Part shown: piece after piece, positions 1-44,068 of the stretch
Numbering within the stretch: position 1 is the first letter of the stretch
How the letters are laid out: each line of letters begins with the position of its first letter
Assembly: GCA_019119265.1 (NCBI GenBank)
Contig: DWXI01000027.1
Coordinates: 1 to 44,068 of the forward strand
Source: Candidatus Mediterraneibacter intestinigallinarum
GTDB taxonomy: Bacteria; Bacillota; Clostridia; Lachnospirales; Lachnospiraceae
Length of the DNA stretch: 44,068 bases
Reading direction: 5' to 3'
Notes under the pieces: model-generated
Seen by the model: the letters and a program-made list of their open reading frames with translations, nothing else
What the model was told of the DNA's origin: nothing
The model's database searches: none
Position numbers and translations under genes: made by a program

Positions 1-1511
1 CTGCTGACTCCAACCGTCACATCTCCGGACCGGTTGGATATAAAGGTGGCGGTCACTTCATCGGTACAGCCTAAGAATAACTGGCTGTCACAATTCCCGA
101 TAATTTCCTGCCACTGGTTTAGTGGATACCGGTTTTGCATCTGGGGCAAATTCTGGAAAATACAGGAAATGCTCAGGTTTCGACTTCGGATAACAGAAAT
201 CTTTTTATTCAGCTCCAAAATAGCGCCGGTATTGGCCAGCTCGTCCGCCAGAATATGTACCGGAACCGGCAGCTTTCCGTCCACGCCTTCTTTATCCGCA
301 AAGCGAACCAGTTTAATGAAAACAAAGGTCATGAACAGGGAAGAGAGGAAATCAAAGGTGCTGTCCTGGTCTGAGGTGATGCAGAAATACGCACATTTCT
401 GTTTGCCCGGCAGTGTCAGGTCAATCTCGTCATAAGAGGTGATCTGCCGGATCATCTTGTTCTGGAACACCTGCAGCCTGGCACCTAACCCGATGATGAC
501 ACCGGAGCGCACTGTGTCGCTGGCCTGTTTATAGATGCAGTAAGGTACTTTGGCCGGATGGGATACCGGGAGCAAGTCAAACAGGCTGTTCAGTTCTTTC
601 TCGGAACTCATAGTCAGCAGCTTGTACACTTGTCCGATATTTTTGACTTCCGGCGGGAAACCCTGGTCTACATACAGAACCAGGGCTTTCAGCAGGTTCA
701 TCTCCGCATTATCCCAGAAATGATCCCCTTTAGCAGAGCCGGTATTCTGGATGATGACATCCGCCAAGACCTGAGCCATTGTCTCAGACCCGTTAATCTC
801 CATAAGACAGTTCCAGCTGTCGGAGTTTTCCGGGTTGACCAGGTTGAAACATTTGACGGTATAGCCTTCATTCTCCAGATACACGGACATACTTTCATAG
901 AGTTCGGATTTCGGATCGGTAATGATGAGACTTTCTCCTGGTCCGTCAATTCCGCGGGCAACACTTTGGAAGATAGCATTTCGGACATAGGCACGGCTCT
1001 TCATGGAGCCGCTGGAGCCGTAGACTGCCACATTCCGATTCATATAGGTGTGGTAGGGCAGGCAGACGGCTTTGCCGTTCAGCTTGCCTAAGATGGTGCC
1101 TTTGCTCTTCTTTACATCAGAAGTCAGCTCCAGGACTTTATGCATTTCCTCCGGCGTCATGAAACCGGAGGTTCCATAGGTTCCTTTGGTCGAGTAGTTC
1201 AAGTTCCGTTCCCGGTCTGCGACTTCGCCGTTGCGGTCATAACCCATCCGCATGAGCAAAAAAATCAGCAGCCCAAATACCACAAGGCAGATCCCAATCC
1301 CATACAGGTTATACGGAAAATCGGTGACTGCCTGGAAACAGGCTGCCGGATGCGGGGATGGCATCTGTGGGGAACTGCCATTGCCCGGCGTGTTACCAGC
1401 GGCAGTCCAGATGCGATAGTTTCGGATAAACTGAGCGATATAGCCGCCTGCATATAAGGTGCAGAGGCTGATGGGAAGCAGATAAATGAGCTTCCACCAT
1501 TTACGGTTCAT
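1..1511 (-). CDS. VirD4-like conjugal coupling protein (CD1115-type), C-terminus beyond the window
   Basis: This is the type IV coupling ATPase that brings the relaxase-DNA complex to the conjugation channel at the membrane. The start is ATG at 1511-1509; the frame stays open to base 1, so roughly 500 residues are seen and the C-terminus is missing. Two membrane segments are visible: residues about 7-27 (WKLIYLLPISLCTLYAGGY) and about 70-86 (GIGICLVVFGLLIFLLM). A Walker A-like loop GSSGSMKSR follows shortly after the sequence MNRNVAVY, and a Walker B/DE region HILADELANTG lies further on. The Met inside the P-loop is unusual. The first 11 bases overlap the stop of the upstream gene, so the two are translationally coupled. 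Confidence 0.88.
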   Translation of the reverse strand, partial: MNRKWWKLIYLLPISLCTLYAGGYIAQFIRNYRIWTAAGNTPGNGSSPQMPSPHPAACFQAVTDFPYNLYGIGICLVVFGLLIFLLMRMGYDRNGEVADRERNLNYSTKGTYGTSGFMTPEEMHKVLELTSDVKKSKGTILGKLNGKAVCLPYHTYMNRNVAVYGSSGSMKSRAYVRNAIFQSVARGIDGPGESLIITDPKSELYESMSVYLENEGYTVKCFNLVNPENSDSWNCLMEINGSETMAQVLADVIIQNTGSAKGDHFWDNAEMNLLKALVLYVDQGFPPEVKNIGQVYKLLTMSSEKELNSLFDLLPVSHPAKVPYCIYKQASDTVRSGVIIGLGARLQVFQNKMIRQITSYDEIDLTLPGKQKCAYFCITSDQDSTFDFLSSLFMTFVFIKLVRFADKEGVDGKLPVPVHILADELANTGAILELNKKISVIRSRNLSISCIFQNLPQMQNRYPLNQWQEIIGNCDSQLFLGCTDEVTATFISNRSGDVTVGVS

Positions 1512-2607
1512 GCAAAAACCCCTTTCTAAACTTAGAGAGGTCAATACTGGAGAACCGAATGTCGGCGGTCAGATACCGTTTTAGACAGGGGATTTGGAAA
1601 TCAAAGCAGATCATCACCCCCTTTCTGCCATATACATTCAGCCCGGTATTGAATCGGTTAATTCGGTGCAAGTCAAAATCATATGCAAGAACCGCAGGGT
1701 TCCCGGAAGCGTCCACCCCATCATGGTCGATGGGAAGGCCTGGCTGCCGGGAACCTAAATCGGATAACAGTAACTGGTCCAGCTGTTTCATGAGCCGTGG
1801 CCGGACCAGCAGTTTCAAAAGCGTTTCACCTTCCGGTGTGTTTGGCAGATAGTGAAAGTGTTCATAGGATGTATCCGCTACAAACAGACTCTTTTTGTAT
1901 CCGCCGGTACTGGTCAGGAGCTGGTAAGCGGTGTCCATGTCCTTCCCGGTCAGGATCGCCCGGACTTTCGGATGTCCCGTATAGGGGAAATCCTGCAGGT
2001 AATGCTGCAGGAAGGCGTTCAGCCGTACCTCTGTCCGGTATTCCCACTTGAGTACATGGTCACCGGTGTTATACAGTGCATAGGCACAGTGGGGAGCAAG
2101 TAGCACCCCCATGCTCCGAGAATTTCTGATCTTGGTTGCCTCTGAACCGATGTGCTTAAACTCCCGTGATGAGTAAAAAAGGGGCAGGTTCCCCATAGTG
2201 AGGATACCGGCTTCGCGGCCTTCCCTGAAAATATCCGGTTTCTGGTCAGCAAAGAACGGGATGCCGGCGCTTAGGAGAGTCAGATAGGTTTCTGCTTTCT
2301 GGTACAGACGCAGCCGACGGGTTACTTCGCTTCGGACCTGATTGGTTTCGGTATTCCCGGTGAGGAAGTCACGGAAACGCTCCGGATTTTGAGCAAGGAG
2401 CATCTGTTTAGCCCGTCCGGTCAGGCGATAGCCCCTTAAATGATCCCGATAGTGAGTCCGCAGCAGTTTTTGTGCCTTTAACTCTGTAATGAGCTTTTCT
2501 CCATAAGAGGGGCTTGGGATCAGACGGGTAAGCTGGTCAGCAGGAAATTCCCCGCAAAGAGCGACCATTTCCAGGAGCCTGTATTTCTGGGAGGTAGAAG
2601 GATACAA
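1501..2607 (-). CDS. Winged-helix ICE protein, replication-relaxation-like
   Basis: A 368-residue protein with a winged-helix-like N-terminus: helices around residues 8-50 (LLEMVALCGEFPADQLTRL, then SYGEKLITELKAQKLLR) followed by a wing-like strand YRLTGRAKQML. The rest is a mixed alpha/beta domain with no motif I can assign. Position directly upstream of virD4, with an 11-bp overlap, and domain order resemble the replication-relaxation proteins of Gram-positive conjugative elements; the name is an inference from that. The likely start is TTG at 2607, preceded by AAGGAGGGG about 11 bases upstream; no better ATG exists near the ribosome site. A role in plasmid-like replication or relaxosome handling is plausible but unproven. 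Confidence 0.6.
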   Translation of the reverse strand: MYPSTSQKYRLLEMVALCGEFPADQLTRLIPSPSYGEKLITELKAQKLLRTHYRDHLRGYRLTGRAKQMLLAQNPERFRDFLTGNTETNQVRSEVTRRLRLYQKAETYLTLLSAGIPFFADQKPDIFREGREAGILTMGNLPLFYSSREFKHIGSEATKIRNSRSMGVLLAPHCAYALYNTGDHVLKWEYRTEVRLNAFLQHYLQDFPYTGHPKVRAILTGKDMDTAYQLLTSTGGYKKSLFVADTSYEHFHYLPNTPEGETLLKLLVRPRLMKQLDQLLLSDLGSRQPGLPIDHDGVDASGNPAVLAYDFDLHRINRFNTGLNVYGRKGVMICFDFQIPCLKRYLTADIRFSSIDLSKFRKGFLHEP

Positions 2608-2632
2608 AATCAGTCACCCCTCCTTCCGGTAG

Positions 2633-2660
2633 TTACCCATGTAAGTCTGTACTTGGGTAA
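2633..2660. promoter_or_regulatory. Inverted repeat upstream of the winged-helix gene (operator candidate)
   Basis: TTACCCA at 2633-2639 and TGGGTAA at 2654-2660 form a 7-bp inverted repeat, with further pairing of AAGT/ACTT towards the centre. It sits 26 bases before the TTG start of the minus-strand gene at 2607 and just after a terminator at 2683-2707, so it lies where a new promoter or operator would be expected. No clear -35/-10 pair was found with it. Confidence 0.4.
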
Positions 2661-2682
2661 AAAGTTGTGCTTCCCGGCAAAC

Positions 2683-2707
2683 AAAAAAAGCAGGGATTTC
2701 CTGCTTT
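2683..2707 (-). terminator. Rho-independent terminator after the DUF6100-type gene
   Basis: Read on the minus strand, AAAGCAGG and CCTGCTTT form a stem with a short loop, followed by a run of seven T. It lies 42 bases beyond the stop of the gene ending at 2749 and separates the DUF5697/DUF6100 pair from the winged-helix/virD4 pair. Confidence 0.75.
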
Positions 2708-2748
2708 CAAAGGATGTTTTACCAATGTCGGATAAAATGACGGAAAAA

Positions 2749-3417
2749 TCATGAAATTTCCGATATGGTTTCAATCTCGTTTTTTCGTCCTTTCAGCCAC
2801 TGGGGAAACCGGGATTTTCCCATCACATAGATGACAGTATGATCCGTATCTCCCAGCTCCGTGGTGTGGTAGGAGTCGCAGTAAAGCCCGCTGTCATCCA
2901 CCATGATATAGGTGGCAATCGTGTCCAGAAGCTGTTTGAACTCCAGGTTATCGTAATCACGTACCCGGTCAAATGGGCCGTTCCGGTCATAGATCTGGCT
3001 GAAGCAGACCACACATTCCCGGTACAGGGGAAGGGAATGGACCGTCAGGTAGTTCTGCAGTGCATAGTTTAGCGGCTCATGGAGAAAGGCAGCGTTGACG
3101 TGCTGCTTTCTTTTGGGAAGCAGGCCCGGAAGCGTAATGGAGATCAGATCTTCGTCCTGCCGGATCTCAATCCCCTGGGCATCTGCCGCTTCTTTTAAGT
3201 ATCCGCTCCGTTTTTCCGGGGCGGCCAGACAGACCAGGTTCCGCATCTGGCAGGCGATCCGTTCCGCCCGCAATGCAGCATTCATACTCAGATCCCCGTA
3301 GTTTTCCGGATATGCACGGATATCGGTGGTTTTCAGTGCAAAAACCGTGTTGTTAAGTTTCTGGATCTCTCCTTCCAGCTTCGCAAGCCGTTCATAGAGA
3401 ATTTTCTGGTTTGAGAT
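2749..3417 (-). CDS. DUF6100-like ICE protein with no ATG near its ribosome site
   Basis: The sequence resembles the DUF6100 proteins of Clostridia mobile elements; function unknown. The first in-frame ATG (3285, giving 178 residues) has no ribosome site before it, and protein-like sequence continues upstream (NQKILYERLAKLEGEIQKL, then NNTVFALKTTDIRAYPENYG). The frame runs to the stop codon of the preceding gene at 3426-3424. A strong AAGGAGG lies nine bases before an ATC codon at 3417, which I take as the start, giving about 222 residues. The first part would form a coiled coil. Alternatives are ATT at 3402, a damaged ATG, or a base error. It lies just downstream of the DUF5697-type gene in the same frame, in one operon. 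Confidence 0.6.
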   Translation of the reverse strand: MSNQKILYERLAKLEGEIQKLNNTVFALKTTDIRAYPENYGDLSMNAALRAERIACQMRNLVCLAAPEKRSGYLKEAADAQGIEIRQDEDLISITLPGLLPKRKQHVNAAFLHEPLNYALQNYLTVHSLPLYRECVVCFSQIYDRNGPFDRVRDYDNLEFKQLLDTIATYIMVDDSGLYCDSYHTTELGDTDHTVIYVMGKSRFPQWLKGRKNEIETISEIS

Positions 3418-3423
3418 GGTGTA

Positions 3424-3948
3424 TTACCTCCTTCCGTAGTAGCTGACAGAGCCGGAGTCATCCACGACACAGAAAGCAAGCACTCCTTCAATCGAGAGTT
3501 TGGCAGCCTGCTGAATATTTTCCAGCACCACAAGACGCAACACATCGTGGCGGGGAATGGATTTCATCACATGATCCACCAATATTTCCTGTTCCAGCGG
3601 AACATAGAGGATTTCGTACTCCTCATTTTCTGAAAAGAAGTGGAGTTTCACTGGAAAATCCCCGCTGGTATGGAATACGATGGGCTTTTCAAAATCCAGT
3701 AAAACCCAGAAGGCGGCAATCGTGCCTCGATCCGGGTTTTTGGCAGCCTCCGGGCTGTCACATAGCAGGCTGGCTTCCTTATCATGATAAATCCTTCCCT
3801 GCTTGACCAGGCTGGTGATCAGCGACTTGATGGAGTCCTGATTACCAAACATCTTCATTACCTGCTCATACTTGAGGGCATGGTAGGTGGTCAGGAAGCG
3901 CAGGAGCTTTTCTCCTTCCCTGTGGTATATCTGATCTCTTGTTTTCAT
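3424..3948 (-). CDS. DUF5697-like ICE protein
   Basis: A 174-residue protein starting MKTRDQIYHREGEKLLRFL, which I recognise as DUF5697-like; function unknown. The N-terminal 60 residues look like a winged helix (ALKYEQVMKMFGNQDSIKSL, then LVKQGRIYHDKEASLL), followed by an alpha/beta domain ending VVDDSGSVSYYGRR. The start ATG at 3948 has GGAGG eight bases upstream. It is the first gene after the palindrome-rich promoter at 3983-4044 and heads the operon with the DUF6100-like gene. The HTH-like N-terminus means it could be the regulator that acts on those palindromes; this is inference. Confidence 0.65.
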   Translation of the reverse strand: MKTRDQIYHREGEKLLRFLTTYHALKYEQVMKMFGNQDSIKSLITSLVKQGRIYHDKEASLLCDSPEAAKNPDRGTIAAFWVLLDFEKPIVFHTSGDFPVKLHFFSENEEYEILYVPLEQEILVDHVMKSIPRHDVLRLVVLENIQQAAKLSIEGVLAFCVVDDSGSVSYYGRR

Positions 3949-3982
3949 GCCGGATTTCCTCCGTTCAATAGAATGTGCGTGT

Positions 3983-4044
3983 GCTGTACGTAGAGCATAC
4001 GTAGAAATTTCTACTTATTATATATGTAGGCTGTACGTACAGCA
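3983..4044 (-). promoter_or_regulatory. Promoter with three palindromes upstream of the DUF5697-type gene
   Basis: On the minus strand a TATAAT box (4022-4017) has a weak TGCTGT 16 bases upstream (4044-4039). A perfect 14-bp palindrome GCTGTACGTACAGC (4030-4043) overlaps the -35 region. A second perfect palindrome GTAGAAATTTCTAC (4001-4014) lies just after the -10, and a one-mismatch copy of the first, GCTGTACGTAGAGC, is at 3983-3996. The spacing suggests a repressed or cooperatively controlled promoter. Confidence 0.6.
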
Positions 4045-4066
4045 GTCAGCGTTGGTTTATGGGTAC

Positions 4067-4090
4067 AAAAAAAGCACCGCCGAGGGTGCT
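4067..4090 (-). terminator. Terminator after the 176-residue ICE gene
   Basis: On the minus strand AGCACC and GGTGCT form a stem around CTCGGC, followed by seven T. It lies about 100 bases after the stop at 4189 and isolates that gene from the promoter at 3983-4044. Confidence 0.75.
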
Positions 4091-4188
4091 GTAAAAAGAA
4101 AACTATAAGCAATACCTATTGTAGCATGGGTAAATTTACCCTGCAATCGCAGAACCGGGACAATCCTATGCCGGAGCTGTGCCACTTC

Positions 4189-4719
4189 CTACTCTGGGAA
4201 GAATTTGTTCAGGGTGTCTATGGTTTCTTTTGCCGTATAACCCCAGAGGATGCTGCTCAGAGCTTCTATCGCCAGATGGCGTTTCCGGTAGTATGTACGG
4301 TAGGAGATATTGGGAATGTGCTGCTCCAGCTTTTCCAGGATCTCTTCCGTGTTCTTCAGCTGCTGTGGCGAGAGAAAGGCATAGTAGAGGATCCAGTAAT
4401 ACTGCTCCCCGTATTTGTGGTTATTCCGCAGAAGATCTACGGAAGACTCCAGCAGCTTCAGCATCCGGTTGCTCCGCTCAATGCTTTTGGCACGTTCCGC
4501 AATATCACTTCCTGCCAGGTCTGCCCCAGCCGCATAAATGGAGTCCAGGAACTCATCAATGCTGGAACCGTACTGCACCTTGAACTGGTTCTCCATCTGG
4601 TGAACGACCACTTTCAGGCTGTATGTGGCATCCCGGTAACGGCGCAGGAACTGGTACGTATCATGAAACCGGGGATTTTCTTCCGGTGCTGGGAAATCCT
4701 GTCCTTTACGCTTTGGCAT
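4189..4719 (-). CDS. Conserved hypothetical element protein, all-helical with a sigma-region-4-like C-terminus
   Basis: A 176-residue, highly charged, helical protein. The C-terminal part (ISYRTYYRKRHLAIEALSS) resembles the helix-turn-helix of ArpU/DUF1492-type late regulators and sigma region 4, so a role as element transcription regulator is possible. I do not recognise a named family with confidence. It overlaps the end of the upstream gene by 14 bases (4706-4719), so the two are co-transcribed, and it is followed by a terminator. Confidence 0.55.
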   Translation of the reverse strand: MPKRKGQDFPAPEENPRFHDTYQFLRRYRDATYSLKVVVHQMENQFKVQYGSSIDEFLDSIYAAGADLAGSDIAERAKSIERSNRMLKLLESSVDLLRNNHKYGEQYYWILYYAFLSPQQLKNTEEILEKLEQHIPNISYRTYYRKRHLAIEALSSILWGYTAKETIDTLNKFFPE

Positions 4720-6049
4720 ACAGATCCCCTCCTTCCTGGCTTACGGCTCCCGCATTTTCCGGTATTTGCGGGGGAAGATCCGGCAGTAAGATTTCCGGCG
4801 GTTCCATTCTGCGCATCCTCTTAGCCCGCTGGCCTGTCCTGCCCTCTTTCGGAAGGGCAGTGTTCGCCAGTACGGTTCGGCTCTGCTGTCCAGCCTTCTT
4901 CTCAGGCTCCAGCTTTGCAGACTCCGGCCTGGGTTCTATGGTCAGCTCAAACCGGTAGTTTGCGGCTCCAAAGGGGCAGATAATATTTAGACCAATTACA
5001 GGTATACTATCCTTGCAGTCTGATAAGGGAGATAATATATACCTGGTCCGGGGGCAATGACAGCAGGAAATCCCTTGTGTATCCAGGAGTTTTGCGACTT
5101 TTTTGACCATGTAGCGGATGTGCGAAATTGGAACGCAGGGAATCGGTTTTGAAACAGTAATCTGCTCATCCGTCACTGTTTCTGGTACGCACACAGTCTC
5201 TGGTTCTTCAGTTTCCTCTGCAGGTGTCTCTTTGGGAATGTAAATCGGCAGTTTCATTTTCATGGCTATCTCCTCCTTGTCAATCAGCACGTCGCTGATG
5301 TTAAACATAATGGAAAGGTAATTGTTCAGGTATATCATGCTCCCGTGATTTCCACGGAAGGATACCAGGGTGATCAGGTTCATCTTCTCCAGCTTTTTTA
5401 ATAGCCTGGAGACAGTAGGCTTGGAATGTCCCCACCGTTCTCCCAGCGTCTGGAAGCTGGTCAGTGGGGAACCGGTATTATTTCGGTAGTAGACGACAGG
5501 GCCGGTGTCAGAGCAGAGGACAGACGGATCATTATATACAGCGTGGATCCAGAGATCGAGCAGGATGTCCATTTCCGAGCATTTACCTGTCTGAACCAGC
5601 TTGTGCGCTTTAGCAATAGGAAAAAAGAAGAAACCAGTATCCTTTTTGCAGGGATAATTGTATTTCAGGGCAGTATTATCATTCTGCCAGTCAGTGATCC
5701 GGAATTTGACCAGGCGGTTCTTTTCCAGCAGGGAATAGGTAATGCAGCCTTCCTCCTGGAGATGCTTCAGGATGGAAATGGCTTGATGCTGGAACCGGCA
5801 GCGAAACCAATCCTGCAGTTCTGAGATGCTGCAGATCCATTCTCCTGGTGAGAGCGTATAAGTGAGCTGCTCCATGCGTCGGTTTGAATTGCTGTAATTG
5901 GCGTAGGAGCAGAGAATCAGATACCAGAAAAGAAAAGAGCCTCCGGTGGTTCGGATGCTCCTGTCATTTATTAAGGTCTGTATGAAGTTGCGGTAGATCC
6001 GGCAGCGTGGGAAATCTACAATTTGTTTGAGTTCTAATTGGTATTCCAT
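4706..6049 (-). CDS. Double winged-helix ICE protein, replication-initiator-like
   Basis: A protein of 447 residues from ATG 6049, chosen because AGAGAGG lies about eight bases upstream; an ATG at 6109 would run through a hairpin. Two winged-helix modules are visible: residues about 65-115 (GEWICSISELQDWFRCRF, then QAISILKHLQEEGCITYS) and about 215-250 (TSFQTLGERWGHSKPTVSRL, a MarR/GntR-like HTH). The tail after residue 280 is Pro/Glu-rich and disordered, ending with a basic stretch. It is the gene closest to the tRNA junction. Initiator- or transfer-regulator-like proteins with tandem winged helices are common in such elements, but the exact job is inferred. Confidence 0.6.
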   Translation of the reverse strand: MEYQLELKQIVDFPRCRIYRNFIQTLINDRSIRTTGGSFLFWYLILCSYANYSNSNRRMEQLTYTLSPGEWICSISELQDWFRCRFQHQAISILKHLQEEGCITYSLLEKNRLVKFRITDWQNDNTALKYNYPCKKDTGFFFFPIAKAHKLVQTGKCSEMDILLDLWIHAVYNDPSVLCSDTGPVVYYRNNTGSPLTSFQTLGERWGHSKPTVSRLLKKLEKMNLITLVSFRGNHGSMIYLNNYLSIMFNISDVLIDKEEIAMKMKLPIYIPKETPAEETEEPETVCVPETVTDEQITVSKPIPCVPISHIRYMVKKVAKLLDTQGISCCHCPRTRYILSPLSDCKDSIPVIGLNIICPFGAANYRFELTIEPRPESAKLEPEKKAGQQSRTVLANTALPKEGRTGQRAKRMRRMEPPEILLPDLPPQIPENAGAVSQEGGDLYAKA

Positions 6050-6067
6050 AAGTAAGCCTCTCTTTCT

Positions 6068-6103
6068 GAAATAAAATAGAGGCAGCATGATGATGCTGCC
6101 TCT
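6068..6103 (-). terminator. Perfect 11-bp hairpin in the leader of the first ICE gene
   Basis: AGAGGCAGCAT (6078-6088) and ATGCTGCCTCT (6093-6103) form a perfect stem with a four-base loop. On the minus strand it is followed by ATTTTATTT and, 18 bases after the T-rich stretch starts, by the ribosome site of the gene at 6049. It may be an attenuator or a terminator that insulates the element from transcription entering from the chromosome. Confidence 0.55.
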
Positions 6104-6350
6104 AGCCAATCGTTCGGTTGAATGTCACCTTTTTTCTATTAATTCTGGATGTGAGGATATCCTGCCAATATCCCTCCATCATCCCTTTTGCATCGAAAAA
6201 GCCTTGCCAAAGTCAAATTCTTGATTTATACTGAATTTGCAAGCAATTTATCATTTAGGCTGTTTCGAGCTGGTAAAAAATCCCCATTTTTCGGGACTCT
6301 AAGTTCCATTTCGTACCAATTCGTTCTGGGAAAATCGGTTGGCACTAAAT
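6104..6350. other. Gene-free element terminus beside the attachment site
   Basis: About 250 bases between the first ICE gene and the tRNA fragment contain no credible gene; the open frame that crosses it on the minus strand also runs back through the tRNA remnant and through the BFD gene, so it is an artefact. The stretch is where integrase/excisionase arm sites would be expected. A short A/T-rich block with CCCATTTTTCGGG at about 6283-6295 is the only notable sequence. Confidence 0.4.
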
Positions 6351-6406
6351 GACTTAAAATCCCGTGGGTAGCAATACCCGTGCCGGTTCGACCCCGGCCT
6401 GCGGCA
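6351..6406 (+). other. 3' fragment of tRNA-Leu(UAA): attachment site of the ICE
   Basis: The sequence matches the 3' part of a class II leucine tRNA: anticodon loop CTTAAAA (6353-6359, anticodon TAA), a variable arm GGGTA/TACCC (6366-6379), a T arm GCCGG-TTCGACC-CCGGC (6382-6398) and the acceptor strand CTGCGGC plus discriminator A (6399-6406). The 5' half is absent: upstream bases cannot pair with the anticodon stem beyond two pairs and no D arm is present. A terminator follows at 6417. The split inside the anticodon loop is typical of tyrosine-recombinase integration, so this is the displaced 3' end and the repaired tRNA should sit at the other end of the element, left of the window. Confidence 0.85.
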
Positions 6407-6416
6407 TCAAGCAAGA

Positions 6417-6445
6417 AGGCTGAATCCTGACGGTTCAGCCTTTTT
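6417..6445 (+). terminator. Terminator of the original tRNA-Leu transcription unit
   Basis: AGGCTGAA and TTCAGCCT form a perfect 8-bp stem followed by TTTTT, eleven bases after the tRNA discriminator base. It fits a tRNA terminator stranded with the 3' fragment. Confidence 0.8.
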
Positions 6446-6621
6446 GCTACAGAAAAGCCCCTGAACTGCCCGGCAGAAACAGGGAATGCCGACAGACCAC
6501 TGCCATAAATACACACTGGACATTGATGCGACAAAACTATATAATGGATAAGAACAGTAAAATACCGGGCTTTGTTAAAGATATCATCCGGTAAAACAGT
6601 GAAGAGGAAGGAGAAGAAATA

Positions 6622-6816
6622 ATGAGTACAGGAATGATTTGTAATTGCAAACAGGTGTCTTATGCAGACGTGGAAAATGCACTGCACCATATGGATAAAT
6701 TTGACGATGTTCTTTCTGCTTTTGAGGAAGTTCAGAAAGTAACACACTGTTCTACCGGATGTGGTGGATGTCATGATAAGATCATGGATGCTATCTCAGA
6801 GATTATGATGGGATAA
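6622..6816 (+). CDS. BFD-like [2Fe-2S]-binding protein
   Basis: A 64-residue protein with the cysteine spacing of the bacterioferritin-associated ferredoxin-like domain: C7-x-C9 and C47-x2-C50, with an extra C43. The family binds a [2Fe-2S] cluster and often works with oxidoreductases or iron stores; the partner here is unknown. The start ATG has GGAAGGAG upstream. It precedes the HAD hydrolase by 10 bases and is probably co-transcribed with it. It is the first chromosomal gene after the ICE junction. Confidence 0.82.
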   Translation: MSTGMICNCKQVSYADVENALHHMDKFDDVLSAFEEVQKVTHCSTGCGGCHDKIMDAISEIMMG

Positions 6817-6826
6817 TTGCAGCGAT

Positions 6827-7540
6827 ATGAGTATAAAACATATTTTATTTGATCTGGACGGCACGCTCCTGCCAATGGTACAGGATGAGTTTGTCAGATA
6901 TTATATGCCGCTTCTCGCGAAGGCTTACATAAATGCCGGGGTTATGATTGATCCGAAAAAGTTTATCAGTGCTGTGTGGGCTGGTTATGAAGCGATGGTG
7001 AAAAACAATGGGAGCCGTACGAACCGTGAGGCGTTCTGGAGCTATATCGAACCGGAACTTCCGGTTTCAGCAGAGGAATCCGAAAATATAGCCCTGGATT
7101 TTTACGGAAATGAATTTAACCAGGCGGTATGTACAACCCGGCCGACACCTGTGTCAGATCAGATTGTGAAAAAAGCAAAGAAAAAAGGGCTGGAAACTTA
7201 CCTTGCTACGAATCCGGTGTTCCCGTGGTGCGCGACAATGAACCGTATCCGGTGGGCCGGCCTTAACGCAGAGGATTTTAAAGTGATCACGACTTATGAG
7301 ACATACAAATATTGTAAGCCGAATCTGGAATATTTTAAAAATATCCTTGATGAGTTCAGCCTGAAGCCGGCGGAGTGCCTGATGGTAGGAAATGACGTTG
7401 AAGAAGACCTGGTGGTCAGAAAGCTTGGCGTTAAGACCTATCTCGTGACGGATACGATGGAGAATAAAAAGAATCTTCCGATTCAATCAGAGTATACAGG
7501 AACACTGGCTGATTTGCTGCAATTTATTGATATATTGTAG
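6827..7540 (+). CDS. HAD-superfamily hydrolase
   Basis: A 237-residue HAD-IA type phosphatase. Motif I is FDLDGTLLP (nucleophile D9, acid/base D11), a motif II-like LATNP lies near residue 128, the Lys of motif III is in CKPNLEYF, and motif IV is MVGNDVEEDL. A helical cap occupies about residues 15-95. The substrate cannot be told from sequence; small phosphomonoesters such as phosphoglycolate or nucleotides are usual. It follows the BFD gene closely and ends before a strong terminator. Confidence 0.85.
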   Translation: MSIKHILFDLDGTLLPMVQDEFVRYYMPLLAKAYINAGVMIDPKKFISAVWAGYEAMVKNNGSRTNREAFWSYIEPELPVSAEESENIALDFYGNEFNQAVCTTRPTPVSDQIVKKAKKKGLETYLATNPVFPWCATMNRIRWAGLNAEDFKVITTYETYKYCKPNLEYFKNILDEFSLKPAECLMVGNDVEEDLVVRKLGVKTYLVTDTMENKKNLPIQSEYTGTLADLLQFIDIL

Positions 7541-7548
7541 AATAATGC

Positions 7549-7578
7549 GGGAAGCCTGCCTGACGGGCTTCCCTTTTT
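7549..7578 (+). terminator. Terminator after the HAD gene
   Basis: GGGAAGCC (7549-7556) and GGCTTCCC (7566-7573) form a perfect stem followed by TTTTT, nine bases after the stop codon. Confidence 0.9.
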
Positions 7579-7633
7579 CATGATTATATTGGTGATATCG
7601 GTATTAAAAATAAAGGATAATGAGGAGTAAAAT

Positions 7634-8431
7634 ATGTTAATGACAATTATTTTTTTTATGGTCAGTATTTTATCGTCTATAGCAGGATCGATATGCGGCA
7701 TAGGAGGAGGCGTTATTATCAAGCCGGTGTTGGATGCAACGGGAATAATGAGCGTGAGTAATATCAGTTTTTTGTCAGGGTGTACAGTTCTTGCCATGTC
7801 GATAGTCTCTGTTTATAAAAATGTACGCGCTAAAACAGCAAAGCTGAATGTGCGCATAGCTACCGGGCTGGCTATCGGAGCTGCGCTGGGTGGTGTTGTC
7901 GGGAAGAGTATGTTTCAGATGCTCAAAAGTGCTGTTGGAAACGAAGATGCGGTGGGGATGACACAGGCCATTGTTCTTATAATCATTACGCTTGGAACGT
8001 TGATCTATACTATATATAAAAATAAAATTCAAACGAAAGAATACACACAGCTGTGGTTGTGCTTTATAATAGGTGTGCTGCTTGGGGTTATGTCGAGCTT
8101 TCTGGGTATCGGAGGAGGACCGATCAATCTGGTGGTCCTTGCTTATTTCTTTTCGTTGAGCACGAAAGAGGCGGCTTTGAGCTCTCTCTACATTATTATG
8201 TTTTCGCAGATCACCAGTCTGATCCAAACATGTGTGACAGGAACTGTTCCGGAAGTGGAGGCATCCTATCTGATCGCGATGGTATTAGGCGGCATACTCG
8301 GAGGAACATTGGGAAGCAGGGTGAATAAGAAGATAGATGAGAGTGGAGTCAATAAACTTTTTATTGCTCTGATGGTTGTTATTGTCGGAATTAATGTTTA
8401 TAATGCTGTTAAATTTGGTGTGGCTTTTTAG
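7634..8431 (+). CDS. TauE/SafE-family sulfite/organosulfur exporter
   Basis: A 265-residue membrane protein with about eight hydrophobic segments and the internal duplication typical of TauE/SafE: the glycine-rich motif SICGIGGGVIIKPVL near residue 20 is echoed by SFLGIGGGPINLVVL near residue 155. The family moves sulfite, sulfoacetate or related anions across the membrane. The start has GAGGAG upstream. It is monocistronic between two terminators, so context does not reveal the substrate. Confidence 0.9.
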   Translation: MLMTIIFFMVSILSSIAGSICGIGGGVIIKPVLDATGIMSVSNISFLSGCTVLAMSIVSVYKNVRAKTAKLNVRIATGLAIGAALGGVVGKSMFQMLKSAVGNEDAVGMTQAIVLIIITLGTLIYTIYKNKIQTKEYTQLWLCFIIGVLLGVMSSFLGIGGGPINLVVLAYFFSLSTKEAALSSLYIIMFSQITSLIQTCVTGTVPEVEASYLIAMVLGGILGGTLGSRVNKKIDESGVNKLFIALMVVIVGINVYNAVKFGVAF

Positions 8432-8442
8432 CGGGAGCCGGC

Positions 8443-8474
8443 GGGCGGAACTTCTTTAGGAAGCCGCCCTTTTT
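8443..8474 (+). terminator. Terminator after the TauE/SafE gene
   Basis: GGGCGG (8443-8448) and CCGCCC (8464-8469), extended by CTTC/GAAG inside the loop, are followed by TTTTT. It separates the exporter from the fab promoter. Confidence 0.88.
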
Positions 8475-8554
8475 GTTTGGGGAAAGTTTCCAGGATGTCT
8501 GTTTTATCCAGTTCTGGCCCATTGATTTTGTTACATAATTATTACAAAAATATA

Positions 8555-8582
8555 TTGACAAATATATTTGGTGTGATATACT
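8555..8582 (+). promoter_or_regulatory. fab operon promoter
   Basis: TTGACA (8555-8560), a 16-base spacer and TATACT (8577-8582) form a near-consensus sigma-A promoter about 105 bases before fabH. The -10 box overlaps the FabT-like operator. Confidence 0.82.
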
Positions 8583-8612
8583 TTGAAAGTCAAAGTATTT
8601 AAGACTCAAAGT
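8580..8612 (+). promoter_or_regulatory. Two tandem FabT-like operators
   Basis: ACTTTGA-aag-TCAAAGT (8580-8596) is a perfect 7-bp inverted repeat that closely matches the streptococcal FabT box ARTTTGA-N3-TCAAAYT. A weaker second site, TATTTAA-gac-TCAAAGT (8596-8612), directly abuts it, centres 16 bp apart. Both overlap the -10 box and probable transcription start, so binding would block transcription. The likely ligand-responsive repressor is the MarR protein at 19575-20027, at the far end of the same cluster. Confidence 0.75.
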
Positions 8613-8624
8613 AATTTAATGTAA

Positions 8625-8659
8625 CAGTTCACTATTCTGATGAACAGATGGCTGAACTG
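8625..8659 (+). repeat. Small palindromic intergenic repeat, GCTGAACTG family, copy 1
   Basis: CAGTTCA (8625-8631) and TGAACTG (8653-8659) form the arms; the inner sequence CTGATGAACAGATGG matches the 34.6-kb copy closely. It sits in the fabH 5' leader, 30 bases before the start codon. Confidence 0.5.
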
Positions 8660-8688
8660 CTGCAATCTGAGAGATTTGGAGAACAGAA

Positions 8689-9660
8689 ATGGTTGGAAAA
8701 ATATGTGGAACCGGATCCTATGTACCGCCGCGGGTAATGGATAATAATGATTTGTCAAAAATCGTGGATACCAATGACGAATGGATAAGGGAGAGGACCG
8801 GGATTGGAAAGCGCCATATTATCGATGAAGAGACGACCTCCTACATGGCAGGGCAGGCAGCGCTGCGCGCCATAGAACAGAGCGGGATCGATCCGGAAGA
8901 GATTGATATGATCCTTGTCGGAACATCATCGTCAGAGACAGTATTTCCCTGTGCCGCGTGCGAAGTTCAGAGAATGATCGGCGCAAAACGTGCGGTAGGA
9001 TATGATCTGAATGCAGCCTGTACAGGATTTGTACTCGGATTTAATACAGCCCAGGCATACATAAGTTCCGGATTCTGCCGGACAGTCATGGTGATCGGCG
9101 CCGACAGCATGAGCAATATGGTAGACTGGAAGGACAGGAGCACCTGTATTCTGTTCGGAGACGGAGCGGGCGCAGTTATTCTAAGAGCAGAGGAAGGCGC
9201 GCCGGTATATATGGCAGCCCATTCAGATGGTGTAAAGGGGCCGGCGTTGACAGGGCTGAGCAGGCACCGCAAAGACTGGGAGAAAGAATTGGAACCCGGC
9301 GCGGTGAAAGAATCTTACATCCATATGGACGGACAGGGCGTATTTAAATTTGCTGTCCGAAAAGTACCAGAAATTATAGAAGAAGTTCTGGAAGAAGCAG
9401 GAAACTCGCTAGACGACATTGATTATTTTGTCCTCCATCAGGCAAACAGGAGGATCATTGAGGCGGTGGCGAAGAGGCTGAAGACAGACATCTCGAAGTT
9501 TCCGATGAATCTCGAGGAGTATGCAAATACTTCTGCAGCTACAGTTCCGATTCTCATTGATGAGATGAACAGAAAGAGAATGTTCGAAAAAGGACAGAAG
9601 ATCATGATGGCAGGATTCGGGGCCGGGCTTACATGGGCGGCCAGCCTGTTTGAGTGGTAA
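8689..9660 (+). CDS. fabH: Beta-ketoacyl-ACP synthase III
   Basis: FabH starts fatty-acid synthesis by condensing acyl-CoA with malonyl-ACP. The 323-residue protein has the usual length and the Cys-His-Asn triad: C111 in NAACTGF, H250 in VLHQANRR and N280 in EYANTSAAT. The GDGAGAVIL and GFGAGLTWA loops are conserved. The start ATG has TGGAGA seven bases upstream. It is the first gene of the operon, directly under the FabT-like boxes, so its expression should respond to acyl-ACP levels through the repressor. Confidence 0.96.
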
Positions 9661-9720
9661 TTTCCGGCAATGCCGGATTACAATACATTCTCTCCGTATG
9701 ACGGAGCGATATAATTCCCC
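9661..9720 (+). repeat. Three small hairpins between fabH and acpP
   Basis: TCCGGCAATGCCGGA, CTCCGTATGACGGAG and TTCCCCAAGGGAA follow each other within 60 bases. None has a T tract, so they look more like mRNA processing or stability elements than terminators. acpP usually needs much higher expression than its neighbours, which fits such a site. Confidence 0.5.
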
Positions 9721-9760
9721 AAGGGAAAATATTTTCAAAAAAGAAAGGAAAAGAGAAACC

Positions 9761-9985
9761 ATGTTAGAGAAGATCAAAGAAATCGTAGCAGAGTCATTAA
9801 ATGCAGACGTTGAGACACTTACAGAGGAGACATCTTTCAAAGACGATCTTGGAGCTGACTCCCTCGATCTGTTTGAAATGGTAATGGCATTTGAGGAAGA
9901 GTTTGAAGTTGAGATCCCGTCTGAGGATCTGGAGCAGATCAACACGATCGGCGATGTTGTAAAATATCTTGAGGCACACAAATAA
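9761..9985 (+). CDS. acpP: Acyl carrier protein
   Basis: A 74-residue acidic protein with the phosphopantetheine attachment motif [11 protein letters not shown]. It carries the growing acyl chain in the cytoplasm. The start ATG at 9761 follows AAAGGAAAAG; a longer reading frame upstream has no support because ACPs begin at this MLEKIKEIV position. It lies between fabH and fabK, flanked by hairpins on both sides. Confidence 0.96.
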
Positions 9986-9996
9986 GAAATTTGTAT

Positions 9997-10027
9997 CTGT
10001 TCAGACTGTCAGCAGATGGTTGAACTG
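9997..10027 (+). repeat. Small palindromic intergenic repeat, GCTGAACTG family, copy 2
   Basis: CTGTTCAG at the left and TTGAACTG at the right, with CTGTCAGCAGATGG inside, match copies at 8625 and 34571-34645 with a few changes. It occupies the acpP-fabK gap. Confidence 0.45.
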
Positions 10028-10061
10028 TCAACAAAATTATTTTAAAGAAAGGTTGTAGAGT

Positions 10062-11000
10062 ATGAAAACAAAAGTAACCGAATTATTAGGAATTGAATAT
10101 CCGATCATTCAGGGAGGAATGGCCTGGGTTGCTGAGTATCATCTTGCAGCCGCCGTATCCGAAGCCGGCGGCTTGGGACTGATCGGTGCTGCGAGTGCGC
10201 CGGCTGACTGGGTGCGTGAACAGGTCAGAGAGGCGAAGAAACTCACTGACAAGCCATTTGGAGTGAATATCATGCTTATGAGTCCGTATGCGGACGATGT
10301 GGCAAAAGTTATCGTGGAGGAAGGCGTGAAAGTCGTTACGACAGGCGCGGGTTCTCCGGAGAAATACATGAAGATGTGGAAAGAAGCCGGAGTCAAGGTT
10401 ATCCCGGTCATCGCATCTGTTGCGCTTGCAAAGCGTATGGAGAGATGCGGAGCCGACGCACTTGTTGCAGAGGGTACAGAGGCGGGCGGACACATCGGTG
10501 AGAATACGACAATGGTACTTGTACCGCAGGTCGTAGATGCAGTGAATATCCCGGTCATCGCAGCGGGCGGTATTGCCGACGGAAGAGGAATCGCGGCGGC
10601 ATTTATGCTTGGCGCCCAGGGTGTACAGATGGGAACTCACTTTGTGGTTACGAATGAATCTCAGGTTCATGAAAATTATAAAGACATGATCATCAAGGCA
10701 AGAGATATCGACTCAAGAGTAACAGGACGTTCGACAGGACATCCGGTACGTGCCCTGAGAAACCAGATGACAAAAGAATACTTACAGAAAGAACAGGAAG
10801 GCGCTTCGTTTGAAGAACTTGAGCATCTGACTCTCGGAGGCTTAAGACGTGCTGTCGTAGACGGTGATGTGAAGACAGGAAGCGTGATGGCAGGACAGAT
10901 CGCAGGTATGGTCAAAGAGAAGATGTCATGCCATGACCTGATCCAGAAACTTGTAAAAGAGACAGATGACCTGATCGGAGGCAAAGGTTTCTATGAGTAA
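10062..11000 (+). CDS. fabK: Enoyl-ACP reductase II (FMN-dependent)
   Basis: FabK carries out the last, NAD(P)H-dependent reduction of each elongation cycle and replaces FabI, which makes such bacteria insensitive to FabI-type inhibitors. The 312-residue TIM-barrel protein has the family signatures: PIIQGGMAWVA at the N-terminus, VAEGTEAGGHIG for FMN/catalytic His, and AAGGIADGRGIAAA plus GAQGVQMGT for phosphate binding. It overlaps fabD by eight bases. A second, more distant relative lies at 18514-19557. Confidence 0.94.
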   Translation: MKTKVTELLGIEYPIIQGGMAWVAEYHLAAAVSEAGGLGLIGAASAPADWVREQVREAKKLTDKPFGVNIMLMSPYADDVAKVIVEEGVKVVTTGAGSPEKYMKMWKEAGVKVIPVIASVALAKRMERCGADALVAEGTEAGGHIGENTTMVLVPQVVDAVNIPVIAAGGIADGRGIAAAFMLGAQGVQMGTHFVVTNESQVHENYKDMIIKARDIDSRVTGRSTGHPVRALRNQMTKEYLQKEQEGASFEELEHLTLGGLRRAVVDGDVKTGSVMAGQIAGMVKEKMSCHDLIQKLVKETDDLIGGKGFYE

Positions 11001-11913
11001 GATCGCATTTATGTTCCCGGGCCAGGGAGCACAGAAAGCCGGAATGGGCAAAGATTTTTATGAACAGAGTGAAACAGCAAGGAAAGTCATCGACAAGGCG
11101 ACCGAATTGCTGGATATAGATATGAAAGCATTATGCTTTGAAGAAAATGACAAACTGGATCAGACAGAATATACACAGGCAGCGCTTGTGACTGTCTGTC
11201 TGGCAATGGAACATGTGTTAAGAGAGCGCGGACTGAAAGCTGATGTGACGGCGGGATTAAGCCTCGGCGAGTACTGCGCAATTGCATCTGCAGGCGGTAT
11301 GAGCACCGAGGACGCCATCACCACAGTGAGAAAGCGAGGTATCCTTATGCAGAATGCAGTGCCGGGCGGAAAAGGTACAATGGCGGCAGTGCTGGGCATG
11401 AAAGGCGAGGATATCGAGAAAGTCGTTGATTCGATCGACGGCGTTACGATCGCCAATTACAACTGCCCGGGCCAGATTGTTATCACAGGATGGAAAGAGA
11501 GTGTTGAGAAGGCTTCGGAGGAACTGAAAGCTGCCGGGGCAAAGAGGGTTATGCCGCTGAATGTAAGCGGACCGTTTCATTCACCAATGCTTGAAGAGGC
11601 AGGAAGAGAGCTCGGCCAAGTGCTTGCAGGTGTACAGCTCTCCAAGCTTGAGATTCCTTATGTGACAAATGTAACGGCAGAGTATGTGACAGATATCTCT
11701 GAGACAAAAGCGCTCCTTGCAACACAGGTGGCATCATCTGTGCGCTGGCAGCAGAGTGTGGAGAATATGATCGCTGACGGAGTGGATACATTCGTAGAGA
11801 TCGGGCCGGGCAGGACACTGGCAGGATTCATGCGCAAGATCAGCCGTGACGTGAAAGTGTACAATGTCGGTACATGGGAAGATGTAGACAAGGTGGTAAG
11901 TGAATTATGTTAA
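10993..11913 (+). CDS. fabD: Malonyl-CoA-ACP transacylase
   Basis: FabD loads malonyl groups onto ACP. The 306-residue protein has FPGQGAQ at the N-terminus, the nucleophile S90 in GLSLGEY, the catalytic His in GPFHSPML and the C-terminal EIGPGRTL. It overlaps fabK by eight bases and fabG by seven, so the three are translationally coupled. Confidence 0.96.
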
Positions 11914-12647
11914 ATGGAAAAGTTGCTGTAGTAACAGGCGCTTCCAGAGGAATCGGAAGAGCGATCGCCATAAAACTTGCATCCGAGGGTGCTGCAGTTG
12001 TGATCAATTACAACGGTTCTAAAGAGCGCGCTGAGGAAGTGAAAAAGGAGATTGAGGAGAACGGCGGAAAGGCCGACATCAGACAGTGCAATGTATCTGA
12101 TTTCCATGCCTGCGAAGAAATGTTCAAAGAGATCATCGCAACATTCGGCAGAGTGGATATCCTCGTAAATAACGCAGGTATTACGAGAGACGGGCTGCTC
12201 ATGAAGATGACAGAGGAAGATTATGACGCAGTTCTCGATACAAACCTGAAAGGAACATTCAACTGTATCCGTTTCGTAGCGCGCCAGATGATCAAACAGC
12301 GCGGCGGACGTATCATCAATATGGCGTCTGTATCCGGAGTGCTCGGAAATGCGGGACAGGCAAACTACTCTGCGTCAAAGGCGGGCGTGATCGGACTTAC
12401 AAAGTCTGCGGCAAGAGAACTTGCAAGCCGCGGAATTACGGTAAATGCAATTGCACCGGGATTCATCAATACAGAGATGACAGAAGTGCTCTCCGATAAA
12501 GTAAAAGAGGGAGCTGTGGCACAGATTCCGCTGGGTAAATTCGGCGAGACAGAAGATATTGCAAATGCGGCAGCATTTCTGGCAGGCGACGGGGCACGGT
12601 ATATAACAGGACAGGTGCTCAATGTAGACGGCGGAATGGCTATCTAA
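11907..12647 (+). CDS. fabG: 3-oxoacyl-ACP reductase
   Basis: FabG reduces the beta-keto group with NADPH. The 246-residue short-chain dehydrogenase has [12 protein letters not shown] for cofactor binding, [14 protein letters not shown], the YSASKAG catalytic Tyr-Lys pair and the C-terminal VDGGMAI. It overlaps fabD and ends at the edge of the large structured repeat at 12644-12843, whose stem begins within the stop codon. Confidence 0.96.
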
Positions 12648-12843
12648 AACCAACTCCTTTTATCGACAGATCCGCAGGTAACCGCATATATCATTTCTGC
12701 GGACGCGCTTTCGCTCGGGCCGGAACGCAGCGGTACATAAGGCCGCAAAGGACGCGGCCTAAGTGCCGGCGTTCCTCTACGGTCCTTAGAAACGACATAT
12801 ACGGTTACCTGCTAAACAGTCGAAAAAGGGAACTTGGTTTTAG
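12644..12843 (+). repeat. Large structured intergenic element, family A copy 1 (70-nt conserved core)
   Basis: A 200-base imperfect palindrome between fabG and fabF. Outer arms about 60 bases long (12644-12703 and 12776-12843) pair with each other, including CGCATATATC against GACATATACG. The core at 12706-12775 starts CGCTTTCGCTCGGG and holds nested stems GGAACGC/GCGTTCC, CGGTAC/GTGCCG and AGGCCGC/GCGGCCT. The same 70-base core, with compensatory changes, is found on the minus strand at 36397-36466. It has no coding potential and no T tract. Its place inside an operon means it must be transcribed. Confidence 0.8.
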
Positions 12844-12952
12844 TTGAATGTGATGCGGAAAAGGGAGCGTGATCCTGTGAAAAGCAGGAACGTGTGAGAT
12901 AGTATGGTTTGGAAGAGACGGATGGAAATCTCTGTCTCGGAAAGGGATAGAT

Positions 12953-14200
12953 TTGGATATGGAGAAGAGAAGAGTTGTAGTGACGGGGCTTGGTGCCGTG
13001 ACGCCGATCGGAAATACGGTGGATGAGTTCTGGGCCGGTATTAAGGAAGGCAAGGTCGGGATCGGACCGATCACGAAGTTTGATGCTTCTGAATTCAAGG
13101 TGCAGATTGCGGCTGAGGTGAAGGATTTTGTTGCGAAGGAGCGTATGGATTTTAAGGCAGCAAAGAGAATGGAGCCTTTTTCCCAGTATGCGGTCGCAGC
13201 TGCAAAAGAGGCATTCGAGGATTCCGGCATTGATATGGAGAAGGAAGATCCGTACAGAGTGGGAGTGATCGTAGGCTCCGGTATCGGAAGTCTGCAGTGC
13301 GTAGAAACCAATTATGAAAAGATCATGACAAAAGGGCCGAACAAAGTGAATCCACTTATGGTTCCTCTTATGATTTCCAATATGGCGGCAGGTAACATTT
13401 CCATCCAGCTCGGACTGAAAGGAAAATGTACAAACGTTGTGACAGCGTGTGCGTCAGGTACACACTGCATCGGAGATGCGCTCCGTGCGATCCAGTACGG
13501 GGATACGGACGTGATGGTTGCAGGAGGTACAGAGGCTTCGGTGTGTCCGACGGGAATCGCCGGATTTACAGCGCTGACGGCACTGTCTACAACTAACGAT
13601 CCGGAGCATGCGTCACGCCCGTTCGATAAAGACAGGGATGGATTTGTCCTTGGCGAGGGCTCCGGAATTGTAGTGCTGGAGGAACTGGAGCACGCAAAGG
13701 CAAGAGGAGCAAAGATCTACGCTGAACTTGTCGGCTATGGCGCGACAGGCGACGCATATCACATCACTTCTCCGGCTGAGGACGGTGAAGGCGCGGGAAT
13801 GGCAATGAAGCTTGCAATGCAGGAAGCGGGCGTGGCGCCGGAGCAGATCGACTACATCAACGCTCACGGAACAAGCACACACCATAACGATTTGTTTGAG
13901 ACGAAAGCCATCAAATTCGCGCTTGGCGACGCGGCAAAAAATGTTTCCATCAACTCTACAAAGTCTATGATCGGTCATCTGCTCGGCGCGGCAGGCGGGG
14001 TAGAGTTCGTAGTCTGTGTAAAGAGTATTCTGGACGGATTTATTCATCAGACAGTGGGAACAGAAAATGTAGATCCGGAGTGTGATCTTGACTATACGGT
14101 AGGCGCTCCGGTAGAGAAAGATGTAAATTATGTTCTGACGAATTCTCTAGGATTTGGAGGACATAACGCGACACTGCTGTTGAAAAAATATGAAGGTTAA
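12953..14200 (+). CDS. fabF: Beta-ketoacyl-ACP synthase II
   Basis: FabF elongates acyl-ACP chains. The 415-residue protein has C166 in TACASGTH, NAHGTSTHHND and MIGHLLGAAGG, the Cys-His-His triad. The start may be TTG at 12953, seven bases after AAAGGGA, or ATG at 12959, which would be about 13 bases away; the protein differs by two residues. It is separated from fabG by 305 bases filled by the structured element, so it may have its own expression level. Confidence 0.95.
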   Translation: MDMEKRRVVVTGLGAVTPIGNTVDEFWAGIKEGKVGIGPITKFDASEFKVQIAAEVKDFVAKERMDFKAAKRMEPFSQYAVAAAKEAFEDSGIDMEKEDPYRVGVIVGSGIGSLQCVETNYEKIMTKGPNKVNPLMVPLMISNMAAGNISIQLGLKGKCTNVVTACASGTHCIGDALRAIQYGDTDVMVAGGTEASVCPTGIAGFTALTALSTTNDPEHASRPFDKDRDGFVLGEGSGIVVLEELEHAKARGAKIYAELVGYGATGDAYHITSPAEDGEGAGMAMKLAMQEAGVAPEQIDYINAHGTSTHHNDLFETKAIKFALGDAAKNVSINSTKSMIGHLLGAAGGVEFVVCVKSILDGFIHQTVGTENVDPECDLDYTVGAPVEKDVNYVLTNSLGFGGHNATLLLKKYEG

Positions 14201-14212
14201 GAGGTGCGTGTA

Positions 14213-14692
14213 ATGAAAGTTGAACAGGTATTGGAATTAGTAAAAGCTGTTTCAGATTCTGAGCTTACAGAGTTTAAATATGAGGAAGACGGAGTGAAGC
14301 TTTCGCTTAAGAAAACGAGCGATAAAATTGTCCAGGTTCCGGCTCCGGCCGCACCGATGGCAGCGCCGGTGATCGCACCAGCAGTTATGCCGGCAGGAGC
14401 AGAGGCTCAGGCAGCAGAGGCAGCCGCACCTGCAGAAGGCGAGAACGATAAGTCGGCAGGTAATGTTGTGAAATCACCTCTTGTAGGAACATTTTATGCC
14501 GCACCGGCAGAGGACGCAGAACCTTATGTAAAAGTTGGCGACAGCGTAAAAGAAGGCCAGGTACTGGCAATTGTAGAAGCAATGAAGCTGATGAACGAGA
14601 TTGAAAGCGACTTTACAGGAACTGTAAAAGAGATTCTTGTAGAAAACGGTCAGGGCGTAGAATTCGGCCAGCCACTCTTTGTAATAAGCTAG
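14213..14692 (+). CDS. accB: Biotin carboxyl carrier protein of acetyl-CoA carboxylase
   Basis: AccB carries the biotin that shuttles CO2 between biotin carboxylase and carboxyltransferase. The 159-residue protein has an N-terminal helical region, an Ala/Pro-rich hinge (residues about 45-80) and the biotinyl domain ending with EAMKLMNEI, whose Lys is biotinylated. ATG at 14213 is preferred because GAGGTG lies seven bases before it; an upstream GTG at 14204 overlaps that ribosome site. It follows fabF by 12 bases. Confidence 0.95.
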   Translation: MKVEQVLELVKAVSDSELTEFKYEEDGVKLSLKKTSDKIVQVPAPAAPMAAPVIAPAVMPAGAEAQAAEAAAPAEGENDKSAGNVVKSPLVGTFYAAPAEDAEPYVKVGDSVKEGQVLAIVEAMKLMNEIESDFTGTVKEILVENGQGVEFGQPLFVIS

Positions 14693-14704
14693 TCCGCATG
14701 CGCT

Positions 14705-14850
14705 GGGAAACAGCCGGCGCTGTGCAGGCTCGCCTGCTGACAGCGGCGGCTGTTTCCCGGCATATGGCGACAGCCATACAGCGAGATGAAGCAGCGAAGC
14801 GGCGGAATCGAGCGCAGCAATGCACCGCGCACGCAGGGCGCGGTAGAAAG
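14705..14850 (+). repeat. Structured intergenic region with three hairpins between accB and fabZ
   Basis: GGGAAACAGCC pairs with GGCTGTTTCCC (11 bp) with an inner stem GCAGGC/GCCTGC; TATGGC-gaca-GCCATA follows; then ACCGCGC/GCGCGGT. The GC-rich block of about 145 bases has no gene: an open frame runs through it into fabZ but has no ribosome site and no similarity at its start. Its core does not match family A, so I treat it as a separate element. Confidence 0.6.
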
Positions 14851-14862
14851 GAAACAGATATC

Positions 14863-15294
14863 ATGAACAGTTTAACAGTTGAACAGATCCAGGAGATCAT
14901 CCCCCACAGACACCCGTTTCTCCTTCTCGACAAAATCGAGGACTACGAACCGGGACAGTACGCGGTAGGATTTAAAGCGGTAACATACAGAGAAGACTTT
15001 TTCCGCGGACATTTCCCGCAGAAGGCGGTAATGCCGGGAGTCCTGATTCTTGAGGCGCTGGCCCAGACAGGAGCAGTCGCTATCTTAAGCATGCCGGAGA
15101 ACCAGGGGAAGATCGCATTTTTCGGCGGAGTTCAGAAATGCCGTTTCAAGGGCATGGTAATGCCGGGAGATACACTGAAGCTTGAGACAAAGATCATAAA
15201 AAGCAAAGGACCTGTCGGAGTCGGGCAGGCGACCGCTTATGTAGACGGAAAGGTAGTTGTCAGTGCGGAACTGACATTTATGGTAGGGGAGTAA
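14863..15294 (+). CDS. fabZ: 3-hydroxyacyl-ACP dehydratase
   Basis: FabZ dehydrates 3-hydroxyacyl-ACP. The 143-residue hotdog-fold protein has the catalytic His in IIPHRHPFLLLD and the catalytic Glu in VMPGVLILEALAQ, after RGHFP. The start ATG at 14863 follows AGAAAGGAAACAG, with an in-frame upstream extension rejected as structured intergenic sequence. It lies seven bases before accC. Confidence 0.96.
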   Translation: MNSLTVEQIQEIIPHRHPFLLLDKIEDYEPGQYAVGFKAVTYREDFFRGHFPQKAVMPGVLILEALAQTGAVAILSMPENQGKIAFFGGVQKCRFKGMVMPGDTLKLETKIIKSKGPVGVGQATAYVDGKVVVSAELTFMVGE

Positions 15295-15301
15295 ATAAGA
15301 G

Positions 15302-16639
15302 ATGATTGGAAAAGTATTGATCGCAAACCGCGGTGAGATCGCTGTGCGTATCATCCGCGCGTGTCGTGAGATGGGGATTGAGACTGTCGCCGTATACTCG
15401 GAAGCAGACCGCGATGCACTGCATACGCAGCTTGCCGATGAGGCGGTATGTATCGGGCCGGCCCCCTCTTCCGAGAGTTACCTGAATATGCAGAATATTA
15501 TCAGTGCCACAGTGATCTCCGGGGCGGATGCCATTCATCCGGGATTCGGATTCCTCTCAGAAAACAGCAGGTTCGCAGAGCTGTGTGAACAGTGTAACAT
15601 TACGTTTATCGGACCGAAATCTCAGGTCATCCAGAGTCTGGGAAATAAATCCGAGGCAAGAAATACGATGATCAATGCAGGTGTTCCGGTTATACCGGGA
15701 AGCAAAGATCCGATCTATGACGCTGAAGAGGGTGCGAAGATAGCAGATGAGATCGGCTATCCGGTCATTGTAAAAGCGGCGCTTGGCGGCGGTGGAAAAG
15801 GCATGCGTGTGGCACAGACGCCGGAAGAGTTTGTAAGCAGCTTTAATACAGCCCAGAAGGAAGCCCAGATGGCATTCGGCGATAATACGATGTACATTGA
15901 ACATTTTGTACAGCATCCTCGCCATATCGAATTTCAGATACTTGCCGATGAGCATGGAAATGTGATCCATCTCGGAGAACGTGACTGTTCGATCCAGAGA
16001 AATCACCAGAAGATGATCGAAGAATCACCGTCTATCGCTCTTACTCCGGAGCTTCGCGAGAAAATGGGAAATGCAGCGGTGAAAGCGGCAAAAGCTGCAC
16101 ATTATACAAATGCAGGAACGATAGAATTTTTGCTCGAGAAGAATAACAATTTCTACTTTATGGAGATGAACACAAGAATTCAGGTAGAGCATCCTGTTAC
16201 AGAGTGGGTGACGGGAATTGACCTGATCAAAGAGCAGATCCGCATCGCGGACGGAAGACCTCTGAGCTATAAACAGGAGGACGTGCATATTACAGGACAC
16301 GCCATTGAATGCCGTATCAACGCTGAGAATCCGGCAAAGAACTTCCGCCCGTCACCGGGAACGATCACAGATATGTATCTGCCTGGAGGAAAGGGCGTGC
16401 GTATTGACGCTGCTATTTACAGCGGTTATACTGTTCCGCCGTATTATGATTCCATGCTGGCGAAGCTGATCGTACACGCCAAGAACAGAAATGAGGCAAT
16501 CCGCAAGATGCGCAGTGCTCTCGGAGAAGTGATCATTGAGGGGATCGACACGAATGTAGATTATCAGTATGAGATACTGAATCATCCGGATTTTATATCA
16601 GGAAATATTGATATCGAATTTATTGAGAATTTGGGGTAA
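15302..16639 (+). CDS. accC: Biotin carboxylase of acetyl-CoA carboxylase
   Basis: AccC carboxylates the biotin of AccB using ATP and bicarbonate. The 445-residue ATP-grasp protein has [17 protein letters not shown], the glycine-rich ATP loop [13 protein letters not shown], the metal-binding [14 protein letters not shown] and the C-terminal biotin-carboxylase domain. It follows fabZ closely. Confidence 0.97.
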
Positions 16640-16672
16640 CAGTGCGGCTTTGCGAATGGCGCGGCTGAACTG
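16639..16672 (+). repeat. GCTGAACTG-family repeat, copy 3 (truncated)
   Basis: AGTGCGGCTTTGCGAATGGC followed by GCGGCTGAACTG is almost identical to the right part of the 18438-18492 copy; the left arm is missing. It fills the accC-accDA gap. Confidence 0.6.
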
Positions 16673-16707
16673 CAACTATTTGTCAGAATATCAGGAGGTA
16701 ATCTCAG

Positions 16708-18432
16708 ATGAATCTGAAAGATATGTTTAAGAAGACAAGCGGCAGGTCTCATTATATTTCTCTGCGCAATTCCCGCCCGGAAGTGCCGACAGGCCTTCTA
16801 CGCAAATGTAATAAGTGCGGGGCGGCTATCATTGCCGAGGATGTGAAGAACGGATACTATATTTGTCCGAAATGTCACGGATATTTCCGGGTACACGCAT
16901 ACAGAAGGATTGAGATGATCGCGGACGAAGGCTCTTTTGAAGAGTGGGATAAAGAGATGGCTTTCGTCAATCCACTGGATTTCAAAGGATATGAGGAAAA
17001 GATTGGGCATCTGAAGGAGCGTACGAATCTGAATGAGGCAGTCGTGACGGGAAAGGTGCTGATAAACGGAAATCCCGCAGTAGTGGGAGTATGCGACGGA
17101 CGGTTTATGATGGCAAGCATGGGCTGGATCGTTGGCGAAAAGATCGCCCGGGCTGTAGAACGTGCGACACAGGAGAAGCTTCCGGTAATTATCTTTACAT
17201 GTTCCGGAGGCGCGCGCATGCAGGAAGGAATCGTGTCTCTGATGCAGATGGCGAAGACGTCGGCGGCTCTTAAGAAACACAGTGATGCAGGACAGCTCTA
17301 TGTCTCTGTGCTGACAGACCCTACGACAGGCGGTGTAACAGCAAGTTTTGCCATGCTGGGAGATATTATTCTGGCAGAACCGAAGGCGCTGATCGGATTC
17401 GCAGGCCCCCGTGTCATTGAGCAGACTATCGGCCAGAAACTGCCGAAAGGCTTTCAGCGTTCTGAGTTCCTTCTGGATCACGGATTCGTGGACCGTATTG
17501 TAGAGAGAGAAGAGTTAAAAGATGTGCTCGCGCAAATCCTTGAGATGCATCGCTTAGCTGACGCTTCAGAAGTAAAAGCTGCCCTTAAGGATGAGGCAAA
17601 ACAGAATGCGGACGATCAGTCTGAAACGGTAAAAGAACAGATCAAGGATTCACTGGACGCATGGGAGCGTGTGCAGATTTCCAGAAAGAAAGACCGTCCT
17701 GTGGGAACAGACTATATTGACGCTCTCTTTACGGACTTTATGGAGCTTCACGGAGACCGCTATTTTAAGGATGACCATGCCATTGTCGGGGGAATCGCGT
17801 ATTTCCATGGAATCCCCGTGACTGTGATCGCTCAGGCAAAGGGGAAGACGACAAAAGAGAATCTGGACCGCAATTTCTCCATGCCGTCGCCGGACGGATA
17901 CCGCAAGGCACTCCGTCTCATGAAACAGGCTGAAAAATTCAGCCGTCCGGTCATATGTTTCGTAGATACGCCGGGTGCGTTCTGTGGACTGGAAGCGGAA
18001 GAAAGAGGGCAGGGAGAGGCCATCGCCAGAAACCTGTTTGAACTTTCTGGACTGAGAGTTCCGGTACTCTCTGTCGTGATCGGGGAAGGCGGAAGCGGCG
18101 GCGCGCTCGCCATGGCGGTCGCAGATGAAGTATGGATGCTTGAGAATGCTGTCTACTCAGTGCTTTCACCGGAGGGATTTGCAAGTATTCTCTGGAAAGA
18201 CAGCAAGAGAGCCAGTGAGGCTGCGGAAGTAATGAAACTGACGGCAGGGGATCTGAAACGCCTCGGCATTATTGAGCAGGTCATCCCGGAGCCGGAAGGG
18301 TTCACGGATGAAAATATGGAAGGCGTGTGTGTGGATCTGGACGGACGGATTGCTGCATTTTTGGAGAATTATACAGAGTATAGCGCAGATGAGCTGATTG
18401 AAAGGCGTTATGACAGATTCCGAAAGATGTGA
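16708..18432 (+). CDS. accDA: Acetyl-CoA carboxylase carboxyltransferase, fused beta-alpha subunits
   Basis: One 574-residue chain holds both carboxyltransferase subunits. Residues about 1-285 are AccD-like, with the zinc ribbon C34-x2-C37 and C53-x2-C56 and the oxyanion region SGGARMQEG. Residues about 300-574 are AccA-like, with [12 protein letters not shown] and [10 protein letters not shown]. Separate accD and accA genes are the common arrangement; the fusion is known in some Firmicutes and ensures equal dosage. The chain has no internal stop or frameshift. It transfers CO2 from biotin to acetyl-CoA. Confidence 0.94.
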
Positions 18433-18437
18433 GTAAT

Positions 18438-18492
18438 AGTTCAGCCGCAGTAAGCACGTTAGTGCGGCTTTGCGAATGGCGCGGGCTGAACT
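18438..18492 (+). repeat. GCTGAACTG-family repeat, copy 4 (full length)
   Basis: Perfect 9-bp terminal arms AGTTCAGCC (18438-18446) and GGCTGAACT (18484-18492) enclose a core with GCAC-gtta-GTGC and GGCTTTGCGAATGGCGC. The core recurs at 16639-16672 and, on the minus strand, at 34490-34528 as GCACGTAGTGCGG followed by TTTTACGAATGGCGC. Confidence 0.7.
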
Positions 18493-18513
18493 GTTGCGGA
18501 AGAGAGGTATAAT

Positions 18514-19557
18514 ATGAAGATTGGTGAAAAACTGACTCGTATCCCACTGATCCAGGGCGGCATGGGCGTAGGTATAAGCCTTGGCAGACTGGCAGGGGCA
18601 GTTGCAAAAGAGGGCGGCATCGGAATCATTTCTACGGCCCAGATCGGCTACAGGGAACCGGATTTTGATAAAGATCCGGCGGGAGCCAATCTGAGGGCGA
18701 TAGAGAGTGAGATGAGCAAGGCGCGCACGATTTCGCCGGACGGGATCATAGGATACAATGTGATGACGGCACTGAAAGAACATGCCGCACACATAAAGGC
18801 GGCTGTTAAAGCGGGCGCGGATATCATCATATCAGGTGCCGGGCTGCCTACAGACCTTCCTGCGCTCACAGAGGGAAGCAATACAAAGATTGCTCCGATC
18901 GTATCCACTGATAAATCAGCGAATGTGATCCTGAAATACTGGGACAGAAAATATAGGAGGACGGCAGATCTTGTAGTGATCGAGGGACCGCAGGCCGGAG
19001 GACATCTGGGTTTCAGGAAAGAAGAACTCTCGGAATATACACTGGAAACCTACGGTGAGGAAATACAGCGTATTATCCGCACTGTGAAGAAATACGGTGA
19101 GAAGTATGGCGTAGATATCCCTGTTGTGGTCGCAGGCGGTATCTATGACAGCACCGACGTAAAACGGGTCATGGATCTGGGAGCTGACGGTGTACAGGTG
19201 GCGACCCGTTTTGTCACGACAGAAGAGTGTGATGCCGATATCCGATATAAAGAAGCATATATCCATGCGTCTGAAAAGGCTATTGCAATTGTGAAAAGTC
19301 CGGTGGGAATGCCCGGACGTGCGATCATCAATCCACTCATGAGACGGGTGGCGGATGGTGAGCAGATTCCCCACAGTCCATGTCACAGATGTCTGGCAAA
19401 ATGTAGTCCTGCAGACATTCCGTATTGCATCACGGACGGACTGATCAACGCAGTGAAAGGAAATATTGAAGAAGGTCTGCTCTTCTGCGGGGCAAAAGCA
19501 TGGAAAGCGCAGAAGATCGATACTGTAAGAGAAGCGGTTCAGGAATTGTTTGCCTGA
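18514..19557 (+). CDS. Nitronate monooxygenase-family flavoprotein, FabK-like, with a four-Cys C-terminal motif
   Basis: A 347-residue FMN-type TIM-barrel protein related to FabK and 2-nitropropane dioxygenase: PLIQGGMGVGISLG at the N-terminus, VIEGPQAGGHLGF, VVVAGGIYDSTDVKRV and GADGVQVATRF. Near the C-terminus, HSPCHRCLAKCSPADIPYC gives four cysteines (C-x2-C-x3-C-x7-C) not found in the operon's own FabK. The spacing could bind a metal or iron-sulfur centre. Placement between accDA and the MarR gene suggests a role in fatty-acid metabolism, perhaps a second reductase for a special acyl chain, or detoxification. Function is open. Confidence 0.8.
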   Translation: MKIGEKLTRIPLIQGGMGVGISLGRLAGAVAKEGGIGIISTAQIGYREPDFDKDPAGANLRAIESEMSKARTISPDGIIGYNVMTALKEHAAHIKAAVKAGADIIISGAGLPTDLPALTEGSNTKIAPIVSTDKSANVILKYWDRKYRRTADLVVIEGPQAGGHLGFRKEELSEYTLETYGEEIQRIIRTVKKYGEKYGVDIPVVVAGGIYDSTDVKRVMDLGADGVQVATRFVTTEECDADIRYKEAYIHASEKAIAIVKSPVGMPGRAIINPLMRRVADGEQIPHSPCHRCLAKCSPADIPYCITDGLINAVKGNIEEGLLFCGAKAWKAQKIDTVREAVQELFA

Positions 19558-19574
19558 CAGAAAGGAGAAACCGG

Positions 19575-20027
19575 ATGGATCCACATGAAACCATCAATGA
19601 TATTCTGGTAAATCTGTTCAATGAAATATTGAAGCTGGAAGAAGAAGCGATCATTACGGATGAGTTTAAGGACATCACAAATAATGATATGCACATCATA
19701 GAGGCAGTCGGGCTGTCCGGTGAAAATACCATGTCTGTGGTGGCGAAAAAGCTGGGTATCACAGCGGGTTCGCTCACAACGTCTGTCAACAGTCTTGTCA
19801 ATAAAAAATATGTAAAAAGGCAGAGAAGTGAAGAGGACAGACGTGTTGTATTTATAAAGCTGACTGAAAAAGGAAAGCGCGCGTACGAACATCATCGTGA
19901 GTATCATCGCCAGATGACAGAAGCAGTGATCAGCAGGCTCGATGAAAATGAAGTGCCAGTCTTAATAAAGACGCTCACCGGATTGTCAGACTTTTTCAGG
20001 GGATATAACGATCAGATGAATAATTGA
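19575..20027 (+). CDS. fabT: MarR-family regulator, probable FabT
   Basis: A 150-residue MarR protein. Its winged helix spans about residues 50-100 (MSVVAKKLGITAGSLTTSVN, then the wing RQRSEEDRRVVFIKLTEKG). The start ATG at 19575 lies seven bases after AAAGGAG; a longer in-frame extension overlaps the previous gene without support. It is the last gene of the fab cluster, whereas streptococcal FabT usually comes first. The FabT-like boxes at 8580-8612 make it the obvious repressor, acting with acyl-ACP. That link is inferred. Confidence 0.8.
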   Translation: MDPHETINDILVNLFNEILKLEEEAIITDEFKDITNNDMHIIEAVGLSGENTMSVVAKKLGITAGSLTTSVNSLVNKKYVKRQRSEEDRRVVFIKLTEKGKRAYEHHREYHRQMTEAVISRLDENEVPVLIKTLTGLSDFFRGYNDQMNN

Positions 20028-20047
20028 TGTGAAAGAAATAAAAAAAT

Positions 20048-20076
20048 TTGACCTTTTTCCAAAAATGAGGTACAAT
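20048..20076 (+). promoter_or_regulatory. Promoter of the DUF6465-type gene
   Basis: TTGACC (20048-20053), a 17-base spacer and TACAAT (20071-20076) form a good sigma-A promoter about 100 bases before the gene. Confidence 0.75.
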
Positions 20077-20142
20077 CCCCTATGGAACTTGAGGATTGAG
20101 TTGAATATTTAATGGCACGACCGGAATGAGGCCGTAGTCGGA

Positions 20143-20178
20143 AATACTTGGTAAGTTATTTTAGGAGGGACAAGTATT
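20143..20178 (+). promoter_or_regulatory. Inverted repeat framing the ribosome site
   Basis: AATACTTG (20143-20150) and CAAGTATT (20171-20178) are perfect 8-bp complements with the AGGAGGG ribosome site in the 20-base loop; the right arm ends one base before the ATG. Folding would hide the start region, so it may be a translational switch, although the arms are AT-rich and could be chance. Confidence 0.35.
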
Positions 20179-20763
20179 ATGGCAGTAAAGAAATCAACTG
20201 GGGCAGCAAAGACAACAGCGAAGACAGTAAAGGCAGAACCTGTAAAGGCTGAGACAAAAGCAGTAAAAGCGGAGCCGGCGAAAGAAACAGCGAAAGCAGA
20301 ACCGGCAAAAGCAGCAGCCAAGACTGTAAAGGCAGAGAGCGCGAAAGCGATCGAGACAAAGAAGGACACGACGAAAAAACTTGAGACAAAAGCAGGAGTT
20401 TTAGTAGATACACCGGCAGCAGAAGAAAAGAAAGCTGCAACAGCGAAGACAGCAGCAAAGAAGACTACTGCAAAGAAGGCAGCAGCTAAGACAACTGCGG
20501 CTAAGAAGACGGCAGCAAAGAAGACAACAGCAACAAAGAAAGCAGCAGCTAAGAAGGCTGAGATCAAGACAGAGATGTATCTGCAGTTCTCTGGAAAAGA
20601 GTACTCTCAGGAAGAGATCCTTCAGAAGGTAAAAGATATCTGGACATATGATCTGCATCAGAATGTAGATGATATCAAAGATGTACAGCTTTATCTGAAG
20701 CCGGAAGAATCCGCTGCATATTATGTCGTGAACGGTGTAGAGAGCGGAAAGGTAGTCCTGTAA
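20179..20763 (+). CDS. Lys/Ala-rich histone H1-like protein with a DUF6465-type C-terminus
   Basis: A 194-residue protein in two parts. Residues 1 to about 130 are almost entirely Lys, Ala, Thr and Glu in short repeats such as KTVKAEPAKAA and AAKKTTAKKAA, resembling the tails of eukaryotic histone H1 or bacterial Hc1-like proteins. Residues about 132-194 form a compact alpha/beta domain (MYLQFSGKEYSQEEILQKV to VESGKVVL) that I associate with DUF6465. A nucleic-acid binding or nucleoid role is suggested by charge only. The gene has its own promoter, a strong GGAGGG site and a terminator. Confidence 0.78.
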   Translation: MAVKKSTGAAKTTAKTVKAEPVKAETKAVKAEPAKETAKAEPAKAAAKTVKAESAKAIETKKDTTKKLETKAGVLVDTPAAEEKKAATAKTAAKKTTAKKAAAKTTAAKKTAAKKTTATKKAAAKKAEIKTEMYLQFSGKEYSQEEILQKVKDIWTYDLHQNVDDIKDVQLYLKPEESAAYYVVNGVESGKVVL

Positions 20764-20776
20764 CAAAAATGTATAT

Positions 20777-20822
20777 AATTCCTCTGCTTACTGCAATATC
20801 TGCGGTAAACAGGGGATTTTTT
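20777..20822 (+). terminator. Terminator after the DUF6465-type gene
   Basis: TCCTCTG and CAGGGGA, continued by TTACTGCA/TGCGGTAA, form a long stem followed by six T. Confidence 0.85.
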
Positions 20823-20892
20823 AATGGGAAAATCTTTTCGGGCGTGCTACAATAAAAAGCAGAAGAGTGCTTATTGCAGAAAGGGAATGGAG

Positions 20893-21516
20893 ATGACCGG
20901 TATGGAAACAAAACAGAATGATATGCAGAAACAGCGACTGGAGCAGCAGATCAGATTTATCATCGAAGCAGATAAAGTAAAAAATATTTTCCGCCAGACT
21001 TATCTGGCAGACGGACAGCGCAAGGAGAATGATGCCGAGCATTCGTGGCATCTTGCGCTGTCCGCCGTGCTTTTAAAGGAACATATGAAAGAAGACGTGG
21101 ATCTGACGAAAGTGATGATCATGGTGCTCATTCATGATCTGGTGGAAATTGACGCCGGGGATACTTATGCATATGATGCGGAAGGCGCAGCCACAAAGCG
21201 GGAGCGGGAAGTGAAGGCTGCCGATCGTATTTTCGGACTTCTTCCGGAAGACCAGGGCATATATTTCCGCAGACTCTGGGATGAATTTGAAGAGTATGAG
21301 AGTCCAGATGCGAAGTTTGCTCATCTGCTGGACAACTTCCAGCCTCTTTTGCTGAATGACGCATCAGACGGCAGAAGCTGGACAGAGCACGGGGTCCACA
21401 AGTTCCAGGTGTGCAAGAGGAATGAAAGGATTCCTGAGACGTCGGAGATCGTCTGGGAGAAGATGCTGGAGATCATGGATAACCATATTGAGGAAGGACA
21501 TCTGAAAGCAGACTGA
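20893..21516 (+). CDS. HD-domain phosphohydrolase (YfbR-like)
   Basis: A protein of about 207 residues with the HD-domain metal ligands: ENDAEHSWHLALSAVL (His) and MVLIHDLVEIDAGDTYAY (His-Asp, plus later Asp). The family includes 5'-deoxynucleotidase YfbR and related nucleotide hydrolases. ATG at 20893 is six bases after AAGGGA; ATGs at 20887 and 20902 are possible. It lies in one direction with the sirtuin gene 64 bases downstream. Confidence 0.82.
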   Translation: MTGMETKQNDMQKQRLEQQIRFIIEADKVKNIFRQTYLADGQRKENDAEHSWHLALSAVLLKEHMKEDVDLTKVMIMVLIHDLVEIDAGDTYAYDAEGAATKREREVKAADRIFGLLPEDQGIYFRRLWDEFEEYESPDAKFAHLLDNFQPLLLNDASDGRSWTEHGVHKFQVCKRNERIPETSEIVWEKMLEIMDNHIEEGHLKAD

Positions 21517-21580
21517 AATCTGGCAGCTCGATTGTTATGAAAATGCAGAGGATCATCAATCAGGAAAGGGGCAGATCATT

Positions 21581-22309
21581 ATGTATGAAAAAGAAATCGA
21601 ACAGCTTCAGAAGATCATAGACGACAGCAGCAGGATCGTCTTCTTTGGCGGGGCGGGAGTGTCAACAGAAAGCGGGATACCAGATTTTCGGAGTGCGGAC
21701 GGAATTTACCATCAGAAATATAAATACTCGCCGGAGCAGGTGGTAAGCCACAGCTTCTTTATGAAATATCCGGAAGCCTTTTATGACTTTTATAAGGATA
21801 AGATGATGGCGCTGGATGCAAAGCCGAATCCCGCGCATCGGAAACTTGCAGACCTTGAAAAAGCGGGAAAGCTTACCGGGGTAGTGACGCAGAATATCGA
21901 CGGGCTTCATCAGGCGGCAGGCAGTAAGACTGTTTACGAGCTGCATGGAAGCATCCACAGGAATTACTGTATGAAGTGTGGGAAATTTTACGATGCACGC
22001 TACGTGAAAGAATCAGAGGGGGTGCCGCGCTGCGAGTGCGGCGGGCTTATAAAGCCGGATGTTGTTCTGTATGAAGAAGGTCTTGACCAGAATGTGATAC
22101 AGGGGGCTGTCGAAGCGATCGCGTCTGCCGATACACTTATTATCGGAGGAACATCGCTGGTGGTATATCCGGCAGCAGGTTTTATCGACTACTTCCGGGG
22201 AAAACATCTCGTAGTGATCAACAAGTCATCCACAGGAAGGGCTGTCCGTGCAGAACTTTCCATCTCCGCACCGATCGGAGAGATCATGGAGAAGATCAGG
22301 GTGCGGTAG
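21581..22309 (+). CDS. cobB: Sir2-family NAD-dependent protein deacylase
   Basis: A 242-residue sirtuin with the NAD motif GGAGVSTESGIPDFRS, TQNIDGLH, catalytic H122 in YELHGS and zinc ligands C130-x2-C133 and C151-x-C153. It removes acyl groups from lysines, releasing nicotinamide. The start follows GAAAGGGGCAG. In this genome, acetyl-CoA use by the fab operon and deacylation by this enzyme both touch the acetyl pool, but no direct link is shown. Confidence 0.94.
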   Translation: MYEKEIEQLQKIIDDSSRIVFFGGAGVSTESGIPDFRSADGIYHQKYKYSPEQVVSHSFFMKYPEAFYDFYKDKMMALDAKPNPAHRKLADLEKAGKLTGVVTQNIDGLHQAAGSKTVYELHGSIHRNYCMKCGKFYDARYVKESEGVPRCECGGLIKPDVVLYEEGLDQNVIQGAVEAIASADTLIIGGTSLVVYPAAGFIDYFRGKHLVVINKSSTGRAVRAELSISAPIGEIMEKIRVR

Positions 22310-22334
22310 CCGGACGGAAACATCAGGGAATACA

Positions 22335-22370
22335 GAAAAAAGTTCCGGCAGAGCTTACGGACTCTGCCGG
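22335..22370 (-). terminator. Terminator after the PF06541-type membrane gene
   Basis: CCGGCAGAG (22345-22353) and CTCTGCCGG (22362-22370) form a perfect 9-bp stem. On the minus strand it is followed by AACTTTTTT, so it stops transcription coming from 22379; for the plus strand it may also end the sirtuin transcript. Confidence 0.8.
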
Positions 22371-22378
22371 GATTTCCC

Positions 22379-22924
22379 TCAGAAGCAGTATGTGTAAATA
22401 ATATCTGTGATAAACAGTATCAGTAAGACCAGACTTACAGTATATAATACCCGGTCGGACATTTTGCCGGTCAGCTTTTTGAATAACGGCTGCAGCAGAT
22501 AAAGGAAGACCATGCCGCCGATGCCGAAACGGATGCTGGGGTTCAGTGCGATCCGGCCTTCAAAATTAAACGAAAACCGGGTGTAATCCCAGAGCCAGCC
22601 TCCCTGTGTGAACTCCATGATGTAACTGGCCATAAGCTCCAGGACGGTCGTAATGACTACGATACCGATAAAAACGAGCACCGGCGTTATCAATATTTTC
22701 CCAAGATACAGACGTTTCTTTTGCAGACCGCCAAGAGAAAAGATCAGGACGAGCGCCCCCACTCCGTAGATGATACAGTAAGGACCGAACAGCACACCCC
22801 GGTTTGAAAATCCCCAGCGGTATACGACAACTTCCAGAAACACTTCGTAGATCCATCCGATAATGGAGTACATCATAAAATAGAGATAGTATTCTGCAAA
22901 TTTCTTTTGTATATTCAGTTTCAT
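22379..22924 (-). CDS. Putative ABC-transporter permease-like membrane protein (PF06541 type)
   Basis: A protein of 181 residues from ATG 22924, which has GAGGAGG six bases upstream; an in-frame ATG at 22990 overlaps the previous gene and is unlikely. Five to six hydrophobic segments are visible, with YYLYFMMYSIIGWIYEVF at the N-terminus and the conserved NRGVLFGPYCIIYGVGAL. This matches the type IV putative ABC permease family common in Clostridia, whose substrate is unknown. It follows the methyltransferase on the minus strand. Confidence 0.8.
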   Translation of the reverse strand: MKLNIQKKFAEYYLYFMMYSIIGWIYEVFLEVVVYRWGFSNRGVLFGPYCIIYGVGALVLIFSLGGLQKKRLYLGKILITPVLVFIGIVVITTVLELMASYIMEFTQGGWLWDYTRFSFNFEGRIALNPSIRFGIGGMVFLYLLQPLFKKLTGKMSDRVLYTVSLVLLILFITDIIYTYCF

Positions 22925-22983
22925 ATTTCCCTCCTCTTTGATTCCTGTTTTTAACAATGCGGTGCAGATCGTGCGGAAAGATA

Positions 22984-23841
22984 TCAGCATTCCCAGCGGC
23001 CGGAAGCGCCGCAGGGCAGTACCAGACCGGATTCAGTTACTGGAAGCCCGATTTCCTGAGACTCTACCTGCCCGTGCCATGGCTTTAACTCAGTGGCTAT
23101 CATGTAAGTGAGCACCGCCGGTGCAAGCCCGGTGGTGTATGAGTTTACCAGAAAGAACAGGGCGTCTTTTGACAGAATTTTTGTACACAGCTTAATGAGT
23201 GGATGGATCATATCCTCGATCTTCCAGATTTCGCCTTTCGGGCCTCTCCCATAGGAAGGCGGATCCATGATAATGGCGTCATAAGTGTTTCCCCGGCGTA
23301 TTTCCCGCTCTACGAATTTTACACAGTCATCTACCAGCCAGCGGATCGGTGCGTCTTTCAGCCCGGAAGAAACCGCATTTTCCTTTGCCCATGTTACCAT
23401 GCCTTTTGAGGCGTCTACATGAGTGACATGCGCTCCCGCAGCAGCTGCCGCAAGGGTTGCTCCTCCGGTGTAGGCAAACAGGTTCAGGACTTTGACCGGA
23501 CGTCCGGCATTACGGATCTTTTCAGAGAACCAGTCCCAGTTTGTCGCCTGTTCGGGAAAGAGGCCTGTATGCTTGAAACTGAATGGTTTCAGATTAAAAG
23601 TAAGCGAGCCGTAATGAATCTGCCACTGTTTCGGAAGACTGAAGAACTCCCATTCACCGCCGCCTTTTCTGCTGCGGTGATAATGACCGTTCATGTGCTT
23701 CCATCCTCTGTCGTTTCTGGGCGTGTCCCAGATGACCTGGGGATCCGGCCGCACAAGGATATAATCACCCCAGCGCTCCAGCTTCTCTCCTTTTGAACAG
23801 TCAATGACTTCATAATCTTTCCAGTTATCAGCGATCCACAT
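22984..23841 (-). CDS. Class I SAM-dependent methyltransferase, RlmI/RlmK-like
   Basis: A 285-residue protein with the Rossmann motif LNLFAYTGGATLAAAAAGA, the motif II-like VTHVDASKGMVTWAKENA and the catalytic IMDPPSYGRGPKGE. The DPPSYGRGP motif and a short N-terminal domain fit the COG1092 family, which methylates 23S rRNA or related RNA. No PUA domain is evident, so it is shorter than E. coli RlmI. ATG at 23841. Confidence 0.82.
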   Translation of the reverse strand: MWIADNWKDYEVIDCSKGEKLERWGDYILVRPDPQVIWDTPRNDRGWKHMNGHYHRSRKGGGEWEFFSLPKQWQIHYGSLTFNLKPFSFKHTGLFPEQATNWDWFSEKIRNAGRPVKVLNLFAYTGGATLAAAAAGAHVTHVDASKGMVTWAKENAVSSGLKDAPIRWLVDDCVKFVEREIRRGNTYDAIIMDPPSYGRGPKGEIWKIEDMIHPLIKLCTKILSKDALFFLVNSYTTGLAPAVLTYMIATELKPWHGQVESQEIGLPVTESGLVLPCGASGRWEC

Positions 23842-23958
23842 AAATATTTCCTTTCCAATTAAATATGCAAATTTGTCGAGCGATGCAGTTTATCCATATA
23901 TTCAGGAACAAACTGTAACTGTCAAGTGATTATAGCACAGATGAGACAGAAAGCGCAA

Positions 23959-23987
23959 TGGACGGCAGGAAAAGTATGTGGTATACT
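23959..23987 (+). promoter_or_regulatory. Possible promoter of the coiled-coil/yedF unit
   Basis: TGGACG, 17 bases and TATACT (23982-23987) lie 66 bases before the coiled-coil gene; the -35 match is modest. Confidence 0.4.
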
Positions 23988-24052
23988 TGACTGAACAGCC
24001 GATATAAACATAAAGGGATAACTCTGAGGGAGGAAGGAGGCGATAGAGAGAT

Positions 24053-24493
24053 ATGTTAGATAAAAGAGATCTGGAGGCGATCGCACAGTTGTTTGATGGA
24101 CGTTTTGATCAGCTTGATAAGCGCCTTGATCAGATGGACAACCGGTTTGAGCAGATGGAAGTCCGATTAGATCAGATGGACAACCGGTTCGAGCAGATGG
24201 AAGTCCGATTAGATCAGATGGATAGCCGATTTGAGCAGATTGACAGCCGGTTCGACCAGATGGAAGATATGATCGGGAAGGCAATCGACCGCTCAGAGGA
24301 ATTTCTTCTTGATGAGTTAGACCGCTACGATAGAAAGTATGAGCGCCAGTTTGACAAGGTCAACAGCCGGCTGGACGTACTGGAACAGCTATACCGCCCG
24401 GCAAAGACCGAGGCGGATACGATTGAGATCCTGTTAAAGACAATTGCAGATCATGGTCAGAGAATTTCTCGTCTGGAAAAGCTGATGGCGTGA
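24053..24493 (+). CDS. Heptad-repeat coiled-coil protein
   Basis: A 146-residue protein with seven or more consecutive seven-residue units of the type RLDQMDN / RFEQMEV, spanning residues about 22-70, then a charged helix and a C-terminal helix RISRLEKLMA. Met, Phe and Leu at fixed heptad positions mean a long parallel coiled coil, probably an oligomerising rod. There is no signal peptide or membrane segment. Repeats in the DNA show recent duplication. The gene lies 30 bases before yedF and may be in the same transcript, which would be unexpected for a selenium cluster. Function unknown. Confidence 0.8.
   Translation: MLDKRDLEAIAQLFDGRFDQLDKRLDQMDNRFEQMEVRLDQMDNRFEQMEVRLDQMDSRFEQIDSRFDQMEDMIGKAIDRSEEFLLDELDRYDRKYERQFDKVNSRLDVLEQLYRPAKTEADTIEILLKTIADHGQRISRLEKLMA
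24132..24215 (+). repeat. Two tandem 42-base units inside the coiled-coil gene
   Basis: CAGATGGACAACCGGTT followed by the rest of a 42-base unit is repeated nearly exactly at 24132-24173 and 24174-24215 (differences are single bases). A third, diverged unit follows. This encodes two 14-residue blocks and points to slippage or unequal crossover. Confidence 0.8.
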
Positions 24494-24523
24494 GCTAAAT
24501 GAAACACAAGGAGCGTGGTAAGG

Positions 24524-25165
24524 ATGATCACAGTAGATGCAATGGGCGATATCTGCCCGATCCCGGTGGTGAAGACGAAAAAAGCTCTTGGAGAACTGAG
24601 CGGGCCGGGAGAGATCGAGGTTTTAGTGGATAATGAAACAGCAGTAAAGAACGTGACAAAGATGGCGAAGAGTTCCGGAGCTTCAGCAGAGTCAGAACAG
24701 CTGGGCGAAAAGCAGTACAGGGTGCTGATCACGGTGGGAGAAGCAGCGGCAGAGCAGCTTAAGAGCGCACATAAATCAGACGCGCAGACGAAGGCCCGGC
24801 CGGATACAGATGCCGGATGCAGGACGTGTGTGGGCACAGTGGTGGCTGTCGGTTCTGACATGATGGGAGAAGGCAGTGAAGAACTGGGGCATATCCTCAT
24901 GAAGAGTTTTATTTTTGCCTTGACCCAGCTGGATGATCTGCCGGATAAGATCCTTTTCTATAACGGCGGGGCAAAGATCACCATTGAGGGTTCCGAGAGC
25001 CTTGAAGATCTTAAAACACTGGAGGAACAGGGAGTTGAGATCATGACATGTGGGACCTGTCTTGATTATTACGGGATTAAAGATAAGCTTGCGATCGGCA
25101 GCGTGACAAATATGTACAGCATTGTAGAGACGCTTCAGAGTGCAATGAACGTGATCCGCCCGTAG
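24524..25165 (+). CDS. yedF: YedF, selenium-metabolism TusA-like/DsrE-like protein
   Basis: A protein of about 213 residues: an N-terminal TusA-like domain with the sulfurtransferase motif GDICPIPVVKTKKAL, a hinge with CRTC, and a C-terminal DsrE-like domain ending MTCGTCLDYYGI. This two-domain order is typical of YedF, a protein tied by comparative genomics to selenium use, possibly as a selenium or sulfur carrier. ATG at 24524 is about ten bases after AAGGAG. It lies directly upstream of selD. Confidence 0.88.
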   Translation: MITVDAMGDICPIPVVKTKKALGELSGPGEIEVLVDNETAVKNVTKMAKSSGASAESEQLGEKQYRVLITVGEAAAEQLKSAHKSDAQTKARPDTDAGCRTCVGTVVAVGSDMMGEGSEELGHILMKSFIFALTQLDDLPDKILFYNGGAKITIEGSESLEDLKTLEEQGVEIMTCGTCLDYYGIKDKLAIGSVTNMYSIVETLQSAMNVIRP

Positions 25166-25172
25166 AACGATT

Positions 25173-25199
25173 CCTGTTTTTGGTGTCGGAAAAAACAGG
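25173..25199 (+). other. AT-rich hairpin in the yedF-selD gap
   Basis: CCTGTTTTT (25173-25181) and AAAAAACAGG (25190-25199) pair, with GGTGTCGG in the loop. There is no downstream T tract; it may be an mRNA processing or attenuation site for selD. Confidence 0.35.
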
Positions 25200-25250
25200 T
25201 TGCCGTGGTGGACAACAGCTTTAGAAACAGACTGTAAGAGGTGCAGAAAT

Positions 25251-26315
25251 ATGAAGGAAGAAATCCGTCTGACACAATTTGCAAAACATGGAGGATGTGC
25301 GGCAAAAATCGGGCCGGACACACTTTCCCGCGTACTCGGACGGCTGCCGAAGTTCAGCGATCCGGACCTGATCGTCGGATTTGAGACGTCGGACGATGCG
25401 GCGGTATATAAGATCACAGATGATGTGGCAGTGATCCAGACACTTGATTTTTTCACTCCGGTGGTCGATGATCCCTATACGTTCGGCCAGGTGGCGGCCA
25501 CTAATGCATTAAGCGATGTATACGCCATGGGCGGGGATCCCAGGATCGCATTGAATATCGTATGTTTTCCGGGAGATCTTGATCCGGATATCTTAGGAGA
25601 GATATTAAGAGGCGGTGCTGACAAAGTAAGAGAAGCAGGAGCTGTCCTTGTAGGCGGTCACTCGATCCAGGACGATGTGCCGAAATACGGATTGTCCGTG
25701 ACCGGGCTTGTGCACCCGGATCGTGTGTATAAAAATTTCGGATGCAGGAAGGGCGATGTGCTGATCCTTACAAAACAGCTTGGCAGCGGAATCATCAACA
25801 CGGCGGTAAAAGCGCAGATGGCATCGCCGGAGGCTGAGCAGGAAGTGATCCGTGTTATGACCACATTGAACAAGAAGGCGAAGGAGACGGCGGCAGACTT
25901 TACCGTACACGCATGTACGGATGTGACCGGTTTCGGGCTGCTGGGACACTGCGCGGAGATGGCGGACGCCAGCAAAGCAGTGATCGAGCTCGGAGCAGGA
26001 GGAATTGCTTTTATGCAGAATGCAGAAGAATATGCCGGGATGGGCCTGATCCCGGGCGGGGCATACAGAAATCAGGAGCATGTAAGCGGCCTTCTGGATG
26101 CCGGCGATGTGGAGGAGGTGTATGTGGATCTGCTCAGTGATCCGCAGACTTCAGGCGGATTATTGTTTGCTGTGCCGGAAGACGAGGCAGAGCGCATGCT
26201 GCAGGCATTCGAACAGGCAGATCTTGGAACAAAAGTCTCAGTTGTCGGAAGGGTGCTTGAGAGTGGTGTGGATAAGCCGTGCATACGGCTGCGTAATAAG
26301 GCGGAAATGCGATGA
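25251..26315 (+). CDS. selD: Selenophosphate synthase (selenide, water dikinase)
   Basis: SelD makes selenophosphate from selenide and ATP, the selenium donor for all known selenium uses. The 354-residue protein starts at ATG 25251 after AAGAGGTGCAG. The catalytic pair is C16 and K19 in KHGGCAAKIGPDTL, and the site is Cys, not selenocysteine (no in-frame TGA). FETSDDAAVY, TLDFFTPVVDDP and TGFGLLGH are conserved ATP and metal residues. It follows yedF and overlaps lysR by four bases. Confidence 0.95.
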   Translation: MKEEIRLTQFAKHGGCAAKIGPDTLSRVLGRLPKFSDPDLIVGFETSDDAAVYKITDDVAVIQTLDFFTPVVDDPYTFGQVAATNALSDVYAMGGDPRIALNIVCFPGDLDPDILGEILRGGADKVREAGAVLVGGHSIQDDVPKYGLSVTGLVHPDRVYKNFGCRKGDVLILTKQLGSGIINTAVKAQMASPEAEQEVIRVMTTLNKKAKETAADFTVHACTDVTGFGLLGHCAEMADASKAVIELGAGGIAFMQNAEEYAGMGLIPGGAYRNQEHVSGLLDAGDVEEVYVDLLSDPQTSGGLLFAVPEDEAERMLQAFEQADLGTKVSVVGRVLESGVDKPCIRLRNKAEMR

Positions 26316-27208
26316 ATCTGAAACAATTGGAAGCTTTTGTACGGGTAGCGGAGACAAAGAGTTTTTCGACAGCTGCAAAGATGCTCTTCCTTACACAGCC
26401 CACGGTCAGTGCCCATATCTCATCGCTTGAGCGGGAGCTTAATACCTGCCTGCTGGTTCGGAATACAAAAGGGGTCGCCCTGTCGGAGGCAGGAAAAGAA
26501 TTGTACGCTTATGCGGAACAGATGCTGGAACTGGAACAGAAGATACGGGAGCGGTTCGGACTTACGGGCAGACAGTCCGGCAGTGTGCTCAGGATCGCTG
26601 CTTCCACAATACCCGCCCAATATCTGCTGCCGGATATCATGGCACGGTTCCGGAAAGAATATCCGGAAGAACAGCTGAAGCTTTTTGAGACAGACAGCAG
26701 CGGAGTCGTAGATATGATCCGGTCGCATAAGGCGGATGTGGGATTTACCGGTACTGTGCTTGAGAAAGGCAGCTGCACTTATATTCCCTTTTATCAGGAT
26801 GAACTGGTCATCCTGACGCCTGCAGCGGAAAAATACAGAGCGAGAAAAGACGCTGACATTGCATCGTGGATACTGGAGGAGCCGGTCATCTTAAGAGAAG
26901 AAGGATCTGGTACAAGAAAAGAGGCGCTCCGGCTCCTTGCTCAGACAGGGATTGATATAACGAAACTGAATGTGGCTGCGATGATGGAAAATCAGGAGAC
27001 GATCAAACGGTCAGTTGGGAGCGGCATGGGGATATCTATTCTCTCAAAGCTGGCCGCAAGAGAAGAGATCAACAGCGGAAAGCTTCTCGCGTTTCCTCTG
27101 GGAGAGACGGGCGGGAAGCGGAATATCAATGTAGTTTATGATGCGGGATATCCGAGCCTTCCCGCGGCAGACAGATTTATAAAAACAGTGAAGCAGATGT
27201 ATCTGTAA
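26312..27208 (+). CDS. LysR-family regulator linked to selenium metabolism
   Basis: A 298-residue LysR protein: HTH at residues 1-60 (LKQLEAFVRVAETKSFSTAA) and a periplasmic-binding-like effector domain. ATGA overlap with selD shows translational coupling. LysR proteins of this type sit next to selD and yedE in many selenium-using Firmicutes and are thought to control selenium genes; a selenium ligand is not proven. It ends at a terminator at 27252, and a new promoter follows for the next genes. Confidence 0.88.
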   Translation: MNLKQLEAFVRVAETKSFSTAAKMLFLTQPTVSAHISSLERELNTCLLVRNTKGVALSEAGKELYAYAEQMLELEQKIRERFGLTGRQSGSVLRIAASTIPAQYLLPDIMARFRKEYPEEQLKLFETDSSGVVDMIRSHKADVGFTGTVLEKGSCTYIPFYQDELVILTPAAEKYRARKDADIASWILEEPVILREEGSGTRKEALRLLAQTGIDITKLNVAAMMENQETIKRSVGSGMGISILSKLAAREEINSGKLLAFPLGETGGKRNINVVYDAGYPSLPAADRFIKTVKQMYL

Positions 27209-27251
27209 AAGTGTATTTTGACAGGATCACTGAAGTATATTGTACAGGAAT

Positions 27252-27294
27252 GCCACTTATAGATGAATTCTATAAGTGGCGATTTTTTATTTTT
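27252..27294 (+). terminator. Terminator after the LysR gene
   Basis: GCCACTTATAG (27252-27262) and CTATAAGTGGC (27270-27280) form a perfect 11-bp stem followed by GATTTTTTATTTTT. Confidence 0.9.
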
Positions 27295-27302
27295 GTTTTC
27301 GA

Positions 27303-27332
27303 TTAGACGTAATTGATAAAGAAATCTATACT
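27303..27332 (+). promoter_or_regulatory. Promoter of the desulfurase-yedE unit
   Basis: TTAGAC, 18 bases and TATACT (27327-27332) lie 38 bases before the ATG, directly after the terminator; the LysR protein may act here. Confidence 0.5.
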
Positions 27333-27369
27333 TAAAGTGTACATCGCACACAAAAGGAGTTGAAGACCT

Positions 27370-28506
27370 ATGATCTACATGGATAACGCGGCAACTACAT
27401 TACATAAACCGGACGCTGTCAAAGAGGCTGTCCTCGCCGCATTTGATACAATGGGAAATGCCGGAAGAGGAGCGTCAGAGCCGGCTTTGGACGCATCGAG
27501 AGTAATCTACGCCACAAGGGAAAAGCTGGCGCATTTTTTCAATGCCGAATCGGCATCCCGTATCGTATTTACGGCAAATTCGACAGAGAGTCTAAACATT
27601 GCCATAAAAGGGCTGTTCTGTTCCGGAGACCATGTGATCACGACCGTACTGGAACATAATTCTGTTTTGAGGCCCTTATATGAATGTCAGGAACATGGGG
27701 TAGAAGTCTCAATCCTTGGATGCGATGAAAAGGGAAATATCTCATATGACGAGATGGAGAATGCAGTAAAGGACAATACGAAGGCGGTTGTCTGTACGCA
27801 TGCGTCGAATCTGACGGGCAATATGATCGACCTGGACAGAGTGGCGAAGATCACAAAGGAGCACGGGCTGCTTCTCATTGTGGATGCGTCTCAGACTGCG
27901 GGTGTATGGCCCATCGATGTTCAGAAAACAGGGATCGATGTTCTTTGTTTCACCGGACACAAAGGCCTGCTCGGACCCCAGGGGACCGGCGGGATGTATG
28001 TGAGGACAGATGTCGAGATCCGTCCACTTCTCTCCGGAGGGAGCGGGATCGATACTTACAATCCGCATCATCCGTCACAGATGCCGACGGCTCTGGAAGC
28101 CGGAACGCTGAACGGGCACGGGATCGAAGGTCTCAGGGCAGCAGTCTCGTATCTGGAAGAGACCGGACTGGATGTGATCCGGGAGAAGGAACAGTCTTTG
28201 ATGTGGCGCTTTTATAAAGGTATTTCCCGTATATCCGGTATTAAAGTGTATGGTGATTTCAGCACACGGAAACGTGCGGCTATCGTATCGTTTAATATCG
28301 GAGATTATGACTCTTCGGAAGTCAGTGATGAGCTGAATATGGAGTACGGGATCGTGACGCGTCCGGGAGCCCACTGTGCGCCGCTCATGCACAGAGCACT
28401 TGGAACCGTGGAACAGGGAGCCGTCAGGTTCAGCTTTTGCCACTACAATACGGAAGAAGAGGTCGATACCGCCATCCGGGCGGTGGAAGAACTGGCACAG
28501 GAATGA
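27370..28506 (+). CDS. Cysteine-desulfurase-like aminotransferase V protein (EF2568 type)
   Basis: A 378-residue PLP enzyme starting MIYMDNAATTLHKP. The PLP lysine is in CFTGHKGLLGPQGTGG, and the active-site cysteine in the loop TRPGAHCAPLMHRALGT. The family includes the E. faecalis EF2568 type, found beside selD and genes for a selenium-dependent molybdenum hydroxylase cofactor. It probably releases sulfur or selenium from cysteine/selenocysteine to feed SelD or a carrier such as the TusA-like protein downstream. The substrate is inferred. Confidence 0.86.
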   Translation: MIYMDNAATTLHKPDAVKEAVLAAFDTMGNAGRGASEPALDASRVIYATREKLAHFFNAESASRIVFTANSTESLNIAIKGLFCSGDHVITTVLEHNSVLRPLYECQEHGVEVSILGCDEKGNISYDEMENAVKDNTKAVVCTHASNLTGNMIDLDRVAKITKEHGLLLIVDASQTAGVWPIDVQKTGIDVLCFTGHKGLLGPQGTGGMYVRTDVEIRPLLSGGSGIDTYNPHHPSQMPTALEAGTLNGHGIEGLRAAVSYLEETGLDVIREKEQSLMWRFYKGISRISGIKVYGDFSTRKRAAIVSFNIGDYDSSEVSDELNMEYGIVTRPGAHCAPLMHRALGTVEQGAVRFSFCHYNTEEEVDTAIRAVEELAQE

Positions 28507-28575
28507 AAATACGTGCCGGAAAAACGGCATGGGAATGAGAGACTGTGCCGGGGATAAGCAGGAGGGAAAAGAAAC

Positions 28576-29673
28576 ATGAATTTATCTGATTCAAAGAAGA
28601 AACTTGCGCTGGCAGGTGTCGTCTGCGGAATTGTAGCGGCGTGCCTGGGATATTTCGGAAATCCGGCAAACATGGCGTTCTGTATCGCATGTTTTATCCG
28701 TGACACGGCGGGAGCTCTGGGACTTCATTCCACAGAGACCGTACAGTATGCAAGACCGGAGATTATCGGTCTTGTGCTGGGTTCATTTATCATCTCTGTG
28801 GCGACAAAAGAGTATCGCTCCACGGCCGGATCGTCGCCTATGGTACGTTTTGTCCTGGGGATGATCCTCGCCATCGGTTCTCTTGTATTTCTGGGATGTC
28901 CGCTCCGTATGATCATCCGCATGTCCGCAGGAGATCTGAACGCATGGATCGCATTGATCGGCTTCGTCCTCGGAGTGGGAACAGGCGTTATCGCTCTTAA
29001 GAAAGGCTTCAGCCTCGGACGTGCACATCTGACGAACCGTATGAGCGGAGGCGTGCTGCCGGTGCTGATGTTGGGAATCCTTGTGCTGGCTCTTGCAACA
29101 ACTCTGTTAAAGAGCAGTCAGAGCGGTCCGGGAAGCATGCACGCGCCGATCATTCTTTCTCTGATCGGCGGACTGATCTTCGGGGCGTTTGCCCAGAAGT
29201 CGAGGATGTGCTTTGCGGGAAGTATCCGTGACGTGATCCTGATGAGAAACTTTGATCTGCTGACGATCATCGGAAGCTTTTTTGTTGTCATGCTGATCTA
29301 TAATATCGCTACAGGCAATTTTACTCCTGCATTCGATACTCCGGGGGTGATCGCTCACTCTGAACACCTATGGAATATTCTCGGTATGTATGCGGTAGGA
29401 TTTGCCGCGGTGCTTGCAGGCGGCTGCCCGCTGCGTCAGCTCATCCTTGCAGGTCAGGGATCGTCGGATTCTGCCATGACTGTGACCGGCATGTTTATCG
29501 GAGCGGCGCTGGCTCACAACCTAGGGCTTGCGGCGAGTGCAACAGCTCTCAATGCAGAGACTCAGGAAGTCGCAGCGGGAAGCGTGCCGCTGAATGGAAA
29601 AGTGGCGGTCATCATCTGCATTGCGGTATGTTTTGTAATCGGCTTTTTCAATAAAAGAAGCGAAAATAAATGA
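28576..29673 (+). CDS. yedE: YedE-family putative selenium transporter
   Basis: A 365-residue membrane protein with about nine to ten hydrophobic segments and the two half-repeats of the YeeE/YedE family: GCPLRMIIRMSAGDLNA near residue 114 and GGCPLRQLILAGQGSSDSA near residue 280. The Cys in each GCPLR motif is thought to handle the chalcogen. Such proteins next to selD, yedF and SirA/TusA genes are considered selenium importers. The start ATG has GGAGGG upstream. It is followed by the TusA-like gene. Confidence 0.88.
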   Translation: MNLSDSKKKLALAGVVCGIVAACLGYFGNPANMAFCIACFIRDTAGALGLHSTETVQYARPEIIGLVLGSFIISVATKEYRSTAGSSPMVRFVLGMILAIGSLVFLGCPLRMIIRMSAGDLNAWIALIGFVLGVGTGVIALKKGFSLGRAHLTNRMSGGVLPVLMLGILVLALATTLLKSSQSGPGSMHAPIILSLIGGLIFGAFAQKSRMCFAGSIRDVILMRNFDLLTIIGSFFVVMLIYNIATGNFTPAFDTPGVIAHSEHLWNILGMYAVGFAAVLAGGCPLRQLILAGQGSSDSAMTVTGMFIGAALAHNLGLAASATALNAETQEVAAGSVPLNGKVAVIICIAVCFVIGFFNKRSENK

Positions 29674-29714
29674 ACTGTTACAACTGGAAATAATAAGAGA
29701 AAGAAGGAATAAAG

Positions 29715-29927
29715 ATGAAGGAAGTAGATGCAAGAGGACTTTCCTGCCCGGAGCCGATGATGCTTACGGAAGAGGCGGTCAAAAGCGAAAAAGGAGCCAT
29801 AAGAATTCTTGTGACAGAACCCCATCAGAGGATGAATGTGGAGAAATGTGCGAGAGATCACGGAAGAGAGTATACATCGACAGAGACAGAGGACGGATTT
29901 GTCGTTGTGATCGAGCCGCAGAAGTAA
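29715..29927 (+). CDS. TusA/SirA-like sulfurtransferase-type carrier
   Basis: A 70-residue TusA-like protein. The motif ARGLSCPEPMMLTEEAVK carries the CPxP cysteine that binds persulfide or selenide. It lies 41 bases after yedE and six bases before the DUF3343 gene, an arrangement seen in selenium-using Clostridia. It may receive selenium from YedE or from the desulfurase and deliver it to SelD, which is inference. Confidence 0.9.
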   Translation: MKEVDARGLSCPEPMMLTEEAVKSEKGAIRILVTEPHQRMNVEKCARDHGREYTSTETEDGFVVVIEPQK

Positions 29928-29932
29928 AGCAT

Positions 29933-30169
29933 ATGAGAAAGAAAGAATTAAAACTTGTAGTTACATTTCATACGACAGCGGATGCTATGGCTATGGAGAA
30001 AGCCTGCCGGGAACTGGATGTTCCGGGCAGGCTGATTCCTGTGCCGAGAGAGATATCCGCAGGGTGCGGGCTTGCATGGTGCGCGCCTCTTACAGAGAGA
30101 GAACGCCTCGCCGGAGTGATGGTAGAACGAGGAATCGAGCAGGAGGACCTGCATGAGTGCATGCTTTAA
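29933..30169 (+). CDS. DUF3343 protein, putative Se/S carrier-like
   Basis: A 78-residue protein from ATG 29933; a longer in-frame extension overlaps tusA and is rejected. The GCGLAWCAP motif with two cysteines is characteristic of DUF3343. The family is associated with YedE/SirA neighbourhoods and is listed as a putative selenium/sulfur carrier; biochemistry is lacking. It is the last gene of the cluster. Confidence 0.85.
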   Translation: MRKKELKLVVTFHTTADAMAMEKACRELDVPGRLIPVPREISAGCGLAWCAPLTERERLAGVMVERGIEQEDLHECML

Positions 30170-30234
30170 GCGTGACGAGTGTGCATGCGGAGCGGCGATT
30201 AGGTATGAACTGTTCCGACCATCTCTTTATCACA

Positions 30235-30263
30235 TTTACAACACAGAACTTTCACACAATACT
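30235..30263 (+). promoter_or_regulatory. Possible promoter of the Gld-type operon
   Basis: TTTACA (30235-30240), 17 bases and AATACT (30258-30263) precede the ABC operon by 48 bases. Confidence 0.45.
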
Positions 30264-30310
30264 GGTACCCTTTTAAACGTATTTAAGTATATGTTCAGGA
30301 GGGTAAAGCT

Positions 30311-31309
30311 TTGATCGAAGTGAGGAATCTGGTAAAAAAATATGGATCTCATTTAGCCGTAGACCATCTGGATTTTAAGATTGAATCCGGACGGATCTAT
30401 GGCTTTTTAGGTCCTAACGGCGCCGGCAAATCGACGACTATGAACATTATGACAGGATATCTCGGCGCGACAGAGGGTGAGGTGCTCATTGACGGACACG
30501 ATATCCTGAAAGAACCTGAAGAGGCAAAGAAGCATATCGGTTATCTGCCGGAACAGCCGCCGCTCTATGTGGACATGACAGTCCGCGAATATCTTGAATT
30601 TGCCGCGGAATTAAAAGGAATCCCGAAAGCAAAAAGAGAGGAAGAGATCACGGAGATAGAAAAGATGGTCCGGATCAAGGATGTGGAGTACCGGCTCATC
30701 AAAAATCTGTCCAAGGGGTACCGTCAGAGAGTGGGGCTTGCACAGGCAGTCCTTGGCTTCCCGGAGATCATCATACTGGATGAACCAAGCGTGGGCCTCG
30801 ATCCCAAGCAGATTATTGAGATCCGTGAGCTGATCCGGAAACTGGCGAAGAAACATACGGTCATCTTAAGTTCTCATATCCTTGCGGAAGTAAGGGAAGT
30901 CTGTGATTATATACTGATCATATCCAAAGGCAGACTGGTAGCCAGCGATACACCGGAAAATCTGGAGAAGATGCTGGGCGAACATAATTCCGTCGAAATC
31001 GAGACCGGGGCGTCACCGTCCGAAGTGCGGCTGATCCTGAAGAACGTGCCGGGAATCGAAATGATAGAGACGCAGGAAAAGGGAGACAGCGTGACATGGG
31101 CAAAGATCACGGAAAAGAAGGGAGAGGATATAAGGGAACGGGTATTTATGGCATTTGCATCTGCAAAGACTCCGCTTCTGACCCTGAAAGCAGCCGGAAT
31201 GACGCTGGAGGATGTATTTATGGAACTGACCCAGAGCGATGCCGTTCCGGATGCGTTTATTGCCAGGACAAAATGGGAGGAGGTCGGAACAGATGCTGGC
31301 GATTTATAA
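30311..31309 (+). CDS. ABC transporter ATP-binding protein, GldA-like
   Basis: A 332-residue ATPase. Walker A is GPNGAGKST (residues 34-42), the signature LSKGYRQRVGLAQ, Walker B IIILDEPSVGLDP and the switch His in ILSSHILAEV. The C-terminal 90 residues form the extra domain typical of Gld-type ABC-2 exporters. TTG at 30311 is used as start because GGAGGG lies seven bases upstream and MIEVRNLVKKYG is the family beginning. It overlaps the permease gene by 17 bases. Confidence 0.92.
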   Translation: MIEVRNLVKKYGSHLAVDHLDFKIESGRIYGFLGPNGAGKSTTMNIMTGYLGATEGEVLIDGHDILKEPEEAKKHIGYLPEQPPLYVDMTVREYLEFAAELKGIPKAKREEEITEIEKMVRIKDVEYRLIKNLSKGYRQRVGLAQAVLGFPEIIILDEPSVGLDPKQIIEIRELIRKLAKKHTVILSSHILAEVREVCDYILIISKGRLVASDTPENLEKMLGEHNSVEIETGASPSEVRLILKNVPGIEMIETQEKGDSVTWAKITEKKGEDIRERVFMAFASAKTPLLTLKAAGMTLEDVFMELTQSDAVPDAFIARTKWEEVGTDAGDL

Positions 31310-32159
31310 AAGAGAACTGAGATCATATTTCCAGTCTATGGTAGGATGCGTATTTATAGCGTTTCTTATCGCTTTTACGGGAATCTACTTTATGGCTTAC
31401 AACCTGATGTCTGGATATCCGTATTTTTCCTATACATTGTCGGGTTCGCTGATCGTTTTTATCGTCGGGATACCGCTGATCACGATGCGAAGCTTTTCAG
31501 AGGAAAGGAAAAACAAGACGGACCAGCTTCTTCTGACAGCCCCGGTGAGTCTTGGAAAAGTCGTTATGGGGAAATATCTTGCCATGGTAACTGTGATCGC
31601 GATCCCGAATGTGATATTCTGCATTTTTCCATTGATCATTAAATCTCAGGGAACCGCGTATCTTACAGTAGATTATATTTCAATCGTTGTATTTTTCCTG
31701 CTGGGATGCGTCTATGCGGCCATCGGAATGTTCCTGTCCTCTCTGACTGAGAGCCAGATCATTGCGTTTATCAGCACTTTCGGCATCCTGCTCGTTCTCT
31801 ATCTGTGGGACGGCATCCTCTCCATGCTGCCCAGCTCTGCGGTCAGCGGACTTGTAGGGGTTCTGATCGCCCTGACGATCGTGGCGTTTTATGTGTGGCA
31901 CATGACAGGAAATATTGTTTTATCCGGCGGGATCGAAGTAGTCGGTGCTGCTGTGGCAATTGTTACATTTATTGTAAAGCAGGAATTATATGAGAATCTC
32001 CTCACAAACCTGCTGGGAAGGCTGGCCCTTGCAAATGTGTTCACGGGTATCACGGAAAACAGCATTGTGGACGTGACTGGGATCGCTCTGTATCTGTCGC
32101 TCATAGCGGTATTTGTCTTTCTGACAATACAGCCGATCCAGAAAAGACGCTGGAGTTAG
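31293..32159 (+). CDS. ABC-2 type permease, GldF-like
   Basis: A 288-residue membrane protein with six hydrophobic segments, starting MLAIYKRELRSYFQSMVGCV, an ABC-2 permease entry. ATG at 31293 lies after GGAGGAGG inside the end of the ATPase gene. It pairs with the ATPase and the GldG-like and DUF4340 proteins in an operon. In gliding bacteria related operons serve motility or secretion; in Firmicutes their cargo is unknown. Confidence 0.88.
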   Translation: MLAIYKRELRSYFQSMVGCVFIAFLIAFTGIYFMAYNLMSGYPYFSYTLSGSLIVFIVGIPLITMRSFSEERKNKTDQLLLTAPVSLGKVVMGKYLAMVTVIAIPNVIFCIFPLIIKSQGTAYLTVDYISIVVFFLLGCVYAAIGMFLSSLTESQIIAFISTFGILLVLYLWDGILSMLPSSAVSGLVGVLIALTIVAFYVWHMTGNIVLSGGIEVVGAAVAIVTFIVKQELYENLLTNLLGRLALANVFTGITENSIVDVTGIALYLSLIAVFVFLTIQPIQKRRWS

Positions 32160-32171
32160 GAGGGCCGGATC

Positions 32172-33584
32172 ATGAATAAGATAAAATCATTGAAAAATAT
32201 ATTTCGTACATCAGGCACGAGACATGGAGCGTACAGCGTGGGCCTGACCGTGCTGGTGCTCGCTGTGGTGATCGTATTTAATCTGATCGTCGGACAGATT
32301 CCGGAAGCTTACCGCAATCTGGACGTGAGCAGCACGAAGATTTACGACATTTCGGACACGACGACAGAGCTTTTAGACAGCCTGGACAGTGAAGTGGATA
32401 TGACAGTGCTGGCGGTAAAAGACAGCACGGACGAAAGGATCACTACATTCCTCAGCCGGTATGCGGCGCTGTCAGACAAGATCAATGTAGAATGGATCGA
32501 TCCGGTGCTTCATCCGTCTGCGCTGACAGACTATGACACGACGGAGGATACAATTGTTGTATCCTGTGAAGATACCGGAAAAACGACAACCGTTTCCTTT
32601 AACGATATCCTCGTGCTGGATGAATATTCCTACTATTATTACGGAACCGAATCATACACAGAATTTGACGGAGAAGGACAGCTCACAGGCGCGGTAAACT
32701 ACGTCACAAATGATACGGACCATACTATCTATCAGACAACAGGACATGGAGAGAGTTCCCTTTCCACAACGATCACCGATCTGATGGAAAAGAACAGCTA
32801 TACACTCTCGGAAGTGAATCTTCTGATGACAACTTCGATTCCGGACGACTGTGACCTGCTTCTGATGTATGCACCCACGACCGATCTCTCGGAGGATGAA
32901 GCCGGGATGCTGCGCAGTTACTTGGCCGGCGGCGGAAAGGCCATGGTCCTGTTTGGAGACACAAGCTCGGCAGAGCTCCCAAATCTTTCGAGCGTTTTAA
33001 GTGAATACGGCATAGTGGCAGCAGACGGATATATTGCAGATCCGGCAAGGTGTTATCAGGGAAATTATTACTATATCTTTCCGGAACTTTCGGTATCAGG
33101 TGATATGGCAGACAGTATTTCTTCAGAGATGGTACTGCTCACCAATGCACACGGCATGAATCTGACCGACCCGGAGCGCGATACGATCTCCACGACCGCA
33201 TTTATGTCATCGTCTGATCAGGCTTATGCAGTAACGGAAGAGACACAGGAGCAGGGAAGTTATACACTTGGTGCAGTTGCCACCGAGACGATCGAGAGCA
33301 CAGAGTCAACAGAGAGCAGACTTACTGTGATCTCGGCAGGCAGCCTGATCGACCAGTCGATCACAGATACATTCCCACAGCTTGAGAATACGCAGATCTT
33401 TATGAATGCGGTGACAGCCAATTTTGAGGGAGTGCATAATCTTTCCATTGAGGCAAAGAGCCTTGGCACAGAGTATAATACAATGCAGCATACCGGCCTG
33501 CTCAGCTTCCTTGTAATATTCGGCATACCGGCCGTGATCCTGACCGGAGGCTTCGTTGTATGGTTCAGGAGGAGAAGAGCATGA
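32172..33584 (+). CDS. GldG-like extracytoplasmic protein
   Basis: A 470-residue protein with an N-terminal membrane anchor (residues about 20-42), a large outer domain and a C-terminal membrane segment (residues about 447-464) followed by FRRRRA. The outer domain starts with RNLDVSSTKIYDISDTTTEL, the form of the GldG/ABC-type uncharacterised domain. The start follows TTAGGAGGGCC. It forms the substrate-facing part of the ABC complex with the next gene. Confidence 0.85.
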   Translation: MNKIKSLKNIFRTSGTRHGAYSVGLTVLVLAVVIVFNLIVGQIPEAYRNLDVSSTKIYDISDTTTELLDSLDSEVDMTVLAVKDSTDERITTFLSRYAALSDKINVEWIDPVLHPSALTDYDTTEDTIVVSCEDTGKTTTVSFNDILVLDEYSYYYYGTESYTEFDGEGQLTGAVNYVTNDTDHTIYQTTGHGESSLSTTITDLMEKNSYTLSEVNLLMTTSIPDDCDLLLMYAPTTDLSEDEAGMLRSYLAGGGKAMVLFGDTSSAELPNLSSVLSEYGIVAADGYIADPARCYQGNYYYIFPELSVSGDMADSISSEMVLLTNAHGMNLTDPERDTISTTAFMSSSDQAYAVTEETQEQGSYTLGAVATETIESTESTESRLTVISAGSLIDQSITDTFPQLENTQIFMNAVTANFEGVHNLSIEAKSLGTEYNTMQHTGLLSFLVIFGIPAVILTGGFVVWFRRRRA

Positions 33585-34489
33585 GAAAGAAGAACAAAGG
33601 CATACTGATCCTTCTGGCCGTCCTGATCCTGCTGGTTGCAGTGTATTTCGGCCTGAGGACATGGAATGCACAGCAGGAAGAAAAAGCACAAGAGGAACAG
33701 GAGGCAGCGACAGTCCACGTGACAGACACCTCTGCTGAAGATATCGTGTCACTGAAATTTAATGTAGGAAACGGTGACCTTGAGTTCAGCAAAGAAGATG
33801 ATCAGTGGTACTACACCCCGGATAAAGATTTTCCGCTGCAGCATAGCTATCCGGAAGATATGGCAGAGACAGTGGGCAGCATTACCGCAGGCCGGGAGCT
33901 GACGGACGGAGATTCCATTGACGCCTACGGACTGGATGAACCGGCTTACACGATAGAGTACACAGACGCGGACGGTAATACGACCGAGCTCCTTTTCGGA
34001 GATATGACCGGGGATGATTATTACGTGATGCTGAATGGAAACGATACAGTATATACCGTGAACAGCAGTGTGATCGATCCGTTCAATTACACTCTGGACG
34101 ATATGGCGCGGCTTGACGATTACCCGAGTATCGGAAGCGGAAATCTTGTTAAAGAAGTCATTACTCAGAATGGCGAGACGACGACCTATGACAGTGAGGA
34201 TGAAGACCAGGCGGAAGATATTGCAGCCGTGGCGGGAGGTTTAGGTGCAGTGACACTTTCCGAGGCGGCGGATTATTCCGTGGAGGATGAGGATCTGGAT
34301 ATGTACGGGCTGGATGAAGGTTCACGGATCACAGTCGAGGCCACCTATACACAGAATGATGAAGAGCAGCTGCTTACCTTGTATATCGGAAATGAAGACG
34401 GAAACGGAAATCGATATGTGATGTTAAATGACTCACGGATCGTCTATCTAATCTCAGATGAGATATGTGATAACATTCTGAATGTCTGA
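33581..34489 (+). CDS. DUF4340 membrane-anchored protein
   Basis: A 302-residue protein with one N-terminal membrane anchor (residues about 7-25) and a beta-rich extracytoplasmic domain with two similar halves, each having a YGLDEP/YGLDEG motif (DAYGLDEPAYTIEY and DMYGLDEGSRITVE). The ATG at 33581 overlaps the end of the GldG gene by four bases (ATGA). DUF4340 proteins are the usual last member of Gld-type operons. The acidic composition is typical of surface proteins. Confidence 0.85.
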   Translation: MRKKNKGILILLAVLILLVAVYFGLRTWNAQQEEKAQEEQEAATVHVTDTSAEDIVSLKFNVGNGDLEFSKEDDQWYYTPDKDFPLQHSYPEDMAETVGSITAGRELTDGDSIDAYGLDEPAYTIEYTDADGNTTELLFGDMTGDDYYVMLNGNDTVYTVNSSVIDPFNYTLDDMARLDDYPSIGSGNLVKEVITQNGETTTYDSEDEDQAEDIAAVAGGLGAVTLSEAADYSVEDEDLDMYGLDEGSRITVEATYTQNDEEQLLTLYIGNEDGNGNRYVMLNDSRIVYLISDEICDNILNV

Positions 34490-34645
34490 CAGTTCAGCGA
34501 GCGCCATTCGTAAAACCGCACTACGTGCTGATCGTGGCTGCCGCCACTGCTTTACTTATAGCAAGTCGCTCAGTTCATCTGCTTATCAGCAGCCGGATTT
34601 TTATGCAAGTATAAATCTGTCTTCTGATAACAGATGGCTGAACGG
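34490..34645 (+). repeat. Composite GCTGAACTG-family repeat after the Gld operon, copy 5
   Basis: Two units. On the minus strand 34490-34528 matches the core of the 18438-18492 copy (GCACGTAGTGCGG, then TTTTACGAATGGCGC, ending GCTGAACTG). Then CAGTTCATCTGCTTATCAG (34571-34589) pairs with CTGATAACAGATGGCTGAAC (34624-34643) in a hairpin matching the fabH-leader copy. The block starts directly after the DUF4340 stop. From 34646 to 34825 no gene is seen, only AT-rich sequence. Confidence 0.6.
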
Positions 34646-34825
34646 TTGTATAAAATTTATAGGATTTTAATTGACTTTTCCGGATAAAGAGAGGAAAATA
34701 AATTTCATATTTAACTTTGAAAACAGGCTGAATGCAGCCGGTTCCTTCATGACAGATTGAATATTTATGTATAGGTAAAAAGAAATTATAAGAGTCATTC
34801 AGGTAAGTGAAAAGGGCTGGTGAAA

Positions 34826-35233
34826 ATGAAAGAGAGATTTATACGTTTTATGCAGGGAAGATATGGGATTGATCAGTTATCCAAAACTATTCTGGTTGTG
34901 GGATTGATAATTGTGCTTGTGTCGGCTTTTTTGGGAAATCGGCCGATTGCATTGATTTTGTATTTTATTGGATGGTTTTTTGTAATTTACTGCTATTTCC
35001 GAGCATTTTCGCGAAATGTAAGTAAAAGGTATTCGGAGAATCAGACATTCCTTGCAAAGACATACGGAATCAGGAAATTTTTTCAGAAGCAGAAAAATAT
35101 ATGGCAGCAGAGGAAAGTATACCATATCTATACATGCCCGTCATGCAAACAGAAAATCCGTATACCGAAAGGGAAAGGAAAGATAGAGGTCAGGTGTCCG
35201 AAATGTGGCACTACATTTATAAAGAAAAGTTGA
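34826..35233 (+). CDS. Two-helix membrane protein with a C-terminal zinc ribbon
   Basis: A 135-residue protein: two hydrophobic segments (residues about 20-38 and 42-58) and a C-terminal zinc ribbon CPSCKQKIRIPKGKGKI ... CPKCGTTF. ATG at 34826 is nine bases after AAAGGG. Membrane-anchored zinc ribbons are known in several Clostridia families. It lies 100 bases before the J-domain gene, probably in one unit. Function unknown; a membrane-bound chaperone partner is possible. Confidence 0.75.
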   Translation: MKERFIRFMQGRYGIDQLSKTILVVGLIIVLVSAFLGNRPIALILYFIGWFFVIYCYFRAFSRNVSKRYSENQTFLAKTYGIRKFFQKQKNIWQQRKVYHIYTCPSCKQKIRIPKGKGKIEVRCPKCGTTFIKKS

Positions 35234-35333
35234 TCAGAAAAAATACTGATTGCACAGGGCAGTGGTTGTCATCTGTCATAACAGTTACAGATGGTGCTGC
35301 GACAGCGGACTATGTGTCGAAGGGAGAAAAGAA

Positions 35334-36122
35334 ATGTCAGATCCATACAGTATACTAGGTGTGGACAGAAATGTATCAGACGAGGAGATTAAAAAGGCAT
35401 ATCGTAAATTAAGCCGAAAGTATCATCCGGATGCAAATATCAACAATCCTCATAAAGATGAGGCTGAAGCAAAGTTCAAAGAAGTACAGCAGGCTTACCA
35501 GCAGATTATGGATGAGCGCGAGCGCGGGTACACTTCGGGCGGATACGGTCAGAGCAGTTCTGGAAGCGGGCATAGTGGAAATTCATACGGAGGAAATTCA
35601 TATGATGATTACGGCCCCTTTGGAGGCTTCGGAGGATATGGACCGTTCGGTGGTTTCGGAGAAGGAGATCCGTTTGGAAACTCCGGTTCATATGGTCAGG
35701 GAAGACAGCAGAACAGCAGTCAGTCAGAAGAAGATATTCATCTGCGTGCCGCCGCAAATTATATACGCAGCGGGCACTACAGAGAAGCGCTCAATGTCCT
35801 TGACGGAATAAAGGAAAGGAGTGCGCTCTGGTATTTCTACAGTGCATCCGCCAATTCCGGGCTGGGAAATAATGTGACAGCTCTGGAACAGGCGAAAGAA
35901 GCCGTCAGACTTGAACCAGATAATACGCAGTATCAAATGCTGTTCCAGCGGCTGCAGAACGGCGGATCATGGTATCAGCAGCGGCAGAGTACATATGGCT
36001 ATCCGGGTTCATTTGATACGAGCTGTTGTGCGAAGCTTTGTATAGCGAATCTACTGTGCAATCTCTGCTGCGGAGGCAGCGGACTGTGCTGTGGCGGATA
36101 TGGCGGCGGGTACTATATATAA
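35334..36122 (+). CDS. J-domain (DnaJ-type) protein with Gly-rich linker, TPR-like helices and Cys-rich tail
   Basis: A 262-residue protein. Residues 1-65 are a J domain with the HPD motif at 31-33, which stimulates an Hsp70. A Gly/Ser/Phe-rich linker follows (residues about 68-130, with [18 protein letters not shown]). Residues about 140-210 have TPR-like helices ([21 protein letters not shown]). The C-terminal 35 residues hold eight cysteines in [21 protein letters not shown] and [12 protein letters not shown] at 35334 follows GGGAGAAAAG. The tail could be a metal-binding or lipidated anchor. It is not the housekeeping DnaJ (no zinc-finger domain of four CxxCxGxG). Confidence 0.85.
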
Positions 36123-36363
36123 AATGAAATTCGTGTTCGCCGGACTGAATGCCGCAGTCACTCCGACAAATCGGAATGTAAAAGAAACCGGTTGAAGGGG
36201 GAAGTAATCGAGTAGAGCTTATTTATATGTCAAGCAGAGAACCGCTTCCGGTTATGGCTTAACTAATTCTTTACCCAATCAGAATCCATATAAATTTTAG
36301 TCGTAAACGTTCCGATTTTAATCCTTACGTTTAAATTCTATTTTCGGGCCAGGCAAGAAAGCA
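36123..36363 (+). other. Gene-free interval with small inverted repeats
   Basis: No gene supported. It holds several minor pairings: CCGAcaaaTCGG, GAACCGCTTCCGGTT, and GTAAACG with CGTTTA. A short open stretch reads without similarity. It separates the J-domain gene from the structured element at 36364. Confidence 0.4.
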
Positions 36364-36494
36364 GCCGGGAGACAGATATTGTGTACGCACCGTAGAGTAA
36401 CGCCGGCACTTGGAGCGCACTTTTTGCGCTCCTATGTACCGCTGCGTTACGACCCGAGCGAAAGCGGGTGCGCTAGCAATACCTGTCTCCCGGC
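36364..36494 (-). repeat. Large structured intergenic element, family A copy 2
   Basis: Outer arms GCCGGGAGACAGATATTG (from 36364) and CAATACCTGTCTCCCGGC (to 36494) pair, with four mismatches over 28 bases. The core at 36397-36466, read on the minus strand, starts CGCTTTCGCTCGGG and has the same length of 70 as at 12706-12775. Its terminal stem is GGAGCGC/GCGCTCC where copy 1 has AGGCCGC/GCGGCCT, and the next stem is GTAACGC/GCGTTAC where copy 1 has GGAACGC/GCGTTCC: four base pairs changed on both sides. In both copies the core is read in the direction of the gene that ends before it. Confidence 0.8.
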
Positions 36495-36524
36495 GGATAC
36501 TTTGTCAACACGAGAAATCGGGAT

Positions 36525-37397
36525 TTATCTGCTCCGGACCGCTCCGATTCCCAGACCGCCCGGCCCCACATGTGTTCCGATACTCATTGTGAGCGGAAAG
36601 TATACAAGTTCCATATCAGGAAAGTTCTTTCTCATTTCATCTTTAAATTCTTCCAGCTTATCAGGATCCATCATCGTATTGGCGATACCGACTTTTAGAA
36701 GGCCTTGTTTCCGCAAGTAGGAAAGTCTGGAGGCAATGTCTGATTTTACGGCTTCCAGCATGACGCGGAATGCAGATTTCATTCCTCTTGCCTTGGCGTA
36801 AGAATCTAACTTGTCACCCTGTATGGTGAGAACCGGTTTCAATTTAAGAATTGTTCCAAGAGCAGCGGCAGCTGCTGTGATACGTCCTCCCTTTTTCAGG
36901 TATTCTAATGTATCTACTGCAATATAGATAGTAGCATCCATGGCTTCCTTTTCGAGGATATTTTTGATTTCACATGCAGTCTTTCCCTCATCAGCTAATG
37001 TTTTTGCATCCAGTACTGATAATGCCTGGGTAACGGAGATACGATGATTGTCAACTACGTACACTCGGTCTTTATAAGGCTCTTCTTCGGCAAGCAGAAG
37101 CGCGGTCTGGCATGTGTTGCTCAGCCCGGAGGACATAGGGATGAATACAATCTCATCATATGTTGCGAGAAGATGAGACCACATGTCAGCCACATCCCCT
37201 GGAGACGGCTGGGATGTCGTAATGACAGAACCGGAGGTCTGTTTTCGATAGAATTCCTCTGAAGTGATATCGATTCCTTCAAAATATGTTTTGCCATCAA
37301 TGATGATGGGCATGGGCAGAATATGAATTCCGTAATTGGATTCTTCTGCAGGCATGATCCCGCAGTTGCTGTCTGCCATGATCGCGGTCCGCGGCAT
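36525..37397 (-). CDS. DegV-family fatty-acid-binding protein
   Basis: A 290-residue protein of the DegV/FakB type: DSNCGIMPAEESNYGIHILPMPI, TSQPSPGDVADMW and a fatty-acid-binding fold with the conserved STGLSNT-like SSGLSNT segment. FakB proteins present fatty acids to the kinase FakA for phosphorylation. ATG at 37397 has GGAGGGG six bases upstream. It runs divergently from the TetR gene, with a shared operator candidate over its -10 box. Confidence 0.9.
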   Translation of the reverse strand: MPRTAIMADSNCGIMPAEESNYGIHILPMPIIIDGKTYFEGIDITSEEFYRKQTSGSVITTSQPSPGDVADMWSHLLATYDEIVFIPMSSGLSNTCQTALLLAEEEPYKDRVYVVDNHRISVTQALSVLDAKTLADEGKTACEIKNILEKEAMDATIYIAVDTLEYLKKGGRITAAAAALGTILKLKPVLTIQGDKLDSYAKARGMKSAFRVMLEAVKSDIASRLSYLRKQGLLKVGIANTMMDPDKLEEFKDEMRKNFPDMELVYFPLTMSIGTHVGPGGLGIGAVRSR

Positions 37398-37448
37398 ATT
37401 ATCCCCTCCTGAAACCTTATTTTTCATATTTTAATTTGATTGACCGTT

Positions 37449-37476
37449 ATTATAACAGGTGTTAAAATTATAGCAA
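37449..37476 (-). promoter_or_regulatory. degV promoter with overlapping TetR-type operator
   Basis: On the minus strand TTGCTA (37476-37471), 16 bases and TATAAT (37454-37449) form a promoter. ATTATAACA-GG-TGTTAAAAT (37449-37468) is a 9-bp inverted repeat with one mismatch and lies across the -10 box, the expected place for a TetR operator. The divergent tetR gene would share the region. Confidence 0.55.
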
Positions 37477-37551
37477 AACGCATATTCAATAACAATGAAC
37501 AATAATTGAAAAATGTAAGTTAATTATACAGAAAAGGAAAAATGATAAGAA

Positions 37552-38142
37552 ATGGAAGACAGACGCATCATAAAAACAAAAAGAAGTCTGAAAACTACGC
37601 TGATCGAGATGCTTGCCAAGGAAGATTTTGAGCATATTTCTATTACAGAACTGTGCCGAAAGGCGGATGTCAGCAGGATTACATTTTACTCTCACTATAA
37701 TGATAAATATGCTTTGCTAGATGATATATTTGAAGATATGCTCCGGATAGGAACAGAGGACTATTATCGACGGCAGAGAGAGTATAATCCGACCGGAAAG
37801 CTGGCGGCGGGATATGTAAATATGTTGGATGCGATTCTGGAAATTTATTATGACAGATTTGATTTCTTTCAGTATACGAATCCGGAGAAGAATCCTTATT
37901 TGGCTTCCAGACTTTACAGTATTATCCTAGAGACAGTGGAGATGCATACGATGCATGTAAAGGAGCGTCTTCCGCTTAAGTATTCGCCGAAGAAGATTGC
38001 AGGGTTTGTGTGTTTCGGCATGCTGGGATTTGTCAATGAATCCCATGAGGAGAATACGCCGTTGGAAGAGATTCGGCGGGAGGCGCGAGTCCTGCTGAAA
38101 GACCTGATCAAATCCGGAATACTGACCGAACATGAACAATAG
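37552..38142 (+). CDS. TetR/AcrR-family regulator
   Basis: A 196-residue TetR protein. N-terminal HTH residues about 8-55: TLIEMLAKEDFEHISITELC, then RKADVSRITFYSHYNDKYAL. The C-terminal part is a helical ligand/dimer domain. It is divergent to degV across about 150 bases with an operator-like palindrome, so it may control degV and itself. Because DegV binds fatty acids, a lipid-related ligand is a reasonable guess. Confidence 0.85.
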   Translation: MEDRRIIKTKRSLKTTLIEMLAKEDFEHISITELCRKADVSRITFYSHYNDKYALLDDIFEDMLRIGTEDYYRRQREYNPTGKLAAGYVNMLDAILEIYYDRFDFFQYTNPEKNPYLASRLYSIILETVEMHTMHVKERLPLKYSPKKIAGFVCFGMLGFVNESHEENTPLEEIRREARVLLKDLIKSGILTEHEQ

Positions 38143-38174
38143 AGTGAGATGAGAATAGAAGGGCATGAAAAAAA

Positions 38175-38248
38175 TGGAAGCAACGGGGCTCGAACCCGTG
38201 ACCTCTCGCGTGTGAGGCGAACGCTCATCCCAGCTGAGCTATGCTTCC
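38175..38248 (-). tRNA. tRNA-Val(CAC)
   Basis: A 74-base cloverleaf on the minus strand: acceptor GGAAGCA/TGCTTCC, anticodon stem TTCGC/GCGAG around loop CTCACAC (anticodon CAC), T arm ending GGTTCGAGCCC. The discriminator is A and CCA is not encoded. Confidence 0.95.
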
Positions 38249-38355
38249 ATATGCATCATTATAACACTTTGACAGGAAATTTCAAATTAATTTGTTACAA
38301 AAAGAGAAGCCTGGCATAGAATGGGAAGTAAGAAAGAAAAATAGAGAAAGATAAT

Positions 38356-38649
38356 ATGGATCAAATTCTGGATTATATAAAACCAGAGCTTCTTATTGTA
38401 GCGGTTGCTCTATATTTTTTGGGAATCGGACTGAAAAAGGCACAGACTGTACCGGATAAATATATCCCGATCATTCTCGGAGCTGCAGGGATTATTATAT
38501 GCGCGGTATGGGTGGCGGCAACTTGTCCGCTTGATACAGGACAGCATGTAGCAATGGGGATATTTACAGCTGTGATACAGGGGATTTTAGTGGCCGGTTT
38601 GAGTACGTATGTAAATCAGATTATTAAACAGATAAATAAAACAGAATAA
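38356..38649 (+). CDS. Holin-like small membrane protein
   Basis: A 97-residue protein with three hydrophobic segments (residues about 13-25, 38-56 and 65-85) and a charged C-terminus KQINKTE, resembling the phi29-type/Phage_holin_5_2 family. There is no endolysin or phage gene next to it, and it sits between two tRNA genes, so it may be a prophage remnant or a domesticated holin used in protein export or lysis. A terminator follows. Confidence 0.65.
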   Translation: MDQILDYIKPELLIVAVALYFLGIGLKKAQTVPDKYIPIILGAAGIIICAVWVAATCPLDTGQHVAMGIFTAVIQGILVAGLSTYVNQIIKQINKTE

Positions 38650-38662
38650 ACAGAGCAGACCA

Positions 38663-38688
38663 GGGGCGCATCACAGCGTCCTCTTTTT
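38663..38688 (+). terminator. Terminator after the holin-like gene
   Basis: GGGGCGC and GCGTCCT form a 7-bp stem with two wobble pairs, followed by CTTTTT. Confidence 0.55.
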
Positions 38689-38708
38689 AGTATGCCCGTG
38701 CATTACGG

Positions 38709-38744
38709 AAAAATAAAATCCCGCAACCACTTGGGTTACGGGAT
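38709..38744 (-). terminator. Terminator after tRNA-Leu(CAG)
   Basis: ATCCCGTAACC and GGTTGCGGGAT pair on the minus strand with a T-rich TTTTATTTTT tail, directly following the tRNA gene. Confidence 0.75.
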
Positions 38745-38747
38745 TGA

Positions 38748-38831
38748 TGCGGAAGAAGAGACTTGAACTCTCACAGGATTAACTCCCACTAGAACCTGAA
38801 TCTAGCGCGTCTGCCATTCCGCCACTTCCGC
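38748..38831 (-). tRNA. tRNA-Leu(CAG)
   Basis: An 84-base class II tRNA on the minus strand: acceptor GCGGAAG/CTTCCGC region, anticodon stem CTAGA/TCTAG around loop TTCAGGT (anticodon CAG), long variable arm and T arm GAGAGTTCAAGTCTC. Discriminator A. Confidence 0.94.
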
Positions 38832-38954
38832 TCGACAAATGATATTCTATCATACAGGGGAACGTTTGTAAACCCCTAATTTTTATTTTTTATCAGACAT
38901 TTTCTAGGTATTTTTGTACAAGTGAAAGTATAAAGGAGAAACCGAAATTTATAA

Positions 38955-38983
38955 TTGACATATATCGACAATCTATATATAAT
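38955..38983 (+). promoter_or_regulatory. Consensus promoter of the PadR operon
   Basis: TTGACA (38955-38960), a 17-base spacer and TATAAT (38978-38983): a perfect sigma-A promoter, 40 bases before padR. Confidence 0.85.
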
Positions 38984-39011
38984 ATTGATGCAATATATAG
39001 ATTATCGATAT
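38962..39011 (+). promoter_or_regulatory. 19-bp inverted-repeat operator over the padR promoter
   Basis: ATATCGACAATCTATATAT (38962-38980) and ATATATAGATTATCGATAT (38993-39011) are inverted copies with a single mismatch and a 12-base centre. The left arm covers the spacer and -10 box, and the right arm ends just before the ribosome site TAAGGAGGAC. PadR proteins bind such ATGT/ACAT-like AT-rich palindromes, so autorepression is likely. Confidence 0.7.
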
Positions 39012-39022
39012 AAGGAGGACAC

Positions 39023-39358
39023 ATGATGAAAGTTGATAAAAGTCTGATCTCGGGCAGCACTACGATGCTTTTATTAAAGCTGCTTGAGGAAAAAGATATG
39101 TATGGATACGAGATGATTGAAGCGCTGCGGGAACGCTCGCAAAATGTGTTTGAGCTAAAGGCGGGAACGTTGTATCCTTTGCTGCACAGTATGGAAGAGA
39201 AAGGGCTGCTGGCTGTGTACGAGAAAGAAGCGGGAAATAAAGTCCGGAAATACTATAGTATTACAAAGCAGGGGAGAAAGATACTGGATGAAAAGAAAGC
39301 CGAGTGGAAGGTTTACTCAAAAGCTGTCGCGGACGTACTTGGGATCATTTTGGTTTAA
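39023..39358 (+). CDS. PadR-family transcriptional regulator
   Basis: A 111-residue PadR winged helix without a C-terminal extension: STTMLLLKLLEEKDMYGYEMIEAL, the recognition part FELKAGTLYPLLHSMEEKG and the wing RKYYSITKQGRKIL. ATG at 39023 or the adjacent 39026 follows GGAGG. It forms an operon with the HAAS-SEDS membrane gene 15 bases downstream; PadR plus HAAS-domain membrane protein pairs are a recurring two-gene module in Firmicutes. Confidence 0.92.
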   Translation: MMKVDKSLISGSTTMLLLKLLEEKDMYGYEMIEALRERSQNVFELKAGTLYPLLHSMEEKGLLAVYEKEAGNKVRKYYSITKQGRKILDEKKAEWKVYSKAVADVLGIILV

Positions 39359-39373
39359 CGCAGGAGGGGAAGT

Positions 39374-40762
39374 ATGAATAAGCAAGAATATATAACAATA
39401 CTGACAGATCAGATCAGATGTAAGATGGCGTGTCCAGAGGTGGCGCGGGAGCTGGAAGACCATATTGAGGATCAGACGAGAGCGTTTATGAGTGAGGGAT
39501 TAGACAGGGCGGAAGCTGAAGAAGCTGCAGTGAAAGAGATGGGAAATCCTGTTGAGACCGGAGTGGAGCTAGATAAGATACACCGGCCGAAAATGCCGTG
39601 GGGTACGATTGCATTGATTGTTGCCCTGAGTATTTTATCGTGTACCTTTCAGTTTTTTCTCAATCAGGAATATGTAAATGCAGGTGGAGACGGATATTTT
39701 ATGGGAAGACATATTATGTTTACAGTAACAGGGCTTATGTCAATGATCGGGGTCTGTTTTGCGGATTATACAAGGATAGCTGCCCGGGCCAGGGAACTGA
39801 TGCTGGGATGGATACTGCTGATCATATTTGGAAGACAGTTTTTCGGACTTACGGTCAATGATGCCGAACGATGGATTGCTATACCAGGTATACAGTCGGT
39901 AAATGTACTGTTGCTGCTTATGATTACTGTGCCGCTCTACGCTGCAATCCTGTATGGATACAGGGAAAAGGGCTGGTCTGTTATATTGAAAGGTGTATTG
40001 TGGATGGTTCCCGGATGCTGGCTGTCTGTGAGCTGTAACAGTATATGGATGGCGTCCGTTCTTTTTCTGACTTATCTTGCAATGCTAGGTCTTGCTGTGT
40101 ATCACGGATGGTATCGACTGCCGGGAAAGGCAGTATTTGCGGGAATATGTACTATTGCCATGCTGCTTCCGGTGCTTACAGCGGTTCTGATATGGTTTTT
40201 TGGAGCGGATTATCAGAAAAGCCGGCTTCTGTTTTATCTGGCGCCACTGGTCGGTGTCGGTGGAGAACCGCAGGATCAGATATCATATGAGATGATATAT
40301 GTGAGAGAAATTCTGGGGAATAGCCGGCTGGTTGGCGCAGTGGATGCAGGAGTGCCCGATATTTCATTTATTCCGGAACTGTCAGATTTTATGCTGGTCG
40401 GTGTGGTAAGATATTATGGGAGACTGGCGGCGGTGTTGCTGTTCGGGCTTCTGATCTTTTTGCTCCTGCATTTTCTGCGGATTTCTCTCAGGCAAAGGAA
40501 TCAGCTGGGAATGCTGATGGGAACAGGATGTGCGGCTGTCTTTCTGATAGAAGCGGCGTTCTATTTGCTGAATAATTCCGGTATTATGTATCTGGGAGAT
40601 TACTGCCCGTTTTTCTCATACGGAGGAAGTGGAACCATCATTATGTATATACTTATGGGAATCATGCTCAGTATCTGTCGGTATCAGAATACGGCGCCGG
40701 AACGTAAAACCGCCGGTTCCCTGTTTGGAATCCGGCGGCCGGCTGAAAGAATGAAAGGATAA
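39374..40762 (+). CDS. HAAS-domain plus SEDS (FtsW/RodA/SpoVE-like) membrane protein
   Basis: A 462-residue protein. Residues 1 to about 70 are an HAAS/DUF1700-like cytoplasmic helical domain (CPEVARELEDHIEDQTRAFM, then AVKEMGNPVE). The rest has about ten membrane segments with degenerate SEDS signatures: DAERWIAIPGIQSVN (compare RWI..G..QPSE), SFIPELSDFMLVGVVRYYG (compare LPE..TDFIFA..EE.G) and CPFFSYGGSGTIIMYILMG (compare PFVSYGGSS). A peptidoglycan glycosyltransferase or flippase-like activity would be expected from family, but the missing residues cast doubt; the role is open. Confidence 0.75.
   Translation: MNKQEYITILTDQIRCKMACPEVARELEDHIEDQTRAFMSEGLDRAEAEEAAVKEMGNPVETGVELDKIHRPKMPWGTIALIVALSILSCTFQFFLNQEYVNAGGDGYFMGRHIMFTVTGLMSMIGVCFADYTRIAARARELMLGWILLIIFGRQFFGLTVNDAERWIAIPGIQSVNVLLLLMITVPLYAAILYGYREKGWSVILKGVLWMVPGCWLSVSCNSIWMASVLFLTYLAMLGLAVYHGWYRLPGKAVFAGICTIAMLLPVLTAVLIWFFGADYQKSRLLFYLAPLVGVGGEPQDQISYEMIYVREILGNSRLVGAVDAGVPDISFIPELSDFMLVGVVRYYGRLAAVLLFGLLIFLLLHFLRISLRQRNQLGMLMGTGCAAVFLIEAAFYLLNNSGIMYLGDYCPFFSYGGSGTIIMYILMGIMLSICRYQNTAPERKTAGSLFGIRRPAERMKG
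40706..40738 (-). terminator. pyrC terminator inside the 3' end of the SEDS gene
   Basis: CCGCCGGTTCC (40710-40720) and GGAATCCGGCGG (40727-40738) form a strong stem followed on the minus strand by TTTT. The convergent pyrC gene ends only four bases from the SEDS stop, so its terminator lies within the neighbour's coding region. Confidence 0.65.
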
Positions 40763-40766
40763 ACTG

Positions 40767-42029
40767 CTAATCCTGATAAATAATATTTCCGTTACAGATG
40801 GTCATTTTGATTTTGCCGTACAGTTCCCATCCAGTGAACGGAGAATTGGAAGAAAGGGAAACGTATTTCTCCGGAGTCCAGCGCTCTTCCGGATTAAAGA
40901 TCACCAGATCTGCGGCAGCGTCTTTTTCAATCCTGCCTGCCGGAAGATGATACAGTCTGGCCGGATTTACAGTCATTTTTTCAAGAAGTTGCATCAATGT
41001 CAGATGACCGGGGCGCACAAGGGTGGTGATTCCCAACGCAAGGGAAGTTTCAAGCCCGATGATTCCGCTGGGGGCGGCGGTGATAGGGCGCTCCTTCTCC
41101 TCTTTGCTGTGAGGAGCATGGTCCGTCGCAATGAGGTCGATGGTACCGTCTGCCAATCCCTCTATGATGGCAAGGCGATCTTCCTCCTTGCGCAGTGGTG
41201 GATTCATTTTTGCAAGGGTGCCGTATCTAAGCACCGCTTCATCAGTCAGTGTGAAATGATGGGGCGTTGCTTCAGCGTGGAGATTAGCTCCCATGCTCTT
41301 GAATATACGGACCAGTTCTACAGAACGACCGGAACTGATATGCTGGATTACCGTGTGAGCGCCGGATCTCAAAGCGAGCAGGCAGTCCCGGGCCACGAGA
41401 GATTCCTCCGCGATGGAGGGGGAACCATAGATGCCAAGCTGATCAGAGACTGTTCCATGATTGATTCCGTTATTCTTGATGAATGCGGGATCTTCTTCAT
41501 GCAGGCTGACAGGAACATCCAGTTTTTTTGCAGTTTCCATAGCCTGATAGAGGAAGGCTGCATTTTTCAGAGGGATACCATCGTCGGTAAAACCACACGC
41601 ACCAGCTTCTCTCAGCGCAGCCATATCTGTCATTTCCTCGCCTTTGAGAGAGCGGGAGATGCTTGCTGCCTGATAAATACGCACTGCCTCATTTTTTGAG
41701 CGGCTGAGAATCTCATCTAATACTTCTGTATTATCTACAACCGGAGAAGTATTTGCCATGCAGATCACAGAGGTAAATCCACCCTTTGCTGCGGCAAGTG
41801 AACCTGTGTGGAGCGTTTCTTTATGGGTAAATCCCGGATCCCGAAAATGAACATGGGTGTCAATCAACCCCGGTGCAATTGTCAGACCATAAGCGTCTAT
41901 CACTTTTTCGTTTTCTGAGGGAGCGATATTATCAGCGATATCCTGTATCACTCCATTTTTTATAAGAATATCAGCTATGCAGGACTGACCGGTTGCGGGA
42001 TTTATGACCATACCGTTTTTAATAAGCAT
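40767..42029 (-). CDS. pyrC: Dihydroorotase
   Basis: PyrC makes dihydroorotate from carbamoyl aspartate in pyrimidine synthesis. The 420-residue amidohydrolase has H59-x-H61 in DTHVHFRDPGF, the carbamylated-Lys region and the ATDHAPHSKEEK metal site, typical of class I dihydroorotase. The ATG at 42029 follows GGAGGC. It stands alone here; other pyr genes are not in the window. Confidence 0.93.
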   Translation of the reverse strand: MLIKNGMVINPATGQSCIADILIKNGVIQDIADNIAPSENEKVIDAYGLTIAPGLIDTHVHFRDPGFTHKETLHTGSLAAAKGGFTSVICMANTSPVVDNTEVLDEILSRSKNEAVRIYQAASISRSLKGEEMTDMAALREAGACGFTDDGIPLKNAAFLYQAMETAKKLDVPVSLHEEDPAFIKNNGINHGTVSDQLGIYGSPSIAEESLVARDCLLALRSGAHTVIQHISSGRSVELVRIFKSMGANLHAEATPHHFTLTDEAVLRYGTLAKMNPPLRKEEDRLAIIEGLADGTIDLIATDHAPHSKEEKERPITAAPSGIIGLETSLALGITTLVRPGHLTLMQLLEKMTVNPARLYHLPAGRIEKDAAADLVIFNPEERWTPEKYVSLSSNSPFTGWELYGKIKMTICNGNIIYQD

Positions 42030-42080
42030 AAGAAGCCTCCTTATTCTGCTCTGTTCAAATTCACAGTTTCTATGATTTTC

Positions 42081-42110
42081 AGTATATCTTAACTGTCCGG
42101 TTTATTGCAA
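42081..42110 (-). promoter_or_regulatory. pyrC promoter
   Basis: On the minus strand TTGCAA (42110-42105), 18 bases and TATACT (42086-42081) lie about 50 bases before the ATG. No PyrR-type attenuator is visible between promoter and gene. Confidence 0.6.
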
Positions 42111-42128
42111 GGATTTATGAAAACAGCT

Positions 42129-42176
42129 AAAAAAGCCGGGAGGGCTGCCCCGCCTTTTGGCGGGTGTCCTCCCGGC
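42129..42176 (-). terminator. Terminator after the phosphofructokinase gene
   Basis: GCCGGGAGG and CCTCCCGGC are the outer stem, with an inner CCCGCC/GGCGGG stem, and TTTTTT on the minus strand follows. Confidence 0.9.
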
Positions 42177-42207
42177 AACATCCGGACGCTTTTTATACCT
42201 TCTGCTT

Positions 42208-43440
42208 TTATAACTGACGGTAAAGATGACGCGGTATACCGTCTACCATTACAGGAGATACGTCGCCCTGGATGAGCGGGCGTACATAGCTGACGAATTC
42301 ATCGGTTACATAGGAACCATCCTCTGTTACCCACTCGCGTGGAACGAGTTTTTCGTCATTTGCAATTTTATGGACATCTTTTACTTCTGTTCCGCTCTGA
42401 TACGGATCATCAGACAGACGCTGGAGAACGACCATCTTTCCTGAATCCCCTTCATCGGCAGCTTTTACGGCAGCACCGCCTACCTGATATGCTTCCAGAA
42501 TATCTACACGGGATGCACAGTGAGAAGCGGAGCGCTGGAGTGAACTCAACTCGATCGCACGGGTCTTGCATCCGATCTCACCTGCAATATAGCTTGCAAG
42601 ATAGTTTGCTGTACCTGAGAGCTGTTTGTGCCCGAATGCATCGACAAAATCAATGCTCTGTCCCAGCTCGCATACATAGCGGCCGTCCGCAAGGCGGATA
42701 CCTTCCGAAATGGCTACCACTACGGAAGACTTTTTGGAAAGAATCTCCTTTACTTTCGTTCCGAATGCTTCGATATCAAAAGGAAGCTCCGGCAGATAGA
42801 TCAGATCCGGACCTGCGCAGTCCTCGCCTTTTGCGAGTGCAGCAGCACCTGTGAGCCAGCCGGCATTTCTTCCCATAATCTCTACGATCGATACAAGTCC
42901 TTTTTCATATTCCAGACAGAAACTGTCACGGATAATCTCTTTAACAGAAGTTCCGATATATTTTGCTGCGCTTCCGTAGCCAGGAGTATGATCCGTGAGG
43001 GCCAGATCGTTGTCGATTGTCTTCGGGCATCCGATGAAACGTGTGGGATGACCGGTGATGATAGCATAGTCTGACAATTTTTTGATCGTGTCCATGGAAT
43101 CATTTCCGCCGATATAGATAAAAGCTTCGATATTCAGCTTGTTGAGGATATCGAATATTTTGTCATATACTTCTCTGTCCTCATGGATCTCCGGCAGTTT
43201 GTAGCGGCATGATCCTAAGAATGCAGCAGGCGTTCTTTTTAAAAGCTCTGCGTCAAGTTCATTTGTGATATATTCGGACAGGTCGATATAACGTTCCTGA
43301 AGAAGCCCCTGGATACCGTGGAGCATTCCGTATACTTTAGCGGCACCGCGGTCTTTTGCTGTGCGGTATACTCCTGCGAGACTTGAGTTGATCGCAGCAG
43401 TTGGACCGCCTGATTGTCCGACGATTACATTTCCTTTCAT
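42208..43440 (-). CDS. pfp: Diphosphate-dependent phosphofructokinase
   Basis: A 410-residue PFK-family enzyme. The two positions that separate PPi from ATP types are Asp in GGNDSMDT (D114; ATP enzymes have Gly) and Lys in CPKTIDND (K140; ATP enzymes have Gly), so PPi use is predicted. IGGNDS, MGRNAGWL and the catalytic TIDND are present. It interconverts fructose 6-phosphate and fructose 1,6-bisphosphate, saving ATP. ATG at 43440 follows GGAGGTAACATAAA. Confidence 0.9.
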   Translation of the reverse strand: MKGNVIVGQSGGPTAAINSSLAGVYRTAKDRGAAKVYGMLHGIQGLLQERYIDLSEYITNELDAELLKRTPAAFLGSCRYKLPEIHEDREVYDKIFDILNKLNIEAFIYIGGNDSMDTIKKLSDYAIITGHPTRFIGCPKTIDNDLALTDHTPGYGSAAKYIGTSVKEIIRDSFCLEYEKGLVSIVEIMGRNAGWLTGAAALAKGEDCAGPDLIYLPELPFDIEAFGTKVKEILSKKSSVVVAISEGIRLADGRYVCELGQSIDFVDAFGHKQLSGTANYLASYIAGEIGCKTRAIELSSLQRSASHCASRVDILEAYQVGGAAVKAADEGDSGKMVVLQRLSDDPYQSGTEVKDVHKIANDEKLVPREWVTEDGSYVTDEFVSYVRPLIQGDVSPVMVDGIPRHLYRQL

Positions 43441-43487
43441 TTTATGTTACCTCCGTTTTGCAAATTATCATTTTGAAAGTCTTACTC

Positions 43488-43535
43488 TCAAAGCGCTTAC
43501 ATTACCAGTTTAGTGCATAATCACTAATTTGTAAA
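43488..43535 (-). promoter_or_regulatory. pfp promoter with a cre site
   Basis: On the minus strand TTTACA (43535-43530), 17 bases and TAAACT (43512-43507) form a promoter, and TGTAAGCGCTTTGA (43501-43488) right after it matches the catabolite-responsive element consensus TGWAARCGYTWNCW except at position 13. CcpA-type carbon control, probably repression by roadblock, is suggested. Confidence 0.6.
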
Positions 43536-43672
43536 TGAAAAAATAAAAATAATAGACAAATTAACGAAAAAAGTTGAGCCGGAGGGAAAGACAGAGGAAA
43601 AGATGTTATACTGATAGAAACATACAAAATCAGACGTTGTGAAATAACAGCGCAGTATAGGAGAGGTGACAG

Positions 43673-44068
43673 ATGAAAAAATATGACTATCTGATCGTAG
43701 GCGCAGGACTGTACGGGGCAGTCATGGCATATGAACTTGGAAGAAAAGGAAAACACTGCCTTGTGATCGACCGAAGAAATCACATCGGAGGGAATATCTA
43801 CTGCGAAGATGTAGAGAAAATCCATGTACATAAGTACGGAGCACATATTTTCCATACTTCGGATAAGAAGATATGGGAGTATATCAATCAGTTTGCAGAA
43901 TTTAATAATTACATTAACTCTCCGGTGGCGGTTTATAAAGACGAGTTGTATAATCTTCCGTTCAATATGAACACATTCAGCAAAATGTGGGGCATACGTA
44001 CGCCTCAGGAAGCGAAGGCGATTATTGAGAGACAGAGAAAAGCAACCGGAATAACCGAGCCGTCCAAT
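43673..44068 (+). CDS. glf: UDP-galactopyranose mutase, 3' part beyond the window
   Basis: The first 132 residues of a FAD enzyme that turns UDP-galactopyranose into UDP-galactofuranose for surface polysaccharides. The FAD-binding GAGLYGAVMAYELG at residues 10-23, DRRNHIGGNIY and the HKYGAHIFHTSDKKIWEYIN motif are characteristic. ATG at 43673 follows GGAGAGGTGAC. The frame runs on to the last base, so the C-terminus lies outside. It is divergent from pfp. Confidence 0.94.
   Translation, partial: MKKYDYLIVGAGLYGAVMAYELGRKGKHCLVIDRRNHIGGNIYCEDVEKIHVHKYGAHIFHTSDKKIWEYINQFAEFNNYINSPVAVYKDELYNLPFNMNTFSKMWGIRTPQEAKAIIERQRKATGITEPSN

Follow-up and report, generated by a model that had tools for sequence, protein, structure and literature searches.

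Type A, a candidate family of miniature mobile DNA elements with a covarying hairpin core in Lachnospiraceae

Two intergenic sequences in a 44,068-nt stretch of DNA from Candidatus Mediterraneibacter intestinigallinarum (contig DWXI01000027.1; hereafter the window) are, with a probability that we put at about 0.6, members of a single family of miniature mobile DNA elements, named type A, whose functional form would be a DNA hairpin. Type A is common in the genomes of a major gut family and is absent from Rfam. An earlier note on the window, made from the letters alone, had described a structured core with compensatory base changes in both sequences, and had offered two readings of it, a structured RNA or mRNA-stability module and a mobile palindrome. 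Here, we compare the two copies with further copies in related genomes, describe the sites at which these are present or missing, and weigh the mobile DNA reading against its rivals.

The cores of the two copies are located at 12706-12775 on the plus strand (copy 1) and at 36397-36466 on the minus strand (copy 2). Read directly, each is 70 nt long and both contain CGCTTTCGCTCGGG, AACGCAGCGGTACATA and AAGTGCCGGCGTT, as had been reported. The compensatory changes claimed for the stems were also confirmed: AGGCCGC/GCGGCCT in one copy corresponds to GGAGCGC/GCGCTCC in the other, with three pairs changed, and GGAACGC/GCGTTCC to GTAACGC/GCGTTAC, with one, and each of these changes is compensated. 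The outer arms are, as claimed, self-complementary in each copy and different in sequence between the copies. Those of copy 1 consist of 59 nt each, 12646-12704 on the left and 12782-12840 on the right, with 75% complementarity, while those of copy 2 consist of 28 nt each, 36467-36494 on the left of the element strand and 36364-36391 on the right, with 82%. Copy 1 as a whole can be described as a palindrome of 195 bp, at whose tip lies an 88-nt core. Its left arm starts at the stop codon of fabG (11907-12647, plus strand; TIGR01830, 353.5 bits, cut-off 297.75), where the open reading frame (ORF) ends at 12647, and its downstream neighbour is fabF (12953-14200, plus strand; TIGR03150, 622.5 bits, cut-off 493.75). 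Copy 2 lies 3' of the stop codon of a DegV-family gene (36525-37427, minus strand; PF02645), whose ORF ends at 36525, and its convergent neighbour is a DnaJ-domain gene (35250-36122, plus strand; PF00226).

The conserved core, as delimited by our covariance model R2, comprises 12699-12786 in copy 1 (plus strand, 109.9 bits) and 36386-36473 in copy 2 (minus strand, 108.0 bits), both of which are among the training sequences of R2. It is composed, in order, of stem P2, a small hairpin GC-TTTC-GC, stem P3, a bulge AG or AA, stem P4, an ATA/AA internal loop, and a variable stem P5 with its loop. In copy 1, P2 pairs 12701-12704 with 12782-12785, and the small hairpin at the junction (12707-12714) has two pairs and a conserved loop. 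P3 pairs 12722-12728 with 12769-12775 and is followed by the conserved 2-nt bulge AG (12729-12730). P4, which pairs 12731-12736 with 12763-12768 and includes one T·G pair (model pair 17), is separated by the internal loop (12737-12739 and 12761-12762) from P5, a highly variable stem that pairs 12740-12746 with 12754-12760. Both copies are predicted to fold with unusual stability, with z-scores of -7.6 and -8.5 when folded as RNA and of -6.4 and -7.8 when folded as DNA, and in each case none of 200 shuffles was as stable. A loose pattern of the core matches the window exactly twice, at the two copies, and has no match in 100 shuffles.

The statement that the core belongs to no named family holds for Rfam. 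At gathering thresholds, the window yields 2 tRNAs only, and a search of 12600-12900 with E-values up to 10 gave a single chance-level microRNA match, with 13 bits against a threshold of 50. Identity as an Rfam family was thus rejected, as no curated covariance model matches copy 1. Elsewhere in the window, at 14692-14771, there is an inverted repeat of 32 nt with 81% complementarity and a 16-nt gap, located at the junction of two ORFs.

In an alignment of 53 distinct sequences, which was fitted to the structure, 97.0% of the cells are paired, as compared with 34-37% when the partners are slid, and double changes are found at 25 of the 26 core pairs. A covariation score as high as the observed one was reached in 0 of 500 shuffles. 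Double changes account for 333 cells and one-sided changes for 15, of which 11 fall at one pair. When the same 53 sequences were aligned with MAFFT and folded with RNAalifold, 1229 cells were Watson-Crick, 26 were G·U and 17 were A·C, with another 51 of other kinds. The compensation in the stems is thus real and far above the control. Among the unpaired positions, the 2-nt bulge, the internal loop, the junction bases and the loop of the small hairpin are conserved, and this sequence conservation points to selection on the core.

Further copies are found in the same genome, whose absence the earlier note had named as what would count against it. The whole-genome covariance search that it had proposed gave 14 copies with R2, of which 13 are strong and one scores 48 bits; a further match (E-value 0.015) is the opposite strand of this weak copy and was not counted. 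Blastn alone finds 12 copies, in 14 matches of which two are a copy's own arms. Among 25 Mediterraneibacter genomes, 15 have from 2 to 41 matches and 10 have none. Type A was found in at least 105 of 299 sampled Lachnospiraceae genera and in 0 of 16 genomes from other families of the same order. A second model, run over 391 genomes of the class, for which we have no breakdown by family, matched 11, all of them Lachnospiraceae. Copy counts in these two surveys are lower bounds, at most 14 and 11 candidates, respectively, having been scored per genome, and genomes without a match may be incomplete. In a pattern scan of named genomes, the 80 stretches listed, of at least 119, include Mediterraneibacter, Roseburia porci, Coprococcus catus, Anaerobium acetethylicum, Acetatifactor, Blautia and unnamed Lachnospiraceae; titles naming Gastranaerophilales and Muribaculum belong to one series of metagenome-assembled genomes and may be mislabelled. 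A literature search, poor in subscription journals, found no report of type A.

One indication of mobility comes from a close relative, genome G020, whose loci match Mediterraneibacter catenae SW178. Fourteen of its copies, taken from 20 fetched and 26 matched, lie at different genes and have a median identity of 95% over 200 nt, as compared with 26%, the chance level, for the genes upstream of them; copies within one genome are not independent events. Among 30 congeneric loci at the fabG-fabF site, the whole core is present in 10 and the 5' half only in 1, while 19 have neither half. In five loci without the core, the two genes are separated by about 25-28 nt. Copies at this site in four other loci (L112, L124, L128, L130) have arms unlike those of the window copy, and G020 (L108) has kept the right arm there, while the left arm and the core are missing. 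Behind degV, within the 250 nt inspected, type A is found in 2 of 30 fetched loci (L137, L138); one genome without it (G350) has 5 nt between what appear to be two stop codons, and another (G004, whose loci match Candidatus M. surreyensis) has a plain short hairpin. Upstream of ileS, where 30 loci were compared, the arms of 23 minus and 17 plus copies could be recovered, and some loci have no copy at all. No target-site duplication was established, the orthologous sites compared being too diverged. The variable copy number, the near-identical copies at different genes and the relatives without the element support the mobile palindrome that had been one of the two options proposed. In a separate locus (L093, 938-1399), three type A copies with identical model scores lie in tandem with a period of 187 bp; the loci of one further genome of the genus, G012, match Candidatus M. 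merdavium.

Many copies lie at a preferred distance behind a stop codon. Position was scored for 168 copies with 600-nt flanks, with ORFs in place of annotated genes. In 133 of them, the copy and its left ORF share a strand; 107 of these are within 0-120 nt of its stop, and in 75 the core is 41-64 nt behind it, while 11 of the 133 distances are negative, so that some ORFs are spurious. Within the genus, G020 set aside, the core is at 41-64 nt for 53 of 92 same-strand upstream genes. In G020 itself, 14 of 19 copies have the core 49-56 nt behind the stop, as do 9 of 13 in genome G002, and by eye a shared leader begins at the stop or within a few nucleotides of it in most copies of these two genomes. 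In tandem contexts, the coding orientation is favoured 35 to 10 in the genus without G020, whereas other genera have no orientation bias (14 versus 13). Short intergenic gaps and the purging of insertions into genes may explain part of this proximity to stops, but not the exact docking.

This location, together with the T-rich tract that follows several of the stems, would suit a long, bidirectional terminator with many separate origins, an explanation to which we give scarcely any credence. Copy 1 is located between two fab genes on the same strand, and the core exceeds by far, in size and in conservation, what termination requires. A terminator scan, which allows loops of 3-8 nt only and would miss a hairpin tipped by the type A core, finds 0 sites at copy 1 and 1 at copy 2, while shuffles have a mean of 0.7.

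Hairpins of other kinds were also seen behind stop codons. At several orthologous sites, genome G000 holds other hairpins with a leader similar to that of type A. One kind in G000, with a core around CATGCCGGCCCGCT ... CGGAACGCTCCTGCC, forms inverted pairs about 670 bp apart (L284 1501-2180, L290 1501-2183, L303 1501-2176) and shares the post-stop leader ATTCGTGTTTGTT with type A. A third kind in the same genome, around CTTCCGGCTCCGGTTAC (L274, L257, L275, L276), lies behind stops where G020 has type A. Near one of these G000 sites, there is a glycine riboswitch (L257 351-515, minus strand).

Type A could also be a structured RNA: a module, shared by the 3'-UTRs of many mRNAs, that halts decay, ends transcription or is bound by an RNA-binding protein, and whose fold is selected in the mRNA. 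The placement of the genus copies on the coding strand just 3' of stops, the very stable fold and the conserved unpaired bases all agree with such a module. So does model pair 17, which in 170 distinct sequences, taken from 204 matches, is T·G in 74 and otherwise alternates with T-A and C-G, as an RNA helix would. However, scarcely any other pair tolerates G·U. Outside pair 17, G·T is rarer in these 170 sequences than A·C (22 versus 42, the C·A cells of pair 19 being omitted), and 42 distinct sequences from other genera have 1039 Watson-Crick cells, 11 G·U and 13 A·C. Since a model search is expected to prefer G·U to A·C, any bias of the search runs opposite to the observed scarcity.

The outer arms, which were aligned using Watson-Crick matches only, likewise have no preference for G·U among their mismatches on the transcribed strand. 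In 87 3'-UTR copies, isolated mismatches with three paired neighbours on each side comprise 21 GU, 19 AC and 23 other, and with two paired neighbours 29, 38 and 45; all 161 copies used give 36 GU, 51 AC and 45 other. Counted in mRNA orientation, many mismatches at ileS being shared by descent, the minus copies there have 6 GU and 5 AC; in the plus copies (L327-L354), A·C is found 14 times and G·U 2 times.

For comparison with an RNA of the same genus, we used the leader upstream of ileS, of which 25 of 29 extracts were kept and four over-long ones left out. By eye this leader (L327-L356) is T-box-like, and no Rfam model matches it at gathering thresholds in 20 loci. It is rich in G·U, which makes up 194 of its 1150 standard cells. 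Departures from the commonest pair are quoted at ileS because, when RNAalifold is applied to the small set of plus copies, predicted pairs foreign to the type A fold hold 25 of the 28 G·U cells. These departures comprise 55 Watson-Crick, 31 G·U, 10 A·C and 15 other in the leader, as compared with 32, 3, 6 and 6 in the type A plus copies and 48, 7, 5 and 12 in the minus copies; the fold of the leader likewise comes from RNAalifold, a program that accepts G·U, and the contrast is indicative rather than exact. Furthermore, the second ileS copy is antisense to ileS, orientation is unbiased outside the genus, the gene partners vary, and 10 of the 25 congeners have no match.

Of the features expected of a cis-acting structured RNA, type A thus has conserved unpaired bases and lacks tolerance of G·U except at pair 17. 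We consider an RNA module improbable, and the proposal of a structured RNA or mRNA-stability module is unsupported by compensation that is almost free of G·U and by arm mismatches that have no preference for it. The near-absence of G·U speaks against a module of the mRNA and in favour of a fold that acts, or is copied, as DNA; on a plain reading, the fold would not be kept by selection on mRNA.

The outer arms pair extensively. Their self-complementarity was scored in 177 distinct copies with 110-nt flanks, and it reaches 15 or more in 152 of them, as compared with 9 of 177 when the right flank is taken from another copy. The median arm has 36 Watson-Crick pairs, and arm sequences differ widely between copies. 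This pairing need not be selected: template switching during replication could keep correcting one arm from the other, leaving only the core constrained. Such correction accounts for the wobble-free compensation and for block changes of whole arm segments, which are seen by eye, and in the available part of PMC8794818 the mechanism is described for RNA genes, where switching between hairpin arms can create several compensatory changes per event. However, the conserved 2-nt bulge, internal loop and junction bases need selection; the core stems covary throughout as well, and the arms of 25 of the 177 copies have decayed to scores below 15, which indicates that correction is incomplete. We regard an unselected arm fold as unlikely, though it is a rival to be taken seriously. 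The claim of the earlier note that selection on folding best explains the compensation was for this reason too strong, as template switching also yields compensation in the available text of PMC8794818, while its part concerning the core is supported by the conserved unpaired bases.

A pair of genomes of the genus bears on how arms change. Upstream of ileS, both copies have different arms in G359 (L328) and in G000 (L327), while the plus core is the same. The ileS genes of the two are nearly identical (given as 100% over 600 nt; 1074 bits, as compared with 1083 for the match to self). The arm types of both genomes are also found in other species, so that exchange between species is likely there. 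What had appeared to be rewritten arms looks in part like recombination between species, and rewriting stays a candidate.

We identified no mobiliser, whether a transposase, a reverse transcriptase or another protein, the protein association tested being that of Y1 transposases. A REP/RAYT system, in which a Y1 (HUH) transposase would move type A as a large REP, is suggested by intergenic, palindromic copies in inverted pairs and in mosaics with other repeats, and by the presence of Y1 in 15 of 15 element-bearing genomes of the genus, as compared with 7 of 10 without the element. Over 299 genera, however, the association runs in the negative direction, with Y1 in 54 of 105 genera with the element and in 121 of 194 without it (Fisher p 0.085), and no Y1 match was found in 14 of 25 other genera having 13 or more scored copies. 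The RAYT of the genus (NF047646, 71.9 bits, cut-off 80) is flanked at 3 of the 4 loci examined (L315, L316, L321) by its own short palindrome GGGGACGTAGT..., which is unrelated to type A. On these indirect tests, the different palindrome and the lack of a positive association, RAYT was rejected as the mobiliser, and we consider the REP/RAYT explanation very unlikely. The RAYT-like gene with its flanking palindromes GGGGACGTAGTAAAATT (L315 930-1893, L316 985-1942, L321 820-1823) represents an unrelated REP system in the same genus.

A gene-carrying copy of type A was also sought, and none was found in the fetched loci, where 226 of 247 distinct 5' half-motifs have a near 3' half and the other 21 were read individually. 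An apparently nested copy (L213) was rejected as an autonomous element, being a tandem partial duplication. Inverted pairs enclose ORFs for a DUF3879 protein, an alpha/beta hydrolase and a leucine-rich-repeat protein (L087, L088, L090); the DDE transposase enclosed in L089 is a single case and was taken as an inserted IS rather than as the mobiliser. Carriage by phages or plasmids was rejected as well: a search with copy 1 against 50,697 phage and 72,556 plasmid records gave no match, and the type A pattern is present on 2 viral contigs only.

A DNA hairpin, single-stranded or extruded, would be the functional form of type A in the mechanism that we propose. Its apical core would be recognised by a putative protein that copies or moves the element, and Watson-Crick pairing of the core and arms might be kept by selection at this recognition step, by arm-to-arm template switching, or by both. 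The Mediterraneibacter unit is often placed directly behind a stop codon, where the gene is spared and the element becomes a passenger of the 3'-UTR. Effects on mRNA ends, stability or ribosome release may follow as side effects, and would not be what preserves the fold. More speculatively, type A and at least two other kinds of hairpin that have the same post-stop leader in this genus could form a class of mobile DNA whose recognition is at the hairpin tip, and which is independent of Y1, docks at stops and has its arms remade at each site; we offer this as a tentative suggestion that is probably wrong in some part. If true, non-coding DNA would have in such a class a new means of copying itself, and the process might be linked to the termination of translation or to an intermediate that is single-stranded. 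Functional RNA folds are, as a standard, proved by covariation, and type A, whose covariation is extreme and nearly wobble-free and which looks DNA-borne, provides a test case for distinguishing RNA selection from folding or template switching at the level of DNA. Located directly behind genes such as fabG, it may affect their expression, and it offers a way in to a putative mobiliser.

Several known systems resemble type A in part. In MITEs, conservation is found at the ends, to which the transposase binds; type A shares with them near-identical copies at unrelated sites and relatives with element-free sites, but it is conserved at the tip and its arms are variable. Integron attC sites are folded single-strand DNA that is recognised by structure and has variable stems, but by eye no cassette arrays or R/L boxes were noticed in type A. 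The Efa repeats of Enterococcus faecalis and the Ype repeats of Yersinia are, in the available part of PMC1590033, larger than REPs, foldable, and prefer the 3' ends of coding sequences; a conserved core, variable arms and wobble-free covariation are absent from the descriptions in that part, so that type A is set apart from them by description only. ERIC/IRU (RU) are given as intergenic mobile repeats of 103-168 bp in the consulted portion of PMC2759123. REPs, as far as described in the extract of PMC3733652, are 20-40 bp long and tagged GTAG or CGTC, and their termini can provide the stop codon; in the extract of PMC12306157, 446 of the 4,072 REPs of E. coli lie no more than 15 nt from stop codons. 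Unlike these, copy 1 is a palindrome of 195 bp with its 88-nt core, and type A has no link to Y1 transposases. GTAG is not conserved across the type A family, and the CTACGG columns vary among genera. Type A thus has the intergenic 3'-end position of a REP/RAYT system, while neither a 20-40 bp palindrome tagged GTAG or CGTC nor mobility by RAYT was found. We file it neither as a REP nor as a structured RNA because the defining features of these were tested and did not hold. Still, REP/BIME/REPIN elements of E. coli and Pseudomonas, as outlined in the extracts available, are like type A in being intergenic and palindromic, in forming inverted pairs and mosaics, and in lying, in some cases, near stop codons. 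Its conserved tip, its variable arms and the lack of an identified transposase set it apart from them. We regard type A as a variant of the mobile palindromic repeats, near in kind to REP/BIME and to the larger palindromic repeats.
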